Source of the DNA: Arcobacter sp. FWKO B
GTDB lineage: Bacteria > Campylobacterota > Campylobacteria > Campylobacterales > Arcobacteraceae
Direction of reading: 5' to 3'
DNA: 64,000 nt
Assembly: GCF_014844135.1 (NCBI RefSeq)
Contig: NZ_CP041403.1
Coordinates: 186,001 to 250,000, forward strand
Shown: in pieces, positions 1-64,000 of the stretch
How positions within the stretch are numbered: the first letter of the stretch is position 1
Layout: each line of letters starts with the position of its first letter
Notes under the pieces: generated by a model
Databases searched by the model: none
What the model was told of the DNA's origin: nothing
The model's input: the letters and a program-made list of their open reading frames with translations, nothing else
Translations under genes and position numbers: made by a program

Positions 1-461
1 GGCTTTTTTTAGCTCCTGGATTATATGATAATGAAAAAAAACTTATTATCCCTTTTGTATTTTTTGCTACATTAATGTTTTTAATAGGGGCTTCTTTTGC
101 ATATTACATTGTTGTCCCAATAGGTTTTGATTTTCTTATCAATTTTGGTAATACAGTTGTTACAGTCTTACCGAGTATTGGAATGTATGTTGGTTTCTTC
201 ACAAAGCTTCTTATTGGTTTTGGTGTAGCTTTTGAAATGCCTGTTATAACTTTTTTCTTGGCTAAAATAGGTCTTGTTGATGATAGAATGTTAAAAGATT
301 TTTTTAAATATGCAATTGTCTTGATTTTTATTTTAGCTTCTTTATTAACACCACCTGATGTTATTACACAACTTTTGATGGCTGGACCACTTACTATATT
401 ATATGGTGTATCTATTTATATTGCAAAAGTATTTAATCCTGCACCAAAAGATGAAGAATAA
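1..461 (+). CDS. tatC: Sec-independent protein translocase TatC, C-terminal part (5' end outside window)
   Basis: Polytopic inner-membrane subunit of the twin-arginine translocase, which recognises twin-arginine signal peptides of folded proteins. The reading frame is open from the left edge, so the gene starts before the window; about 153 C-terminal residues are present. Visible are hydrophobic segments around ASFAYYIVVPIGFDF, a Gly/Phe-rich stretch (KLLIGFGVAFEMPVI) typical of TatC helices 4-5, and the late SLLTPPDVITQ loop with the TPPD motif characteristic of the family. The gene overlaps the start of queA by about 11 bases, so the two are probably cotranscribed. An apparent ATG at 75 is internal and not the real start. 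Identification is firm from the TPPD motif and the hydrophobic pattern. Confidence 0.93.
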   Translation, partial: LFLAPGLYDNEKKLIIPFVFFATLMFLIGASFAYYIVVPIGFDFLINFGNTVVTVLPSIGMYVGFFTKLLIGFGVAFEMPVITFFLAKIGLVDDRMLKDFFKYAIVLIFILASLLTPPDVITQLLMAGPLTILYGVSIYIAKVFNPAPKDEE

Positions 462-1482
462 TAATTTGAATATTTCAAAAACCTCAAGCTATGATTTTTT
501 CCTACCAGAAAATCTCATCGCTTTATATCCAGCAAATCCAGCTGATAGCGCTAAACTACTTATATATGATAGAAAAACAAATACAATCACCCATGAAGTT
601 TTCCGTAATTTGGGTAACTATCTTGAAAATCACACCATAATACTTAATGATACAAAAGTAATAAAAGCAAGAATATTTGGATACAAACATACTGGTGGTA
701 AAATTGAATTACTTTTAAATAAACCATTGCCTGATAATAAATTTTTATCATTTATTAGAGGTAAGGTAAAGATAGGGGATATTTTAAATTTTGAAGATTT
801 AAGGGCAAAGGTAATTTCCCTTAATCCAGATGGAAGTAGGGTAGTTGAGTTTTATGACAGTAATGATATATCTATTGACTTTGATCAATTAGTCAATATA
901 CTTGAAAATATTGGGCATATTCCTCTTCCTCCATATATAAATAGAGAAGACAACAAGCAAGATGAAAGAGACTATCAAACACTTTTTGCCAAAAAAGATG
1001 GTTCAGTAGCTGCACCAACTGCTAGCTTGCATTTTACAAAAGAGATGCTAGATAAGCTTAATAAACAATTTGGTACAAGTTTTATTACTCTACATGTTGG
1101 TGCTGGTACATTCAAGCCTGTTGAATGTGAAGATATAAGTGAGCATAAAATGCACTCTGAATATTACCATATAGATAATGATACTATCAATATTATAAAC
1201 TCAGATAAAAAAATATTAGCTGTAGGCACAACGGTAACAAGAACAATAGAATATTACTATAGAACAAAAAAACAAAATGGAGAATGTGATTTATTTTTAA
1301 ATCCAAACAATCCTCCACAAAGAGTAAATGCCATACTAACTAATTTTCATCTCCCAAAATCAACTCTAATAATGCTTGTAGCATCATTTGTTGGTATTGA
1401 AAAAACTATGGAACTTTATAGTGAGGCTATTAAAAATCACTATAGATTTTATAGTTATGGCGATGCAATGCTGATTTTGTGA
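451..1482 (+). CDS. queA: S-adenosylmethionine:tRNA ribosyltransferase-isomerase QueA
   Basis: Transfers and isomerises the ribosyl part of SAM onto 7-aminomethyl-7-deazaguanine in tRNA, making epoxyqueuosine, the penultimate queuosine step in the cytoplasm. Family signatures seen are YDFFLPENLIALYP at the N-terminus, ILNDTKVIKARIFG, GHIPLPPYI, the DGSVAAPTASLHFT block and the TLHVGAGTFKPV block, ending in YRFYSYGDAMLIL. Length (343 residues from 451) matches the family. The ATG at 451 is chosen because an upstream in-frame start at 403 would add a non-homologous extension fully inside tatC; a TTG at 466 is also possible. No strong ribosome binding site is visible, consistent with translational coupling to tatC. 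Confidence 0.95.
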   Translation: MKNNNLNISKTSSYDFFLPENLIALYPANPADSAKLLIYDRKTNTITHEVFRNLGNYLENHTIILNDTKVIKARIFGYKHTGGKIELLLNKPLPDNKFLSFIRGKVKIGDILNFEDLRAKVISLNPDGSRVVEFYDSNDISIDFDQLVNILENIGHIPLPPYINREDNKQDERDYQTLFAKKDGSVAAPTASLHFTKEMLDKLNKQFGTSFITLHVGAGTFKPVECEDISEHKMHSEYYHIDNDTINIINSDKKILAVGTTVTRTIEYYYRTKKQNGECDLFLNPNNPPQRVNAILTNFHLPKSTLIMLVASFVGIEKTMELYSEAIKNHYRFYSYGDAMLIL

Positions 1483-1516
1483 AAATCTTGAGTTGATTGA
1501 AAAAGGAGCAAAATAA

Positions 1517-2257
1517 ATGAGTAGTTATATTTTATTTGATACAGAAACTACAGGTGGAAATGAAGAAGATAGGATTATTCAAGTAGGTGGTATAGTGCTT
1601 TCAAATGGGTCTAAACCTTTAGTTTTTGACGAACTTTGTAGCTCAGAAGTCCCAATAAAAATTGAAGCGATGGAAGTTCATAATATAACTCAAGATATGC
1701 TTATGGGAAAACCTAGTTTTTTACAAACTAAATTTTATAATATGCTTCAAAAACACAATCAAAAAGAAAACTACCTAATAGCACATAATATTAATTTTGA
1801 TCTTGGAATGCTTATAAAAGAGGGCTTTGTATGTAATATGCAAATAATAGATACACTAAGATGTGCTAGGCATCTGCTTGATGAACTACCATACCATAGG
1901 CTACAATATCTAAGATATGCTCTTGATTTATACAAAATAGAAAAAGATGAAGCAATGAAGCTAAATATTGAAATAAAAGCCCACGATGCCATAGGAGATG
2001 TACTTGTGATGAAACTTTTATTGACAAAATTAACACAAATTGCAAAAGATAGATACAATCTATCCAACAAAGACTCTATAGCAAAACTGGTTGAACTTAG
2101 CGATACTCCAGTATTTGTTAAAATTTTAAAATTTGGAAAATATAAGGGTCAAAATTTAGAAACAATAGCATCATCAGACAAGGGTTATTTAGAGTGGCTT
2201 TTAAATACAAATGATCTTGATAGCGATTTGAAATATAGTATTAAAAAAGTTTTATAA
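1517..2257 (+). CDS. DnaQ-like 3'-5' exonuclease (DEDDh) with C-terminal ExoX-like segment
   Basis: A 246-residue exonuclease. ExoI (FDTETTGG, residues about 7-14), ExoII (AHNINFDLGML, about 94-104) and the ExoIII histidine-aspartate motif (HDAIGDVLV, about 156-164) give the DEDDh metal-binding residues. The C-terminal segment (KFGKYKGQNLETIA...GYLEWLL) resembles the DUF3820/ExoX C-terminal domain found on stand-alone exonucleases. It may proofread or trim DNA ends, but the in vivo role is not readable from sequence. A clear GGAG ribosome binding site lies about 8 bases before the ATG. The gene ends in a hairpin shared with the convergent adhesin gene. It is not the polymerase III epsilon subunit with certainty, because of the ExoX-like tail. 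Confidence 0.88.
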   Translation: MSSYILFDTETTGGNEEDRIIQVGGIVLSNGSKPLVFDELCSSEVPIKIEAMEVHNITQDMLMGKPSFLQTKFYNMLQKHNQKENYLIAHNINFDLGMLIKEGFVCNMQIIDTLRCARHLLDELPYHRLQYLRYALDLYKIEKDEAMKLNIEIKAHDAIGDVLVMKLLLTKLTQIAKDRYNLSNKDSIAKLVELSDTPVFVKILKFGKYKGQNLETIASSDKGYLEWLLNTNDLDSDLKYSIKKVL

Positions 2258-2282
2258 AGATAAGCTCTTTTAGCTTATCTTT
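2256..2282. terminator. Bidirectional hairpin between exonuclease and adhesin genes
   Basis: A perfect 11-bp inverted repeat (AAAGATAAGCT / AGCTTATCTTT) with a 5-base loop lies between the convergent genes. It overlaps both stop codons, so it probably terminates both transcripts. Confidence 0.75.
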
Positions 2283-5200
2283 ATACTATATTATCGTTAA
2301 TATCAGATTGAACTTTTACGATAACCGTAGGATCAGCACTATTAGTATAAATATCAAACCCAGCATCGCTACCTTGACCAGCTTCTTTAGTCCAAATATT
2401 TCCATTTTCGTTTTTAAAATATACACTATCCTTATTATCCCCAGTTATTTTTAGCATATTATTTTCATCTGTCATCCCAACAATATCTTCTAGTTTTATA
2501 TCTAACAATTGATTTGAAGTTGCATCTGTTAACAAATCTATTTCTTCTACATTTTTAATTATAGTTTCAAGTGTAGAAAAATTTATATTTTGATTTTTTG
2601 TTAATATAAGCGTATCATAACCTTCTCCACCATCAATATAAGAAGTTTGAGCATCAAATACAAACTTATCATTCCCTTCTTCACCAAACAATAAGTCTTT
2701 ACCACCTTCACTAATTATTGTATCATTTCCACTTCCACCATATATAATATTATTTCCACTTCCACTATATATAACATCATCTCCACTACCAGCCCTAACT
2801 AGATTATTTCCTTCACCTGTATATATCTTGTCATCCCCATCAAAACCATATATACGATTATCGCTATTTGTGCCATGTATTGTATCAACATTGTCACTAC
2901 CCTCAATAATACCTTTTTCGGTGTTAGTTTTCGCCAAAAGATGCAGTTCAGCAAGTGTTATGTTTGATTTTGAAGCCGATAAGCCTTCTATGTCTGTTGC
3001 TGTTATTTTGACTGTATTTATGATACTCAAGTCAATGCCACTATTTTCAAATCTAACCGTACCAAGTAGCTCATTTAATTTCATATTATCAAGTGTACCG
3101 CCATTTAGTGATGTTATTGTAATCATAGAAGACGGGAGCAGTATCCCAAGAAATCCAGGATTATTGACTATATTAATCTTCATTCCCAATTCATTTGCTA
3201 GATTATTGGATGCTGTTAAATTATAAAAACCAATAGACGACAAAGATTTGGCTTCAATTTGAACACTAGTAATATTATTGTTTGCATCATAAGCATTAAA
3301 AGTTCGGTTTGTGCTTAAATCTATTAAATTAATTATATTAAAACCTAACAATCCTAATAAATTATGACTATTGTTTATATCAACTTGCGGAGCCACATTA
3401 CCTTCAAGTGGCACAAATGCATTAGTTTGTGCTTCTACTGTAGTAGAATCTATTGAGACAGCATAATTTAAACCATCGCTATTATCATTAATCTCTGTTG
3501 CTTTAGCTACAATATTCAATGTAAATTCACTTGTTCCGCTAGGTACATTCATTTTTAATGTGTCACTAATAGTAGTTGCTCCATTTGGAGCAACTACATC
3601 CCAAGAACCGTTACCATTATCTATAAGTGTATATTTACTACTTGAAATGGTTGCGCCAATTGGAACCCCAATAATTTGCACGGTTAAATTTTCGCTACCA
3701 TCTATGTCAGTCAAAGATGCTTCAACATTAACATTATATACATTTCCTAAGATATTATTATTTCCATCAGTCACTGCCTCAGTAAATACAATTTGATTGA
3801 TTAAGTAATCATCACCTTCACCTCGTGCAGAGAATCTAATTTCATCAAATGCTTTATTGGTTGATGTCTTAAATGTAAAAGGTCCATCAATTTTATCTGT
3901 ACCACCAGAGTGATTGATAGATTCTATCAAGGTACCATCTTTATAAAAAGATATTACAGCTGTTTCTTTGGAGTTTTTCCATGCAAATTTAACATCTACT
4001 GCGGACATATTAGTTGTAAATTTTATAACTATAACTTCAGATGCTTTTGTTGTGGCATCATATTGTATTTCCGTACTATCTCCTGGATTAAGACCACTAC
4101 CAGAAGTGCTAGCCGCAACACCAAATCCATCATGCATCGTACCAGTTACAATAGATATATTTGATACAGCCCCATTGCTAGCGTATGCCTCAATACTAAA
4201 TAAGTCATTTGATTGAGCAACATTAGTGTGGTCTATCATTCCAGAACTAATGTCTGCTTCTATACTCACAATAGGTGCATCGGCTACAGCCGTAATATTA
4301 ATTTCTGTAGTATAGCTATCAATACTCCAACCTTTACCATCATATACCCTGTATGTAAAACTACTATCTTGGTCTGTATTGTCGTTAGGAATAAACACCA
4401 ATTTGCCAGATTCGATATCACTAGCACTAACAACTGCACCAGCAACCAGTGTAATTCCATTTAAGCTTAATTGACCACTTTCTGGTAAGTTAATAATCTT
4501 AATACTATGTAATGCATCACCATCAGCATCATGGTAATTACCAAAATTTGATATTCGCACTACTACTTGAGTATCTTCATCTAGCGTAATAGCTTCACCG
4601 TTTGTTGATGTTGGAACCACATTATATCCAGCATTATTTTGAATACCATTCAAATCAATAGATATTACATTTTCTACACTGTCTCCATCTCTGTCTGTTA
4701 TAGTGTATTTAAACTCTTCACTTAAAGATTCATTTATTTTCATTGTATCCCTAGTATCTCTGCTAACCGTATATTTATAGCTACCGTCACCATTTACCTC
4801 AAGTATTCCGTATTGACCTTGAATAGTATTTGTGATTGCATCCAATCCATCCCATGCTATAGCATTACTTTCAGATGGACCATCTGCACCAAATATATCA
4901 TCAGTCAAAATAATCTTTCCTTCAACTGTTGGTAAGTCATCAGTTGATAAAACTTGTGCATATAAACTATATGAATTTGCCAGAGTTTCGGTTGTGTATA
5001 TTTTTTCCACAAGATTGCCGCTGTTGTCTAGGAATCCAGCTATTTTAAACTCAAAAACTCTATTGTCTATAGTGAATGTTTGAATATCATTCATATTTGT
5101 AATGGTTATAATATCATCATTATCTGGATGCGTAACACTACTATTTGTATTTGGTGTTTCATTGTGATCAAGCTTAATAACTCCAGTTATCTCATGCGTG

Positions 5201-8200
5201 ACGCCATCTATAATAATATTAAATTTGACTTCCAAATCTGCACTAGTTAAAATAGGGCTATTATTATATACTGTATAGTTATTGTGTGTAAAAGTACCAA
5301 GGTTAATCAATGAATCAATCTCTACACCATTGGTTTGTCTAAGACTTTCATTGTCCTCAAAAGTATAGCCAGAGTGTTTACCTGCTTCTACAGGATTACC
5401 CCAATATATATAGTCATCATATGAATCAGAATCATTATTTACACCAATTACACTACCCGTAGTAGTTTTAGTATTTATCCAACCAGCCCTGAAGCTATCT
5501 ACAAAAACTTCACTAACAGGTACAGATACACTATGACTGGATGCACTATGATTTGGCATGTCATCTTCAATAGATATTTGTATGTCTCCAGTAGCAATAA
5601 ATCCACTATTATCTGTAACTTTTACACCAATATCAAAATTCAATATATCTTTAATGCTATTTAGAGGATGATCCATAGGACTCAAAAGCTTAACAGAATA
5701 TTCACCATTATCATCAATAGTGATTTTTATCACTTCTTCATTGTTTGCACCTACAGTACCAAGTAAAGTATTTGTATCGCTACCAATCCACTCTATTGGC
5801 AAACCATTAGCCGATAACACTCCATTTGTAGGTGCTAGTAATGTGTAAACACTACTTTGTTCATCAAGTTCCAAATTAGAAACATCCACTGTACCTACAA
5901 ATAATGTATTATCCATACCTCCTGCAGGAGTATTCATTCCAACCTCAGAAACATATGCATTTGTTGTTGATATATCATTATCTAGTATTGTTGCTATTGA
6001 AGTAACGCCATCAATTGTCAGACTAAAAGTTTCTGTTTGTTCAGCTACCTTATCATCAATAGTAGGAACTTTCACGCTGAAATTATTTACACCAGCAGGT
6101 ACATTTATAGTGCCTGTGGTTGAATTATAAGTTACTCCATTGGTAAATTCAAGTGCATCTGTAAAATCTTCACCTAAAACTGCACTTCCAGAAGCCAGTA
6201 TTAAAGCTAGTGTCAATCCATTTGGATTAACAAGAGACACTTCAAATTCTGCTTTTTCACCCTCTACAAGTATTATATTTTGAATAGCAATAGATGCTAC
6301 ACCATAAGTTTTACTAGCAGTTATCTCACCAACATTTCCTGCACTATCTGTTGCATAAACTTTTGCATCGATTGTATTATCACTATCAGCTGCTAAATCA
6401 CTTCCTGCTACATCTGCACTCCAAGAACCATCTTGATTTAGTGTTGTTGTATAGGTATTACCATTGATTACAAGCTCTAGTGTATCACCTTCATTAAATT
6501 CACCACTTACACTACCTGTTATAGTGATTGTATCTTGTGCTTCTTGAGAGTTAATTACATTATCACTTGTTACATCATCTATAATTAATGTTGTTGTTTG
6601 GCTATCTGGTGAAGTTATATCTACATTAAATCCAACTTCATTACTTGAAGGGGTAGAGTTACCTGCTGGGTCGGTTATAATTACACTAATAGCATAATCA
6701 CCTTCTTCATTAAATAAATCTTGTGGCAATGTTACATCTGCTACACCGTTAGTTACTTCATCAGGTGTAATTATATGTTCAAACTCTTGCGTAGTTCCAT
6801 CTGGGTTTGTGATTGTAAAAGTAATAGTATCTCCAGCTTCTACACCATCAGGGATAGTAACTTGTGTTTGTACACCATCACTTAATTCATCACTACTTAT
6901 ATATCCATCGTTTGCTTCAGGAATTGTTAAAACTGGAGCTGTTGTTGATATAGTTGTATCTACACCATAAGTTTTACTAGCAGTTATCTCACCAACATTT
7001 CCTGCACTATCTGTTGCATAAACTTTTGCATCGATTGTATTATCACTATCAGCTGCTAAATCACTTCCTGCTACATCTGCACTCCAAGAACCATCTTGAT
7101 TTAGTGTTGTTGTATAGGTATTACCATTGATTACAAGCTCTAGTGTATCACCTTCATTAAATTCACCACTTACACTACCTGTTATAGTGATTGTATCTTG
7201 TGCTTCTTGAGAGTTAATTACATTATCACTTGTTACATCATCTATAATTAATGTTGTTGTTTGGCTATCTGGTGAAGTTATATCTACATTAAATCCAACT
7301 TCATTACTTGAAGGGGTAGAGTTACCTGCTGGGTCGGTTATAATTACACTAATAGCATAATCACCTTCTTCATTAAATAAATCTTGTGGCAATGTTACAT
7401 CTGCTACACCGTTAGTTACTTCATCAGGTGTAATTATATGTTCAAACTCTTGCGTAGTTCCATCTGGGTTTGTGATTGTAAAAGTAATAGTATCTCCAGC
7501 TTCTACACCATCAGGGATAGTAACTTGTGTTTGTACACCATCACTTAATTCATCACTACTTATATATCCATCGTTTGCTTCAGGAATTGTTAAAACTGGA
7601 GCTGTTGTTGATATAGTTGTATCTACACCATAAGTTTTACTAGCAGTTATCTCACCAACATTTCCTGCACTATCTGTTGCATAAACTTTTGCATCGATTG
7701 TATTATCACTATCAGCTGCTAAATCACTTCCTGCTACATCTGCACTCCAAGAACCATCTTGATTTAGTGTTGTTGTATAGGTATTACCATTGATTACAAG
7801 CTCTAGTGTATCACCTTCATTAAATTCACCACTTACACTACCTGTTATAGTGATTGTATCTTGTGCTTCTTGAGAGTTAATTACATTATCACTTGTTACA
7901 TCATCTATAATTAATGTTGTTGTTTGGCTATCTGGTGAAGTTATATCTACATTAAATCCAACTTCATTACTTGAAGGGGTAGAGTTACCTGCTGGGTCGG
8001 TTATAATTACACTAATAGCATAATCACCTTCTTCATTAAATAAATCTTGTGGCAATGTTACATCTGCTACACCGTTAGTTACTTCATCAGGTGTAATTAT
8101 ATGTTCAAACTCTTGCGTAGTTCCATCTGGGTTTGTGATTGTAAAAGTAATAGTATCTCCAGCTTCTACACCATCAGGGATAGTAACTTGTGTTTGTACA

Positions 8201-11200
8201 CCATCACTTAATTCATCACTACTTATATATCCATCGTTTGCTTCAGGAATTGTTAAAACTGGAGCTGTTGTTGATATAGTTGTATCTACACCATAAGTTT
8301 TACTAGCAGTTATCTCACCAACATTTCCTGCACTATCTGTTGCATAAACTTTTGCATCGATTGTATTATCACTATCAGCTGCTAAATCACTTCCTGCTAC
8401 ATCTGCACTCCAAGAACCATCTTGATTTAGTGTTGTTGTATAGGTATTACCATTGATTACAAGCTCTAGTGTATCACCTTCATTAAATTCACCACTTACA
8501 CTACCTGTTATAGTGATTGTATCTTGTGCTTCTTGAGAGTTAATTACATTATCACTTGTTACATCATCTATAATTAATGTTGTTGTTTGGCTATCTGGTG
8601 AAGTTATATCTACATTAAATCCAACTTCATTACTTGAAGGGGTAGAGTTACCTGCTGGGTCGGTTATAATTACACTAATAGCATAATCACCTTCTTCATT
8701 AAATAAATCTTGTGGCAATGTTACATCTGCTACACCGTTAGTTACTTCATCAGGTGTAATTATATGTTCAAACTCTTGCGTAGTTCCATCTGGGTTTGTG
8801 ATTGTAAAAGTAATAGTATCTCCAGCTTCTACACCATCAGGGATAGTAACTTGTGTTTGTACACCATCACTTAATTCATCACTACTTATATATCCATCGT
8901 TTGCTTCAGGAATTGTTAAAACTGGAGCTGTTGTTGATATAGTTGTATCTACACCATAAGTTTTACTAGCAGTTATCTCACCAACATTTCCTGCACTATC
9001 TGTTGCATAAACTTTTGCATCGATTGTATTATCACTATCAGCTGCTAAATCACTTCCTGCTACATCTGCACTCCAAGAACCATCTTGATTTAGTGTTGTT
9101 GTATAGGTATTACCATTGATTACAAGCTCTAGTGTATCACCTTCATTAAATTCACCACTTACACTACCTGTTATAGTGATTGTATCTTGTGCTTCTTGAG
9201 AGTTAATTACATTATCACTTGTTACATCATCTATAATTAATGTTGTTGTTTGGCTATCTGGTGAAGTTATATCTACATTAAATCCAACTTCATTACTTGA
9301 AGGGGTAGAGTTACCTGCTGGGTCGGTTATAATTACACTAATAGCATAATCACCTTCTTCATTAAATAAATCTTGTGGCAATGTTACATCTGCTACACCG
9401 TTAGTTACTTCATCAGGTGTAATTATATGTTCAAACTCTTGCGTAGTTCCATCTGGGTTTGTGATTGTAAAAGTAATAGTATCTCCAGCTTCTACACCAT
9501 CAGGGATAGTAACTTGTGTTTGTACACCATCACTTAATTCATCACTACTTATATATCCATCGTTTGCTTCAGGAATTGTTAAAACTGGAGCTGTTGTTGA
9601 TATAGTTGTATCTACACCATAAGTTTTACTAGCAGTTATCTCACCAACATTTCCTGCACTATCTGTTGCATAAACTTTTGCATCGATTGTATTATCACTA
9701 TCAGCTGCTAAATCACTTCCTGCTACATCTGCACTCCAAGAACCATCTTGATTTAGTGTTGTTGTATAGGTATTACCATTGATTACAAGCTCTAGTGTAT
9801 CACCTTCATTAAATTCACCACTTACACTACCTGTTATAGTGATTGTATCTTGTGCTTCTTGAGAGTTAATTACATTATCACTTGTTACATCATCTATAAT
9901 TAATGTTGTTGTTTGGCTATCTGGTGAAGTTATATCTACATTAAATCCAACTTCATTACTTGAAGGGGTAGAGTTACCTGCTGGGTCGGTTATAATTACA
10001 CTAATAGCATAATCACCTTCTTCATTAAATAAATCTTGTGGCAATGTTACATCTGCTACACCGTTAGTTACTTCATCAGGTGTAATTATATGTTCAAACT
10101 CTTGCGTAGTTCCATCTGGGTTTGTGATTGTAAAAGTAATAGTATCTCCAGCTTCTACACCATCAGGGATAGTAACTTGTGTTTGTACACCATCACTTAA
10201 TTCATCACTACTTATATATCCATCGTTTGCTTCAGGAATTGTTAAAACTGGAGCTGTTGTTGATATAGTTGTATCTACACCATAAGTTTTACTAGCAGTT
10301 ATCTCACCAACATTTCCTGCACTATCTGTTGCATAAACTTTTGCATCGATTGTATTATCACTATCAGCTGCTAAATCACTTCCTGCTACATCTGCACTCC
10401 AAGAACCATCTTGATTTAGTGTTGTTGTATAGGTATTACCATTGATTACAAGCTCTAGTGTATCACCTTCATTAAATTCACCACTTACGCTACCTGTTAT
10501 AGTGATTGTAGTTTGTGCTTCTTGAGAGTTAATTGTATTATCACTTGTTACATCATCTATAATTAGCGTTGTTGTTTGGCTATCTGGTGAAGTTATATCT
10601 ACATTAAATCCAACCTCATTACTTGAAGGGGTAGAGTTACCTGCTGGGTCGGTTATAATTACACTAATAGCATAATCACCTTCTTCATTAAATAAATCTT
10701 GTGGCAATGTTACATCTGCTACATTATTAGTTACTTCATCAGGTGTAATTATATGTTCAAGCTCTTGTGTAGTTCCATCTGGGTTTGTGATTGTAAAAGT
10801 AATAGTATCTCCAGCTTCTACACCATCAGGGATAGTAACTTGTGTTTGTACACCATCACTTAATTCATCACTACTGATATATCCATCGTTTGCTTCAGGA
10901 ATTGTTAGAACTGGTGCTGTTGTTGCTATAGTTGTATCTACCGTTATATTTCCAGATGCCACTGCAGTATTGGCTCCATCAGTAGCAGTCACCACAACAA
11001 CTGTAGTTCCATCAGATAATATAGAAACTGTATTATCTGGCAATACCCAAGTCCCATCACCATTGTTTATAGCAATATAATCAATATTATTTATACTTAC
11101 GGTTATTGTTGCTGTACTTGAGTTTACTGTGCCAGTAATTTCAGGTGTATTATCATTTGTTAAATATATATCATTTACCCCAACAACTAAAGTATTAGTC

Positions 11201-11751
11201 TGTGTAGTCACCAATGAATCTAGAACAATACCTGTTATACCAAGTGAATCATCTGTAGCAAACAAAGGATTGGAATACGAAATTCCAAGACCATTGCTTC
11301 TTACAGAACTTACAACATTAACACTTTCTCCATTTCTTACATCAAAGGTACCACCAGAACCTCCCTCTGTACTCAAAATCTCTTCGCCAGCAGCTGTCTC
11401 TTCATCTAAGATAGAATCATCTTTATTATTTTCTTGCAATGTTTTTGATAAATCATTAATTGCAACTTTTAATCCTTCTTGTGAAAATGCCAGCTCCTCA
11501 TTTCCATACCCACTACTTATCAAAGAGGTATCAAATAACTGTGCATTAACACCTACAATTTCAACGATTCTACCGTCAATTAATAATACATTTAGACTAT
11601 TAAAATTATTATTTGATTGTCCACCAAAGATAGTGTCATTTACATTGATACTATCTTCTATATCAAGCTTTGAAACAGTACCTTGTTTATCCATCACATA
11701 GAATTCACCTTCAATAAACTGAACCTTACCGATTTGTGTTTCCATTTTCAA
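2281..11751 (-). CDS. Giant RTX adhesin (LapA/BapA type) with retention module and LapG cleavage site
   Basis: A 3156-residue surface adhesin, predicted type I secretion substrate. Residues 1-110 look like the N-terminal retention module that plugs the TolC channel. T-A-A-G at 119-122 matches the known LapG protease site of LapA-family adhesins. The next region has Ig-like repeats, then seven 221-residue units, a Calx-beta-like domain (SIAIQNIILVEGEKAEFEVS), further VCBS/Ig-like domains, calcium-binding RTX nonapeptides (GFDGDDKIY, GSGNDTIIS, GEEGNDKFVFD) near residue 2950-3030, and a C-terminal type I secretion signal. The adhesin, regulator, TolC, LapD, LapG, adaptor and exporter genes follow one another on the same strand. 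It has its own promoter. Release would be by LapG when c-di-GMP is low. The ligand is unknown. Codon use looks like the neighbouring genes. Confidence 0.93.
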   Translation of the reverse strand: MKMETQIGKVQFIEGEFYVMDKQGTVSKLDIEDSINVNDTIFGGQSNNNFNSLNVLLIDGRIVEIVGVNAQLFDTSLISSGYGNEELAFSQEGLKVAINDLSKTLQENNKDDSILDEETAAGEEILSTEGGSGGTFDVRNGESVNVVSSVRSNGLGISYSNPLFATDDSLGITGIVLDSLVTTQTNTLVVGVNDIYLTNDNTPEITGTVNSSTATITVSINNIDYIAINNGDGTWVLPDNTVSILSDGTTVVVVTATDGANTAVASGNITVDTTIATTAPVLTIPEANDGYISSDELSDGVQTQVTIPDGVEAGDTITFTITNPDGTTQELEHIITPDEVTNNVADVTLPQDLFNEEGDYAISVIITDPAGNSTPSSNEVGFNVDITSPDSQTTTLIIDDVTSDNTINSQEAQTTITITGSVSGEFNEGDTLELVINGNTYTTTLNQDGSWSADVAGSDLAADSDNTIDAKVYATDSAGNVGEITASKTYGVDTTISTTAPVLTIPEANDGYISSDELSDGVQTQVTIPDGVEAGDTITFTITNPDGTTQEFEHIITPDEVTNGVADVTLPQDLFNEEGDYAISVIITDPAGNSTPSSNEVGFNVDITSPDSQTTTLIIDDVTSDNVINSQEAQDTITITGSVSGEFNEGDTLELVINGNTYTTTLNQDGSWSADVAGSDLAADSDNTIDAKVYATDSAGNVGEITASKTYGVDTTISTTAPVLTIPEANDGYISSDELSDGVQTQVTIPDGVEAGDTITFTITNPDGTTQEFEHIITPDEVTNGVADVTLPQDLFNEEGDYAISVIITDPAGNSTPSSNEVGFNVDITSPDSQTTTLIIDDVTSDNVINSQEAQDTITITGSVSGEFNEGDTLELVINGNTYTTTLNQDGSWSADVAGSDLAADSDNTIDAKVYATDSAGNVGEITASKTYGVDTTISTTAPVLTIPEANDGYISSDELSDGVQTQVTIPDGVEAGDTITFTITNPDGTTQEFEHIITPDEVTNGVADVTLPQDLFNEEGDYAISVIITDPAGNSTPSSNEVGFNVDITSPDSQTTTLIIDDVTSDNVINSQEAQDTITITGSVSGEFNEGDTLELVINGNTYTTTLNQDGSWSADVAGSDLAADSDNTIDAKVYATDSAGNVGEITASKTYGVDTTISTTAPVLTIPEANDGYISSDELSDGVQTQVTIPDGVEAGDTITFTITNPDGTTQEFEHIITPDEVTNGVADVTLPQDLFNEEGDYAISVIITDPAGNSTPSSNEVGFNVDITSPDSQTTTLIIDDVTSDNVINSQEAQDTITITGSVSGEFNEGDTLELVINGNTYTTTLNQDGSWSADVAGSDLAADSDNTIDAKVYATDSAGNVGEITASKTYGVDTTISTTAPVLTIPEANDGYISSDELSDGVQTQVTIPDGVEAGDTITFTITNPDGTTQEFEHIITPDEVTNGVADVTLPQDLFNEEGDYAISVIITDPAGNSTPSSNEVGFNVDITSPDSQTTTLIIDDVTSDNVINSQEAQDTITITGSVSGEFNEGDTLELVINGNTYTTTLNQDGSWSADVAGSDLAADSDNTIDAKVYATDSAGNVGEITASKTYGVDTTISTTAPVLTIPEANDGYISSDELSDGVQTQVTIPDGVEAGDTITFTITNPDGTTQEFEHIITPDEVTNGVADVTLPQDLFNEEGDYAISVIITDPAGNSTPSSNEVGFNVDITSPDSQTTTLIIDDVTSDNVINSQEAQDTITITGSVSGEFNEGDTLELVINGNTYTTTLNQDGSWSADVAGSDLAADSDNTIDAKVYATDSAGNVGEITASKTYGVASIAIQNIILVEGEKAEFEVSLVNPNGLTLALILASGSAVLGEDFTDALEFTNGVTYNSTTGTINVPAGVNNFSVKVPTIDDKVAEQTETFSLTIDGVTSIATILDNDISTTNAYVSEVGMNTPAGGMDNTLFVGTVDVSNLELDEQSSVYTLLAPTNGVLSANGLPIEWIGSDTNTLLGTVGANNEEVIKITIDDNGEYSVKLLSPMDHPLNSIKDILNFDIGVKVTDNSGFIATGDIQISIEDDMPNHSASSHSVSVPVSEVFVDSFRAGWINTKTTTGSVIGVNNDSDSYDDYIYWGNPVEAGKHSGYTFEDNESLRQTNGVEIDSLINLGTFTHNNYTVYNNSPILTSADLEVKFNIIIDGVTHEITGVIKLDHNETPNTNSSVTHPDNDDIITITNMNDIQTFTIDNRVFEFKIAGFLDNSGNLVEKIYTTETLANSYSLYAQVLSTDDLPTVEGKIILTDDIFGADGPSESNAIAWDGLDAITNTIQGQYGILEVNGDGSYKYTVSRDTRDTMKINESLSEEFKYTITDRDGDSVENVISIDLNGIQNNAGYNVVPTSTNGEAITLDEDTQVVVRISNFGNYHDADGDALHSIKIINLPESGQLSLNGITLVAGAVVSASDIESGKLVFIPNDNTDQDSSFTYRVYDGKGWSIDSYTTEINITAVADAPIVSIEADISSGMIDHTNVAQSNDLFSIEAYASNGAVSNISIVTGTMHDGFGVAASTSGSGLNPGDSTEIQYDATTKASEVIVIKFTTNMSAVDVKFAWKNSKETAVISFYKDGTLIESINHSGGTDKIDGPFTFKTSTNKAFDEIRFSARGEGDDYLINQIVFTEAVTDGNNNILGNVYNVNVEASLTDIDGSENLTVQIIGVPIGATISSSKYTLIDNGNGSWDVVAPNGATTISDTLKMNVPSGTSEFTLNIVAKATEINDNSDGLNYAVSIDSTTVEAQTNAFVPLEGNVAPQVDINNSHNLLGLLGFNIINLIDLSTNRTFNAYDANNNITSVQIEAKSLSSIGFYNLTASNNLANELGMKINIVNNPGFLGILLPSSMITITSLNGGTLDNMKLNELLGTVRFENSGIDLSIINTVKITATDIEGLSASKSNITLAELHLLAKTNTEKGIIEGSDNVDTIHGTNSDNRIYGFDGDDKIYTGEGNNLVRAGSGDDVIYSGSGNNIIYGGSGNDTIISEGGKDLLFGEEGNDKFVFDAQTSYIDGGEGYDTLILTKNQNINFSTLETIIKNVEEIDLLTDATSNQLLDIKLEDIVGMTDENNMLKITGDNKDSVYFKNENGNIWTKEAGQGSDAGFDIYTNSADPTVIVKVQSDINDNIV
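2655..2903 (-). repeat. RTX calcium-binding nonapeptide block near adhesin C-terminus
   Basis: Roughly eight tandem GGxGxDxxx-like nonapeptides are read on the minus strand, including YGFDGDDKI, RAGSGDDVI, YGGSGNDTI and FGEEGNDKF. Such parallel beta-rolls fold on binding calcium outside the cell, a hallmark of type I secreted proteins. Confidence 0.88.
6299..10939 (-). repeat. Seven tandem 663-bp units coding 221-residue Ig-like repeats
   Basis: The landmark acaccataag recurs at 6299, 6962, 7625, 8288, 8951, 9614 and 10277, giving an exact 663-bp period. Each unit codes two Ig-like domains, one starting TTAPVLTIPEANDG and one starting SPDSQTTTLIID. The six units nearest the adhesin C-terminus look identical base for base. 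The N-terminal-most unit (10277-10939) differs at about 17 positions. This is a recent amplification kept in frame. Confidence 0.97.
11386..11397 (-). other. Predicted LapG cleavage site TAAG in adhesin (residues 119-122)
   Basis: The codons ACA GCT GCT GGC on the minus strand give T-A-A-G. LapA-family adhesins are cut by LapG between the two alanines of such a motif about 110 residues from the N-terminus. It follows an acidic stretch and precedes a Gly-rich linker, so it is likely exposed. Confidence 0.8.
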
Positions 11752-11773
11752 TACCTTATCATAATATTTTATG

Positions 11774-11802
11774 ATTATAACAAAATATTTTATTCATAGC
11801 AA
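11774..11802 (-). promoter_or_regulatory. Promoter of the adhesin gene
   Basis: On the minus strand a TATAAT (11774-11779) is preceded at 17 bp by TTGCTA (11797-11802), close to the sigma-70 consensus. An AAGG ribosome binding site follows before the ATG at 11751. The adhesin can therefore be transcribed apart from the upstream regulator gene. Confidence 0.65.
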
Positions 11803-11831
11803 TAGCCCATAGGGGTGATATAATGTTAATA

Positions 11832-12428
11832 TTATTTAAAAAGTAGAATAAAAGATATTTTATCTTTTACAGAGAACTTACTATAAATATGCTTAATATG
11901 TGTTTTTACTGTATTTATAGAAATATTTAGTTTTTCAGATATTTGCATATTAGAATAACCATCTTTTAAAAACCTAGCTATTTCCTTCTCTTTTTGAGTT
12001 AATTCATTCCACAATGATTCATTTTTAAGGCTTATATTGTCTAAAAGTGTAAGATTTTGAATTATTTGTGTTGTTAAATCAGGTACAATCCATTTTAAAT
12101 TTTTTGATACTGCATCAATTGCTGACTGTAAATATATCTTAGCACTTAGAGCATTGCCATATCCATCAATACCCATTCCAAAAAGCCAACGAGCTTTATT
12201 TAGAGTAGGGTTTCTATCCAAAACTACTATTTTATGTGAACTCGTTTTTATGTACTCACTCATGGCATTAAGATTCAATTGTAGACTTTCCATACTACAT
12301 ATTACAATAGACCTTTTTTCATACGGAAGATTATCAGCTTTGTCTATGACAATAATCTCATAATCTTCAAGTTGTGTTTTCCAGTGTCCTAAAAGATCAA
12401 TATCATTGCAAAATAATATGATATCCAC
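11832..12428 (-). CDS. LuxR-family regulator with degenerate receiver domain
   Basis: A 198-residue DNA-binding regulator. Residues about 137-198 are a LuxR/FixJ helix-turn-helix (LTQKEKEIARFLKDGYSNMQI, SINTVKTHIKHIYSKF). The first 120 residues have the alternating fold of a receiver, but the phospho-acceptor Asp of strand 3 is replaced (IVICSMES) and the conserved Lys of strand 5 is not seen. This resembles CsgD- and VpsT-type pseudo-receivers that control biofilm matrix genes. No VpsT-like W-F/L/M-T/S-R c-di-GMP motif was found. The start is GTG at 12428, three bases after the TolC-OmpA stop, so the two are cotranscribed. Position directly upstream of the adhesin promoter suggests that it controls the adhesin (inference). 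Confidence 0.8.
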   Translation of the reverse strand: MDIILFCNDIDLLGHWKTQLEDYEIIVIDKADNLPYEKRSIVICSMESLQLNLNAMSEYIKTSSHKIVVLDRNPTLNKARWLFGMGIDGYGNALSAKIYLQSAIDAVSKNLKWIVPDLTTQIIQNLTLLDNISLKNESLWNELTQKEKEIARFLKDGYSNMQISEKLNISINTVKTHIKHIYSKFSVKDKISFILLFK

Positions 12429-12430
12429 TA

Positions 12431-15145
12431 TTAAAACCTTACACTTTTATTTGTTTCAGAAAGTGTATCTGTTTCCAAAATTATCTTTTTTTGTTCTGTT
12501 AATTTATTTACATCTATAAGCTCTACCTCTATTCTTCGATTTTGAGATTGCCCATCAAGTGTATCATTTGTTGCTATAGGTTCGCTAAAACCTTTTCCTA
12601 CAGCATTAATTCTTGATTCTTCTACTCCATTTGCTATCAAAAAAGCTTTTATGCTCTCTGCTCTTTTTAATGAAAGTTTCAAATTATATTTTTCGGTACT
12701 TGTAGGGGTCTTACTTGTATGTCCCGTCAAAACTATATTATAATAAGGATGATCTTTTAGAAATTGTGCAAATTCAGCAATATGCCCAATAGAATCAAGA
12801 TTTATTACATAAGAATCATGTGCAAACAATACATGCAATGTTCTTTTAACTGAACATCCATGTTCATCTACGACATACCCTGAAGGAGTATTTGGACATA
12901 AATCTAATTCATTTATAACCCCATCATTATCGTCATCTAAACAACATCCATCTTTATTAACCTTATAACCAGTAGGGGTATTAGGGCACAAATCATAAAT
13001 ATCAATCACACCATCGCCATCACTATCTGATGGAATATCTTGCGGAACATATAGACTAACCATGACTCTATCATTTAAAGAGTCATCTATAGGGTATGTT
13101 TTTAGATATAACTTATCTTTATCAAATCTTGATTCTACTTGTATAGCCTCTTTTGGTATACCATTTGTAATTAATTCATTTTTAACAACTTGGGCATATT
13201 CTAGAGATTTGTGTTGATTTTCATTTGATTCAGTTATGGTTTTTGTGTGTCCTATTACAGTAATTATCATTCCATCTTTTTTATTTTTCAATATGGAAGT
13301 TGCTATTTGTGCTATTTCAATTTTTGTATTAGGGGTTAATTCTGTTTTGAAATCAGTCATATTTATCTCAGGAAATCTTTGAATTAACTCAAAATTATCA
13401 TACATCAACTGATTATCTAAATCTGTTGATAGAGTATTATTATCTGCTCTTGTACTATATTCATAATCATAAAGACCTAGCTGTGGTGATTTATGGGGAC
13501 TATTTTCATTATATGGTTCTACAATACTTGTATACACCTTAGTATCTACAGCAAATTTATTAGGCACCCCAATTATTTCGCAACCCTTTTCATCAACAAC
13601 AGCTCCAAACTTAGTATCAGGACACATATCATACATATCAGGCACCCCATCATAATCAGAATCAAGTGGACCTTTTACACAACCATATGGCATAATATTT
13701 TCTTCCTCTACCGAAGACTGACATATATCAAGAGAATCAACTATACCATCACCATCTCTGTCTAAATTGATAGGCAAACTATCTTCAGTAACATAAAATG
13801 GCTTTTCTACTGGCAGTGTCATTGATGAATAAGCCTCAGTATCACCAGCTATTGTGCTTACTAGAATACCCATTGCATCGAGTATTCTATATTGTGCAAA
13901 CAACCTATCTGTCTCTGCGTTAATAATTTGTGATTTGGAATTTATTAAATCATTTTGCACAGAAAGTAAATCAAGTAAAGTTCTTCTTCCCATGTCATAC
14001 TCTTGTTGATAACTTTCTAATGTTTCTTTACTATATTCATAATACCTATAAAGCTCATTTAGCTGATTAGCTATCATATGATACGCTGACCAAGAAAGCT
14101 CAATAGCCTCTATCGTTTGTCTTTTTATATCCCTTTTGCTTTCTACTTCTTTATGTATTGTACTTCTTGTCCTTTGTATAGCTGCTTTATCTGCACCACC
14201 TCTGTATAAATTCCAATTTAAAGTCACATATGCTTTTAATCTATCATCAGTCTGGTCATATCTGTTCTCTTTGTTACGATTGCCATTATACAATTGTTCT
14301 AATTCAAAATCTACTTTTGGATAAAAACTACTTTTTTTCTCTTTATAGAGCGCTTGAGCACTTTGTATATTATATTCAGATACTAAAACAGAAGGATTAT
14401 TTTGTATAGCATACATTGTAGCTCTTTGTATACTTTCTGGCATTACCATATCCAAGCTAGGCATTTCCATTTCCCATACATTAATATTTCTTCCAAAAAT
14501 TCTTTTAAATTTAAACTCTTTATCAATAGCATTATTTTCTTGCACTATCATGTTGGATTTTGCCAATGATAAAGAAGCATAAACTTTTGTTGTTTCTGAT
14601 TTTGTTGTAAGTCCAGAGTCAAAAAGTTCTTGAATATTATTGTATATATTTTGATTGATTGCAACACTTTCTTTAGCATTTTGGAGCAACTTATATGCTC
14701 TTATTACATCTAAATATGCTTCAACCATTTGAAATGCAACATCATTTGCATTTTCAAGATAGTTATATGCAGCTGCAAGTATTCTTGCTTTTTGATAATC
14801 AACCTTATGAGAAGTCGAAAAGCCATTAAAAATATTTTGTGTTAATTTTAGTGAATTTGTATAGTTTTGATAGCTAGAGTTTTCAGTGTTACTCTTTAAA
14901 TTTCCTCCACTATTTGTACCAAAACTACTTTTAAGGTCTAATACTGGAAGGTATTCTGATTGTGCTATGTTTAAATCTTGTTGTGTTTCTCTAAAGTTTT
15001 TTAACCTTTCTTGAACAATAGGATTTGTAATAAGTGCTTCTGCAACACTTTCTTTTAATGTTAAAGCCTCAAGCTTACAGCCAAAAAGCCCTAAACTTGC
15101 AACTACTGCCATATTCATAAGTCGAATCTTTTTTTTATTTACCAT
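12431..15145 (-). CDS. TolC-family outer membrane channel fused to TSP3 repeats and two OmpA-like domains
   Basis: Outer-membrane component of the type I secretion system. Counted from an upstream ATG at 15181 (916 residues), about 40-445 is the TolC helical barrel and channel repeat (TLKESVAEALITNP at its start, RRTLLDLLSVQNDLINSKSQ later). About 473-540 and 717-776 hold calcium-binding thrombospondin type 3 motifs (DRDGDGIVDSLDIC, DSDGDGVIDIYDLCP). About 605-713 is a divergent OmpA-like domain and 778-890 a better one (LTGHTSKTP, LSLKRAESIKAFL, NRRIEVEL); the usual HTD aspartate is Ser. The ATG at 15145 is preferred: AAGGGTGG lies upstream and a signal peptide follows. A Cys in LFGC could be a weak lipobox. 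In other Lap clusters the OmpA protein is a separate gene, so the fusion is unusual. Confidence 0.9.
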   Translation of the reverse strand: MVNKKKIRLMNMAVVASLGLFGCKLEALTLKESVAEALITNPIVQERLKNFRETQQDLNIAQSEYLPVLDLKSSFGTNSGGNLKSNTENSSYQNYTNSLKLTQNIFNGFSTSHKVDYQKARILAAAYNYLENANDVAFQMVEAYLDVIRAYKLLQNAKESVAINQNIYNNIQELFDSGLTTKSETTKVYASLSLAKSNMIVQENNAIDKEFKFKRIFGRNINVWEMEMPSLDMVMPESIQRATMYAIQNNPSVLVSEYNIQSAQALYKEKKSSFYPKVDFELEQLYNGNRNKENRYDQTDDRLKAYVTLNWNLYRGGADKAAIQRTRSTIHKEVESKRDIKRQTIEAIELSWSAYHMIANQLNELYRYYEYSKETLESYQQEYDMGRRTLLDLLSVQNDLINSKSQIINAETDRLFAQYRILDAMGILVSTIAGDTEAYSSMTLPVEKPFYVTEDSLPINLDRDGDGIVDSLDICQSSVEEENIMPYGCVKGPLDSDYDGVPDMYDMCPDTKFGAVVDEKGCEIIGVPNKFAVDTKVYTSIVEPYNENSPHKSPQLGLYDYEYSTRADNNTLSTDLDNQLMYDNFELIQRFPEINMTDFKTELTPNTKIEIAQIATSILKNKKDGMIITVIGHTKTITESNENQHKSLEYAQVVKNELITNGIPKEAIQVESRFDKDKLYLKTYPIDDSLNDRVMVSLYVPQDIPSDSDGDGVIDIYDLCPNTPTGYKVNKDGCCLDDDNDGVINELDLCPNTPSGYVVDEHGCSVKRTLHVLFAHDSYVINLDSIGHIAEFAQFLKDHPYYNIVLTGHTSKTPTSTEKYNLKLSLKRAESIKAFLIANGVEESRINAVGKGFSEPIATNDTLDGQSQNRRIEVELIDVNKLTEQKKIILETDTLSETNKSVRF

Positions 15146-15201
15146 ACAATAACCACCCTTTGTTTTTTTAGTAATACTCATAATTGATAATATTTTTTAT
15201 T

Positions 15202-15241
15202 ATTATATATTTTCACTTAAATAAAACTTAAATACATTATA
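15202..15241 (-). promoter_or_regulatory. Candidate promoters upstream of the TolC-OmpA gene
   Basis: Two TATAAT hexamers occur on the minus strand, at 15236-15241 and 15202-15207, in an AT-rich gap of about 190 bp between this gene and lapD. No good -35 is seen, as is common in Campylobacterota. Either could start a tolC-luxR transcript. Confidence 0.45.
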
Positions 15242-15334
15242 ATATTACATATAATTTAATGAAATTTTTCAAATATTAAAAAATAAAACAATAAACTATA
15301 ACAAATAAATTGAACCTATAAAATATAGTTGATA

Positions 15335-17239
15335 CTATATTTTTTCTACGACCATTCCTGCGACTATATTTACCCCTTTTTTATTTAGCTGAGTTATTTC
15401 AGATAAATCATTAACACCAGTTGCTATCAATTTAATACCCAAAGAATCAAGTACAATCTTTAAAACATTTATGTTTTGGTCTGTATCAAGTAGATATTGT
15501 TTATCTGCTTTAACAAACTCTGGACGAAGCTCTTTGAGATATTGATAATCTTCACTATCTGCAATAAAACTATTTAGTCCAAATCCAAATCCATATTCTT
15601 TAAAAAGTTTGATATATAATAAACTTTTTTCATAATGTTTATTAATGACAGATTCTGGAATTTCAAATATAATATTACTTCTTATATGATTTTTTGTATC
15701 ATCAAAAAGTTTTTTTAATTTATCATATATGTCTATATTTTCAATAAACTGTGCTGATATCTGTATGGTTAAAGGGGTTTTTTCTTCATATTCTGTTGAA
15801 AGTAATACTTTTTTGATTACATACAAATAAACATCTTTTACCATACCAAGTTCTACAACTGGAGCAATCAATGTACCATAAAAATATGCCTCATTATCGC
15901 TATTTAAAGCAAAACTTACAACATTGTGTACTTTTTGCTTTGTATCTGTTTGTAAAACTTTTCTATATATAATTTCAAAACTATCATTTGTAAAACCATC
16001 AAGAATAATCTGTCTCCATCTCTCTTTTGTAATGGCAACCTTATTATTAAGGAGTCTATAAAATTCACCAGATGGAAGCAATTTTGCCTGAGATAATGAA
16101 TAATCAACCAAGCTTAACAACTCACTAATATTATGTTCTGCCTCATATTCACATACGCCTACATATATACCAAAATTTTCTTTATCAATTTTAAGTTCAT
16201 CAAGTTTATTATCTATGAATATTATAATATCACTTGCTAATTGTGAAGCGATACTAAGATAAGTTTTTGGCATCATAATGATTATTTCAGAGCCATTTAG
16301 TCTAGATAATAAAGTATCATCAATATCTTTTGTTTTTTCTTTTAAATACTGTGCAAATTCAAACAATAATCTATCTGTATTTTTGTAACCCAAAAGCTGA
16401 TTCAATAGCTCTGTTTTTTTAATTGAAAGTATAATTGCTGTTCCACCATGTTTTTCGTTTTCATCTGTTAAAAATTCTGTTGCTTTTAAAATAAAATATC
16501 TTCTATTTGATATATTCATTACATGGTCAGTATATAATAATTCTTTATTTTCGCATAGTGTCTCACTTGCAGTTTTAAAAATGGTTTCAAATTTTGAAAC
16601 CATTTTATTAATACTACTAATAACCACTTTAAACTCTTTTGTCCATGGTAGTTTATCTTGTATCACAAACTCATCTTTCAGTACTGCAAGTGCCTGTTTT
16701 TCAATATCAAGAAGAGGTTTTAAAATAATATGAAATATATAAGCTAATATTGCTAAAAATATGATACATGCCATACCTAAATATAACACCATATTCACCA
16801 TAATACTATATAATTGAGCATATGTAACGCTTCTATCATTTAATATTTCAATTGTTCCTAGAATATTCCAACCACTTGACAAAGTTGCTTTTGCTGTTGG
16901 TATTTCAAATTTTACAATCTGTTCAAACCACAGTGGAATAACACTTTGTTTTTTGTCAATAAATCTTTGATATACAATATTTCCGTCAGCATCAAGATAT
17001 CTAATTTGTTCATAATTTCCGTTATCAAAAGCTGCATTTATAATTGTTTCTATGGAACTTTTTGATATATCTGTATTATTAATAGACAAACTTATGCTAG
17101 ACACACTATTTTGTGCATTTTCATACAACTCTTGTTTTGCAGAATCTCTTATAATATTAAAAGAAACTGTCAATATCGTAACTAATAATACTAAAAAAAC
17201 TAAAGATACCAAAATGGCAATTTGTTTATATAGCGTCAT
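15335..17239 (-). CDS. lapD: LapD-like c-di-GMP receptor (degenerate GGDEF-EAL, periplasmic sensor)
   Basis: A 634-residue inner-membrane receptor that binds c-di-GMP inside and holds LapG outside. A transmembrane helix at about 7-30, a periplasmic LapD/MoxY-type domain, a second helix at about 142-170 and a HAMP-like region are followed by GGDEF and EAL domains. The GGDEF signature is replaced by LNGSE and the EAL motif by SFA (about residue 420), so both enzymes should be dead, as in Pseudomonas LapD. Trp124 in an SGW loop matches the LapD tryptophan known to contact LapG. Its ATG overlaps the lapG stop by 4 bases. Together with the TAAG site this makes assignment strong; a generic GGDEF-EAL protein is much less likely. 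Confidence 0.9.
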   Translation of the reverse strand: MTLYKQIAILVSLVFLVLLVTILTVSFNIIRDSAKQELYENAQNSVSSISLSINNTDISKSSIETIINAAFDNGNYEQIRYLDADGNIVYQRFIDKKQSVIPLWFEQIVKFEIPTAKATLSSGWNILGTIEILNDRSVTYAQLYSIMVNMVLYLGMACIIFLAILAYIFHIILKPLLDIEKQALAVLKDEFVIQDKLPWTKEFKVVISSINKMVSKFETIFKTASETLCENKELLYTDHVMNISNRRYFILKATEFLTDENEKHGGTAIILSIKKTELLNQLLGYKNTDRLLFEFAQYLKEKTKDIDDTLLSRLNGSEIIIMMPKTYLSIASQLASDIIIFIDNKLDELKIDKENFGIYVGVCEYEAEHNISELLSLVDYSLSQAKLLPSGEFYRLLNNKVAITKERWRQIILDGFTNDSFEIIYRKVLQTDTKQKVHNVVSFALNSDNEAYFYGTLIAPVVELGMVKDVYLYVIKKVLLSTEYEEKTPLTIQISAQFIENIDIYDKLKKLFDDTKNHIRSNIIFEIPESVINKHYEKSLLYIKLFKEYGFGFGLNSFIADSEDYQYLKELRPEFVKADKQYLLDTDQNINVLKIVLDSLGIKLIATGVNDLSEITQLNKKGVNIVAGMVVEKI

Positions 17240-17838
17240 ATTTTATTCTCCCTTATTTTTTTAAGCAACTCATCCCATTTTCTATGGGCATTGGTTTTTT
17301 TACCATCTTTTAAAACTTCTGGATTAAAGTTATAAACAGGTGTTAAATCTGTTCTTTGTGAAGCTGGAAATATTTTGTTTCTTAGATTATCTAAAACCAA
17401 AGGTTCAGATGTTGGTGTTTTGTAGTATGTAAGCACCATGTGAGCTTCTTCGTACCCCTTTACTCTTACATATGTAAAGTACATTTTATGTGCTGGAATA
17501 CCAAGATGTTTTAAAGTAAAATATTTTGCAATAACATAATCTTCACAATCACCTTGATCTCTAGCCAAAAATTCAAACGGTGTAGCCCAATAATCAGTAA
17601 CACCATAATTTTTGATGTCACTAGCATATTTAACATTGTTAAAAAAGTCATTTATTAACTCAATTTTTTCTTCTTCTGTTTTGTTTTTCAAATTATCTAT
17701 AAGCTTTTCTAGTGCAACAAATCTATTTTTTGCAAAACGACCATATTTTTGCTCAACTTGCTTCAATATATTTTGATTCACATATTCGTTTGAATATCCA
17801 ACAAAGATAAAGATTAATATTGCAAATAAAAATTTCAT
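17236..17838 (-). CDS. lapG: LapG-like periplasmic cysteine protease (transglutaminase-like)
   Basis: Periplasmic protease that cuts the adhesin N-terminus when LapD lets go. A signal peptide (residues 1-15) precedes a DUF920/LapG domain. The catalytic triad is readable as Cys98 (DQGDCEDY), His133 (EEAHMVL) and Asp150 (PLVLDNL). The acidic residues flanking Cys98 correspond to the calcium site of LapG. Length of 200 residues fits the family. It overlaps lapD by 4 bases, so the sensor and protease are coexpressed. There is no clear ribosome binding site before the ATG and a TATAAT lies only 6 bases upstream, so the mRNA may be leaderless, or it is read through from the adaptor gene. Confidence 0.92.
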   Translation of the reverse strand: MKFLFAILIFIFVGYSNEYVNQNILKQVEQKYGRFAKNRFVALEKLIDNLKNKTEEEKIELINDFFNNVKYASDIKNYGVTDYWATPFEFLARDQGDCEDYVIAKYFTLKHLGIPAHKMYFTYVRVKGYEEAHMVLTYYKTPTSEPLVLDNLRNKIFPASQRTDLTPVYNFNPEVLKDGKKTNAHRKWDELLKKIRENKI

Positions 17839-17843
17839 AAAGA

Positions 17844-17849
17844 ATTATA
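17844..17849 (-). promoter_or_regulatory. Possible -10 element directly before lapG
   Basis: TATAAT on the minus strand lies 5 bases upstream of the lapG ATG. If used, transcription would begin at or near the start codon. The 96-bp gap to the upstream adaptor gene otherwise holds only AT-rich sequence. Confidence 0.35.
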
Positions 17850-17934
17850 TCATACAATTAATCAAGACAAGTAATGAAATATTTTACTTTTGATAAAATA
17901 TTTCTTAAAAAGCAGACAAGCAGTTTTATTCATA

Positions 17935-19344
17935 TTATCTCTCCGTAAATGTATATTGTTTTGTTTTGAGAATGGGTTTTAGTATATAATCAAGTATAGA
18001 TTTTTTACCTGTTATAATATCAACATCTGCAACCATTCCAGGAATAATTTTCATTGGTTTCTCCTCAGTTCCAATATAATTCTTTTCTGTTTCAATTCTT
18101 ACAAGATAATAAGTCTTATCATCTTTTTCAGTAATTGTATCAGGACTAATATTTACAACATACCCTTCAAGCCCTCCAAATATAGAAAAGTCATATGCTG
18201 AAAATTTTACAATTGCTTTTTGTCCATGATATATAAATGCAATATCAGATGGTAATATTTTTACTTCAACAAGCAAGCTATAGTCAGTTGGTACTATCTC
18301 TATCAAATCTTGAGCAGGTTTTATGGCACCACCAATAGTATTAACATGAAGTTTTTGAACAATTCCATTTTGAGGAGAGCGTACAGTTGTTCTTAGTACC
18401 TGATCATCATATGCAGTAGAGGTCGCTTGAAGTTCTTTTAATGAAGTAACAATCTCGTTTAACTTTTCTCTAGTTTGTGACTCATTTGCCTCATAAGTTT
18501 CATCAATCTTTTTTTTAATTTCTGCAATTTCTGATTTTAACTTAGGTACCGATAAAAAAGCACTTTGTAACCTTTGTTTTGCATCGCTTTCTTCTCTTTG
18601 GAGTTTCAAAAAATCAACTTGTGATCTTATTCCACGCTCTACCATTGGTTTTGTCATTTCAACTTCTTTGGATATCATTTCAACAGAAAATTTTAAATGC
18701 TCAATAGTCTGTTGAGCATCTTGAAGCTCATTAGTTTTTTGATTATATTGCTCTTTTAATATTTGTACTTTAGAATTCAATTGTCTTTGATTTGTTTGAA
18801 ACAACTCTTTTTCATTTTCCAAAAAAGTATTCATTTCTGGCACTTCAGATCTTTCAAAGTCAAAACTGCCTTGTTTTAACTCAGCTTCAAGCCTAAGTTT
18901 TTGTGCTTGTAATGATAAAATCTTAAGATTATGAGATACAGCAGTTGAGGTTGATTTCTCGTTACTTATTCTTATTAAAACTTGGTCTTTTTCGACAAAC
19001 TCGCCCTCTCTAACTAGTATTTCAGAGACAATACCACCTTCAAGGTTTTGGATAAGCTGATTTTGCCCACTTGGCACAACTTTTCCGCTTCCTCTTGATA
19101 TTTCATCTATCTTAGCAAAAGATGCCCAAATAATAAAAAGAAATATAGTAACAACAAATGATATTAATACCCAGTGTAGCTTATTGGGTCTTATTTGCAT
19201 AACAGCAGAACTCAAACTATTCATAAACTCATAGTCTTGTTGAGTTAATGGCGTTTTTGGTAAAACTGGTGTTTTATCAAAAAAAGGTGAATTTTTTATT
19301 TGTATATATAACTTTTTTATGTTTTGAATAAATTCTTTAAACAT
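17935..19344 (-). CDS. lapC: Type I secretion membrane fusion protein (HlyD/LapC family)
   Basis: Periplasmic adaptor joining the ABC exporter to the TolC-like channel. One transmembrane helix (about residues 57-78, WVLISFVVTIFLFIIWASF) is followed by a lipoyl-like half motif (GGIVSEILVREGEFVEKDQ), a long alpha-helical hairpin rich in Gln, Lys and Glu (about 120-310), the second lipoyl half (RTTVRSPQNGIVQKLHVNT) and a beta-barrel ending in the GMVADVDIITGKKSILDYILKP signature typical of HlyD proteins. The start is placed at the ATG at 19344, with AGGTGG six bases upstream; a GTG at 19353 would add three residues. It overlaps the exporter gene by 8 bases, so the two are coupled. Confidence 0.93.
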   Translation of the reverse strand: MFKEFIQNIKKLYIQIKNSPFFDKTPVLPKTPLTQQDYEFMNSLSSAVMQIRPNKLHWVLISFVVTIFLFIIWASFAKIDEISRGSGKVVPSGQNQLIQNLEGGIVSEILVREGEFVEKDQVLIRISNEKSTSTAVSHNLKILSLQAQKLRLEAELKQGSFDFERSEVPEMNTFLENEKELFQTNQRQLNSKVQILKEQYNQKTNELQDAQQTIEHLKFSVEMISKEVEMTKPMVERGIRSQVDFLKLQREESDAKQRLQSAFLSVPKLKSEIAEIKKKIDETYEANESQTREKLNEIVTSLKELQATSTAYDDQVLRTTVRSPQNGIVQKLHVNTIGGAIKPAQDLIEIVPTDYSLLVEVKILPSDIAFIYHGQKAIVKFSAYDFSIFGGLEGYVVNISPDTITEKDDKTYYLVRIETEKNYIGTEEKPMKIIPGMVADVDIITGKKSILDYILKPILKTKQYTFTER

Positions 19345-21487
19345 TTGAACCACCTAATTGCTTCATTACATCCTGTTTTTTTCCATCTAATAATTTGGCA
19401 CCTTGATGCATAACAATAACTCTATCTACTAGCTCTAACATATTCATTTTTTGTGTTACAAGAAGCAATGTTTTATCATCTATTATTTCTTTTAGATTAT
19501 TTAATACATTTGTTTCTGATGTTTGATCCATAGCATTTGTTGGCTCGTCAAATAAAAAAATATTACTATTACCAATCAAAGCTCTAGCTATCCCTACGCT
19601 TTGTCTTTGTCCACCAGAAAGCCCAGCTCCTCGTTCACCTATTTGCATATCATATCCCATAGGATGAAGTTTTACAAACTCATCAGTCCCACTAAGCCTA
19701 GAGCACTCTATCATCCACTCATCATCAACAAATTTATATGCCCCTAATATATTGTTTTTAATTGTTCCTCTAAACAAATGAATATCTTGAGCAACATACC
19801 CAATTCTTTTACGAATATCAGCAGGATCTATTTGAGAAATATCTATACCATCTATCAATATAGACCCACTATCAGGTTCGTAAAGCTTTAAAATTAGTTT
19901 TGCAATGGTACTTTTACCAGAACCAATTCTTCCAATAAAAGCAACTTTTTCTCCCTCTTGAATTTTAAAACTCACATCTTTTAGTGCATACGCTTGACTA
20001 TCTGGATATTTGAATGTCACATTTCTAAATTCTATATTTCCTTTTAGGGCAGGGCGCTTTACAAATTGTTTTCCTATTGGTCTTTCTAGAGGTTTATTTA
20101 CAATTTCATCTATCATCTTATAAGAAGTTTTTGCATCTTCATAATTAGTAATTAAAGCAGCAATTTGTCCCATTGGTGCGATAGCACGAGATGACAATAT
20201 CATTGCAGCTATCAATCCTCCCATAGTAAGTTCAAAATTCTGAATTTGAAATACACCAACTACTATCACAAGTACAGTATTTAATCCAACAAGCAAACCA
20301 GTTAAGTTTGGAATTGATGCTGAAACAAGCCTTGACTTTAAGCTTTTATTAGCTATCTCTCCTGTAGACTCTTCCCAGTTCCACTGAGTACTACTAGCAA
20401 GTCCATGTGCCTTTATAGTTTCAATATTTTGTAATGTTTCAATTAATATCCCATTTTTCTTTGCTGATGCCTCATATGTACTTTCTATACTTTCTTGTAA
20501 TGGTTTTCTAACAAAAAAAGCATACATTACTATTAATACCATTATTAGAATAGGGACAAGAACAATCACACCAGCTATATAATAAATTACTACCAAAAAA
20601 AGTATGGAAAATGGAAAGTCTATCAAAACACTTAATGTTGCATTTGTTAAAAAGCTTCTTATATTATCAAAGCTTTTCAGATTGTTAGCAAAAGAACCCA
20701 CAGACTTTGGATGTGAAGACATATTCAAATCTAATACTTTTTCAAAAATAATAGATGACATAATTACATCACTTTTTTTACCAGCAAGTTCCAAAAAATA
20801 TGATCTAACAAATTTCAAAAATGAGTCAATTAAAAATACTGCAACTATCCCAATAGTAAAAACAAGCAATGTTTCTTGAGCATTATTTGGAATTACTCTA
20901 TCATAGACATTCATAGTAAACAATGGAGTTGCTAACACAAAAAGATTAATTAATATCGACGCTAAAATACAATCATAATATATTGATCTTGATAGCCCTA
21001 AAGTGCTCCAAAACCAATGTCTTTGCCCTTTTGTATCCAAAGTATTATTTGATTTTTCATATTCAAATTCTTTTTTTAACATAAAAGCAAAACCCAAATA
21101 TTCTTTTTCTAATTTATCTACATCAACCCACTCCTGAAGAGCTTCATCTCCTGCAAATACTATTTTTGCCTTTTGTCTATCTGATGAAAAACTTTCCAAT
21201 ATACAGCTATTATCATTTGATAAAATAAGTATCACTGGTAATTGTAATTCTAAAATATCGCAAATTGGTCTTTCTATTAGTGTTGTTTTAAGTCCAGCCC
21301 TTGCAGCAGCTCTTGAAAAAAGTGATTTAGAACTACTTTTAGAAAATAAAACTTGATCAGTCAAATTTGCATCTATTGGGAGTCCAGCAAGTAAAGAATC
21401 CTCAGAATAGGGCTTATGAAATAATTTAGTATACAAAACCAAAGATTCAAGTAAAGAATCTTTTTTCTTCGAAATATGCTTTAACAT
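19337..21487 (-). CDS. lapB: Type I secretion ABC transporter (LapB family, with C39-like domain)
   Basis: Inner-membrane exporter for the adhesin, 716 residues. Residues about 1-140 form a C39-peptidase-like domain without a catalytic Cys, as in RTX exporters. About 165-440 is the six-helix membrane domain. About 480-716 is the nucleotide-binding domain with Walker A (GRIGSGKST), signature LSGGQRQ, Walker B (NIFLFDEPT) and D-loop (NAMDQTSE). The H-loop His is replaced by Gln (LVTQKMN, codon at 19451-19453). It is the first gene of the island in transcription order; AGAAGG lies upstream of the ATG, with a TATAAT farther on. The target is inferred from clustering with the LapG-cleavable adhesin. 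Confidence 0.94.
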   Translation of the reverse strand: MLKHISKKKDSLLESLVLYTKLFHKPYSEDSLLAGLPIDANLTDQVLFSKSSSKSLFSRAAARAGLKTTLIERPICDILELQLPVILILSNDNSCILESFSSDRQKAKIVFAGDEALQEWVDVDKLEKEYLGFAFMLKKEFEYEKSNNTLDTKGQRHWFWSTLGLSRSIYYDCILASILINLFVLATPLFTMNVYDRVIPNNAQETLLVFTIGIVAVFLIDSFLKFVRSYFLELAGKKSDVIMSSIIFEKVLDLNMSSHPKSVGSFANNLKSFDNIRSFLTNATLSVLIDFPFSILFLVVIYYIAGVIVLVPILIMVLIVMYAFFVRKPLQESIESTYEASAKKNGILIETLQNIETIKAHGLASSTQWNWEESTGEIANKSLKSRLVSASIPNLTGLLVGLNTVLVIVVGVFQIQNFELTMGGLIAAMILSSRAIAPMGQIAALITNYEDAKTSYKMIDEIVNKPLERPIGKQFVKRPALKGNIEFRNVTFKYPDSQAYALKDVSFKIQEGEKVAFIGRIGSGKSTIAKLILKLYEPDSGSILIDGIDISQIDPADIRKRIGYVAQDIHLFRGTIKNNILGAYKFVDDEWMIECSRLSGTDEFVKLHPMGYDMQIGERGAGLSGGQRQSVGIARALIGNSNIFLFDEPTNAMDQTSETNVLNNLKEIIDDKTLLLVTQKMNMLELVDRVIVMHQGAKLLDGKKQDVMKQLGGSNV

Positions 21488-21518
21488 ACACTTAATACCT
21501 TCTAAATAATATTAAACT

Positions 21519-21550
21519 GATTATATATTATAATCATCGTCTTTATTATA
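21519..21550 (-). promoter_or_regulatory. Promoter and dyad operator candidate of the secretion genes
   Basis: A TATAAT on the minus strand (21545-21550) precedes the exporter gene. Right at the predicted transcription start is a perfect dyad with 7-bp arms, GATTATA-N3-TATAATC (21519-21535), a plausible regulator site. The 158-bp gap to the Sel1 gene shows nothing else. Confidence 0.45.
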
Positions 21551-21645
21551 CAATAACGAGCTTATATACTTCTTAATAATGAGATATTTTAGTATTAAAA
21601 TATTAGTTTGACAATTACTTAGTTATTTTTGCAGTGTTATAATTA

Positions 21646-22308
21646 TTATCTATTACCTAAAGGCTTAAAACCTTTATCTTCAGAAAAATTATATAACTTA
21701 AAAGTGTCCCACACTTGTATACATACTGGGTTTTTTGCTTTATAACCTTCTTCAGCTAACATTTTTGCACGACCAAGATTTGGAAACACACCTTTTCCAC
21801 TTGCATACATTAAAGCCAAATGACATTTTCCAGTCATGTATCCACCATCAGCTGATTTTTGAAACCATTGCACGGCTTCTTTGTAGTCTTTGTCCATTCC
21901 TAACCCAAATGCCAAAAACATACCTACACGATTTTGTGATGGTGCATGCCCCTCATTTGCAAGTTCAAGAAATACATCATATGCTTTTGAATAACTATGG
22001 TATGGATTTTTTTTGTTAAAATAAAATATACCAATAGCATATCTTGATTCAAGATGCCCTTTGCTAGCAGATAACTCAAAATATTCTAAAGCTTTATTAA
22101 AATTTTGCTTCACCACTATTCCACTATAAAAAAACTTTCCTATTTCATATATAGCTTCAGGTGTTCCTTCTTGTTGTGCAGATTGATAATACAACTGCAA
22201 AGCTTTTTTCATATCTTTAGCCTCTTTTGCTTCATTTGCACTTTTTAAAAGCTCAGAGCCAAATAGTGATATCACAAAAAAACAAACTGTAATAAAAATT
22301 TTCATCAT
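21646..22308 (-). CDS. Exported Sel1-repeat protein
   Basis: A 220-residue protein with an N-terminal signal peptide (MMKIFITVCFFVISLFGS). It then has about five Sel1/TPR-like repeats of roughly 36 residues, such as AIYEIGKFFYSGIVVKQNF, SRYAIGIFYFNKK and GKCHLALMYASGKGV. Such proteins are periplasmic or secreted scaffolds; some Helicobacter homologues (Hcp) are secreted and Cys-rich, but this one is not Cys-rich. Its ATG overlaps the last base of alr, so it is probably cotranscribed with alr and uvrC. The partner is unknown. Confidence 0.85.
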   Translation of the reverse strand: MMKIFITVCFFVISLFGSELLKSANEAKEAKDMKKALQLYYQSAQQEGTPEAIYEIGKFFYSGIVVKQNFNKALEYFELSASKGHLESRYAIGIFYFNKKNPYHSYSKAYDVFLELANEGHAPSQNRVGMFLAFGLGMDKDYKEAVQWFQKSADGGYMTGKCHLALMYASGKGVFPNLGRAKMLAEEGYKAKNPVCIQVWDTFKLYNFSEDKGFKPLGNR

Positions 22309-23339
22309 TATACTACCACCCTTGTAAGATGCGGAAATAAAGCAGTTAAAATTTCATAAGTAATTGTATCATTTAATTTTGCAAGATAATTCACATCGTC
22401 AAACAAAACCACTTCATCATCACAACTATCCAAAGATAAAGAGTCCATTGAAACTTTTCCTATAAGCTTATATCCTTTTGGTGTAATGTATGGTGTTTTT
22501 TCTCCGTTTATTCTAAAAAAGCCATCGCCATATCCAATATCATAAGTAGAGCAAACCATATCTTTAGGTGCTGTAAATTCTCCAGCATAACCAACTCTTT
22601 GCCCTTTTTTTAAGTGAATGCTTGATACTTTGTTGCAAACCAATGATGCAACAGGTTTTAAATCTGGCACTACTAATGGAAATTGATTGTCACAATATCC
22701 ATATCCAGCAATACCAACCCTTACAAAATCATCATCTATGTTATTTTCACATCTAAAAACAGCACTAGAGTTTAGACTGTGAAACTCAGGATTAAAATGG
22801 GGGAAAAGTTTTTCACATATATATCTAACTTCTTTTTTTACACGATAAAAGTTATCCCTTTGCCAGTAAAATTCACTCGATAAAATATCTGAACTTCTAT
22901 GATGAGTAAATACTCCAGTAAGATTTAGTTTTTGCTCAGAAATGCGATAAATAGCCTCTTGTAGCATAGATTGATTTATTCCATTACGATGCATTCCTGT
23001 ATCAACTTTAAGATGTACATTTGTATTTTCACATATCTTTTCTATATCATCAATAGTATTAATTGTTATGTGAAAAGTGTGTGAATAAGTTGGGGTTAAT
23101 ATGTCTGATAGTACCAAAATAAAGTCAAAATACTCTTTTATTTGTTCAGCCTCCTTAACCGTACGAACAACAGCTCTTTTTATACCAAATTCATTTGCCA
23201 TTTGTGCAATATTTATAATCCCATGTCCATAGGCATTATCTTTTAAAACAACCGCAATTTTGTCAATATTTTGTAGTTTTTTATTTATTGTATTTAGATT
23301 GTGAAAATAGTTAGCTTTTTTTAATATTATCTTCGCCAA
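22308..23339 (-). CDS. alr: Alanine racemase
   Basis: PLP enzyme making D-alanine for peptidoglycan. The PLP-lysine motif reads VLKDNAYGHG where most alanine racemases have KANAYGHG. Other family blocks are the VHLKVDTGMHRNGI segment, the SLNSSAVF segment, VRVGIAGYGY, and YDIGYGDGFFR with the second catalytic Tyr, then KVSMDSLSLD. A TTG at 23339 gives MAKIILKKANYF, the normal N-terminus length for the family (343 residues). An in-frame ATG at 23384 would overlap uvrC by 74 bases and is less likely. The gene overlaps the end of uvrC and is followed without gap by the Sel1 protein. Confidence 0.92.
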   Translation of the reverse strand: MAKIILKKANYFHNLNTINKKLQNIDKIAVVLKDNAYGHGIINIAQMANEFGIKRAVVRTVKEAEQIKEYFDFILVLSDILTPTYSHTFHITINTIDDIEKICENTNVHLKVDTGMHRNGINQSMLQEAIYRISEQKLNLTGVFTHHRSSDILSSEFYWQRDNFYRVKKEVRYICEKLFPHFNPEFHSLNSSAVFRCENNIDDDFVRVGIAGYGYCDNQFPLVVPDLKPVASLVCNKVSSIHLKKGQRVGYAGEFTAPKDMVCSTYDIGYGDGFFRINGEKTPYITPKGYKLIGKVSMDSLSLDSCDDEVVLFDDVNYLAKLNDTITYEILTALFPHLTRVVV

Positions 23340-25167
23340 GAGTTGATTCCATTTGTTTAAAATATTCAAATATAAGAGTACCATCTTTTTGATTTAAAAC
23401 CTCTTTAATTTCATCTAATGTTGAGTTTTTTACAACCTCGAATGAACCAAAATGGTTTAAAAGTTTTTTTACTTTTGCCTCACCAATACCTTTTATTTTA
23501 AGCAAGGATATCTCTTTGTCTAATTTAAGCTTTGTTTTTTTATGAAATGTAATTGCAAATCTATGTGCTTCATCTCTTAATTTTTGGATAAAGTGCAATC
23601 TTTTATCAGTGGAAAGGAGTTTAATAGTATCATTTTTTGTATAGATTATATCATTTGCTTTCCCTTTGCTTCTGTTTGCTTTTGCATCTACTTTTTCCTT
23701 AGAAATAGCCAGTACATCAATTTCAACACCAACGCTTGACAATATTTCTTTTGCAAGCTTAAGTAGTGTCTTACCACCATCTATAACCCAAAGATCAGGC
23801 GGTGGATTTTGCTCAAAACTCAAAACTCTTCTTGTTAACATCTCTTTCATTTGTGCATATTCGTCTTTGGCTTCAAGATGATACATTTTATAAGATTTTT
23901 TATCCCAAGCTTGACCATCATAAACAACCATAGCACCTACTGTTGCACTTCCTTGCATATGTGAATTATCAAATACTTCTATTCTATTTGAAATTGTACT
24001 TAACTCAAATAATTCTTTAATATTTTCTTGCAAAATCTCATATGATGTATCTTTTTTAACCCTCAGTAATTCTTGTGAATTTGTTAATGCTATATCACAA
24101 AGTTCCTTCTTTTTACCTATTTTAGGGTAATTGATTTCTAGTTTCTTCCCAAATTTTTCATACAAAAATTCTTTTAGGTCATTTTTTTCATCATCATTAA
24201 TTTCATGAGAAATCAAAACAGTATCAGGAACTAATAAAATTTCATTTGAGTTGTAATATTCTATAATAGCTCTATGATATATCTCATCTAAATCAAACTC
24301 AAAATCTGACTTAATAAAATCATAACTACTACTTACAAGCTTCCCTTGCCTTATAAACATTTTTACCACAACACCTCTATCTTTTTCAAAATATGTTGAA
24401 AAAAGATCTATATTTTCTAATGTTGCAAAATCAACACCAGTAGTAATTTGTGATTTTTCTATTGTTGAAATTTTATCTCTTAATAGCTTTGCTTCTTCAA
24501 ACCTTAATTCTTCAGACAAAAAAACCATTTTCTTTTTTAATTTTTGTATAAGAAGTGTTTTATTGCTAATTAAATCACAAGCCTCTTCTAGTATCTTTTG
24601 ATATTCTTTAGTACTTACATTATTCTCACATGGAGCCAAACATTTACCAATTTGAAAAAACAAACAAGCTTTTTTACTTTTTATACAACTTTTTTTCTGA
24701 ACCAAAGGCAAAATATCATAAATAGAATCCACAATATCTCTAGCACCAACAGAATAGGGTCCAAAATATTTTATATTTTTTGATTTTATAACTTTTCTTG
24801 TAATCTCAACCCTTGGGAATTGTTCTTCAAAGTTTATATAAATATACGGATATGTTTTATCATCTCGAAGTAAAATATTATATTTTGGTTTTAGTTGTTT
24901 TATTAGCGAATTTTCTAAAATAAGAGCGTCATTTTCACTTGGCACTACAATATATTCTAAAGAATAAACTTCACTGATCATTTTATATATTCTAGGACTA
25001 AGTGTGTCATTGGGGGATAGGGTAGGGGTAAATTTAAAATAACTCTTAACCCTATTTTTTAGTGATTTGGCCTTGCCAACATAAAGTATTTTGCCATTTT
25101 CATCAAAATATTGGTACACGCCACTACCAAGAGGTAGTGACTGTATTTTTTCTTTTAAAGCATACAT
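23311..25167 (-). CDS. uvrC: Excinuclease ABC subunit C
   Basis: Nucleotide excision repair nuclease that cuts both sides of a lesion with UvrAB. The GIY-YIG domain is at the N-terminus (GSGVYQYFDENGKILYVGKAKSLKNR). Then come a Cys-rich block (CLFFQIGKCLAPC), the UVR motif (about 200-235), the UvrC RNase H-like domain with EVFDNSHMQGSATVGAMVVYDG and DLWVIDGGK, and a C-terminal helix-hairpin-helix pair (KIKGIGEAKVKKLLNHFGS). The start is placed at the ATG at 25167, since 25170 is a TTG one codon before it. It follows the helicase gene by 12 bases. Confidence 0.96.
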   Translation of the reverse strand: MYALKEKIQSLPLGSGVYQYFDENGKILYVGKAKSLKNRVKSYFKFTPTLSPNDTLSPRIYKMISEVYSLEYIVVPSENDALILENSLIKQLKPKYNILLRDDKTYPYIYINFEEQFPRVEITRKVIKSKNIKYFGPYSVGARDIVDSIYDILPLVQKKSCIKSKKACLFFQIGKCLAPCENNVSTKEYQKILEEACDLISNKTLLIQKLKKKMVFLSEELRFEEAKLLRDKISTIEKSQITTGVDFATLENIDLFSTYFEKDRGVVVKMFIRQGKLVSSSYDFIKSDFEFDLDEIYHRAIIEYYNSNEILLVPDTVLISHEINDDEKNDLKEFLYEKFGKKLEINYPKIGKKKELCDIALTNSQELLRVKKDTSYEILQENIKELFELSTISNRIEVFDNSHMQGSATVGAMVVYDGQAWDKKSYKMYHLEAKDEYAQMKEMLTRRVLSFEQNPPPDLWVIDGGKTLLKLAKEILSSVGVEIDVLAISKEKVDAKANRSKGKANDIIYTKNDTIKLLSTDKRLHFIQKLRDEAHRFAITFHKKTKLKLDKEISLLKIKGIGEAKVKKLLNHFGSFEVVKNSTLDEIKEVLNQKDGTLIFEYFKQMESTLGEDNIKKS

Positions 25168-25179
25168 CAATTCAAAATA

Positions 25180-26727
25180 TTATCTATTTCTTGAACCAGA
25201 TCCACTTCTTGAGCCACCATCTCTTGATGATGAAGGTTTTCTTGCGCCACCTGAGCTATCTCTTGAGCCACTTGAGCCCTCTTTAGATGAGAAGCTTTTA
25301 TTACCGCCACTACTTCTTCCACCGTCTCTTCTACCACCAAAAGAGCTTCTTCCGCCTCTTTGGTTTCTGCCTCTATTTCTAGAACTTCCGCTTTTTTCTT
25401 CTCTATAGTTAGAAATAAGCTTGTTTACTTCTGTAGTTGTTTTTCCAATTGTATCTTTTCCACTTACATCTTGCTCATGGAATAAAACTGAAGCTAACTT
25501 ATATGCTATAGTTGATATGTCAAATTGTTCTTTTAAGTTTTCAACCAACATTTGAGCAGCTTGCGAAATATCTTGTTCAGCAATTTTTACAGTTAAAGAA
25601 GTTTGATTTCTTTCTCTCACTTCAGAAATTGTAGGTATAACTCTTGACTCAAGAGTAGTTCCAACACTTTTTTGAATTCTAACAAGTGAGTTAAATTCAT
25701 GTGGAGTAACAATAGAAATAGCTAAGCCTTCTTTACCAGCTCTTCCTGTTCTTCCAATTCTATGAACATAACTTTCACTTTCAAATGGTATATGATAGTT
25801 AAATACATGACTTACATCATTTACATCAAGTCCTCTTGCAGCAACATCTGTTGCAATTAGGATCTCAATACTACCACCTTTAAAGCTTTTTATTACTTCT
25901 TCTCTTTGTCTTTGCTCCATATCACCATGAAGACCTTTTGCACTATAACCTTGAGAAACTAAGAAAGTACAAAGTCTATCAACTTCCTTTTTCATTCTAC
26001 AAAAAATAATACTTTTGTGTGGATTTTTATAATCAAGAAGTCTAATCAAAGCATCATCTCTTTCATATTCCTCAACCACATAGTAATATTGCTTAATATT
26101 TTTATTTGTAACTTCACCAGTTGTAATACTGATAAAATGTGGGTTGTTTAGTACTGTTTTTGATAACTCTTTAATCTCTTTAGGCATAGTTGCAGAAAAC
26201 ATTAGCGTTTGTCTGTCACTTGGTAAAAACTTGAATATTTTTTTAATATCATCTAAAAATCCCATATCAAGCATTTCATCAGCTTCATCTAGAACTACAA
26301 ACGATGGATTAATATCAATTTGTCCATTATTTAAAAGATCCAAAAATCTTCCTGGAGTTGCAACTATAATAGAAGCACTTTCTATATGTTTTAATTGTCT
26401 TGTATATGAACTACCTCCATATACTGTTGCTGTCTTAATACCTAAAAATCTACCGAATTTAAATAATTCATCACTTACTTGAACAGCAAGCTCTCTTGTA
26501 GGAACTATAACTACAGCTTCAACTGTACCGTTAAGTTTTAACTGCTGTAATATTGGCAATCCAAAAGCAGCTGTTTTTCCTGTTCCTGTGTGTGCTTGCG
26601 CTACTATATCTCTTCCTTGCAGTACTACTGGCATTGCTTCTTTTTGTACTGGGCTTGGTTCTTTGAAACCAGCTTCATTTATGGCTTCAATTATTTTACT
26701 TTTAAAACCAAATTCTTCAAATGTCAT
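25180..26727 (-). CDS. DEAD-box ATP-dependent RNA helicase with Arg/Gly/Ser-rich tail
   Basis: RNA helicase of 515 residues that remodels structured RNA, ribosome precursors or mRNAs under cold. Motifs are Q (FEEFGF...EPSPVQ), I (AHTGTGKT), Ia (PTRELA), II (DEADEMLDMGF), III (SAT), V (ATDVAARGLDV) and VI (HRIGRTGRAGK). The C-terminal 80 residues are a low-complexity RGG/SGG tail (RNRGRNQRGGRSSFGGRR) for RNA binding. It resembles CsdA/DeaD or RhlE; the exact orthologue cannot be told. It is preceded by a structured leader with its own promoter and AGAAGGA ribosome binding site, which suggests post-transcriptional control. Confidence 0.93.
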   Translation of the reverse strand: MTFEEFGFKSKIIEAINEAGFKEPSPVQKEAMPVVLQGRDIVAQAHTGTGKTAAFGLPILQQLKLNGTVEAVVIVPTRELAVQVSDELFKFGRFLGIKTATVYGGSSYTRQLKHIESASIIVATPGRFLDLLNNGQIDINPSFVVLDEADEMLDMGFLDDIKKIFKFLPSDRQTLMFSATMPKEIKELSKTVLNNPHFISITTGEVTNKNIKQYYYVVEEYERDDALIRLLDYKNPHKSIIFCRMKKEVDRLCTFLVSQGYSAKGLHGDMEQRQREEVIKSFKGGSIEILIATDVAARGLDVNDVSHVFNYHIPFESESYVHRIGRTGRAGKEGLAISIVTPHEFNSLVRIQKSVGTTLESRVIPTISEVRERNQTSLTVKIAEQDISQAAQMLVENLKEQFDISTIAYKLASVLFHEQDVSGKDTIGKTTTEVNKLISNYREEKSGSSRNRGRNQRGGRSSFGGRRDGGRSSGGNKSFSSKEGSSGSRDSSGGARKPSSSRDGGSRSGSGSRNR

Positions 26728-26746
26728 TTCTATCCTTCTTTTTATG

Positions 26747-26832
26747 GGGCACCTTTAAAAAACTAAAATAATATTAGTCTTTAAGAGGTGCCCTTGATCA
26801 CTTTAATCTTTTTCCTTTTAGCTTCTAAAAGG
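26747..26832 (-). promoter_or_regulatory. Structured 5' leader of the helicase gene (two hairpins)
   Basis: Between the promoter and the ribosome binding site lie two hairpins: an 8-bp perfect stem CCTTTTAG/CTAAAAGG with a 3-base loop (26814-26832), and a larger stem of GGGCACCT/AGGTGCCC extended through TTAAA (26747-26793). The proximal stem ends about 20 bases before the start codon. Neither is followed by a U-tract. Confidence 0.6.
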
Positions 26833-26856
26833 TTCGTTAATGTTAAAATGTTCGAT

Positions 26857-26862
26857 ATTATA
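26857..26862 (-). promoter_or_regulatory. -10 element of the helicase gene
   Basis: TATAAT on the minus strand in the divergent gap between the helicase and peptidase genes; it gives a leader of about 120 bases. Confidence 0.55.
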
Positions 26863-26917
26863 TCTAAAAAAGTCTACTTATTGTATACTTTTGAAAAAAA
26901 ATTGGAGAATTTAAGCA

Positions 26918-28882
26918 ATGTTTAAAGAATTTAATGTTTCGAACATCGAAAGTAGCGACCTAGAACTGGAAAAAATTTTAACGCAAAATAAAGAAGAATT
27001 AGTTTTGCTTTTACAAATAAAAAACAAAACTTACGAAAATTTTGTAATCCCTTATCAATTAATGGCACAAAGGGTAGAGGAGTTTATTACTCCAATATTT
27101 CATCTTGATTCAGTAAAGAATTCAGAGATAACCCAAGAAGTGTATTCTAAATGCCTCCCTTTGTTGTCAGAATATGATAGTGAGATTTCTCAAAATGTAA
27201 ATCTTTATAATGCATTAAAAGATATACAGTTAAACTATAATAGTACTTTAAATGATATACAAAATAAAGTCTTAGAGAATGAAATAAAAGAACTTGAAAG
27301 AAATGGCTGTAAGCTTAATAGGGGGGATAAAGATATACTAAAAGACATCAATCTTAAACTTAGTCAATTAAGTAAAGAGTACTCACAAAATATTCTTAAC
27401 GATACAAACAAATATGAAATGATAATTGATGAATTTGAAGATGTAAAAGAGATACCACAGAGTGATTTGGAGCTTGCTACCTTTAAAGAAGAAGGAAAAA
27501 ATAAATACAAATTTACCCTACATATGCCATCTTATATTGCATATATGACATATGGAACAAATAGGCAAAAAAGGGAAGAACTATACAGAGCTTATAGCAC
27601 AAGAGCACCACAAAATGGAAAAATCATAGAAGAAATACTATTCTTAAAAGATAAAAAAGCAAAAATTTTGGGTTTTGAGAATTATGCTCAACTTTCCCTT
27701 GATAGTAAAATGGCAAAATCTGAAGATGAAGTTATAGATTTTTTAATTAATCTAGCAAAAAAAGCAAAAGAAAAAGCAAAACAAGAACTATCCGAAGTAG
27801 AAGAACTTGCTTATGAACTTGATAAACTAAATGATATTCAAAGTTATGATATTGCTTATTATAGTGAAAAGCTTAGAAAAAAACAATATTCGATTGATGA
27901 GGAACATTATAGACCATATTTTGAACAAAAATCTGTTTTAAATGGTATATTTGAATTCTTAAATAAAATATTTGATATATCATTCAAAAAAATAAACACC
28001 CCTGTATGGGATGAGAAAGTTGAAGCATTTGATATATATGAGAATACTTCTATAATAGCAAGAATTTATTTTGATTTAGAAGCAAGAAAAAACAAAAGTG
28101 GTGGTGCTTGGATGAACAACTGGCACAATAAATATGCTACTGATAATACAAAATCTCTTCCAACAGCTTTTATTGTGTGTAATTTCCCTCAATCTAGTGA
28201 AAAAATACCTTCACTGCTTAGACATAGTGATGTTGTGACACTATTTCATGAACTAGGTCACGGGCTTCATCATCTCTTAACAAAAGTTGACGAACCTTTT
28301 GTAAGTGGTATCAATGGTGTAATGTGGGATTGTGTTGAATTTCCTTCTCAGTTTTTGGAATATTTTTCATACGAAAAAGAGGTATTACAAATGTTTGCAA
28401 AACATTATCAAACAAACGAAGTATTGGGTGATGATGATATTCAAAAACTAAAAAATGCAAGAAACTTTCAATCATCAATGTCAATGTTAAGACAAATCGA
28501 ATTTGCATTATTTGATTTCAAACTATATCAAATGGCTATTTCAAAAGAAGAGGGTGTACAGAAACTTTTAGATGAAGTAAGAGATGAGATTGCAGTAATT
28601 CTTCCACCTAAATACAATAAGTTCCAAAATAGCTTTTCTCATATATTTAGTGGTGGATATAGTGCTGGATATTACAGCTATAAATGGGCTGAAGTTCTGA
28701 GTGCTGATGCATTTTATCTGTTCATTGAAAAAGGGGTATTTAATAAAACACTTGGGACCAAATATAAAGATATCATATTGGGAAGGGGTGGATCAGCAGA
28801 TATGAATGATTTGTACTTTGAATTTGCCAACAGAAAGCCAAAAGTTGATTCTTTGTTAAAAATTGATGGAATTATTAGCTAA
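26918..28882 (+). CDS. M3-family oligopeptidase (oligopeptidase A/PrlC-like)
   Basis: Cytoplasmic zinc metallopeptidase of 654 residues that degrades short peptides, including cleaved signal peptides. The HEXXH zinc site is HELGHGLHHLL (about residues 445-455), with the third ligand Glu in the downstream DCVEFPSQFLEYF segment. The C-terminal HIFSGGYSAGYYSYKWAEVLSADAF block is typical of M3A enzymes such as OpdA/PrlC rather than PepF. A clear GGAG ribosome binding site precedes the ATG at 26918. It stands alone, divergent from the helicase. Confidence 0.93.
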   Translation: MFKEFNVSNIESSDLELEKILTQNKEELVLLLQIKNKTYENFVIPYQLMAQRVEEFITPIFHLDSVKNSEITQEVYSKCLPLLSEYDSEISQNVNLYNALKDIQLNYNSTLNDIQNKVLENEIKELERNGCKLNRGDKDILKDINLKLSQLSKEYSQNILNDTNKYEMIIDEFEDVKEIPQSDLELATFKEEGKNKYKFTLHMPSYIAYMTYGTNRQKREELYRAYSTRAPQNGKIIEEILFLKDKKAKILGFENYAQLSLDSKMAKSEDEVIDFLINLAKKAKEKAKQELSEVEELAYELDKLNDIQSYDIAYYSEKLRKKQYSIDEEHYRPYFEQKSVLNGIFEFLNKIFDISFKKINTPVWDEKVEAFDIYENTSIIARIYFDLEARKNKSGGAWMNNWHNKYATDNTKSLPTAFIVCNFPQSSEKIPSLLRHSDVVTLFHELGHGLHHLLTKVDEPFVSGINGVMWDCVEFPSQFLEYFSYEKEVLQMFAKHYQTNEVLGDDDIQKLKNARNFQSSMSMLRQIEFALFDFKLYQMAISKEEGVQKLLDEVRDEIAVILPPKYNKFQNSFSHIFSGGYSAGYYSYKWAEVLSADAFYLFIEKGVFNKTLGTKYKDIILGRGGSADMNDLYFEFANRKPKVDSLLKIDGIIS

Positions 28883-28951
28883 AATCAATAATTTTTGTGA
28901 TATAATTATTCTCAAAAATCAAACTAGTATAATACATAAAGAGGTATAAAA

Positions 28952-29377
28952 ATGCAACATTCAACACAAGTGTTATCAGAAGCTTTAAATAAACTAATAA
29001 ATGCATATGAAGATTTACAATTACAAAACAAAAAACTAAACGATAAAATCAATGAACTTGAAGAAGAAAATGCTTTAATGCAAGAGACAATAGACAACTT
29101 AAGCTCTACAACAGATAAGCAAAGTCAAGATATAAGCTCAATGTTAGGTAAAATTGAGTCTTTACTAAGCGTAGGGGATAACATATTTTCAAATGATAAA
29201 CAAAGTAGTAATACACAAGTTACATCTTCTACAGATGATCAGACAGAAGAAGAAATTTCTCAACTACTATTAGAAGAGAATAATGAAGTTTCTGGTGATT
29301 CTGATGAAGAAATAAGTACAGCTAAAATTGACCTACAAAGGATGGAATCGCTTCTTAGTGGTTTTGGAAACAGATAA
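28952..29377 (+). CDS. Small coiled-coil protein of unknown function
   Basis: A 141-residue soluble acidic protein. Residues about 8-75 are strongly heptad-like (LNKLINAYEDLQLQNKKLND, then INELEEENALMQETIDNL), predicting a parallel coiled coil. A Ser/Thr/Glu/Asp-rich region follows, and a short C-terminal helix RMESLLSGFGNR echoes the internal MLGKIESLLSVGD. The N-terminal coil recalls ZapB-like cell division proteins, but no family is recognised with confidence. AAAGAGG gives a good ribosome binding site. The next small gene begins 21 bases later, and both lie upstream of xerH. Confidence 0.75.
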   Translation: MQHSTQVLSEALNKLINAYEDLQLQNKKLNDKINELEEENALMQETIDNLSSTTDKQSQDISSMLGKIESLLSVGDNIFSNDKQSSNTQVTSSTDDQTEEEISQLLLEENNEVSGDSDEEISTAKIDLQRMESLLSGFGNR

Positions 29378-29398
29378 GAACAATCGAAAGTAGTTGAT

Positions 29399-29689
29399 TT
29401 GTTATCATTATTAGATACTGCAAACTTATATATCTCTTTTGGTGTATGTTATGGAGACTTTAAAAAATTATCCTCAACCATTGATGGGATGTCCCCATCT
29501 GTAGTTGAATATTTTTTGTCAAGTTTAATAATAAGTTACAACGAACATCAAGAGGATATAAATTTCAGTGAATACATAACAGTGGGTGATTATACAATTT
29601 ATAATTCATATAGTGAAGAGTTGTATTTAAAAACAGTATTGTCAAATACAACGGATGATGAGAGATATGAAACTCCATCACTGTTTTAA
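29399..29689 (+). CDS. Small hypothetical protein (TTG start)
   Basis: A 96-residue acidic protein with no family recognised. The start is a TTG at 29399, giving MLSLLDTANLYIS; no ATG lies near the 5' end, and the upstream frame is closed by TGA. Composition is soluble and Tyr/Ser-rich (SLIISYNEHQEDI). It sits between the coiled-coil gene and xerH on the same strand with small gaps, so it is probably translated, but there is no motif to support a function. Confidence 0.55.
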   Translation: MLSLLDTANLYISFGVCYGDFKKLSSTIDGMSPSVVEYFLSSLIISYNEHQEDINFSEYITVGDYTIYNSYSEELYLKTVLSNTTDDERYETPSLF

Positions 29690-29695
29690 TACAAA

Positions 29696-29725
29696 TTACT
29701 GTGAAAATCTATGTTTTCATAAATT
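29696..29725 (+). other. Candidate difH chromosome dimer resolution site
   Basis: TGTGAAAA and TTTTCATAA form inverted half-sites around a 6-bp spacer, TCTATG (29708-29713), 28 bases upstream of the xerH start. A palindromic site with TGAAAA/TTTTCA arms and a 6-bp centre fits a Xer recombination site. It could also be a weak terminator of the small upstream gene. Confidence 0.4.
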
Positions 29726-29752
29726 AGAATATTAGGTTTAGGAAAATATAAT

Positions 29753-30823
29753 ATGAAGTATCCCATAGACTTCTTAGATTCATTTAATAAAAGTTTATTA
29801 TTTTGGATGCAAAACTTTATCAAAATGAAACTATCAACACTTTCAAATCGTCAAGTAAGTGATACTGAGGCTTTTGCTCAAATATTGTATCGATTTAGAA
29901 AACCTATAGAAAAAATTGAAGAATTAAAAAGCCTTACAAAACAAGCAAGGCAATGTGGACTTATAGGTATCAATACCTATATTAATCCTCTTGAAAAGTT
30001 GTATTATGAATTATGTAAATCTGGTTTTGCTTCACTTGAAGAAATAGATGAAGAATACATAATAGATTTTTTGGCAATTCACACTTCAAATCTTGCAGAT
30101 GCAACTAAAAAGAACTACAAAATGGCTGTTTTGTCTTTTTTTAAATATATTGACAAAAACAACAAAGATGATCATGGAAAATCTTTTGTTTATGGCTTTG
30201 AGCTTAAAAACTGGGCTGGTCTATCTGGGCAAAAAGGGAATAAGCTCCCTACTCATCTAAATGACGAGGAAATAAAAAAATTTTTAGAAGCATTAGAAAT
30301 TACTGAATTTAAAAATTATTCAAGTGCAAAAAATAGACTACTAATCAAAACAATTCTATATAGCGGTATGAGAGTTAGTGAAGCGTTAGGGTTGAAATAT
30401 AAAGATATTACACTTGAAAATGGTTATTATCTATTTAGAATTTTAGGTAAGGGAAATAAGTACCGCCTAGCAATGATACAAGAAAATCACATCAAAAAAG
30501 ATTTGCAAATGTGGCTTGAATATAGACCAATTGATTGTGAACTCCTTTTTTGTAGTAGAACTGCCCAAAAACTATCACAACCATATGTATCATATATAAT
30601 GGAAAAAATACTGAGTGTTGCTGGATTAAGAAAAGAAAAAAACGGTGCACATATGCTAAGACACAGCTTTGGAACAAAATTATATAATCAAAGCCATGAC
30701 CTTATATTAGTACAAGAAGCCTTAGGACACAGTGACATTAATACATCTAGAATATATACACATTTCGATAAAGAAAGATTAAAAAAAGCTGCAAATATTT
30801 TTGATGAAGATAGTTCTAACTAA
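29753..30823 (+). CDS. xerH: Tyrosine recombinase XerH
   Basis: Site-specific recombinase of 356 residues that resolves chromosome dimers at dif in Campylobacterota, which use one Xer enzyme. Catalytic residues are seen in order: Arg in YSGMRVSEAL, Lys in LGKGNKYR, His-x-x-Arg in HMLRHSFG, His in ALGHSDI and Tyr in SRIYTHFD. The N-terminal core-binding region is helical (about 85-165). It resembles XerH more than XerC or XerD because of its length and its being the only Xer here. It ends in a hairpin shared with the convergent cheB. Confidence 0.92.
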   Translation: MKYPIDFLDSFNKSLLFWMQNFIKMKLSTLSNRQVSDTEAFAQILYRFRKPIEKIEELKSLTKQARQCGLIGINTYINPLEKLYYELCKSGFASLEEIDEEYIIDFLAIHTSNLADATKKNYKMAVLSFFKYIDKNNKDDHGKSFVYGFELKNWAGLSGQKGNKLPTHLNDEEIKKFLEALEITEFKNYSSAKNRLLIKTILYSGMRVSEALGLKYKDITLENGYYLFRILGKGNKYRLAMIQENHIKKDLQMWLEYRPIDCELLFCSRTAQKLSQPYVSYIMEKILSVAGLRKEKNGAHMLRHSFGTKLYNQSHDLILVQEALGHSDINTSRIYTHFDKERLKKAANIFDEDSSN

Positions 30824-30840
30824 ACTATCTTCTTTTATTG
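30806..30840. terminator. Bidirectional terminator between xerH and cheB
   Basis: A perfect 10-bp stem (GAAGATAGTT / AACTATCTTC) with a 7-base loop is followed on the plus strand by TTTTATT. The stop codons of xerH and cheB both lie in it. Confidence 0.8.
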
Positions 30841-31922
30841 CTTGCAAATTCTATAATATACCTTGATATATCGTTTAAGTGGCATATATCTTTAACTGCT
30901 CCTGCTTCTATAGCTTTAGCTGGCATACCAAAAACAATACAACTCTCTTCATTTTGTGCAACAGTATAGGCGCCATTATCGTATAGTTCTTTCATACCTA
31001 TACTTCCATCATCACCCATACCAGTCATCATTATAGCCATAGCACTTCCACCAACACTATTATTTACACTTCTAAACATAATATCAACACTTGGTCTATG
31101 TCTACTAACTTTTACAGTATCAAGTAATACAATTTTATATGTATTATCTCTTTGTCTTTCAAGTGTGAGATGCTTATTACCAGGAGCAAGATATGCATGA
31201 GATTTTTCAAGTATCATCCCATCTTCAGCTTCATATACTGTAAGAACAGAACTTTGATTTAATCTTTGTGCAAAGGAACTAGAAAAACCATAAGGAATAT
31301 GTTGTGTAATTACTATTGGTGGTAAACCTTCAACCAAACCAGAAAAAACTTTTAATAAAGATTCAACTCCACCTGTTGACGAACCAATAGCAATAACTCT
31401 AGGTCCACTAATAACTGCAGGGCGACTAGGTAAAACTTCATCTGGGTGAACTTTTCTTTCTACTTCAAATCCACCTTTTGAACCACTTAGTTTTTTACTA
31501 ACCTCTGTTTTTGTCCCTTTAGGTTTTTTTAGTGTATATCTTTTAAGTAAGAATGTAAGATTTAGTAATGTATCTTTAACTCTTTCACCAAAAGAACTTA
31601 TACTTTCACCACCTTCTGGTTTAGGTACAAAACCGACTGCACCATCATCAAAGATATCATTTCCTCTGACGCTTTCTCCAGATATTACGACTGCTGGCAT
31701 AGGATGAAGCCTCATTAGATTTCTCAAAAAAGTCACTCCATCCATTTTAGGCATATTAATATCTATTGTTACTAAATCAGGCTCATATTCTTTTATTTTT
31801 TCTCTTGCATCATACGCATCCATTGCCGTTGCTACAACTTCGAACTCATCTATTTTATTAATAAGGTCAGTTAACAATCGCCTCATAGAAGGAGAGTCAT
31901 CAATAACTAAAACTGTATACAT
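30825..31922 (-). CDS. cheB: Chemotaxis protein-glutamate methylesterase CheB
   Basis: Removes methyl groups from and deamidates chemoreceptors. The N-terminal receiver (about 1-120) carries the phospho-Asp in VTIDINMPKMDG. The C-terminal esterase has the catalytic Ser (AIGSSTGGVESL), His (ITQHIPYGFS) and Asp (MMTGMGDDGSIG). It is full length (365 residues), unlike Campylobacter jejuni and some relatives where the receiver is missing. It is last in the cheY-cheA-cheR-cheD-cheB cluster, 19 bases after cheD, so it shares a transcript. Confidence 0.95.
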   Translation of the reverse strand: MYTVLVIDDSPSMRRLLTDLINKIDEFEVVATAMDAYDAREKIKEYEPDLVTIDINMPKMDGVTFLRNLMRLHPMPAVVISGESVRGNDIFDDGAVGFVPKPEGGESISSFGERVKDTLLNLTFLLKRYTLKKPKGTKTEVSKKLSGSKGGFEVERKVHPDEVLPSRPAVISGPRVIAIGSSTGGVESLLKVFSGLVEGLPPIVITQHIPYGFSSSFAQRLNQSSVLTVYEAEDGMILEKSHAYLAPGNKHLTLERQRDNTYKIVLLDTVKVSRHRPSVDIMFRSVNNSVGGSAMAIMMTGMGDDGSIGMKELYDNGAYTVAQNEESCIVFGMPAKAIEAGAVKDICHLNDISRYIIEFASNKRR

Positions 31923-31941
31923 CTTGTATTATAACTCCTAT

Positions 31942-32616
31942 TTAAAATAGCTCTATTTCCATTTCTGGTTCAGCTTTATTAGGAGTATCAAATAAATCAA
32001 CTCCACCAACATATTCTTTAATAACAGGAGCCTTAGAAATTTCTCTTTGAAGTTTAGCTTCTTCAGCTGAAATTTGTGCATCAGTTTCTGTTTTTTGAGT
32101 AACCTTAATAAAGGTCTCAAAGTTATCAGTAAGTAAAATTAACCTACCGTGCTCACCTCTTACATGCTCTGAAATTAATCTAAATCCCTCAGAGTGACAA
32201 AAATCTTTTGCAAACGATACATTTCTAAAGCCTATAGTGTCTTTTGAGTGCCCTAGTTTCATTACATCAGCACCGCCAGCAATCTTTGCAGTCATATTTT
32301 GTTTTCTACATCCAAGTTTATACATTTCATTGAGCATCGCCTCAACAGAATATAAACCATACTTCATATCATCATTAGAACTATTTGTATGTGGCAATAA
32401 AAAATGATTCATACCTTTGACTTTTGTTACACTATCATAAAACATAATAGCAACACATGAGCCAAGAAGTGTTTTAAATGCAATACCTTCCAAATCACTT
32501 CCAACAGCAAATTCACCACCAATCACAGTATGAGCCAAAAAACCTTTAACCCTTTGGTTAAATCTAGTATTTGAAGCTTTTTCTATACTACCATCTTTGT
32601 GGCCAATTATAATCAA
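31942..32616 (-). CDS. cheD: Chemoreceptor glutamine deamidase CheD
   Basis: Deamidates receptor glutamines and can tune CheA or CheC activity. The catalytic Cys is in LLGSCVAIMFYD and the His in VKGMNHFLLP, followed by KIAGGADVM. At 224 residues it is longer than typical CheD (about 160-200), with a charged C-terminal tail (DAQISAEEAKLQREISKAPV). The ATG overlaps the cheR stop by 4 bases. CheD is absent from Helicobacter pylori and Campylobacter jejuni, so its presence agrees with a free-living relative. Confidence 0.93.
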   Translation of the reverse strand: MIIIGHKDGSIEKASNTRFNQRVKGFLAHTVIGGEFAVGSDLEGIAFKTLLGSCVAIMFYDSVTKVKGMNHFLLPHTNSSNDDMKYGLYSVEAMLNEMYKLGCRKQNMTAKIAGGADVMKLGHSKDTIGFRNVSFAKDFCHSEGFRLISEHVRGEHGRLILLTDNFETFIKVTQKTETDAQISAEEAKLQREISKAPVIKEYVGGVDLFDTPNKAEPEMEIELF

Positions 32617-33461
32617 TCAATATCCTTATTTTTAACAAATATATTCTGCCCTACTCTTGTAACATAACTCATTAAATCTTGAGGACTCTCACTATGCCCT
32701 AAATACAAAGTACCGCCTATTTTAAGATGTTTAAATAACTTCTTTAAAATCTTATTTTGATCCACATCACTAAAATATATTAAAACATTCCTGCAAAAAA
32801 TCACATCAAACTCATGTCTTTCAAAAGGATAACTTGGATCACTTAAATTTAAAACACCAAATGTAATCATTCTTTTCAAGTCATCTTTTACTTTGATAAG
32901 TATCTCTTCACTGACTAAGTTTTTTTGCACTCTTCTTTTAAAATATTTTTGTGGTTTAATCCAATCAGGAAATTCTTTTGAACTTTTAGAAAATCTATAT
33001 ACACCATCAGCCGCATATTGTAATACATTAGTATCTATATCAGTAGCAAGTATTGATGCACGAATTTTAACACCTAATATTTCAGATACTTCTGCAACAG
33101 TCATTGCCATTGAATACGGTTCTTCTCCAGTTGAACTGGCACTACAAAACATTTTTATTTCTTTTCCACTTTTAGCAAATTCAGGTAAAATCCTATCCCT
33201 TAAATCAGCAAAATGAAACTCTTCCCTAAAAAAATGAGTTTTATTTGTAGTAAAAGAATTAATAAATTCCGTTACAAACTTACCTTGTTCAATAGATGCT
33301 AATAACTCATCCAAATTACCATGGAATTTTGTATCCCTTTTTAACTTTTGGAGCCTATTAGCTATCATTATATCTTTGTTTTCATTAAGTGTTATCCCAG
33401 TTAATGAATACAAAATTTTTTTTACTTTATCATGTAGATGTATTGTATCTTGCATAATCAT
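32613..33461 (-). CDS. cheR: Chemotaxis protein methyltransferase CheR
   Basis: SAM-dependent methylation of receptor glutamates. The N-terminal helical domain is about 1-80, followed by the methyltransferase fold: NKTHFFREEFHF, then CSASSTGEEPYSMAM as the SAM-binding loop, ILATDIDTNVLQYA, and FDVIFCRNVLIYF. The family blocks are complete. It lies between cheA and cheD with a 4-base overlap to cheD and a 16-base gap to cheA. Confidence 0.95.
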   Translation of the reverse strand: MIMQDTIHLHDKVKKILYSLTGITLNENKDIMIANRLQKLKRDTKFHGNLDELLASIEQGKFVTEFINSFTTNKTHFFREEFHFADLRDRILPEFAKSGKEIKMFCSASSTGEEPYSMAMTVAEVSEILGVKIRASILATDIDTNVLQYAADGVYRFSKSSKEFPDWIKPQKYFKRRVQKNLVSEEILIKVKDDLKRMITFGVLNLSDPSYPFERHEFDVIFCRNVLIYFSDVDQNKILKKLFKHLKIGGTLYLGHSESPQDLMSYVTRVGQNIFVKNKDID

Positions 33462-33477
33462 TTACCTAAAATAATAT

Positions 33478-35565
33478 TTAAGATACTTTTTTCTTTTTGA
33501 ACTCTAAATCATGTCTATCAATTTTCTTTTGTGCATCAATAATTCCAAGAATATCAAGAATAAGCCCTATACTACCATCACCTCTAACTGTTGCTGCACC
33601 AATTCCTTCAACACTTCTGAAGTTTTTATCAAGTGGCTTAACAACAACTTGATGTTGATGTAAAAATTCATCTATAAATAGTGCAACTTTTTGATTTCCT
33701 GCTTTTACAACTATAAGCATTCCATCTTCAAGGTTATGATACTTTGGTTCAACATCATTAAATAATTGATACAGCTTAACAACAGGAATAAACTCTTCTC
33801 TAAGCATTAATAAATCTTGTGTACCATCACCAATTTTTTTGATCATCTCTTTTGTTGGTTGAAGTGACTCTACTATAGCACTAAGCGGTAAAATAAACTT
33901 TTTATCACCAACTGCTATATCAAGACCATCCAAAATAGCAAGTGTTAATGGAAGAACTATAGTGATTACTGTACCAAAACCTAACTCAGTTTCAAGTCTA
34001 ATAATACCACCAAGTTTATGGATATTTGTCTTAACAACATCCATTCCAACACCACGACCAGAAATATCAGTAATAGCATCAGCTGTACTAACCCCTGCTC
34101 CAAAAACCAACATTGCCTTATCATTTTCATTCATTTGTGCAAATTGATTTTCGTCTATTAAACCTTTTTCTAGTGCTTTTGCAGCAACTTTATTGCCATC
34201 AATACCTTTACCATCATCTTTTATAGTAATAATCATCTGACCATTAGCTTGTTCAGCACTTATACTAATAGTTCCAGTTTCATTTTTTCCAACTTTTAAT
34301 CTATCCTCTGGCGTTTCAATACCATGATCTAATGAGTTTCTAATAATATGCATTAATGGATCTGTTAGACCTTCAATCATAGCTTTATCAATCTCAACAG
34401 CATCACCATAGTGCTTGAATTCTACTTTTTTATTTAATTTTTTAGAAATATCTCTTATAACTTTAGGAAATTTAGAATAAATAGATTCCATAGGAACCAT
34501 TCTTATGCTCATAATAGAATCTTGCATCTCTCTAATATGTCTTTCAAGTAACTCTAATCTTTCAAGTACAGCTACTCTAGTTTTTGTTTCAGATATTGAA
34601 GTTGCAAACTGAGTTAACATAGCATTTGTTATAACAAGATCACCAACATTATTCATTAAAGTGTCAATTTTATCAAGATTTACACGGATATTATTTGTTG
34701 CACTTGCTAGTGAAGCAGATTTTTTATCATCTTCATCTTTTGGACCAGCATCAGCTTTTGAAGCTACAGGAGCTTGTTTTTTTATAGGAGCAGGAGTAAC
34801 TGATTTTGGTTTTTCAATATTAGGTTCTGGTTTTTCATATGATAATTCTTTGTTATCAGGGCTAATTGCTGGCATTTCGTCAAAAAATCCAAAATTGTCG
34901 TTTTCTTCATAATTTTTTGTTGCTACAGTAGGTGCACTTTCTGATCTTGCTTGAAGTTCATCGCTATAAAAACCAAATGCTTGAGGATTTTGATATTCTT
35001 CTTTAAAAAAGCCATAAGCTTTATTGAATTTTGTTGGATCAATGCTATCATCAAAAAATCCTATTGAATCTTCTTCACTTTTATCCGCAAAAGAGTCAGA
35101 AATTTGCGTAGTACTTGTAGATTCAACTGATACTGTCTCACTAGGAGCTGATGATGGATGTGTTCCGCTTAAATATCCTTTGATTTCAGCTAATAAGTTA
35201 TGTGTCATTGAATCAAGTTTATCTTGATCCATCTCCCCAGCAGCTTCTAAATGTAGTATCTCTTTCATAACATCCATACAATCTATTAATGTACTAGCCA
35301 TTTCAGGAATAAACTCAATAACATGATTTCTAAGCTTATCCATCATGTTTTCAACTTCATGAGTAAATTTTGCAAAGTATACAAGCTCAACAGAAGCACC
35401 ACTACCTTTTAATGTATGAACATCACGGAATAACTGACCCATTTGCTCATCAGTCAAGCTACCGTTGTTCTCAGCTTCAAGAAGAACATTATCAGCAGAT
35501 TCAAATAACTCAACAGCTTCTTCTAGGAACATCTCTCTATACATCGAAATATCAAAACCAGCCAT
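33478..35565 (-). CDS. cheA: Chemotaxis sensor histidine kinase CheA
   Basis: Histidine kinase phosphorylating CheY and CheB, 695 residues. P1 (about 1-130) holds His50 in FRDVHTLKGSG. There is no ordered P2; residues about 165-285 are an acidic linker with four GF-F/Y-x-[D/E] motifs (168-173, 184-189, 197-202, 225-230), then a Pro/Lys/Ala-rich stretch. P3 (about 290-390) and the ATPase P4 follow (NSLDHGIETPEDR, DDGKGID, DISGRGVGMDVVKTNI). The C-terminal P5 is CheW-like. No CheY receiver is fused at the C-terminus, unlike Helicobacter and Campylobacter CheA. No cheW or receptor gene is in the cluster. Confidence 0.95.
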   Translation of the reverse strand: MAGFDISMYREMFLEEAVELFESADNVLLEAENNGSLTDEQMGQLFRDVHTLKGSGASVELVYFAKFTHEVENMMDKLRNHVIEFIPEMASTLIDCMDVMKEILHLEAAGEMDQDKLDSMTHNLLAEIKGYLSGTHPSSAPSETVSVESTSTTQISDSFADKSEEDSIGFFDDSIDPTKFNKAYGFFKEEYQNPQAFGFYSDELQARSESAPTVATKNYEENDNFGFFDEMPAISPDNKELSYEKPEPNIEKPKSVTPAPIKKQAPVASKADAGPKDEDDKKSASLASATNNIRVNLDKIDTLMNNVGDLVITNAMLTQFATSISETKTRVAVLERLELLERHIREMQDSIMSIRMVPMESIYSKFPKVIRDISKKLNKKVEFKHYGDAVEIDKAMIEGLTDPLMHIIRNSLDHGIETPEDRLKVGKNETGTISISAEQANGQMIITIKDDGKGIDGNKVAAKALEKGLIDENQFAQMNENDKAMLVFGAGVSTADAITDISGRGVGMDVVKTNIHKLGGIIRLETELGFGTVITIVLPLTLAILDGLDIAVGDKKFILPLSAIVESLQPTKEMIKKIGDGTQDLLMLREEFIPVVKLYQLFNDVEPKYHNLEDGMLIVVKAGNQKVALFIDEFLHQHQVVVKPLDKNFRSVEGIGAATVRGDGSIGLILDILGIIDAQKKIDRHDLEFKKKKVS

Positions 35566-35602
35566 AATAAAACCTTTTTATTAATTTATGTTTAAACTTT
35601 GT

Positions 35603-35971
35603 TTATCTACTTAAAACAATATTTACTGCTTTAAGCAATTGATCAGGAACAAAAGGCTTAACAATCCAACCAGTAGCCCCCGCAGCTTTTCCTTTTGCTT
35701 TCATTTCATCACTTCTTTCAGTTGTCAAAACTAAAATAGGTTTAGAACTATACTGAGGAAGTTTTCTTAGCTCACCAATTAAAGTCAAACCATCCATATT
35801 TGGCATGTTTACATCTGTAATTATTAAATCAAAAAGAGCTGATTTGGCTTTTTCTAAACCATCTACCCCATCAACAGCTTCAACAACATCGCTATACCCA
35901 CCTTCACTTAAGGCATAGCTTAACATATCCCTTAACATTGTTGAATCATCAACTATTAATAATTTTGCCAT
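35603..35971 (-). CDS. cheY: Chemotaxis response regulator CheY
   Basis: Single-domain receiver of 122 residues. The phospho-Asp is in LIITDVNMPNMDGL, the acidic pocket in IVDDS, the switch Thr in VLTTERSDE and the conserved Lys in GWIVKPFVPDQ. Phosphorylated CheY binds the flagellar motor, although an adaptor role cannot be excluded. It is the first gene of the chemotaxis cluster, with AAGGGGA before the ATG. Upstream of it pnp ends 71 bases away, so the cluster may have its own promoter in the gap, but none is convincing. Confidence 0.93.
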   Translation of the reverse strand: MAKLLIVDDSTMLRDMLSYALSEGGYSDVVEAVDGVDGLEKAKSALFDLIITDVNMPNMDGLTLIGELRKLPQYSSKPILVLTTERSDEMKAKGKAAGATGWIVKPFVPDQLLKAVNIVLSR

Positions 35972-36042
35972 AAAATCCCCTTGAGTTTTTACTAATTAAA
36001 ATATTATTTTTAAGTATGTTAGCATAAATAAACTTTAAAACA

Positions 36043-38217
36043 TTATAAATTTGCTAAACTTAGTTCTATTCTATCTTTTTTTACGCTTAAAATCTTAATT
36101 TCTACCATATCTCCTACATTAAATAAGTCACTAACTTTATTTAATCTTTGATTAGACATCTTAGATATATGAAGTAATCCTTCTCCACCTTTTGGTAAAG
36201 ATACAAATGCTCCAAAATCTACTATTCTTTCAATCTTAGCTTCAAATACTTCATCAAGCTTATATAATTTTTCAAAATCTAATGGCTGGTTAGATTTTTT
36301 TTGAGTATTATTTGTTATGTTAATAATATGATCTTTAGCTTTAAGTATTTGTTCTTTATTTTCACCACTAATTTTTACACTTCCACTATCTCTGTCTAAA
36401 TCAATAGATACATTAAAGTTTTCTATTATTTCTTTAATTGTTTGTCCAGCTTTTCCAATAACAGCAAATATTTTAGATGGATCTATCAAAAATTGCTCTA
36501 TCATTGGTAATGCTTCACTCGGCTTTATCTCTTTAGAAGCATCTTCCATAATATTTAAAATATGCATTCTACCCTCTTTTGCTTGCTGTAGAGCTTCATC
36601 CAATACACTTATTTCAATTCCACCTAGTTTTATATCCATTTGCAATGCAGTAATTCCATTTTTTGTACCTGCAACTTTAAAGTCCATATCTCCATCATGA
36701 TCTTCGAGCCCCATAATATCAGTCAATATTGAATACTTATTATCTTCAGTTACAAGACCCATTGCAACACCAGCAACAAGATTACTTATTTCAATGCCAG
36801 CAGCCTTTAATGCTAAAGAACCACCACAAACAGTTGCCATTGATGAACTACCATTTGATTCTAAAATTTCAGAAACAAGTCTTATAGTATCTGTAAAATC
36901 TTTACTTATTGTACTTTCAAGTGCCTTTTTTGCCAAGTTTCCATGACCTAATTCTCTTCTTCCTACACCAAATATTGGTTTTGCCTCACCTACACTAAAA
37001 CCTGGAAAATTATAATGAACCATAAATCTTTCAACTTCAGTTGATTTTTCTGTAAGAGTTTCAAACATTTGTCCATCTTTTGGTCCACCAAGTGTACCTA
37101 CAACTAAAGCTTGAGTTTCTCCCCTCGTAAACAAACAACTACTGTGAGCTGATGGTAATATATTTGTTTCAATACAAATTGGTCTTACTTCCTTAAGCCC
37201 TCTTCCATCTGCTCTTACTTTTTCATCTAATATCATACTTCTAACAATTTCTTTTTTAACAATACTTACAGCTTCATAAACCTCTTTTGAATCAAATTCA
37301 TTCTCACATATAAAGCTATCTTGTGAAACTTTTTTTGCAAGTTCTTTCAACTCAGATGCTCTTTCACTTTTTGCAAGTTTACTTATAGCTTCTTTAATTT
37401 CATTTTTATAGATTGTTCTTACATATTCTATTAACTTTATATCAACACTAAATTCAACTAATTCAACTTGTGCTGTAGGTTTTTTATATAAAGATAAACC
37501 ACTTATATATGTTGAAGTTGCTTCTTGTATTGCATTTTGAGCTGCTTGAATTATCTCTACAAGTTCTTTTTCTTCTACTTCGTTTGCATTATGTACTGTT
37601 GTAAAAGTATCAACGCCACTTTCAAGAACTTCAGTTGAAGATATACTTTTCATCTCAATCATCAAAAGTTCATTTTGAGTTCCAGCTACATACAAATCAA
37701 TACTAGACTCTTTTAACATACTTGTAGATGGATTTATTACTATCTCACCATTTATTTTACCTATTCTTACACCACAAACTGACTTATCAACTGGAATATT
37801 TGAAACATATAATGCTGCACTAGCGGCATTTAAAGCAATAACTTGTAAATCAACTTCCTTATCAGCACTTAAAACCATCACTGTAATTGTTGTTGGATAT
37901 ACATATCCACTTGGAAATAATGGTCTTAAGCTTCTATCTATTATTCTAGAAGTTAATGTTTCAAAATCACTAGGTTTTCCTTCTCTTTTTACAAACCCTC
38001 CAGGAAGCTTTGAAGATGCATATGTTTTTTCAATATACTGAACTGTTAATGGAGTAAAATCTTCACTTACAGGATTATCAAACTCACTTACAACAGTTGC
38101 TAGCACAACAGCTTTCCCAACTTTTAACATTACTGAACCATTTGCTTGTTTTGCTACATAATTTAATGTATATATTTCTTTTTGATTATTAACTTCAAAT
38201 TCACAAACTACTGACAT
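36043..38217 (-). CDS. pnp: Polyribonucleotide nucleotidyltransferase (PNPase)
   Basis: Phosphorolytic 3'-5' exoribonuclease, central to mRNA decay. There are two RNase PH domains (SVMLKVGKAVVLATVV and FTRGETQALVVGTLG), linked by a helical domain. KH (FAVIGKAGQTIKEIIENFNV, about residues 580-640) and S1 (FEAKIERIVDFGAFVSLPKGGEGLLHIS, about 655-720) domains follow. Length of 724 residues is normal. It is last in the purD-RDD-lptD-phosphoribosyltransferase-pnp run, only 2 bases after the preceding gene. Confidence 0.97.
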   Translation of the reverse strand: MSVVCEFEVNNQKEIYTLNYVAKQANGSVMLKVGKAVVLATVVSEFDNPVSEDFTPLTVQYIEKTYASSKLPGGFVKREGKPSDFETLTSRIIDRSLRPLFPSGYVYPTTITVMVLSADKEVDLQVIALNAASAALYVSNIPVDKSVCGVRIGKINGEIVINPSTSMLKESSIDLYVAGTQNELLMIEMKSISSTEVLESGVDTFTTVHNANEVEEKELVEIIQAAQNAIQEATSTYISGLSLYKKPTAQVELVEFSVDIKLIEYVRTIYKNEIKEAISKLAKSERASELKELAKKVSQDSFICENEFDSKEVYEAVSIVKKEIVRSMILDEKVRADGRGLKEVRPICIETNILPSAHSSCLFTRGETQALVVGTLGGPKDGQMFETLTEKSTEVERFMVHYNFPGFSVGEAKPIFGVGRRELGHGNLAKKALESTISKDFTDTIRLVSEILESNGSSSMATVCGGSLALKAAGIEISNLVAGVAMGLVTEDNKYSILTDIMGLEDHDGDMDFKVAGTKNGITALQMDIKLGGIEISVLDEALQQAKEGRMHILNIMEDASKEIKPSEALPMIEQFLIDPSKIFAVIGKAGQTIKEIIENFNVSIDLDRDSGSVKISGENKEQILKAKDHIINITNNTQKKSNQPLDFEKLYKLDEVFEAKIERIVDFGAFVSLPKGGEGLLHISKMSNQRLNKVSDLFNVGDMVEIKILSVKKDRIELSLANL

Positions 38218-38219
38218 TA

Positions 38220-38864
38220 TTATCCTTTTAAATATGTTTCTATTTTATTCATCTCAATAAACTCTAAATTTTTATAATAAAAATCTATTGATACAAAATG
38301 ATTTATAGCTTTATAGTAGTATAAATCATCTGCTATTGATTCCAAGTCACCAACTGTTGCACTTGGAATAACTGGTGTTGCAACCGATACTGACTTAGCA
38401 CCTAACTTTATGGCTGTCTTAATACAAGCCATCATTGTAAGTCCAGTATTTAAGCCTTCATCCACAAGTAAAACATTTTGTTCATACAAATTACTAAGTG
38501 GTCTATCTCTATATTTCCTTATTGTTGGAACCAATATCTTTTCAAATCTTTCTTTTGCTTTTATAAAAATAGTCTCTAAATTGATATCAAAAGACCTAAC
38601 CAACTCTTCATGTATCACAACTTCTTCTTTTTCCGTTACAATTGCTATCTCACATTCACCATTGTGTGGTGCCATTACTTTTTCTGTAAACATATAATCT
38701 ATATGTGCACCAATTTTATGTGCTATCTCTTTTGCTATTGGTAAACCACCAGTTGAAGTAGCGATAACTATCCAATTTTCTAATCTCATACTTTCAATTG
38801 GTAATACTTTCATTAGATATAAACTTGCTTCCAATCTATCTTCAAAAATATTTTTATTTTCCAT
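38220..38864 (-). CDS. Phosphoribosyltransferase-family protein
   Basis: A 214-residue protein with a type I PRTase fold. The PRPP loop is NVLLVDEGLNTGLTMM (about residues 128-143), and TSTGGLPIAKEIAHKI is a typical N-terminal loop. It resembles erythromycin-esterase-linked or ComF-like PRTases, but the base specificity cannot be told. The position between lptD and pnp is recurrent in Campylobacterota. It lies 19 bases after lptD. Confidence 0.85.
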   Translation of the reverse strand: MENKNIFEDRLEASLYLMKVLPIESMRLENWIVIATSTGGLPIAKEIAHKIGAHIDYMFTEKVMAPHNGECEIAIVTEKEEVVIHEELVRSFDINLETIFIKAKERFEKILVPTIRKYRDRPLSNLYEQNVLLVDEGLNTGLTMMACIKTAIKLGAKSVSVATPVIPSATVGDLESIADDLYYYKAINHFVSIDFYYKNLEFIEMNKIETYLKG

Positions 38865-38883
38865 TATCGCCTACTTAACTTCT

Positions 38884-40989
38884 TTATTGATTTGTTCTAG
38901 ACTTAGTAAATTGCTGTTGAATGCCACCTATTGGTCTAAGTTCTATATTTAGATAAACAACATCTTGTCTTATTGCTTTATTATCTACTGTTGAAGCTGC
39001 AACTAGCTCATCAGCAAATTTTAAATGTAAAAACCAGCAACCTTTATCTATTGTCAATCTATACTCTTTTCTATTAACTACTTTGTCTAGTATATTATAA
39101 TTTTCTTTATAAGACAATTTATAGTACTTCCAAAAACCAAAACCAGCCTCATAAATAATTGATTCTGAACTATCTTTTTGAGAATTTGGAGTTTTTTTAG
39201 TCCAATAATGAGTAGTATTAAAAAAATAATCACTATACTTTAAACCAAATGTTGTAGCAGCCTCTACGAGTTGATTATCATCATGATTATAAAATAGTCT
39301 ATTTGATATAGAACCATATTTATGATAATAAGTAATCTCATTTTCCAAATCACCAAGTTTTGTTCTACCATCACTATTATATAATACAGCTTGTCTGATT
39401 TTGTGATTTAATATTAAAGTCGCAAAATCTCTACTATAAAATGACTGACTTAACCAAAAAGATAAGTTTTTATTTGTCTCCGTAATAGGAAAAGGCTTTA
39501 AAACTCCATCATTATTAGTTGTTTTATATATATCACCTTTGATATCTGCATTATTTGGTATATATAGTTTACTTCCTAAATTTATAGTATGTAAAAAACT
39601 ATCATATGGCTTTATTAAATTTGTTGAAGCTGAGATAGAGTGCCTTAACTGAAAATATTGTGCATCTTTATATTCTTTTGTAAGGTTATTTTTATCATAA
39701 TCTAAATGAGTAAAATACAACTCTTCTTGTAATGATATATTCAAATAATCATCAAATAAGCTAAAACCATAAAAAAATGGCAAACTAACATTAGTTTCTT
39801 TTACCTGTAAACCTTTTTTTCTTGTATAGTTAGTAAAAGATGTATCAGCTGAATACAATAGATTTTGAGTAATTAGAGGTGTTGAAAACTTATGATAATG
39901 TAATGTTGGCAATTTTTGTATAGTTTCATCATTAGAATCAGCTGATGTATCTTTATAATATCTTAGATATGTTCCAAAATAATCATCATTTGTTTTATAA
40001 AAATAGTTTATTTTAGATTCCACATTGCTAGCATATGATTTTTCACCAGCTCTATCTGACAAATTTTTATATTCTATATCTCTTAAAAGCTCAATATCAG
40101 CATAAAAACCATCTTCATCATCTTGTGTTGCAAATAATTTACTTCTTTCATAATTTATATTAAGACCATAATGCTCTTTATTTTTTAGTTCATGCTTTGT
40201 TCTATATTCTTTATTTTCGCTAAAATAACCATAGCTTACTTTTAACATAGAATTAGGACTATCTGCATATCTAAAGTATGTATAAAGTCCAACACCCCTT
40301 TTTGCACGATACTGAGGTACTAACTCCAAATCCCAATCATCAGCAGGTGCAATAAAATATGGCTGTATATATTGAAACCCTTCATCACTAGAATATCCTA
40401 TTGTTGGAACCAAAAGTCCAGTATGTCTGTTTGTGTTTGTATAAAATGCAAAGTATGGAAGATATAAAACTGGTACACTTTTTATATAAAGTCTGTTGTT
40501 AAAAGTTTGTAACCAGCTATATTCATCATAATGAGCACCACTTGAAAACCTAATACTCCAGTCTGGATTATTACAGTCACAACTTGACATATATGAGTCT
40601 TGAAAAAAAACATCATTTTCTTTAGATGAAACTTCAGCAGATTCAATCCACAAATTGTTTTCATACATCATAAAAACAACTTCTTGATTTGATGATACTT
40701 CAAATTCTATAAAAGCGTAGTCACTAATTGAGAGATTTTTATTATCTTTTAAAATATTTACATTGTCGTATAGCTGAACTACATTTGTTTGCTTGTTATA
40801 TATTACTTTTTGTGCAGTAATATAATAAGTAGGTGAAAACATAATTACTTCACCAGTTGCAGTTATAACTTCATTATCATAAACTAAATTTTTTGCTACA
40901 ATTTGAAATTGCTCTTTTGTTTCATTCAAATTAGATGCAGCAAAACTAATTCCAATAGCTGTAATTATAAGTAAAAGTATTTTATGCAT
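38884..40989 (-). CDS. lptD: LPS-assembly protein LptD
   Basis: Outer-membrane beta-barrel that inserts LPS with LptE, 701 residues. A signal peptide (MHKILLLIITAIGISFA) is followed by the jellyroll OstA-like domain (about 25-130, FQIVAKNLVYDNEVITATGE) and a large barrel with alternating aromatic residues. A single Cys pair (SCDCNNPDW, about 140) may form the maturation disulfide. The ATG overlaps the RDD gene end by 8 bases. The signature IQPYFIAPADDWDLELVPQYRAKRG and YSSDEGFQYIQPYF are typical of LptD. Confidence 0.93.
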   Translation of the reverse strand: MHKILLLIITAIGISFAASNLNETKEQFQIVAKNLVYDNEVITATGEVIMFSPTYYITAQKVIYNKQTNVVQLYDNVNILKDNKNLSISDYAFIEFEVSSNQEVVFMMYENNLWIESAEVSSKENDVFFQDSYMSSCDCNNPDWSIRFSSGAHYDEYSWLQTFNNRLYIKSVPVLYLPYFAFYTNTNRHTGLLVPTIGYSSDEGFQYIQPYFIAPADDWDLELVPQYRAKRGVGLYTYFRYADSPNSMLKVSYGYFSENKEYRTKHELKNKEHYGLNINYERSKLFATQDDEDGFYADIELLRDIEYKNLSDRAGEKSYASNVESKINYFYKTNDDYFGTYLRYYKDTSADSNDETIQKLPTLHYHKFSTPLITQNLLYSADTSFTNYTRKKGLQVKETNVSLPFFYGFSLFDDYLNISLQEELYFTHLDYDKNNLTKEYKDAQYFQLRHSISASTNLIKPYDSFLHTINLGSKLYIPNNADIKGDIYKTTNNDGVLKPFPITETNKNLSFWLSQSFYSRDFATLILNHKIRQAVLYNSDGRTKLGDLENEITYYHKYGSISNRLFYNHDDNQLVEAATTFGLKYSDYFFNTTHYWTKKTPNSQKDSSESIIYEAGFGFWKYYKLSYKENYNILDKVVNRKEYRLTIDKGCWFLHLKFADELVAASTVDNKAIRQDVVYLNIELRPIGGIQQQFTKSRTNQ

Positions 40990-41434
40990 TAACTACCAAA
41001 GTTTTACCAAGTTTATCTTGAAAAGTTTGTCTACCATCATTAAAAAAAGCGTATATAAAACCTAAATAAAAAAACATTTCACTTAAAATTCTTGTAAAAG
41101 ACCTTACCAAAGCATTTATAAAACCAACTTTTCCAAAATCATCATAGTCAATTACTTTAATTTTAGCAACATATTTACCAATAGTAGCACCATAATACCA
41201 TACAAAAAAAGTATGATACACTATTTTTAACAAAATTATTGGAACTAGGTAACTATTTATAACTGCCATAACAGCAACAAAATCATCACCTTGGGCAACA
41301 ATATTATCCCAAAATATAAGTGCAATTATAAAAGTAACTAAAAGATCATCAATTATAAAAGCTTTAATTCTAGCACCAAATGATGCTAATTCAAGATTAT
41401 TTGAATCATTTTGATTATTGCTTTGCTCAATCAT
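40982..41434 (-). CDS. RDD-family membrane protein
   Basis: A 150-residue inner-membrane protein. After a soluble Asn/Gln-rich N-terminus it has GARIKAFIIDDLLVTFII, the Arg-Asp-Asp arrangement that names the family, then two further hydrophobic segments (about 60-95 and 125-140). The RDD function is transport- or stress-related in some bacteria but unknown here. The gene is between purD (3 bases) and lptD (8-base overlap). Confidence 0.88.
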   Translation of the reverse strand: MIEQSNNQNDSNNLELASFGARIKAFIIDDLLVTFIIALIFWDNIVAQGDDFVAVMAVINSYLVPIILLKIVYHTFFVWYYGATIGKYVAKIKVIDYDDFGKVGFINALVRSFTRILSEMFFYLGFIYAFFNDGRQTFQDKLGKTLVVNA

Positions 41435-41437
41435 ATA

Positions 41438-42703
41438 TTACCTCAAAGCTTGATATGCAATATCACTTCTAACCTTTTTACCAGCAAAATGAACTTGCCC
41501 ACAAAGCCCATATGCTCTATCTCTTGCTTCTTTTATGCTATCACCTATTCCAACACACACCATAACTCTTCCACCAGTTGCAAAAAGCTTATCATCATCT
41601 TTTGTAACTCCAGCATATGATATATGAGAGTTTTGTCTTAAATCATTATCTACTATTTCATCCACTATAATCTGGGCAGCTTCAGAGTTACTATAAGGAT
41701 AATTTTTACTAGCCATTACTACACCAACAGCAAATTTAGGTAAAAACTCTATTTTTAGATTTGATAAATCTTTTGTAGCACCTTTATAAAAAAGCTCACT
41801 TACTGGTGTTTTAAGAAGTGGCATAAGTATCTCACACTCTGGATCTCCAAATCTTACATTAAATTCTAATGTATATGGTTCACCTTTTACAACCATAACT
41901 CCAATAAACAAAACACCTTCAAAAGGAGCATTTTCTTTTTTCATACCATCAAGTGTAGGTCTTATTATTCTTTGTCTTACTTTTTCATATAGCTCTTCAT
42001 CCACCAAAGGTGTTGGGGCATATGCACCCATTCCGCCAGTATTTGGACCAGTATCTCCATCACCTACTCTTTTGTGATCTTGAGCTGCTGGAAGAAGTAT
42101 AAAATCATCACCATCACATATAGCAAACATAGAAAGCTCATATCCATCTAAAAACTCTTCTACTACTACCTTAAGTCCAGCATCACCAAATGAAGAACCA
42201 CTAAGCATATCCGAAACTGCATTTGTAGCTTCTTCGTAAGTTGAAGCAATAATTACACCTTTACCACCACATAATCCATCAGCCTTTACAACTATTGGAG
42301 GTGTTAAGGTATTGATAAATTTTCTTGCATCTTCTAGGCTATCAGTTTCAATAAATCTAGCTGTAGGTATATTATATTTTTTTAAGATATTTTTCATATA
42401 TACCTTTGAACCCTCAAGCCTTGCAGCATCTTTTGATGGCCCAAATATTACTAAATCATTAGCTTTAAAAATATCAACAACACCATCAGTCAAAGGAGCT
42501 TCAGGACCAACTATTGTTAAATCTATTGAGTTTTCTTTTGCCCAAAGTGCAAGTTCGTTATAATCTTTAATATTTATGTTTGAACCAAGTTGATCTGTAG
42601 CACCATTTCCAGGACAAAAATAAAGAGAGTGACTGTTTTCCTTAGAAATCGCAAGTCCTATAGAGTATTCTCTTCCACCATTTCCTAAAATCAAAATATT
42701 CAT
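41438..42703 (-). CDS. purD: Phosphoribosylamine-glycine ligase
   Basis: GARS, the second step of purine synthesis, joining glycine to phosphoribosylamine. Blocks seen are [12 protein letters not shown] at the N-terminus, ATP-grasp motifs ([33 protein letters not shown]), [17 protein letters not shown] and the [15 protein letters not shown] segment. The ATG at 42703 is preferred, with GGAGAAATTA directly before it; the ATG at 42715 would add four residues and lacks that site. It heads the five-gene run ending in pnp. A long AT-rich hairpin and the probable 6S RNA lie upstream. Confidence 0.96.
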
Positions 42704-42718
42704 TAATTTCTCCATATA

Positions 42719-42800
42719 GTTTAACTAATAACTAATAATTCTAATTTTTGTTGCAAAGCAACTCAATAATTATTAACTATTAGTTATTAATTATTAATTA
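42719..42800 (-). repeat. Long AT-rich imperfect hairpin in the purD leader
   Basis: The gap holds a near-inverted repeat of ACTAATAACTAATAATT and AATTAATAACTAATAG segments, closed by a GTTGC-TTT-GCAAC core hairpin. It is very AT-rich. It may be an end structure for the 6S RNA or a leader for purD; no U-tract gives it a direction. Confidence 0.4.
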
Positions 42801-42804
42801 AATA

Positions 42805-42993
42805 TATTCCCAAGCAGGCGTTAACCACTAAAGTGGCCCTAAAAGCCAACAAATTGCAGATTGAGCATCCTTTAGGAACTGCTACAAGTGAGCGTTACAC
42901 ACCAGATGACTACGAAATCCACTAAAAATACAATTATCGGACCCTCAAAGTGTGGGAATCCCGCTTTGCCTAGGAAAATCTTATATTAAAATA
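42805..42993 (-). ncRNA. ssrS: Probable 6S RNA (SsrS)
   Basis: A non-coding block of about 185 bases stands out from the AT-rich flanks by its GC content. The two ends (TTCCTAGGC and GCCTGCTTGGGAA on the minus strand) form a terminal stem with two G-U pairs that exist only on the minus strand, so that strand is preferred. Inside are a CCACT-AGTGG hairpin on the 3' side and an apical hairpin AGCA-N-TCC/GGA-TGCT. This closing stem, a bubble with a small 3' hairpin and an apical stem fit 6S RNA, which binds and inhibits sigma-70 RNA polymerase. From memory, 6S lies next to purD in Campylobacterota. A TATAAT sits at 43001-43006. It is not tmRNA, SRP RNA or RNase P, whose signature motifs are absent. 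Confidence 0.62.
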
Positions 42994-43000
42994 TAATCTT

Positions 43001-43006
43001 ATTATA
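43001..43006 (-). promoter_or_regulatory. -10 element of the probable 6S RNA
   Basis: TATAAT on the minus strand, placing transcription start near 42993 just before the closing stem. Confidence 0.5.
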
Positions 43007-43013
43007 GCTAATT

Positions 43014-43646
43014 TTAAATTAATTTTGCTAAGTTTATAGAAGCTTCAATAGAAGTTTTGTGAGGTATTTTATAATTTATATTTTTTGGCAAATAAGAAGC
43101 AGTTGTTTTTCCTATACAAATAGCTTTAAAACTATCATCCCAATTGAAATTTTCAAAAAAACAATTTATTGCAGATGGAGAGGTAAATATGATGGTTGAA
43201 TTTTTCTCAATTTTTATATAGTTTGTTTTTTTACAAGTTGTTTCATAAGCAATAATAGAAGTTAAATCTATATTATTTGTTTTGAGAATTGATTCCAAAT
43301 TAGAAACCACCTCTTTTGCTCTAAAATAAACAACTTTTTTTTCTTTTAGTAAATCTATTAATTGTTTAGCAAACTCATTCCCATGACCATTTGTCCCAGT
43401 GTATGCAAGATTTGCATTGAGTGATTTTAAGTATGTGGCAGTTGGCTCTGATATACAATAAGATGGGATTTGCTTCCAATTAATTTTCGATTTTTCTAGT
43501 GCTTTAACACTATTTTTTGAGGTAAAAACTAAAGCATCTGCATCTGATAAGTCAATACCAATATCAAAGAAATTAATATCCAAAAGAGGTAGATTTTCTA
43601 CCCCTTCGTATATCTTGTCATTGTTTGTCAAAAATATTTTTGACAA
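43014..43646 (-). CDS. hemD: Uroporphyrinogen-III synthase
   Basis: Closes hydroxymethylbilane to uroporphyrinogen III in haem and corrin synthesis. The family is poorly conserved, but this 210-residue protein has the expected two-lobe pattern: ALVFTSKNSVKALEK early, VVYFRAKEVVSNLESILK and IIFTSPSAINCFFENF later, and AICIGKTTASYL. The gene follows guaA with a gap of 3 bases, so it is probably on the nadB-guaA transcript. Confidence 0.86.
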   Translation of the reverse strand: MSKIFLTNNDKIYEGVENLPLLDINFFDIGIDLSDADALVFTSKNSVKALEKSKINWKQIPSYCISEPTATYLKSLNANLAYTGTNGHGNEFAKQLIDLLKEKKVVYFRAKEVVSNLESILKTNNIDLTSIIAYETTCKKTNYIKIEKNSTIIFTSPSAINCFFENFNWDDSFKAICIGKTTASYLPKNINYKIPHKTSIEASINLAKLI

Positions 43647-43649
43647 CTT

Positions 43650-45185
43650 TTATTCCCATTCTATAGTAGCTGGTGGTTTAGAGCTAATATCATATACTAC
43701 TCTATTTATCCCATCAACTTCATTGATTATTCTTCTACTCATTTGTTCTAGTATTTCATGAGGAATATGGGCAAAAGTTGCTGTCATACCATCTGTTGCT
43801 TCAACTATTCTAATACAAGCTGTGTTGTCATAAGTTCTATTGTCACCCATTACACCAACGGATTTTACATTTAAAAGTACAGTAAATGCCTGCCATGTTT
43901 TATCATAATATCCACTTGCTCTTAGGACATCCAGCATAATAACATCAGCTGCTCTTAAAATCTCTAAATCATCTTTGTTTACTTCACCCATTATTCTTAT
44001 AGCAAGACCTGGTCCAGGGAATGGATGTCTGCCAATCATATCTTTTGGAAGACCAAGTTCAAGTCCTAAAATTCTAACTTCATCTTTAAATATCTCTCTT
44101 AAAGGCTCAATTAACTCAAAAGTCATCCAATCAGGAAGTCCACCAACATTATGGTGTGATTTTATAGTTTTACTAGGACCTTTTACAGCTACTGATTCTA
44201 TAACATCTGTATAAAGTGTACCTTGTGCTAGATATTTGATACCATCATGTTTTTTTGCTTCAGCATCAAATACTTCAATAAAAGTTTCACCTATAATTTT
44301 TCTTTTTCTCTCAGGGTCAGTAACACCTGCAAGTCTTGATAAGAAAAGTTCACTTGCATCAGCAGTTATAAGATTTACTCCCCTACTTTTGAACATAGCC
44401 TCAACCTGCTCTCTTTCGTTTGCACGAAGTAATCCATTATCAACAAAAACTGGAACTAATTGATCACCAATAGCTTCAGCCAAAAGTGCAGCCACAACAG
44501 AGCTATCAACTCCACCACTTACTCCACACAATACCTTATCTTTTCCAACTTTTGCTTGTATTTTTGCTATTTGTTCTTTTGCAAAACTTCCCATATTCCA
44601 TGTACTTTCACATCCACAAATATATTTTGCAAAATTTTTAAGAAGTTTTGAACCCTCTTGGCTATGGTAAACTTCTGGGTGAAATTGGAATGCAAAAATA
44701 TTTTTATCAATATTTGCTATAGCAGCATAAGGTGAGTTTTCACTAGTTGCAATTTTTTCAAATCCACTTGGAAGAACATCCACTCTATCACCATGACTCA
44801 TCCAAACAATTTGTCCATCTTGTGTATCTTTAAAAATTGGACTAACACCAACAAAACTAAGTTTTGCTTTTCCATACTCGTGATGATCAGCAGCGATAAC
44901 ACTTCCACCTAGCGTATGAGCAATTAATTGCATACCATAACAAATACCTAATATTGGCAATCCAAGATTAAATATTTCGCTACTTGGATGATAAGAATCT
45001 TGTGCATAAACTGAAGCTGGACCACCAGAAAGGATTATCCCTTTTGGAGTTCTTGCTTTTATTTGCTCTATGCTTTCGTTATAAGGTACTATTTCGCTAT
45101 AAACACCACTTTCTCTAAGTTTTCTTGCAATAAGCTGTGTATATTGTGATCCAAAATCCAAAACTAATATTGGTACATGATTCAT
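43650..45185 (-). CDS. guaA: GMP synthase (glutamine-hydrolysing)
   Basis: Converts XMP to GMP. The N-terminal class I glutamine amidotransferase (about 1-200) has the nucleophile Cys in LGICYGMQL and His/Glu in [10 protein letters not shown]. The ATP pyrophosphatase motif SGGVDSSV (about 225) and the C-terminal dimerisation domain ([27 protein letters not shown] at the end) follow. The length of 511 residues is normal. AAGGAAAA precedes the ATG; nadB ends 18 bases upstream. Confidence 0.98.
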
Positions 45186-45203
45186 ATTTTTCCTTTATTT
45201 AAA

Positions 45204-46649
45204 TTAATCTTTAATATAATGAGCACCTAAGGACTCTTTTCTATTTAGTGCAGCCTCAAGTATAGCTTTTGCTGTTAAAAGCCTCAAATACAAAAGCCTA
45301 CCTATGTCCTGTGTCAAATACTCATTTACCTTTGTCAAAGCATACTCCAAACCACTATGCGTTCTTACTATTGCAGCATGTGTCCACATAAGCTCTCTTA
45401 GCTCATTTTTTATAGCTTTATCAGCTGGTTTTTGTAAAATATAGTGCTTAATCAAAGAGTTATACTGAGTAGGATCTATTTTAATATCATTATTTAAAGA
45501 ATCCATTACAGCAATTTTTGAAAAAACTAATCCCTCAAGCAATGAATTACTAGCCAATCTATTTGCACCATGAACTCCACTACAAGCAGCCTCACCTATT
45601 GCATACAAATTTTTCATCCCTTTTACTTTTGCATCAAGTGTAGTTTCTATACCACCCATAGCATAATGAAAAGCTGGAGATATAGGAACTCTTTCAAATG
45701 GTAATTCAAATCCAAGTTCTTTTAAATTTTTATATATATTTGGAAATCTCTTTTTAAAAAAATCTTTTTTAAAATTTTTAAACGATAAATAAACCTGTGA
45801 ACCTGTTTTTAATGCATAATCAAATATGGCACGACTTACCACATCTCTTGGGGCAAGCTCGCCATCACAATGGTAATCAAATAAAAATCTTCTTCCATCT
45901 TCATCTTCTATTTCAGCCCCTTCACCTCTTAGAGCCTCACTTAAAAGTGGTTTTCTTGCAAAATCAGTATATGTAAAAACTGTCGGATGAAACTGCATCA
46001 TTTCCATATCTTTTAATGCAAGTCCCTTTTCAGAACAAATTCCTTGAATATCACCTGATACAGTGGTTGAATTTGTGTGATATTTATAAATAGACCCAAT
46101 ACCACCACTTGCTATTATTGTATTATGTGCATAAACAACTCTTTGTTTTTCACCTGATCTTATAACTGCACCATAGCAAAGGTCATCTTGAACTAATAGA
46201 TCTATTACAACCGAATCAGTTACTACCTCATGTGGACATGTACCAAGAAGAAAAATATGTAGCATTCTCCCTGTTGCATCACCATCAGCATGTAATATTC
46301 TACTCCTTGAATGAGCTGCTTCTTTTGTAAAAGCAAGTTCACCAGCTTCATTTTTATCAAATTCAAACCCTTTTTCTATAAGGTCATGAATAGTCTCTAG
46401 AGAAATTTTACTAAGCTTTGTAACTGCTTCAATATCATTAAGCATAGCACCAGCTTCAATGGTATCTTTTATATGCATTGGTATATCGTTTTCATTTACA
46501 GCTGTTGCAACTCCACCTTGAGCCCAAAATGTATTACATTCCCAAGGAACTTTTTTGCATACCAATAAAACTTTTTTATTCTCAGGTATATAGCTTGCTG
46601 CACTAAGTCCAGCCACTCCAGTACCTATTATAATATAATCATATATCAT
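45204..46649 (-). CDS. nadB: L-aspartate oxidase
   Basis: First step of NAD synthesis, oxidising aspartate to iminoaspartate. The FAD-binding motif is IIGTGVAGLSAASY (about residues 7-20). THE WAQGGVATA block, the SRSRILHADGDATG segment, the MEMMQFHPT segment, the LLSEALRGEGA segment and the GVHGANRLASNSLLEGLV segment are all typical of NadB. The length of 481 residues is normal. A small lipoprotein gene ends just before its ATG. No nadA or nadC is in the window. Confidence 0.97.
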   Translation of the reverse strand: MIYDYIIIGTGVAGLSAASYIPENKKVLLVCKKVPWECNTFWAQGGVATAVNENDIPMHIKDTIEAGAMLNDIEAVTKLSKISLETIHDLIEKGFEFDKNEAGELAFTKEAAHSRSRILHADGDATGRMLHIFLLGTCPHEVVTDSVVIDLLVQDDLCYGAVIRSGEKQRVVYAHNTIIASGGIGSIYKYHTNSTTVSGDIQGICSEKGLALKDMEMMQFHPTVFTYTDFARKPLLSEALRGEGAEIEDEDGRRFLFDYHCDGELAPRDVVSRAIFDYALKTGSQVYLSFKNFKKDFFKKRFPNIYKNLKELGFELPFERVPISPAFHYAMGGIETTLDAKVKGMKNLYAIGEAACSGVHGANRLASNSLLEGLVFSKIAVMDSLNNDIKIDPTQYNSLIKHYILQKPADKAIKNELRELMWTHAAIVRTHSGLEYALTKVNEYLTQDIGRLLYLRLLTAKAILEAALNRKESLGAHYIKD

Positions 46650-46769
46650 CTAATTATTACTTTCAACATACTTTGGTGGAGCCTTATATCCACACCCAGA
46701 CATACCAAATAATAAAATAGAAGCTACAAATATAATAGATAATAAAGAAAGTATGTTTTTCTTTGCCAT
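46650..46769 (-). CDS. Small lipoprotein (LptM/YifL-like, 39 residues)
   Basis: Too short for most gene finders but clear: a start at 46769, a charged N-terminus (MAKKN), a hydrophobic core (ILSLLSIIFVASILLFG), then MSGC with the lipidated Cys at residue 26, followed by GYKAPPKYVESNN. CGYKxPxY resembles the short LptM (YifL) family, which helps LptD mature in Escherichia coli. It ends one base before the nadB ATG, so it is translationally coupled to nadB. The lipoprotein assignment is firm; the LptM link is inference from the motif. Confidence 0.75.
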   Translation of the reverse strand: MAKKNILSLLSIIFVASILLFGMSGCGYKAPPKYVESNN

Positions 46770-46813
46770 TTACTATATGCTCCGTTTGTATTTAAAATTA
46801 AAAATCTATAAAA

Positions 46814-46913
46814 TTAGATATAATTCTAGCCAAATTAAGCTTATAGCTAATTAAACAGAAACTTCAAATTAAGATTTTACACATTTTTAATTACTTTAAG
46901 CAATTATATCTAA
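46814..46913. promoter_or_regulatory. Face-to-face promoters on a 12-bp inverted repeat
   Basis: TTAGATATAATT (46814-46825) and its exact reverse complement (46902-46913) each hold a TATAAT: 46819-46824 reading right and 46903-46908 reading left. They would serve the glycine-zipper gene and the lipoprotein-nadB-guaA-hemD run with overlapping leaders. An alternative TACAAT for the plus gene lies at 46944-46949. The 201-bp gap holds no gene. Confidence 0.45.
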
Positions 46914-46970
46914 AATTAAAAATAGTTTTAAACAAAATTTTAATACAATATTTAAAAAAAAGGATTTGCG

Positions 46971-47492
46971 ATGAATCAACTTACAAATAAAGCTATTGCT
47001 TTGGCAATTTCTGTTTTTGCATCTGTGTCTTTAGCTAATGCTCAATCTGTTACCGTTAAGGTAACCGAACAAATTGCAATCACTAAGCCTTTTACAACAA
47101 AAATAAAAACTGGTGAAAGATGTTATGAAGATACTGTTGAAGTAATGGTAAATTGTGGCAATGATGATACTAACACAATAGGGATAGATACCTTAATAGG
47201 TGCTACTTTGGGTGTTGTTATCGGAAATCAAATTGGAAGTGGTAGTGGCAGAGATGCTGCTAAAATAATAGGTGGTTTAGGTGGTGGGTATATTGCCAAC
47301 CAACAAAGAAGCAATAAACAATGTAAAACATATAATCAAATCACTAGATGTGAGCCGATTTATGAATATGTTACAGAGGAAAGAGTTGTAGGTTACAGAA
47401 ACTGTGCAGAGTACAATGGGCAAAAAATCTGTAAAGAAACTGCTGGACCATTAGATACTCTAACAGTTACACAAAAAATAGTAGTTCATTAA
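46971..47492 (+). CDS. Exported glycine-zipper protein
   Basis: A 173-residue envelope protein. A signal peptide (MNQLTNKAIALAISVFASVSLANA) is followed by a glycine-zipper 2TM segment around residues 80-107 (LIGATLGVVIGNQIGSG and IIGGLGGGYIAN), as in Rickettsia 17-kDa antigen and SlyB-like proteins. The C-terminal part is Cys-rich (CKTYNQITRCEPIYE, YRNCAEYNGQKICKE). There is no lipobox Cys at the expected place. AAAGGA precedes the ATG. The function is unknown; it is a membrane-associated structural protein. Confidence 0.82.
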   Translation: MNQLTNKAIALAISVFASVSLANAQSVTVKVTEQIAITKPFTTKIKTGERCYEDTVEVMVNCGNDDTNTIGIDTLIGATLGVVIGNQIGSGSGRDAAKIIGGLGGGYIANQQRSNKQCKTYNQITRCEPIYEYVTEERVVGYRNCAEYNGQKICKETAGPLDTLTVTQKIVVH

Positions 47493-47526
47493 TAAATTTA
47501 AATTTTAAACAAAGGTAGTAAAACAT

Positions 47527-48702
47527 ATGTTATTGTCAAAAAGAGTAAATGTCCTTTCAGAGTCTTTGACTATTGCAATCTCTTCATTAGCAAGAGATTT
47601 AAAAGCTAGTGGTAAAGATGTGGTAAGTTTTTCAGCAGGTGAACCTGATTTTGATACACCTCAAAAAATTAAAGATGCTGCTATAGAAGCACTAAATAAA
47701 GGGGTAACTAAATATACAGCAGTTGAAGGAACAATTGATTGTAGAAAAGCTATTGCAAATAAACTAAAAAGAGAAAATGGACTTGATTACAAGCCATCTG
47801 ATATAGTTATTAATGTTGGTGCTAAACACTCTTTATTCAATCTTTTTCAAGCAGTAATTGATGAGGGTGATGAAGTAATTATTCCAGCACCTTATTGGGT
47901 AACATATCCAGAAATAGTACTATATAGTGGTGGTAAACCAGTTTTTATAGAAACTAGTGATGAAAGTAGCTTTAAAATGACACCTGCTCAACTTAAATCT
48001 GCAATAACACCAAAAACTAAAATGGTTGTAATCACAAGCCCATCAAATCCAACTGGTGCAGTATACACAAAATCAGAATTGGAAGCTTTAGCGGAAGTTC
48101 TAAAAGGAACTGATATTTTAGTTGCTAGTGATGAAATGTATGAAAAACTATTGTACGATGGAAGTACATTTACAGCAACTGCAAGTATAAGCAAAGATAT
48201 GTTTGATAGAACAATTACAATCAATGGACTTAGCAAAAGTGTTGCAATGACGGGATGGAGATTTGGATATCTTGCTTCAAACAACAAAGAACTTATTGAT
48301 GCAATCAATAAACTTCAAAGTCAAAGCACATCAAATATAAACTCAATAACTCAATATGCTGCTATTACTGCACTAAATGGTGATGTTGATAGTGATATTG
48401 AAGCAATGAGAGTGGAATTTGAAAAAAGAAGAAACCTAGCGTGTGAGCTTTTAAATAAAATTGATGGAGTATCTGTTGTAAAGCCAAGTGGTGCATTTTA
48501 TCTTTTTGTAAATATCAAAGAAATTGAAAACGATAGCATGAAGTTCTGTAAAGAACTCCTAGAAATTGCAGGAGTTGCGGTAGTACCTGGTATTGGATTT
48601 GGTATGGATGGATACTTTAGATTTTCATTTGCTACAGATGAAGCAACAATTATCGATGGAATACAAAGAATAGAAAAATTTATTAGTTCAAAAAAGAAGT
48701 AA
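47527..48702 (+). CDS. Pyridoxal-phosphate aminotransferase (aspartate aminotransferase type)
   Basis: A 391-residue class I/II aminotransferase. The PLP-lysine is in INGLSKSVAMTGWRFGYL. PLP and substrate contacts are seen in NVGAKHSLFN, SPSNPTGAVY and ILVASDEMYEKL, with the carboxylate Arg near the C-terminus in DGYFRFSFA. The 1-gamma aspartate transaminase subgroup is likely, but the prephenate or alanine activity of relatives cannot be excluded. It precedes the cation efflux gene by 6 bases. Confidence 0.93.
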   Translation: MLLSKRVNVLSESLTIAISSLARDLKASGKDVVSFSAGEPDFDTPQKIKDAAIEALNKGVTKYTAVEGTIDCRKAIANKLKRENGLDYKPSDIVINVGAKHSLFNLFQAVIDEGDEVIIPAPYWVTYPEIVLYSGGKPVFIETSDESSFKMTPAQLKSAITPKTKMVVITSPSNPTGAVYTKSELEALAEVLKGTDILVASDEMYEKLLYDGSTFTATASISKDMFDRTITINGLSKSVAMTGWRFGYLASNNKELIDAINKLQSQSTSNINSITQYAAITALNGDVDSDIEAMRVEFEKRRNLACELLNKIDGVSVVKPSGAFYLFVNIKEIENDSMKFCKELLEIAGVAVVPGIGFGMDGYFRFSFATDEATIIDGIQRIEKFISSKKK

Positions 48703-48708
48703 TCCATA

Positions 48709-49614
48709 ATGACTTTACAAAAAAAAGCTACCATAGTCTCTAGCTCAGTTGCTGCATTATTGACACTGATGAAATTCAGTGTCGGTCTTGCAAGTGGTAG
48801 TGTAGCTGTTCTAGCATCAGCAGTTGACTCTATTTTAGATATGTTTGTATCACTTTTTAATTATTTTGCTATTTCAAAAAGTGAAAAACCTGCTGATGAA
48901 ACTTTCAATTATGGAAGAGGTAAAATTGAAGCTCTAGCATCTGTAATTGAAGGTTCTGTAATAGCAATTTCTGGTATTTTTTTGTTTTATCAAGCTATAA
49001 AAAAAGCTATTTATGGTGAAGAATCAACATATCTTGAACTCTCATTATATATCATGATGGCTTCACTAATTATTACTATTGCACTAGTTATATACTTAAA
49101 TTATGTAGCCAAAAAAACTGGCTCTATGGTAGTTAAAGCTGATGCTTTGCATTACAAAACTGATATTTATAGTAATGGTGCTGTTTTAATATCTGTTTTT
49201 ATAGTTTTTATGACAGGATACGAATTTGCTGATGTTCTTGTAGGGGGTGCTATTGCACTTTTTATTATATATTCAGCATATGAACTAATCAAAGAAGGTG
49301 TTTTAGTTCTTCTTGACAGAGCTTTAGAAGATGAAATTGTGTCAAATATAAAAATAGCTATCGAGAGTGAAAGCGTAGTAAATGACTACCATTATCTAAA
49401 AACAAGACAAGCTGGTCAAGATATTTTTGTAGATGTTCATCTTGTTTTTGACTGTTTGATATCACTTATGGATGCACATCGTGCAAGTGATCGTATTGAA
49501 GAGCAAATTAGAAAACTAGATACAAATAAAAACTGGGTTATAAATATGCATTTAGATCCATATGACGACTCTATAATAAATGACACTCAAACTATATACA
49601 ATAAAGGAGAATAA
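48709..49614 (+). CDS. Cation diffusion facilitator (FieF-like)
   Basis: Metal/proton antiporter of 301 residues with six transmembrane helices. The metal sites are ASAVDSILDM (helix 2, DxxxD) and ALHYKTDIYSN (helix 5, HxxxD). The cytoplasmic C-terminal domain has VHLVFD and NMHLDPYDD. Zinc, iron or manganese export is likely; the substrate cannot be read. The gene overlaps the rhodanese start by one base (TAATG). Confidence 0.92.
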   Translation: MTLQKKATIVSSSVAALLTLMKFSVGLASGSVAVLASAVDSILDMFVSLFNYFAISKSEKPADETFNYGRGKIEALASVIEGSVIAISGIFLFYQAIKKAIYGEESTYLELSLYIMMASLIITIALVIYLNYVAKKTGSMVVKADALHYKTDIYSNGAVLISVFIVFMTGYEFADVLVGGAIALFIIYSAYELIKEGVLVLLDRALEDEIVSNIKIAIESESVVNDYHYLKTRQAGQDIFVDVHLVFDCLISLMDAHRASDRIEEQIRKLDTNKNWVINMHLDPYDDSIINDTQTIYNKGE

Positions 49615-50033
49615 TGAAAAAGATTTTTTTATTTACACTGATATTTTGTGCAACATTATTTGCACAAAATATTGAATACAAAGCTGATATTACTGCTGTT
49701 GAAGCCTACAATATGCAAAAAAACGGTGTAATTTTAATAGACACAAGAACAAAAAAAGAATATGATTTCATGAGACCTAAAAATGCAATATTAATTGAAT
49801 CTTATTTTGAAATAAATGGACAAAGAGTTTTTAATGAAAACTTTGTAACGCAAGTTGAGGATCTTGTAAATATGAATTTATCAAAAGAGATAATACTTAT
49901 TTGTAGAAGTGGAAGCAGAACAAAAGAAGCTGCTACAATTTTGGCAAAAAATGGATTTTCAAATGTATACAATGTCAAAAGTGGGTTTGTTTATGATTGG
50001 ATGAAGTCTGATTTACCAATAGAAAAGAATTAA
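49614..50033 (+). CDS. Exported rhodanese-like protein
   Basis: A 139-residue single-domain rhodanese with an N-terminal signal peptide (MKKIFLFTLIFCATLFA). The active-site loop is LICRSGSRTKEAA (Cys near 98). ILIDTRTKKEYDFMRPKNAILIE is the CH2A-like start. A periplasmic sulfur-transfer or redox role is possible. It is coupled to the preceding efflux gene by a one-base overlap. Confidence 0.9.
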   Translation: MKKIFLFTLIFCATLFAQNIEYKADITAVEAYNMQKNGVILIDTRTKKEYDFMRPKNAILIESYFEINGQRVFNENFVTQVEDLVNMNLSKEIILICRSGSRTKEAATILAKNGFSNVYNVKSGFVYDWMKSDLPIEKN

Positions 50034-50070
50034 TAAGATATAATACAGACAATTTAAAAAGAGGTATAAT

Positions 50071-51525
50071 ATGATAGAGTGGATGCAACGACATAAAAAA
50101 TGGCTTGTAGTAACAATTTGGGTGAGTGTAATAGCTTTTGTTGGTGCTGGTTTTGTTGGATGGGGTGCTTACGATTTTGGCAAATCTGATGGTGCTGTAG
50201 CAAAAGTTGGAAATAAAGAAATACAAATGAATGAGCTACAAAGAGAGTATAGTAATTTATATTCACAATATGCTTCAATCTTGGGTGACAATTTCAATCA
50301 AGAACTTGCAAGACAATTTGGCTTGGATAAAATAGCGTTACAAACACTTATTCAAAAATATTTGTTAATTTCTTATGCTGATGATATAGGTCTTGATGTT
50401 ACAGATGAAGAAGTTGCAAATGAACTACTCAAAATAGAAGCTTTTTATAAAGATGGAAAATTTGATAAAGAGCAATACATAACTGTTTTAAGACAAAATA
50501 GAGTGAACCCTATAGAGTTTGAAAAAAGTTTAAAAAATGATTTAATTGTCCAAAAAATACAAAATATTCTTCAAATAAGCAATACTCCTGCAGAGATTGA
50601 AGCTGTAAGTAATTTAATTTTTATGGAAAATGAAATTAGTATCAAAATATTATCACAAAAAGATGTTAATATTGATATTAGTGAAGAGAGTTTAAAAGCT
50701 TATTGGGAAGAAAATAAAGATAAATACCTATCACCATTATCATATGAAATACAAACTTATGTAAGTAAAAGTACAAATGATAAAGAGTTTTCAGAAAGTG
50801 AAATAGAAGATTTTTACAACAGAACAAGACTTGAATATACTCACGAAGATGGAAGAATTAAAACTATTGATGAAGCACATGAAGATTTAATAATCGCAAT
50901 GAACTTAGAAAATAATAAAAATGATGCTTTAAGAACATATCTTGCACTCAAAAAAGATGAATTGTCATTTGAAAATACTTTAATTCTAAGTGTTGATAGT
51001 GAGATTATAGCTGATTATTATGATGAAATATCAGGATTAAAAGTTGGTGAAATTTCTAAACCATTTATTTTGGATAACAACTATGTAATAATAAAATTAA
51101 ACAAAATAAACAACCCTACTCCACTTTCTTTTGAAGAGGCTAGAAGTATTGCATCAATAGATTATAAAACAATCAATTCAAGAGAAAAGCTTCTAGAAAA
51201 AGCAAATGAAGCATTAACAACACAAAATACACAAAAAATTGGTTATGTAAGTAGAGAGTCTATTGAAATAATAGATGGATTAAGAGCTGATGAAGCTTCT
51301 GAGTTTTTAAATGAATTATTTAAAACAAAAGCAAAATCAGGTGTTATAGAGCTTGAAAACAAAGTAGTTGCATATGAAATATTAAACTCAAGACTAGGAA
51401 TACACACTCAGTCTAAAGAGATGATTGTATCAAATACAATCATGGATATTAAAACAAATGAATTGTTTTCTAACCTTTTAGAAACACTTGGTCAAAAGTA
51501 CAAAGTTACCTATTATATGAAATAA
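50071..51525 (+). CDS. Membrane-anchored periplasmic folding factor (PpiD/SurA-like)
   Basis: A 484-residue protein with one N-terminal transmembrane helix (about 11-33, WLVVTIWVSVIAFVGAGFVG). A SurA/PpiD N-terminal chaperone domain follows (GNKEIQMNELQREYSNLYSQY, about 46-180). A degenerate parvulin-like region sits at about 235-360, with little of the canonical PPIase active site. It would help fold outer-membrane proteins. AAAGAGGTAT gives the ribosome binding site. It precedes ftsA by 11 bases, as in other Campylobacterota. Confidence 0.88.
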   Translation: MIEWMQRHKKWLVVTIWVSVIAFVGAGFVGWGAYDFGKSDGAVAKVGNKEIQMNELQREYSNLYSQYASILGDNFNQELARQFGLDKIALQTLIQKYLLISYADDIGLDVTDEEVANELLKIEAFYKDGKFDKEQYITVLRQNRVNPIEFEKSLKNDLIVQKIQNILQISNTPAEIEAVSNLIFMENEISIKILSQKDVNIDISEESLKAYWEENKDKYLSPLSYEIQTYVSKSTNDKEFSESEIEDFYNRTRLEYTHEDGRIKTIDEAHEDLIIAMNLENNKNDALRTYLALKKDELSFENTLILSVDSEIIADYYDEISGLKVGEISKPFILDNNYVIIKLNKINNPTPLSFEEARSIASIDYKTINSREKLLEKANEALTTQNTQKIGYVSRESIEIIDGLRADEASEFLNELFKTKAKSGVIELENKVVAYEILNSRLGIHTQSKEMIVSNTIMDIKTNELFSNLLETLGQKYKVTYYMK

Positions 51526-51536
51526 AGGAATAAAAC

Positions 51537-52889
51537 TTGAATAAAACAATTTTGGCAATAGACATAGGAACAACAAATATCATAACAGTAGTTGCAAGAA
51601 ATGATTTTGACAATAGAATTAATATATTAGGTGTTGGAAACAATCAAACAACTGGTATAGAAAAAGGTCTTATTACAGATATTCAGAATGTTGGTGAAAT
51701 AATAAAACTTTCTGTTGAAGATGCAAAAAAAAGTGCAGAAGCAACTATAGATGAAGTATATGTCTCTTTTTCTGCAGCATCAACAAAAAATACATTAAGC
51801 AAGGGTGCAGTAAATATACCTAATGGAATAATTACGGAAAAAGAGATAAATCAAGTTATGCAAATGGCTTTATATAACGCAAATATTGTTCCTGATTATG
51901 ACCCTATACATGTATTTCCTATTTATTTCAAAGTTGATGACTCTGGAGAATTTACAAATCCTTTAAATATGAATGCCTCAAGACTTGAAGTAAGTGTATA
52001 TATCGTAACAGGCAAAAAAACAGCTATTACAAATGTAAAAAGTGCTTTAAAAGTTGCTGGAATTGAAAATAGTACTTTTGTTCTTCATGGATATGCATCT
52101 GCACTTTCTATTATTAATGAAGAGCAAAAGAAATTCGGTGTAGCTGTATTAGATATTGGAAGTAGTACTAGTGATTTAATTATTTATAAAGGTAATTCTA
52201 TAATATACAATGACTTTTTTCCTGTAGGTTCATTAAATATTACAAATGATTTATCTGTTATGCTTCATACACCTCCTGTTGCTGCTGAGATGGTTAAAGT
52301 TAAATACGGTTCACTAATACCAATAGATGAAGATGATGATGAGGCTATTAGAAAAGTGCAAGTTCCAATGATTGGGAATGAACAAGAAACTAAAGAGATA
52401 TCAATAGATATGATACAAACTATTATACATGCTAGAGTAGAAGAGACACTTATTTTCTTAGCAAATAAAATTAAATCAAGTGGATTAAGCGATAAACTTG
52501 GAGCTGGTATTATAATAACAGGTGGAATGAGTAAATTAAAAGGGATTGATGAATTAGCATCTATGATATTTGGTGATACACCTATAAAAGTAGCTAATCC
52601 TAAAAATATCAAAAATGGGTATATTGATTTCAATGATTCTACAATGGCTACAACTGTTGGTTTATTATTATATGGTTTAGATTTAAACCCATCTTTTGAA
52701 CTTGATTCAAATAAAAGACTAAGAAAATCAACAAACAAAAAGCCATCACCTCAAGCTCAACCTAATATTCCCCTTATGGATAAAACAGTAAAACCTACAA
52801 AAGGTGATCTTACAGAACTGTCTCAACTTAAAAAAAGTAGCACAAACCCTATACAAAAAATATGGAATAAAATATTGGAGTGGTTTTAA
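51537..52889 (+). CDS. ftsA: Cell division protein FtsA
   Basis: Actin-like anchor of the Z ring. Phosphate-1 loop AIDIGTTNIITVVAR (residues about 7-21), the SHS2/1C domain (about 85-170), phosphate-2 VAVLDIGSSTSDLIIY and the adenosine loop GIIITGGMSKLKGI are seen. The C-terminal amphipathic helix IQKIWNKILEWF is the membrane-targeting sequence. The start is a TTG at 51537 with AAGGA seven bases upstream. The stop overlaps the ftsZ ATG by one base. Confidence 0.97.
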   Translation: MNKTILAIDIGTTNIITVVARNDFDNRINILGVGNNQTTGIEKGLITDIQNVGEIIKLSVEDAKKSAEATIDEVYVSFSAASTKNTLSKGAVNIPNGIITEKEINQVMQMALYNANIVPDYDPIHVFPIYFKVDDSGEFTNPLNMNASRLEVSVYIVTGKKTAITNVKSALKVAGIENSTFVLHGYASALSIINEEQKKFGVAVLDIGSSTSDLIIYKGNSIIYNDFFPVGSLNITNDLSVMLHTPPVAAEMVKVKYGSLIPIDEDDDEAIRKVQVPMIGNEQETKEISIDMIQTIIHARVEETLIFLANKIKSSGLSDKLGAGIIITGGMSKLKGIDELASMIFGDTPIKVANPKNIKNGYIDFNDSTMATTVGLLLYGLDLNPSFELDSNKRLRKSTNKKPSPQAQPNIPLMDKTVKPTKGDLTELSQLKKSSTNPIQKIWNKILEWF

Positions 52890-54046
52890 TGGATAATTTA
52901 TTTGACCCAACTAGCATAAAAGTAGAACTTCCTACAAAAGTTTTAGGTGAAAACCTTGTAAAAATATCTGTAGTAGGTGTTGGTGGTGGTGGTTGTAATA
53001 TGATCAACCATATGATTAACGAAGGAACATACAAAATAGACTTAATTGTTGCCAATACAGATTTTCAAGCCCTTCAAGTATCAAAAGCTCCAAAGAAAAT
53101 ACAACTTGGTACAAAACTAACTAAAGGTTGGGGTACAGGAATGGAGCCTGAAATTGGGCGAGATTCTGCTGTAGAAAACTATGAAGATATCAAAAATACA
53201 TTTGAAGGTTCAGATATTGTTTTTATTGCAGCTGGTCTAGGAGGCGGAACTGGAACAGGAGCTGCTCCAATTATAGCAAAAGCAGCAAAAGAAGTCGGGG
53301 CTTTAACTGTATCAGTTGTAACAAAACCTTTTAGTTGGGAAGGTAAAAAAAGAGCAGGACTGGCAAACTTAGGTCTAGAAGAGCTAAAAAAAGTTAGTGA
53401 TTCAATAATAATTATTCCAAACGACAGACTACTAGAGATAGTTGATCGTGATATAGGGATGAAAGATGCTTTTAAACTCGTAGACAACATCCTTTTTCAA
53501 GCAGTAAGTGGTATGAGTGAAGTTATTCTAAATCCAGGTAATAATGATATAAATGTGGATTTTGCTGACATCAAGAAAATTATGCAACATAAAGGAATGG
53601 CACTTATGGGTGTTGGTCGTGCAAAAGGAGATGATGCTGCTATCCAAGCTCTTGATGATGCTATAGAATCGCCACTACTTGATAAGATGTCACTAAGCAG
53701 TGCAAGAGGTATATTAATACATTTTAATGTTCATCCTCAAGTATCTTTATTTTCAATCAATGATGTTATGAGTAGATTATATGAGACTATAGAAAGTGGA
53801 AGTGCTGATGTTATTTTTGGTACAACAACTGATGAAACTCTAGATCGTGATGAAGTAAAAATAACAATAGTTGCAACAGGTTTTGAATCAAAAGAGCCAA
53901 AAAATTCACAAGTAAAAGAAAATGAAGACGAATACCCAAGCATCTCTATATCTAAAGATGATGATAAATATTTAGATGTACCACCACTTATGAGAGAATA
54001 TGTAATTAAATATCCTCTTAAAAAAAGTTCTAAAGCTTCAGCTTAA
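52889..54046 (+). CDS. ftsZ: Cell division protein FtsZ
   Basis: Tubulin-like GTPase forming the division ring, 385 residues. The N-terminal core begins VVGVGGGGCNMINHMI, and the tubulin signature is AAGLGGGTGTGAAPIIA. T7 loop NVDFADIKKIM and the C-terminal domain follow. The C-terminal conserved peptide is diverged (DVPPLMREYVIKYPLKK). The ATG at 52889 overlaps the ftsA stop (TAATG) with GGAG eight bases upstream; a GTG at 52880 is less likely. Confidence 0.97.
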   Translation: MDNLFDPTSIKVELPTKVLGENLVKISVVGVGGGGCNMINHMINEGTYKIDLIVANTDFQALQVSKAPKKIQLGTKLTKGWGTGMEPEIGRDSAVENYEDIKNTFEGSDIVFIAAGLGGGTGTGAAPIIAKAAKEVGALTVSVVTKPFSWEGKKRAGLANLGLEELKKVSDSIIIIPNDRLLEIVDRDIGMKDAFKLVDNILFQAVSGMSEVILNPGNNDINVDFADIKKIMQHKGMALMGVGRAKGDDAAIQALDDAIESPLLDKMSLSSARGILIHFNVHPQVSLFSINDVMSRLYETIESGSADVIFGTTTDETLDRDEVKITIVATGFESKEPKNSQVKENEDEYPSISISKDDDKYLDVPPLMREYVIKYPLKKSSKASA

Positions 54047-54059
54047 CACTATTTTCACA

Positions 54060-54083
54060 AAAGCTATAAATTCTTATAGCTTT
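54060..54083. terminator. Bidirectional terminator between ftsZ and moeA
   Basis: A perfect 10-bp inverted repeat (AAAGCTATAA / TTATAGCTTT) with a 4-base loop separates the convergent genes; the moeA stop codon is in the stem. Confidence 0.7.
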
Positions 54084-55279
54084 ATGAAAGATATCTCTTC
54101 TCCACTATCATAGCATTTATTTGGCTCCAAAATTGCTAGTACACTATTATTTAACAAATTTGTTAGAATAGCACTTGTACCACTTTTTTTCCCATTTGTA
54201 TCTATCTCATATCTATTACTTTTAGTGTATGTTAAATTTGAAGCAACAAAAACTGTTTTTTGTGTTGTATTTTTGTATGGAGTTTTAGCTGTGGCACTTA
54301 ATATTTCCAAAGACTCATAACTACCACGAAATTTAAAAATTATAGGCAAACAATATAGTAAAAATGTAACTGTACTACTATATGCAAAGCCAGGAAGAGA
54401 ACATATAAATTTATTACCAAGTTGTGCTACAATAATATGCATCCCAGGTTTTATATCAACACCTTTAAAGACAATATCAGCACTAAGTTCACCAATTACA
54501 ATATCTTTTACAAAATCATAATCACCTACACTTACTCCACCAGTTGTTACAACTATATCACAACTGCTAAGCCCATTTTTTATAGCTTGTGATATTGAGT
54601 CTTTATTATCCTCAATAAGTCCAAGCTGTCTAGTATGACAATTGTATTTTTTTGCTATTGCTTCAAGTGTAAGATGATTTGAGCTTCTTATTTGTGACTC
54701 ATTTGTTTGAACTTCTCCTATATCTAGTATTTCGGTTCCAGTTGAACATATTCCTACAATAGGTGAATTGAAAACTTCTACAAAAACAATATTTAAACTT
54801 GCCATTACACCAATATGAGCAAAATCTATTTTAGTGCCCTTTGGTATAAGTACTTCATTTTCTTTATAATTCTCCCCTACTCCCATCACAGCAAAGCCAA
54901 TAGGAACAGGTTTTTGTATATAAATTTTATTATCTTTTATTTCAATATTTTCAATAGGAACAAGAGTATCACTCCCTTTTGGCATAAGAGAACCAGTAAA
55001 GGTTTTAATACAATTATTTTGAGCTATTTGTGTCTGTACAACAACACCAGCTGGTGAGATATCCACAAGTGAAAACTCATTGTTTGTTTCATTTAAAGAG
55101 AGGTTAATAGCATAGCCATCCATAGCTGCTGTTGGAAATGCTGGAGAATTTTTCAAAGCTTTAATATCATGAGCTAGGATCTTTCCCAAACTATCCATAA
55201 GATAAACTTTTGAAGTTGTAGTTTCGACTTTTAAATTTATAATTTTTTCTAATGATTCTTTGTAGGTTAATTTTGACAT
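54074..55279 (-). CDS. moeA: Molybdopterin molybdenumtransferase MoeA
   Basis: Inserts molybdate into adenylated molybdopterin, for nitrate reductase, formate dehydrogenase and similar enzymes. N-terminal PTAAMDGYAI, then ISPAGVVVQTQIAQNNCIKTFTGS, GVGENYKENEVLIPKG, TGTEILDIGEVQTNESQIRSSN and the MPT-binding TTGGVSVGDYDFV, with GIKPGMH-like DIKPGMHIIVAQLG. The 401 residues match the family. No other molybdopterin gene is in the window. It follows the NifA-like regulator by about 50 bases. Confidence 0.95.
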   Translation of the reverse strand: MSKLTYKESLEKIINLKVETTTSKVYLMDSLGKILAHDIKALKNSPAFPTAAMDGYAINLSLNETNNEFSLVDISPAGVVVQTQIAQNNCIKTFTGSLMPKGSDTLVPIENIEIKDNKIYIQKPVPIGFAVMGVGENYKENEVLIPKGTKIDFAHIGVMASLNIVFVEVFNSPIVGICSTGTEILDIGEVQTNESQIRSSNHLTLEAIAKKYNCHTRQLGLIEDNKDSISQAIKNGLSSCDIVVTTGGVSVGDYDFVKDIVIGELSADIVFKGVDIKPGMHIIVAQLGNKFICSLPGFAYSSTVTFLLYCLPIIFKFRGSYESLEILSATAKTPYKNTTQKTVFVASNLTYTKSNRYEIDTNGKKSGTSAILTNLLNNSVLAILEPNKCYDSGEEISFIKL

Positions 55280-55329
55280 ATCTACTCTTTTTTTCTTTGG
55301 ATTATGTCACAATAAATGTTATAAAATGC

Positions 55330-56853
55330 TTACATAAGATTATATTTCTTGATTTTATATCCAATTTGACGCAATGTTATGCCAAGTTTTTTAGCAGCTA
55401 TAGTTTGATTGTAGTCATTTGATTTTAAAGCATGCGATATTGCTTCAATCTCTAACTCTTCTAATGTTTTATTTGATATTAGAATATTATTATACTCTTT
55501 TTGCTTATTTTCATCTCCAATCATACCAGTTATCAATAAAACATCACTTTTTGTTACAATATCATCATCAGCAAAATAAACAAGTTTCTCAATGCTACAT
55601 TCAAGCTCTTTAATATTACCTTTGTACAGATAATTTTTCAAACTTTCTAATGCTTCATCACTAAAACTAATTGTTTTTGAATACATATTATTAAACTTAT
55701 TTAACATTGTATTTATGAAATAAAGTATATCATCACCCCTTTGTCTAAGTGGAGGAATTTCAATAGTTACCAAATTTAAAAGGGTATATAACTCGCCGTT
55801 AAATGTTCCATTTAAAACACTTTGTTCTAAGTCTTTAGATGTGGTGGCTATTATTCTTACATTATATTTTGAGGAAGGAAGATATGAACTTTTGTATTCA
55901 TTAATCTTCAAAATATCAACTAATTTTTTTTGTATAAACAGAGGTAACTTATCAACATTTTCAATAATCAAACTTCCTCCATCAGCCAATTCTAACTTAC
56001 CCATCTTAAAATCTTTATATGCTTTGTTTGCTAATTTCTTATTTCCAAATAATTCAGTTTCAATTTCATTCTCATTTAATAAATTTGCTTTGAGTATTAC
56101 AAATGGTTTATTCTGCCTATGACTCAATTTATGAATCATTGTTGCTATAGATAATTGTTCTGTTCCAACTTCACCTTTTATAAGCACTCTTATATCATTT
56201 GGTGCTATTTTGATAATATTATTTTTTAAATTTTTCATACTATCACTTACAAAAGTACAATTTTGCATATCATAATAGCTGATATCAAACTCTTTTTCAT
56301 AATATTGTTTTAACTCTTGAAACTTTCCAACCTTATAGTCTTTTTCCAAGTTTGAAAAAATTGCATATCTAAAGAGTGTAGTTACATATTCTAAAAATGT
56401 TATTTTTTGATTTATATTTTCGTTTTGTGTATCATACAAAGAAATAGAAAAAATACCTATTACTTCTGTTTTATGAATAAGGGGGATTGCTATATAGACA
56501 ATATTTGACATATCTATGTTTTTAGATTTATCAAAAAAGACTATATCATTGTAATTATTATCTATTACTATTCTTTCTTGACTTTTTTGAGCCAATGTTC
56601 TAGCTTCTTTGAACTCTTTTGCTTGAGGTTCTATATCTTGATCTGAAGATGCAAAAAGCTTTAAATCGTCATCATCAGGTATGTATATTTCACACTTTTT
56701 GAATTTTAAATTCTCTTTTAAAATCCTAAGTGATTTAGAGATAGAATCTTGATAGTTGTTCAAATCAAGCAATCTTAAAGCTACTTCATAAAATACAAAA
56801 AATTCTTTTGAATTTTCCAATTCATTTGAAATCTGAACATTTTTTTCTATCAA
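55330..56853 (-). CDS. NifA-like regulator: GAF, degenerate AAA+ domain, Fis-type HTH
   Basis: A 507-residue relative of sigma-54 activators. Residues about 20-170 are a GAF sensor. About 200-440 align with the AAA+ motor, but Walker A is GEVGTEQL (Lys lost), GAFTGA is replaced by LANKAY, Walker B reads GGSLIIENV (acidic pair lost) and the Arg finger region is NGELYTLL. ELFG, LELADGGS, ATTSKDLE and PPLRQR remain. The C-terminal Fis-like helix-turn-helix is intact (AISHALKSNDYNQTIAAKKLGI). It should bind DNA and a ligand but not hydrolyse ATP or remodel sigma-54 polymerase. The regulated genes are unknown; moeA follows it. Confidence 0.85.
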   Translation of the reverse strand: MIEKNVQISNELENSKEFFVFYEVALRLLDLNNYQDSISKSLRILKENLKFKKCEIYIPDDDDLKLFASSDQDIEPQAKEFKEARTLAQKSQERIVIDNNYNDIVFFDKSKNIDMSNIVYIAIPLIHKTEVIGIFSISLYDTQNENINQKITFLEYVTTLFRYAIFSNLEKDYKVGKFQELKQYYEKEFDISYYDMQNCTFVSDSMKNLKNNIIKIAPNDIRVLIKGEVGTEQLSIATMIHKLSHRQNKPFVILKANLLNENEIETELFGNKKLANKAYKDFKMGKLELADGGSLIIENVDKLPLFIQKKLVDILKINEYKSSYLPSSKYNVRIIATTSKDLEQSVLNGTFNGELYTLLNLVTIEIPPLRQRGDDILYFINTMLNKFNNMYSKTISFSDEALESLKNYLYKGNIKELECSIEKLVYFADDDIVTKSDVLLITGMIGDENKQKEYNNILISNKTLEELEIEAISHALKSNDYNQTIAAKKLGITLRQIGYKIKKYNLM

Positions 56854-56913
56854 AAAGCATCTCCTTTATTTTGATAGTTTTATTATACACAAAAAATAAA
56901 ATATTACCAAAGT

Positions 56914-56940
56914 AAGATTGTATATTTATTATACAATCTT
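56914..56940. terminator. Perfect 11-bp palindrome between the NifA-like and the charged-protein genes
   Basis: AAGATTGTATA-TTTAT-TATACAATCTT. It could end the minus-strand small gene that stops at 57004, or act as an operator about 60 bp before the regulator start. No U-tract decides it. Confidence 0.5.
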
Positions 56941-57003
56941 AACCTCTAAATTGACTAACAAGACTCTAATATCTTCACATTATTGTCAGAGGATTGTATT
57001 TTA

Positions 57004-57339
57004 TTACATCATACCCCTATGAGGAGCATTACCTTTTGGATTTTGGCGTTCTTGAAATTTATTCATATTTTTCTCTTTCATTTGCTCTTTATACTCTCTT
57101 TTTTCTTGTATCTGTTCTTTTTTTTGCTCTTTTAGCTGTAGCTTTTCTTGTTTTTTTTCTTCAAATCTCTCTTGATTTTGTTGTTGTTTTTGTTCTCTTA
57201 ATTCTTGATTATAACCACTTCTATCTTTTGGTTGAATATCAGAATTAAATCTATTTTGTTTTAATTCAGATGTTGAACTATCCACAGCATACAAATAACA
57301 AAGACCTATACCAAATAGTAAAACTGCTATTTTTTTCAT
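57004..57339 (-). CDS. Small exported Gln/Glu/Lys-rich protein
   Basis: A 111-residue protein that starts at the ATG at 57339, behind AGGAG, with a signal peptide (MKKIAVLLFGIGLCYLYA). The mature part is highly charged and coiled-coil-like: ELREQKQQQNQERFEEKK, then KEQIQEKREYKEQMKEK, ending NAPHRGMM. An upstream in-frame start would add an unsupported extension. No family is recognised; the helical, Gln/Glu-rich form recalls Spy/CpxP-like periplasmic proteins, which is only a resemblance. It is divergent from the TonB receptor. Confidence 0.6.
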   Translation of the reverse strand: MKKIAVLLFGIGLCYLYAVDSSTSELKQNRFNSDIQPKDRSGYNQELREQKQQQNQERFEEKKQEKLQLKEQKKEQIQEKREYKEQMKEKNMNKFQERQNPKGNAPHRGMM

Positions 57340-57441
57340 ATCATAACTCCTAGTATTAATATAACAACATTTTATAACTTTAACCTTCAATAATACTTAA
57401 ATTAACAAAAAAGCAAATTTCTTAAATAAAAAAACTAATAT

Positions 57442-57462
57442 TTAACACTAAATTAACACTAA
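57442..57462 (+). promoter_or_regulatory. Tandem TTAACACTAA operator candidate upstream of the receptor gene
   Basis: TTAACACTAA occurs twice, at 57442-57451 and 57453-57462, spaced 11 bp apart, about one helical turn. This fits tandem binding by an OmpR-like regulator. The 163-bp divergent gap holds no gene. Confidence 0.5.
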
Positions 57463-57502
57463 TATGTAAAAATACAACAAAATTTTTACAAAAAGGTTAC
57501 AA

Positions 57503-59582
57503 ATGAAGTGCTCGAAGAATAAAACATTAATATGTTTCTTAATTGCAAGTAGTATAGCATATGCAAATGCTAATGAAAATTTAGGCTTAATTACAGTTGA
57601 ATCATCTACTATTGATGATAAAAATATCTCGAAAATAAATGAAGTGTCTAGTACTTTTATACTTACTAGCAAAGATATAGAAAAACTAAACCCTAAAAGC
57701 GTAGCAGATATATTGAATACTATATACCTGGATTAACACATTCAATAACTGGTACAGACACATACAAAGCTCACATTAGAGGAATAGAAAATCAAATGTA
57801 TATGGGTGAAAAACCAGGAGTTGCTGTTGTAATCGATGGTGTTCCAGTACAAGAAACAGCTGGAAAAATAAATATTGATTTGGATAATATAGAATCAATA
57901 AAAGTTATCAAAGGTGGTGCTTCATTCTTGTATGGTAATGATGCAATAGCTGGAGCTATTATAATCACAACTAAAAGACCCAAAGGACAAAATATTTCGC
58001 AAATAGAGACGGAAATAGGAAGTTTTAGTTCAAAAAGATTTTTAGCCTCCACTAATCAAAGTTTTGAAAAGTCTGCATTACAGCTCCAAGGTAGCACAAG
58101 AACTAGTGATGGTTATTGGGAAGATGCATATGTTAGAGAAAAATCAATTAATGGAAAATATCAATATTATATAAATGATTTAAGTGATATTACTTTTGGA
58201 TTAGATTTAACAAATCGAAAAACAGGTGATGGCAATAGTGTATCTGGAACTACTAATGCTGAAACAAATCCAACAAGTGCAGGAGAATATTCATATGGAG
58301 GCTACTATAATAGTGACCTTATAAAAACTTTTATTACTTATTCAGAAGAAATTAATCAAAGTTCACACTATATGCTAAGATTTCATAAATATATTGACGA
58401 CAAAACATCAAAGACTGGTCGTACCGCATATAATAATATTGAAAAATGGGATCAAAATGGCATCAAGGGTGAGTACTACAAATCATTTAATAAATATGCC
58501 ATCATGGTAGGCTTAGATTTACAAAAGAACACAACTGATGAAACACAATATTTAGCTTCAGACAATAGCTTAAGATCGCAATATGATACCGATGAAAGGA
58601 TATATGCATTATATGGGGAGTTAAATAATCAAATCACCGATAGCTTAACTTCAGTAATCAACTTAAGATATGATAATTTAAAATATAAATATAATGACCA
58701 GTTAGATAATTCAAAAAATGTTAATCCATCATACAATACAACATCATTTAGAGCTGGATTAAATTATGATTTCACAGAAAACAATTCATTATTCACAAGT
58801 ATTTCTACTGGTTTTAGAGCACCAACAGTATCACAAATAAGTAAAAACCAAACTGGTATTGCATTAGGACATGATGTACCTACATCATTAAAAACAGAAA
58901 CTACATACAATTATGAGATAGGTATACGAGGTTTACAGTCTAATGTAAATTATGAAGCTTCAATTTATCAATTAGATAGAAAAGATTATATTGGAAGACA
59001 AGGAGGAAGCTATTCAAGTAGTACGGGGTGGAGTAAAACTTCAAATATTGATGAGGATGAATACTATTTTAATCTTGGTGATATGAGAAGCAGAGGATTT
59101 GAACTTGCACTAAATGGTGACATAATGAGCAACTTATCATTTAATACTGCATATACATATCTTGATGCAATATTTAAAAATATACACTTACACAAAGAAC
59201 TGGTTCTAATACATATAGACAAGTTGATTTATCAGGAAATACTGTTCCTAGAACATCAAAACATACTGTAAATTTAATTTTAAATTACAACCCTACTACA
59301 AAATTCACTATTTCACCAGAACTTCTAGTAAAAAGTAGTTATTATGCAGATGAAGCTAATCAATACAAACAAAAAGGTTATAAAATTGTAAATTTAAGGA
59401 TGAATTATAAAGTATCCGAATCTCTAGAGTTTTTTGCAACTATAGAAAACCTATTAGATAAAAAATATTATCAATTTGTCAATATGAGCTCTACAGACAC
59501 AAGAAAGACTATGGAAAATGATGCAACAATTAGGGTTGCTCCTCCTAGAGCATATTATGCTGGCTTAAGATATAAATTTTAA
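57503..59582 (+). pseudogene. TonB-dependent outer membrane receptor, two frameshifts
   Basis: An outer-membrane receptor of about 690 residues when repaired. Part 1 (57503-57736) has a signal peptide (MKCSKNKTLICFLIASSIAYA) and the start of the plug domain (TSKDIEKLNPKSVADILN). Near 57722-57731 an extra TA in CTATATACC shifts frame; the expected IPGLTHSITG continues in the next frame. Part 2 (57796-59271) has the plug (VVIDGVPVQ, KVIKGGASFLYGNDAIAGAI) and barrel. Near 59170 a run of five A's looks one base short; the barrel resumes as YTLTQRTGSNTYRQVDLSG and ends YYAGLRYKF. Both could be sequencing errors or real decay. The substrate is unknown. AAAGG precedes the start. It heads the polyferredoxin operon. 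Confidence 0.82.
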
Positions 59583-59592
59583 GTAATAGCCA

Positions 59593-62328
59593 ATGGTAAA
59601 TTTTATCAAAAGAGACAATAGCGATATTTTTAGCCGTCCAATTTTGAGGTTTATTTTTAAGAATCCCAAGTTTTTATTTAGTATTAGAATTATTGTTTTA
59701 GCTATATTTTTATATGCCGTATATTATGGTTTTTCACATCCTACAAAAGAAAACATCTTCACAGGTGCTGTTTTTTGGGGATTGTTTTGGGCTTTATTTA
59801 TGGTCTCTACTCTTCCCACATTTGGGCGTATCTTTTGTGGTATTTGCCCCCATGGATTTATAGGTAAATATATCACAAAATTTGGACTCAAAAGAAATAT
59901 ACCTAAATGGCTACAAAACAGATATATAGGGATATTTTTACTTGTAGTTGGATGGTGGGGAATTTATTATACTTTTCCTGGGTTTTGGAAGTCACCACTT
60001 GCTACTGCTGGTATGTTTGGTGGAATGACAGCCATAGCTTTTTTGTTTTATTATCTATACAAAGATATGAGTTATTGCAAATATATATGCCCTATTGGGA
60101 GTATGTGTAGAGCTTATGATAAACTTTCTTTTACAAAACTAGAAACCTATACGGATACTTGCAAGGATTGTCGAACATTTGAGTGTGCAAAAGCTTGTCC
60201 TTATGATTTGAAACCTTTTACATTTGCCAAGAAAAACTCTATGGATGATTGTACTTTATGTATGGAGTGTGCGAATAGTTGCGAGGCTGTTAAGTTTAAG
60301 TTTACCAAACCATCACAGAAACTTTTTGATAAATTCAAAACTATAAATGCTGAAATATGGGTATATATCCTTATATTGGCAAGTATTCCTGTATCTATGA
60401 CATTTGCTCATGGACTTGATAGAAGCAATATATCTGATACTATGATATGGAACCAAACTGCACAATTTTTTGGTATGAGTAGCTATAGTGGTGGTTTTGC
60501 TTTTGTTTATGCTATTGTTTTTACAGTTTTTTTTACGCTATTTGGTATATATCTAGCATCAAAAGCTCTTAAAAAAGATTTTTCAACTACATTTTCAACC
60601 CTTGGATATGCGTTTGCACCGCTATTTATTCTTAGCTCTCTTGGGCATACACTAGAAACTTTTTTCATCAAGGATTATCAAACTATCATCCAAGGTTTTT
60701 CTCAAGCATTTGGATTTGGTATAGCAGATGTATCACCACTTGCAAAAAGAGGAGATGCATGGCTTAGCTATCTTGGACTTTTGAAATGGCTTGGCATAAT
60801 ATGGACTTTGATTCTTTTGTACATAAGACTAAAGCTTATTGATAGCTCAAAGATTAGAAAAGTATTTGCATATATTTTTGCTTCATTACTGGTGATATTT
60901 TTTATTGGTATCAATATGTATAGAGGTTATATATTTGAAACATATGGTGCAAAAACAAGCTCTCATTCACACTCTCATGGTGGAACAAAAGAAGAACTTT
61001 TCCAAAGTGTACCTTTCAAAGATGCCACACTCTTACAAGATGGCAAAGGCAAAACAAGCTGTAGTGTATGCGGTATGAATCTACCACAATATTACAAAAC
61101 AAACCATAGTGCAAAACTTGATGGGAAAATAAAACAATACTGTTCTATTCATTGCTTATGCGAGGATTTGTTAATCAATAAACTACCATTATCAGATATA
61201 CAAGTTGTTGATGTCAAATCCCTTAAGTTTTTAGATGTAAGAAATGCCTTTTATGTGGTAAAAAGCACTAAACCAGCCACTATGAGCATGGTAAGTAAAT
61301 ATGCTTTTGAAGACAAAGAAGAGGCTTTGGTATTTATACAAGAAAATGGTGGTGAGATAGTGGACTTTGATAGTGCATTGAAGCTAGCATTGGAAGATTT
61401 TATCCCTAAAAAAAGAGGCAAACCAAATGGTAATACTTCAATAACAATCAAAGACAATCAAGCTATATTTTTCACACCAAATAATCCACAAAGCAAAGGT
61501 GGCGGAAGACCAGCACATTCTCATGGAGGTGGGAATAAAAATGAGATACCAACCAAGAAGCTTTGGCTTGTATTTGGTGATTTGGATATACAAAATATAG
61601 CAAATACTGAAATACTTGGTTTTTACTACGATAAAAACAGATCAAAACAAGAGCTAATATTAAATCCAAAAGAAGCAAACTATAGTTTTGAAATACCAAA
61701 TAATGGCTATTATAATATCTATGCTGTTAGTGAAATTATAAGCAATTATACACTCTATCATAAAGTTGCAAAGTTTGAATATCTTCACGGTTCACATGCA
61801 AACAAAGATAAATTTGGTGATATTGATAAGGAAATACTCATCTCAAATGAAGTCAAATTTGATTTGGTTAGACTTAAAAGTGATGAAGAAGATAACTTTT
61901 TTTACAAAAACTATATGGGTGAAGAGCTTGTTTTCAAAGCTTTATTTGACAATCAACCTTTAGCAAATGCTGATATAAACATCAAGTTAAATACTGGATG
62001 GAGTAAAAATATCAAAACTGACCAACAAGGCATAGCAAAATTTCACATCATAAAAGACTATTTTCCAAAATGGAATGAGTTTGATAAAAGATACAAAGAA
62101 GATTTGCTTATTGCTATGACTTATGAACAAGATAGCCAAAATGAAAACTATTTTGTAGAAAAATATATTCTAACATACCCTATATCATTTTATCCTGCAA
62201 CAAGTGATTATAAATCATACGCTTATGGGCTTTTTATAGGGTTTATTGTTTTATTGTTTGGAATATTTTTGGTTTACAAATCAAGAACACTTAAAAAAGA
62301 TTATCAAAATGAGGTTGTAAATGATTGA
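59593..62328 (+). CDS. Membrane polyferredoxin fused to a NosL-like domain and a DUF4198-like domain
   Basis: A 911-residue inner-membrane protein. Residues about 20-440 are NapH/NosR-like: membrane helices with FCGICPHGFI and YCKYICPIGSMC, then two 4Fe-4S motifs (CKDCRTFECAKACP, 190-202; CTLCMECANSC, 220-230), and further helices. About 455-463 is a HSHSHGG segment. About 480-600 is NosL-like: CSVCGM at 490-495, DG at 510-511, YCSIHCLC at 517-523 and the LDVRNAFYVV and VSKYAFEDKEEALVFIQENGG blocks. About 637-647 is PAHSHGGG. About 650-865 resembles DUF4198 (ANADINIKLNTGW, TDQQGIAKFH). A last helix is at about 875-900. NosL binds Cu(I) in the nitrous oxide reductase system, but no nosZ is nearby. 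The role is unknown. Confidence 0.85.
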   Translation: MVNFIKRDNSDIFSRPILRFIFKNPKFLFSIRIIVLAIFLYAVYYGFSHPTKENIFTGAVFWGLFWALFMVSTLPTFGRIFCGICPHGFIGKYITKFGLKRNIPKWLQNRYIGIFLLVVGWWGIYYTFPGFWKSPLATAGMFGGMTAIAFLFYYLYKDMSYCKYICPIGSMCRAYDKLSFTKLETYTDTCKDCRTFECAKACPYDLKPFTFAKKNSMDDCTLCMECANSCEAVKFKFTKPSQKLFDKFKTINAEIWVYILILASIPVSMTFAHGLDRSNISDTMIWNQTAQFFGMSSYSGGFAFVYAIVFTVFFTLFGIYLASKALKKDFSTTFSTLGYAFAPLFILSSLGHTLETFFIKDYQTIIQGFSQAFGFGIADVSPLAKRGDAWLSYLGLLKWLGIIWTLILLYIRLKLIDSSKIRKVFAYIFASLLVIFFIGINMYRGYIFETYGAKTSSHSHSHGGTKEELFQSVPFKDATLLQDGKGKTSCSVCGMNLPQYYKTNHSAKLDGKIKQYCSIHCLCEDLLINKLPLSDIQVVDVKSLKFLDVRNAFYVVKSTKPATMSMVSKYAFEDKEEALVFIQENGGEIVDFDSALKLALEDFIPKKRGKPNGNTSITIKDNQAIFFTPNNPQSKGGGRPAHSHGGGNKNEIPTKKLWLVFGDLDIQNIANTEILGFYYDKNRSKQELILNPKEANYSFEIPNNGYYNIYAVSEIISNYTLYHKVAKFEYLHGSHANKDKFGDIDKEILISNEVKFDLVRLKSDEEDNFFYKNYMGEELVFKALFDNQPLANADINIKLNTGWSKNIKTDQQGIAKFHIIKDYFPKWNEFDKRYKEDLLIAMTYEQDSQNENYFVEKYILTYPISFYPATSDYKSYAYGLFIGFIVLLFGIFLVYKSRTLKKDYQNEVVND

Positions 62329-63301
62329 AAGATTGAAAAGATTTATTAATAATGGTGATCTTAGAAAAGTTAGATTTTATACACAGCTTATAACATTTTT
62401 ACTTTTTGTGTATGGTGGGTATTTTGCTATTAGTTTTGGTTCTAGTTTTCCTATATTTGTATGCCCTTTTAACTCTGAAAGTGCAGCAACATGTTATCTT
62501 ATATCATTACAACATCAACTAGCCCGTCCAACAGAAGTGATATTTTCTATGGCAAGTCTTGGGGTACTTATTGGTCTAGTTACTTTTATAGCTTGGTTTG
62601 CAGTGCTAAATAAAGCTTGGTGTGGATATATGTGCCCTTTTGGTACATTGCAAGATTGGATAACTGCTCTTAGAAAAAGAATGGGCATAAGATTTAGTAC
62701 ATATACACAAAATGAGTTTGAAAATCTTTCAAAAATAAAATATATTTTTTTAGCCATCATTTTATTAGTCCCTTTATTTATGGGGCTTGGTATGCTTGAT
62801 AGAGAGTGGTTTCATGCATTTTGTCAGATGTGTCCAGCTAGGATAATATCACCTATGTTTGTAGGGGATTTTTCTCAATGGATGATAGATTTTTCATCTG
62901 TTACAATTATGATTTTGACTAGCATTGGAGTGGCATTTGCTGGATTGTTCTTCATAGGGAGTTTTGTTAAGAAAAGATTTTTTTGCTTTTTTTGCCCTAT
63001 GAGTGCATTGCATTATATATTTGCTAAATTTTCTATTATAAGATTTACAAAAGAAGGGGATAAATGTACTAGATGTGGGGATTGTTACGCAGTTTGTGAT
63101 ATGCAAATCAAAGATATAGCAGATGATGTAATAAGTAAAGATATACTAAGAGATGATTGTATCTTATGCCTTAAATGTGTAGCAGCTTGTCCTGAAGATG
63201 ACGCATTGCATTTTGATATATTTAATGTAAAGGCATTTTCATCAACAAAAGAGGGATTTGCAAAAAGAATGGGCATAGAAAAACCAAGGGATAAAAAATG
63301 A
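62321..63301 (+). CDS. NapH-like membrane ferredoxin
   Basis: A 326-residue inner-membrane iron-sulfur protein, probably passing electrons from the quinone pool. It has several membrane helices, the two CxxxCP motifs (GYMCPFGTLQDWI, CFFCPMSALHY), and C-terminal 4Fe-4S motifs (CTRCGDCYAVCD, about 254-265; CILCLKCVAACP, about 285-296). The ATG overlaps the previous gene by 8 bases and its stop overlaps the next start by 4, so the three are one operon. NapH is the closest match, but no nap genes are here. Confidence 0.9.
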   Translation: MIERLKRFINNGDLRKVRFYTQLITFLLFVYGGYFAISFGSSFPIFVCPFNSESAATCYLISLQHQLARPTEVIFSMASLGVLIGLVTFIAWFAVLNKAWCGYMCPFGTLQDWITALRKRMGIRFSTYTQNEFENLSKIKYIFLAIILLVPLFMGLGMLDREWFHAFCQMCPARIISPMFVGDFSQWMIDFSSVTIMILTSIGVAFAGLFFIGSFVKKRFFCFFCPMSALHYIFAKFSIIRFTKEGDKCTRCGDCYAVCDMQIKDIADDVISKDILRDDCILCLKCVAACPEDDALHFDIFNVKAFSSTKEGFAKRMGIEKPRDKK

Positions 63302-64000
63302 GTACAAATATTCACCACAAAATAGAATCACCAAAAGATAGACAAAATAGACACAAAGCTATGGAAGCTATCAAACTAATCAATACCATCAAAGAAGATT
63401 TCAAATTTCCAATCAAAAGCATGGAGTATTTTTATGATTTATTTGAAAGGGTATATTGCAAGAACGAACCGCTTCACGGTGATAAAGTAAAAGTTGGAAC
63501 AATGTGTATCCAAATACCATCTGAAATCATATATGCTCTTGATGGAGTCCCTATTAGACTATGTAATGGGTTTTATACCGATGATGAGATAGGAAGCGAC
63601 CTGCTCCCACAAAAAGCTTGTCCTCTTGTAAAAGCTACGGTTGGACACTTTGCAAGTGGAAATTTTAGTGATAAGCCAGATATTGTATTTTCTCCAACAA
63701 CATGTGACCAAAAAACAAAAGCTGGAGCAATAATAGAAAAGTTTGGGCATGAGGTTATAGATGTGGATTTCCCAAGAACAAAAGAGAGTGAAGCAAGTAG
63801 GGAGTTTTTCAGAAAAAGCATAAGAGAATTTACAAGTAAACTATCCAAATTTCAAGGCAAAAAACTATCAAGAAAAAACTTAAAAGATTCTATCTCAAAA
63901 ATAGGATACGCCCAATCTCTTTATCATAAGCTAACTACTTACAGACAAAGTGACATAGTGCCAATTTTGGGAATAGATGTATTTTTGATTACAAATGCTT
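63298..64000 (+). CDS. 2-hydroxyacyl-CoA dehydratase D/HgdB-like (double-cubane type) protein, N-terminal part
   Basis: The frame opens with ATG at 63298, overlapping the previous stop by 4 bases (ATGA), and stays open to the window end (234 residues). Motifs of the HgdB/BcrC/DCCP family are visible: VGTMCIQIPSEIIYALDGVPIRLCNG, ACPLVKATVG, and PTTCDQKTKAGAII, whose Cys-Asp corresponds to the CDGKKK cluster-ligand motif. This family uses an ATP-driven low-potential reductase partner. It may be a dehydratase subunit or a double-cubane reductase. Its coupling to membrane ferredoxins and a TonB receptor is unusual for the dehydratases. The C-terminus and any activator gene lie outside the window. 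Confidence 0.88.
   Translation, partial: MSTNIHHKIESPKDRQNRHKAMEAIKLINTIKEDFKFPIKSMEYFYDLFERVYCKNEPLHGDKVKVGTMCIQIPSEIIYALDGVPIRLCNGFYTDDEIGSDLLPQKACPLVKATVGHFASGNFSDKPDIVFSPTTCDQKTKAGAIIEKFGHEVIDVDFPRTKESEASREFFRKSIREFTSKLSKFQGKKLSRKNLKDSISKIGYAQSLYHKLTTYRQSDIVPILGIDVFLITNA

Follow-up and report, generated by a model that had tools for sequence, protein, structure and literature searches.

A NifA-like regulator with a degenerate AAA+ motor beside moeA in Arcobacter sp. FWKO B and its relatives

Beside moeA in Arcobacter sp. FWKO B lies a gene whose product combines a NifA-type DNA-binding domain with an AAA+ domain in which the motor motifs are replaced, and the question that this locus raises is what such a protein could still do. 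A preliminary description held that it cannot be a normal sigma-54 activator, and offered three roles, i.e., a repressor, an antagonist of a true activator, or a sigma-70 regulator. The gene was analysed within a window of 64,000 nucleotides (the whole stretch of DNA under study), in the complete 2.24 Mb genome (G000) and in three further genomes of the genus, i.e., G101 and the fragmented draft assemblies G102 and G103, which are 95% and 86% complete, respectively. It is reasonably likely that the protein is a former NifA turned sigma-54-independent DNA-binding regulator.

Domain layout and state of the motor motifs

The regulator gene (Table 1) carries an AGGAG sequence 7 nt upstream of its start codon, and its product matches the Pfam families Sigma54_activat (PF00158, E 2.6e-32, above the curated cut-off), AAA_lid_14 and HTH_8, which together with a weak GAF match gives the GAF-AAA+-Fis HTH order of NifA. 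The GAF match reaches 17 bits, which is under the Pfam cut-offs; the earlier statement that the GAF domain and the Fis-type HTH are both intact is thus right for the HTH and generous for the GAF domain. The closest solved-structure relatives of the regulator are NifA and NtrC-type proteins, while single-sequence structure prediction returned a pLDDT of 35 and no usable model. An inverted repeat near the gene (Table 1) was rejected as the regulator's operator, its counterparts in G101 and G103 running into T runs.

Table 1. Features of the regulator locus and related loci (window positions unless a locus is named)
Feature	Position	Strand	Description
moeA	54074..55279	(-)	next gene downstream of the regulator; Pfam and synteny
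Regulator gene, motor-dead NifA-like	55330..56853	(-)	507 aa, TTG start
Fis-type HTH	55336..55467	(-)	residues 463-506; NifA-type, core unchanged
AAA+ lid	55540..55746	(-)	residues 370-438; Sensor II Arg to Lys
AAA+ core	55747..56247	(-)	residues 203-369; 38% identity to intact NifA
Both Arg fingers lost	55780..55800	(-)	residues 352-358; REDLYYR to NGELYTL
Degenerate Walker B	55957..55971	(-)	residues 295-299; LFLDE to LIIEN
Lost loop 1	56017..56034	(-)	residues 274-279; GAFTDA/GAFTGA to LANKAY
Degenerate Walker A	56152..56175	(-)	residues 227-234; GETGTGKE to GEVGTEQL
GAF-like sensor domain	56359..56748	(-)	residues 36-165; about 30% identity to NifA GAF, weak Pfam match
Extended -10 TGTGTATAAT	56882..56891	(-)	likely sigma-70-type promoter of the regulator by sequence comparison; kept in G101 and G103
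Inverted repeat	56913..56941	(.)	most likely terminator of small gene 57004-57390
HTH-less NifA, G000	L056 17940-19298 (G000:C1:101940-103298)		nif cluster
HTH-less NifA, G101	L059 (G101:C77)		nif cluster
HTH and response-regulator-like genes, G101	L061 8789-9568		between moeA and ftsZ
HTH and response-regulator-like genes, G103	L063 10973-11755		between moeA and ftsZ

The motor motifs were read in an alignment of the regulator with intact family NifAs. Substitutions affect Walker A, loop 1, Walker B and the Arg fingers, the last within a wider stretch that changes from FREDLYYRL to FNGELYTLL, and Sensor I carries S for N; the set that serves ATP hydrolysis (Walker A, Walker B, Sensor I and Arg fingers) is therefore lacking. 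The preliminary description had reported the motor motifs as gone and cited 55957-56175, which corresponds to the span from Walker A to Walker B; this stands, except that one of the Walker B acids (LDE to IEN) is a conservative D to E exchange. Likewise, the reported loss of the Walker A lysine is accurate for G000 (Lys to Gln) and peculiar to it, as the orthologues of G101 (GEIGTEKL) and G102 (GEVGTEKL) keep the lysine and also an acidic ED pair. Common to the orthologues are the loss of the P-loop glycine preceding the lysine (Glu in every orthologue read), of loop 1 (gone in all four genus genomes) and of the Arg fingers (gone in the three that are readable at that site), while the structural residues of the AAA+ shell are invariant. 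With both the catalytic motifs and the GAFTGA/GAFTDA loop that contacts sigma-54 replaced, the latter in all orthologues, the view that this is not a normal sigma-54 activator is borne out.

The lysine and acidic pair kept in G101 and G102 would fit a protein whose DNA binding is switched by a bound but unhydrolysed nucleotide, either ATP or a signalling nucleotide, as reported for Rhodobacter capsulatus NtrC, which is said to need ATP binding rather than hydrolysis (PMC10274813). Such a switch is nevertheless unlikely here, given the Glu in place of the P-loop glycine in all orthologues read, the lost Sensor I and Arg fingers, and the Lys to Gln change in G000.

Orthologues, selection and the DNA-binding domain

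Degenerate homologues, a search for which had been suggested, were found throughout the genus: all four available genomes carry an orthologue, with identities to the regulator of 72% in G101, 53% in G102 and 73-76% in G103 (first part only). Orthologues this diverged (G101 and G102) share the losses of the P-loop glycine, loop 1 and the Arg fingers, so that neither chance nor a local sequence error accounts for them. The moeA gene adjoins the regulator in each of the four genomes, with ftsA/ftsZ nearby, and the supposed link to moeA is accordingly real as synteny; between the two genes there is also a possible promoter for moeA itself. In a search of 399 genomes of the order, no further motor-dead member was found among the fetched matches whose motifs were read, and the moeA slot of other genera holds no NifA remnant. 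The reading frame of the G103 copy is broken at a run of A (L063, near 13593), which may be real or an assembly error. Between moeA and ftsZ, G101 and G103 carry two further genes, an HTH gene and a small one resembling a response regulator (Table 1), and both are absent from G000 and G102.

The coding pattern of the regulator shows purifying selection. Its dN/dS is about 0.13 between G000 and G101 and 0.25 between G000 and G102, with dS near saturation, while between G101 and G103 it is 0.01-0.04 in the part that precedes the G103 frame break and 0.06 in the part that follows; values range from 0.01 to 0.26 over whole genes and most domains, the lid reaching 0.39 (G101-G102), and the relaxed selection of a pseudogene is not seen. 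Furthermore, dN between G101 and G102 is 0.12 for the HTH versus 0.34-0.51 for GAF, AAA+ and lid, and all 47 HTH residues are identical between G101 and G103, making the HTH the most conserved named domain between G101 and the genomes in which rpoN was not detected. That the gene is a decaying remnant without present function would agree with the many lost motifs, the long branches, the G103 frame break and the faster divergence in G102, yet this is very unlikely for a frame that is open in three genomes over deep divergence, with dN/dS well below 1, with the HTH as the slowest named domain where rpoN was not detected, and with a conserved promoter and neighbour.

The domain order and the HTH core with its recognition segment, GITLRQIGYKIKKY, are shared with the full-length Arcobacteraceae NifAs, whose HTHs are 68-73% identical to that of the regulator, i.e., as alike as the NifA HTHs are among themselves, whereas the AAA+ domain is 38% identical to that of intact NifA, as against 95% identity among the AAA+ domains of the family's intact NifAs. 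The full-length NifAs differ from the regulator in having an intact motor, in occurring in nif-positive genomes and in being accompanied by palindromes upstream of nifH, while the regulator has a dead motor, sits beside moeA and is also present where nif was not found. Since the regulator shares the recognition segment with palindrome-associated NifAs, it probably binds similar DNA.

The nif cluster and the nifH promoter

In the family, two palindromic sites were found upstream of the nifH ATG, one at about -115 (CCC-N8-GGG) and one at about -153 to -170, and no classical TGT-N10-ACA NifA sites were found at enhancer positions. Both palindromes occur in 20 of the 21 family genomes with a canonical NifA HTH. 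Under site matrices trained on the family only, seven of eight genomes of other families with a canonical HTH score at one or both sites, as against none of nine genomes with an HTH-less NifA, and the palindromes are absent from all three genomes of genus g16, whose NifA HTH has diverged; these counts cover related genomes and are not independent events. The nifH upstream regions compared are L066-L089 and L202-L216. The presence of the palindromes thus tracks the NifA HTH across the order, and they are candidate NifA enhancer sites of the Campylobacterota. Upstream of nifH, G000 and G101 retain the -24/-12 element TGGAACACCATTTGCA but neither palindrome, so that a DNA-bound partner at nifH is not supported.

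The sole other bEBP found in G000 belongs to the nif cluster (Table 1); it is a NifA of 452 aa with an intact motor (GETGTGKE, GAFTDA, LDE and Arg fingers) and no HTH. The same truncation is seen in G101, where the next gene begins just past the stop codon, and it is therefore regarded as real. The NifA tree places the motor proteins of G000 and G101 together with the HTH-less NifA of G126, a member of another family (support 98/100), and the nifH tree gives the same grouping with weaker support. HTH-less NifAs of the order occur in families f5, f6 and f20. Genus g39 (family f20) has, in addition to its HTH-less NifA, another NifA-like regulator that is full-length and keeps an intact motor (L142, L144, L146, L148, L150 and L156).

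G000 and G101 consequently hold a complementary pair, one protein with a motor and no HTH and the other with an HTH and no motor, as the sole bEBP-like proteins found. This complementarity first made it attractive to suppose that, in the nif-positive species, the two assemble into mixed oligomers at nif promoters, to which the dead protein contributes DNA binding and the HTH-less NifA the motor. It was dropped as the main reading, and is held to have very little chance of being correct, on the grounds that the motor NifA groups with that of G126, that no motor-dead partner was found beside the HTH-less NifAs of G126, f6 or f20, that the HTH-associated palindromes are missing upstream of nifH in G000 and G101, and that the dead protein persists where the motor was not found. 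A split activator in the nitrogen-fixing species of the genus, acting at promoters other than these, is more doubtful still.

The antagonist role supposes that the regulator represses nif, either by drawing the active NifA into inactive mixed oligomers or by filling its sites. It is consistent with the invariant structural residues of the kept AAA+ shell and with the coexistence with an active NifA in two species, but it has been weakened to the point of being distinctly unlikely: the only active bEBP found in G000 is an HTH-less NifA of another lineage, with which the regulator shares only 40% AAA+ identity, the nifH promoter has no NifA-type palindrome, and the regulator stays conserved even in genomes that yielded neither nif nor the motor.

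Probable sigma-54-independent regulation and candidate targets

The rpoN gene is present in one copy in G000, in one region with the motor NifA and nifH, and is also present in G101. In the draft assemblies of G102 and G103, no rpoN, nifH or motor-intact NifA was detected, and the regulator is still present; as the three genes share one region in G000, their absence may reflect a single missing stretch in each genome, through one event or an assembly gap. Because two members of the genus keep the gene without detected rpoN, nifH or active bEBP, a sigma-54-independent regulator fits best among the three roles originally offered. Action at sigma-70 promoters is suggested by one observation, namely that rpoN was not detected in two species. 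Such a regulator would bind palindromic DNA as a dimer through its HTH, with the GAF domain supplying the signal and the dead AAA+ domain and lid possibly serving as a scaffold for oligomerisation or signal relay rather than as a motor, and it would either repress its targets or directly activate transcription from sigma-70 promoters. Its gene lies far from the nif cluster, and the linkage to nif genes or nif promoter sites that characterizes NifA is not seen; we infer an origin from a full-length NifA ancestor, separate from the present nif cluster with its own HTH-less NifA of another lineage.

There is precedent for bEBP-derived regulators of this kind. Sigma-70 promoters are where TyrR, DhaR, HupR, VpsR and the NtrCs without GAFTGA act (PMC3162934, PMC10274813), and EBP paralogues without sigma-54 interaction are known in organisms without sigma-54 (PMC3162934). 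TyrR, DhaR, HupR and VpsR resemble the regulator in bEBP ancestry, in the lack of a working GAFTGA loop and in the kept HTH; none found in the literature searched is described as derived from NifA, and in the regulator the replacements extend to Walker A, Walker B and the Arg fingers. The NtrCs of Caulobacter and R. capsulatus likewise lack the sigma-54 contact loop and act at sigma-70 promoters, the former being predicted to use ATP (PMC10274813), and have a receiver domain where the regulator has a GAF-like domain. FlgR, whose loop has the GAFTDA form, and CtcC have no DNA-binding domain (PMC3162934), and thereby resemble the other NifA of G000, with its intact motor, missing HTH and GAFTDA loop; the regulator is the reverse, with the HTH kept and the motor lost. 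Sigma-54-independent regulators derived from bEBPs are thus known. What sets this one apart is that it descends from NifA, how much of its motor is gone, and that it persists in genomes without detected rpoN; the open-access literature searched gave no earlier account of a case derived from NifA. It would represent a natural case in which a sigma-54 activator became another type of regulator, its motor dismantled piecewise and its DNA-binding helix fixed, and close relatives with and without detected sigma-54 make the exit of a bEBP from the sigma-54 system directly testable.

As the constant neighbour, moeA would be the first candidate target. PWM scans of the window, the nif regions and the orthologous loci gave nothing clearly above shuffled sequence, no NifA-type palindrome above chance was found near the regulator, moeA, the TonB/metal genes or the nif region, and TCCCW8GGGA shows no genome-wide excess over control in the genus, nearly all of its matches falling inside genes.

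Elsewhere in the window, the TonB receptor gene (57503-59579) is in three reading frames, with breaks near 57724 and 59169-59211; its orthologue is one 730-aa frame in G101, and the G103 copy is split too. At 59593-62328, NosL-like and DUF4198-like parts are joined to a 4Fe-4S membrane protein in a 911-aa fusion, which is followed by a second 4Fe-4S protein, and at 2281-11751 the minus strand has an open frame that is very long, at 3156 aa.
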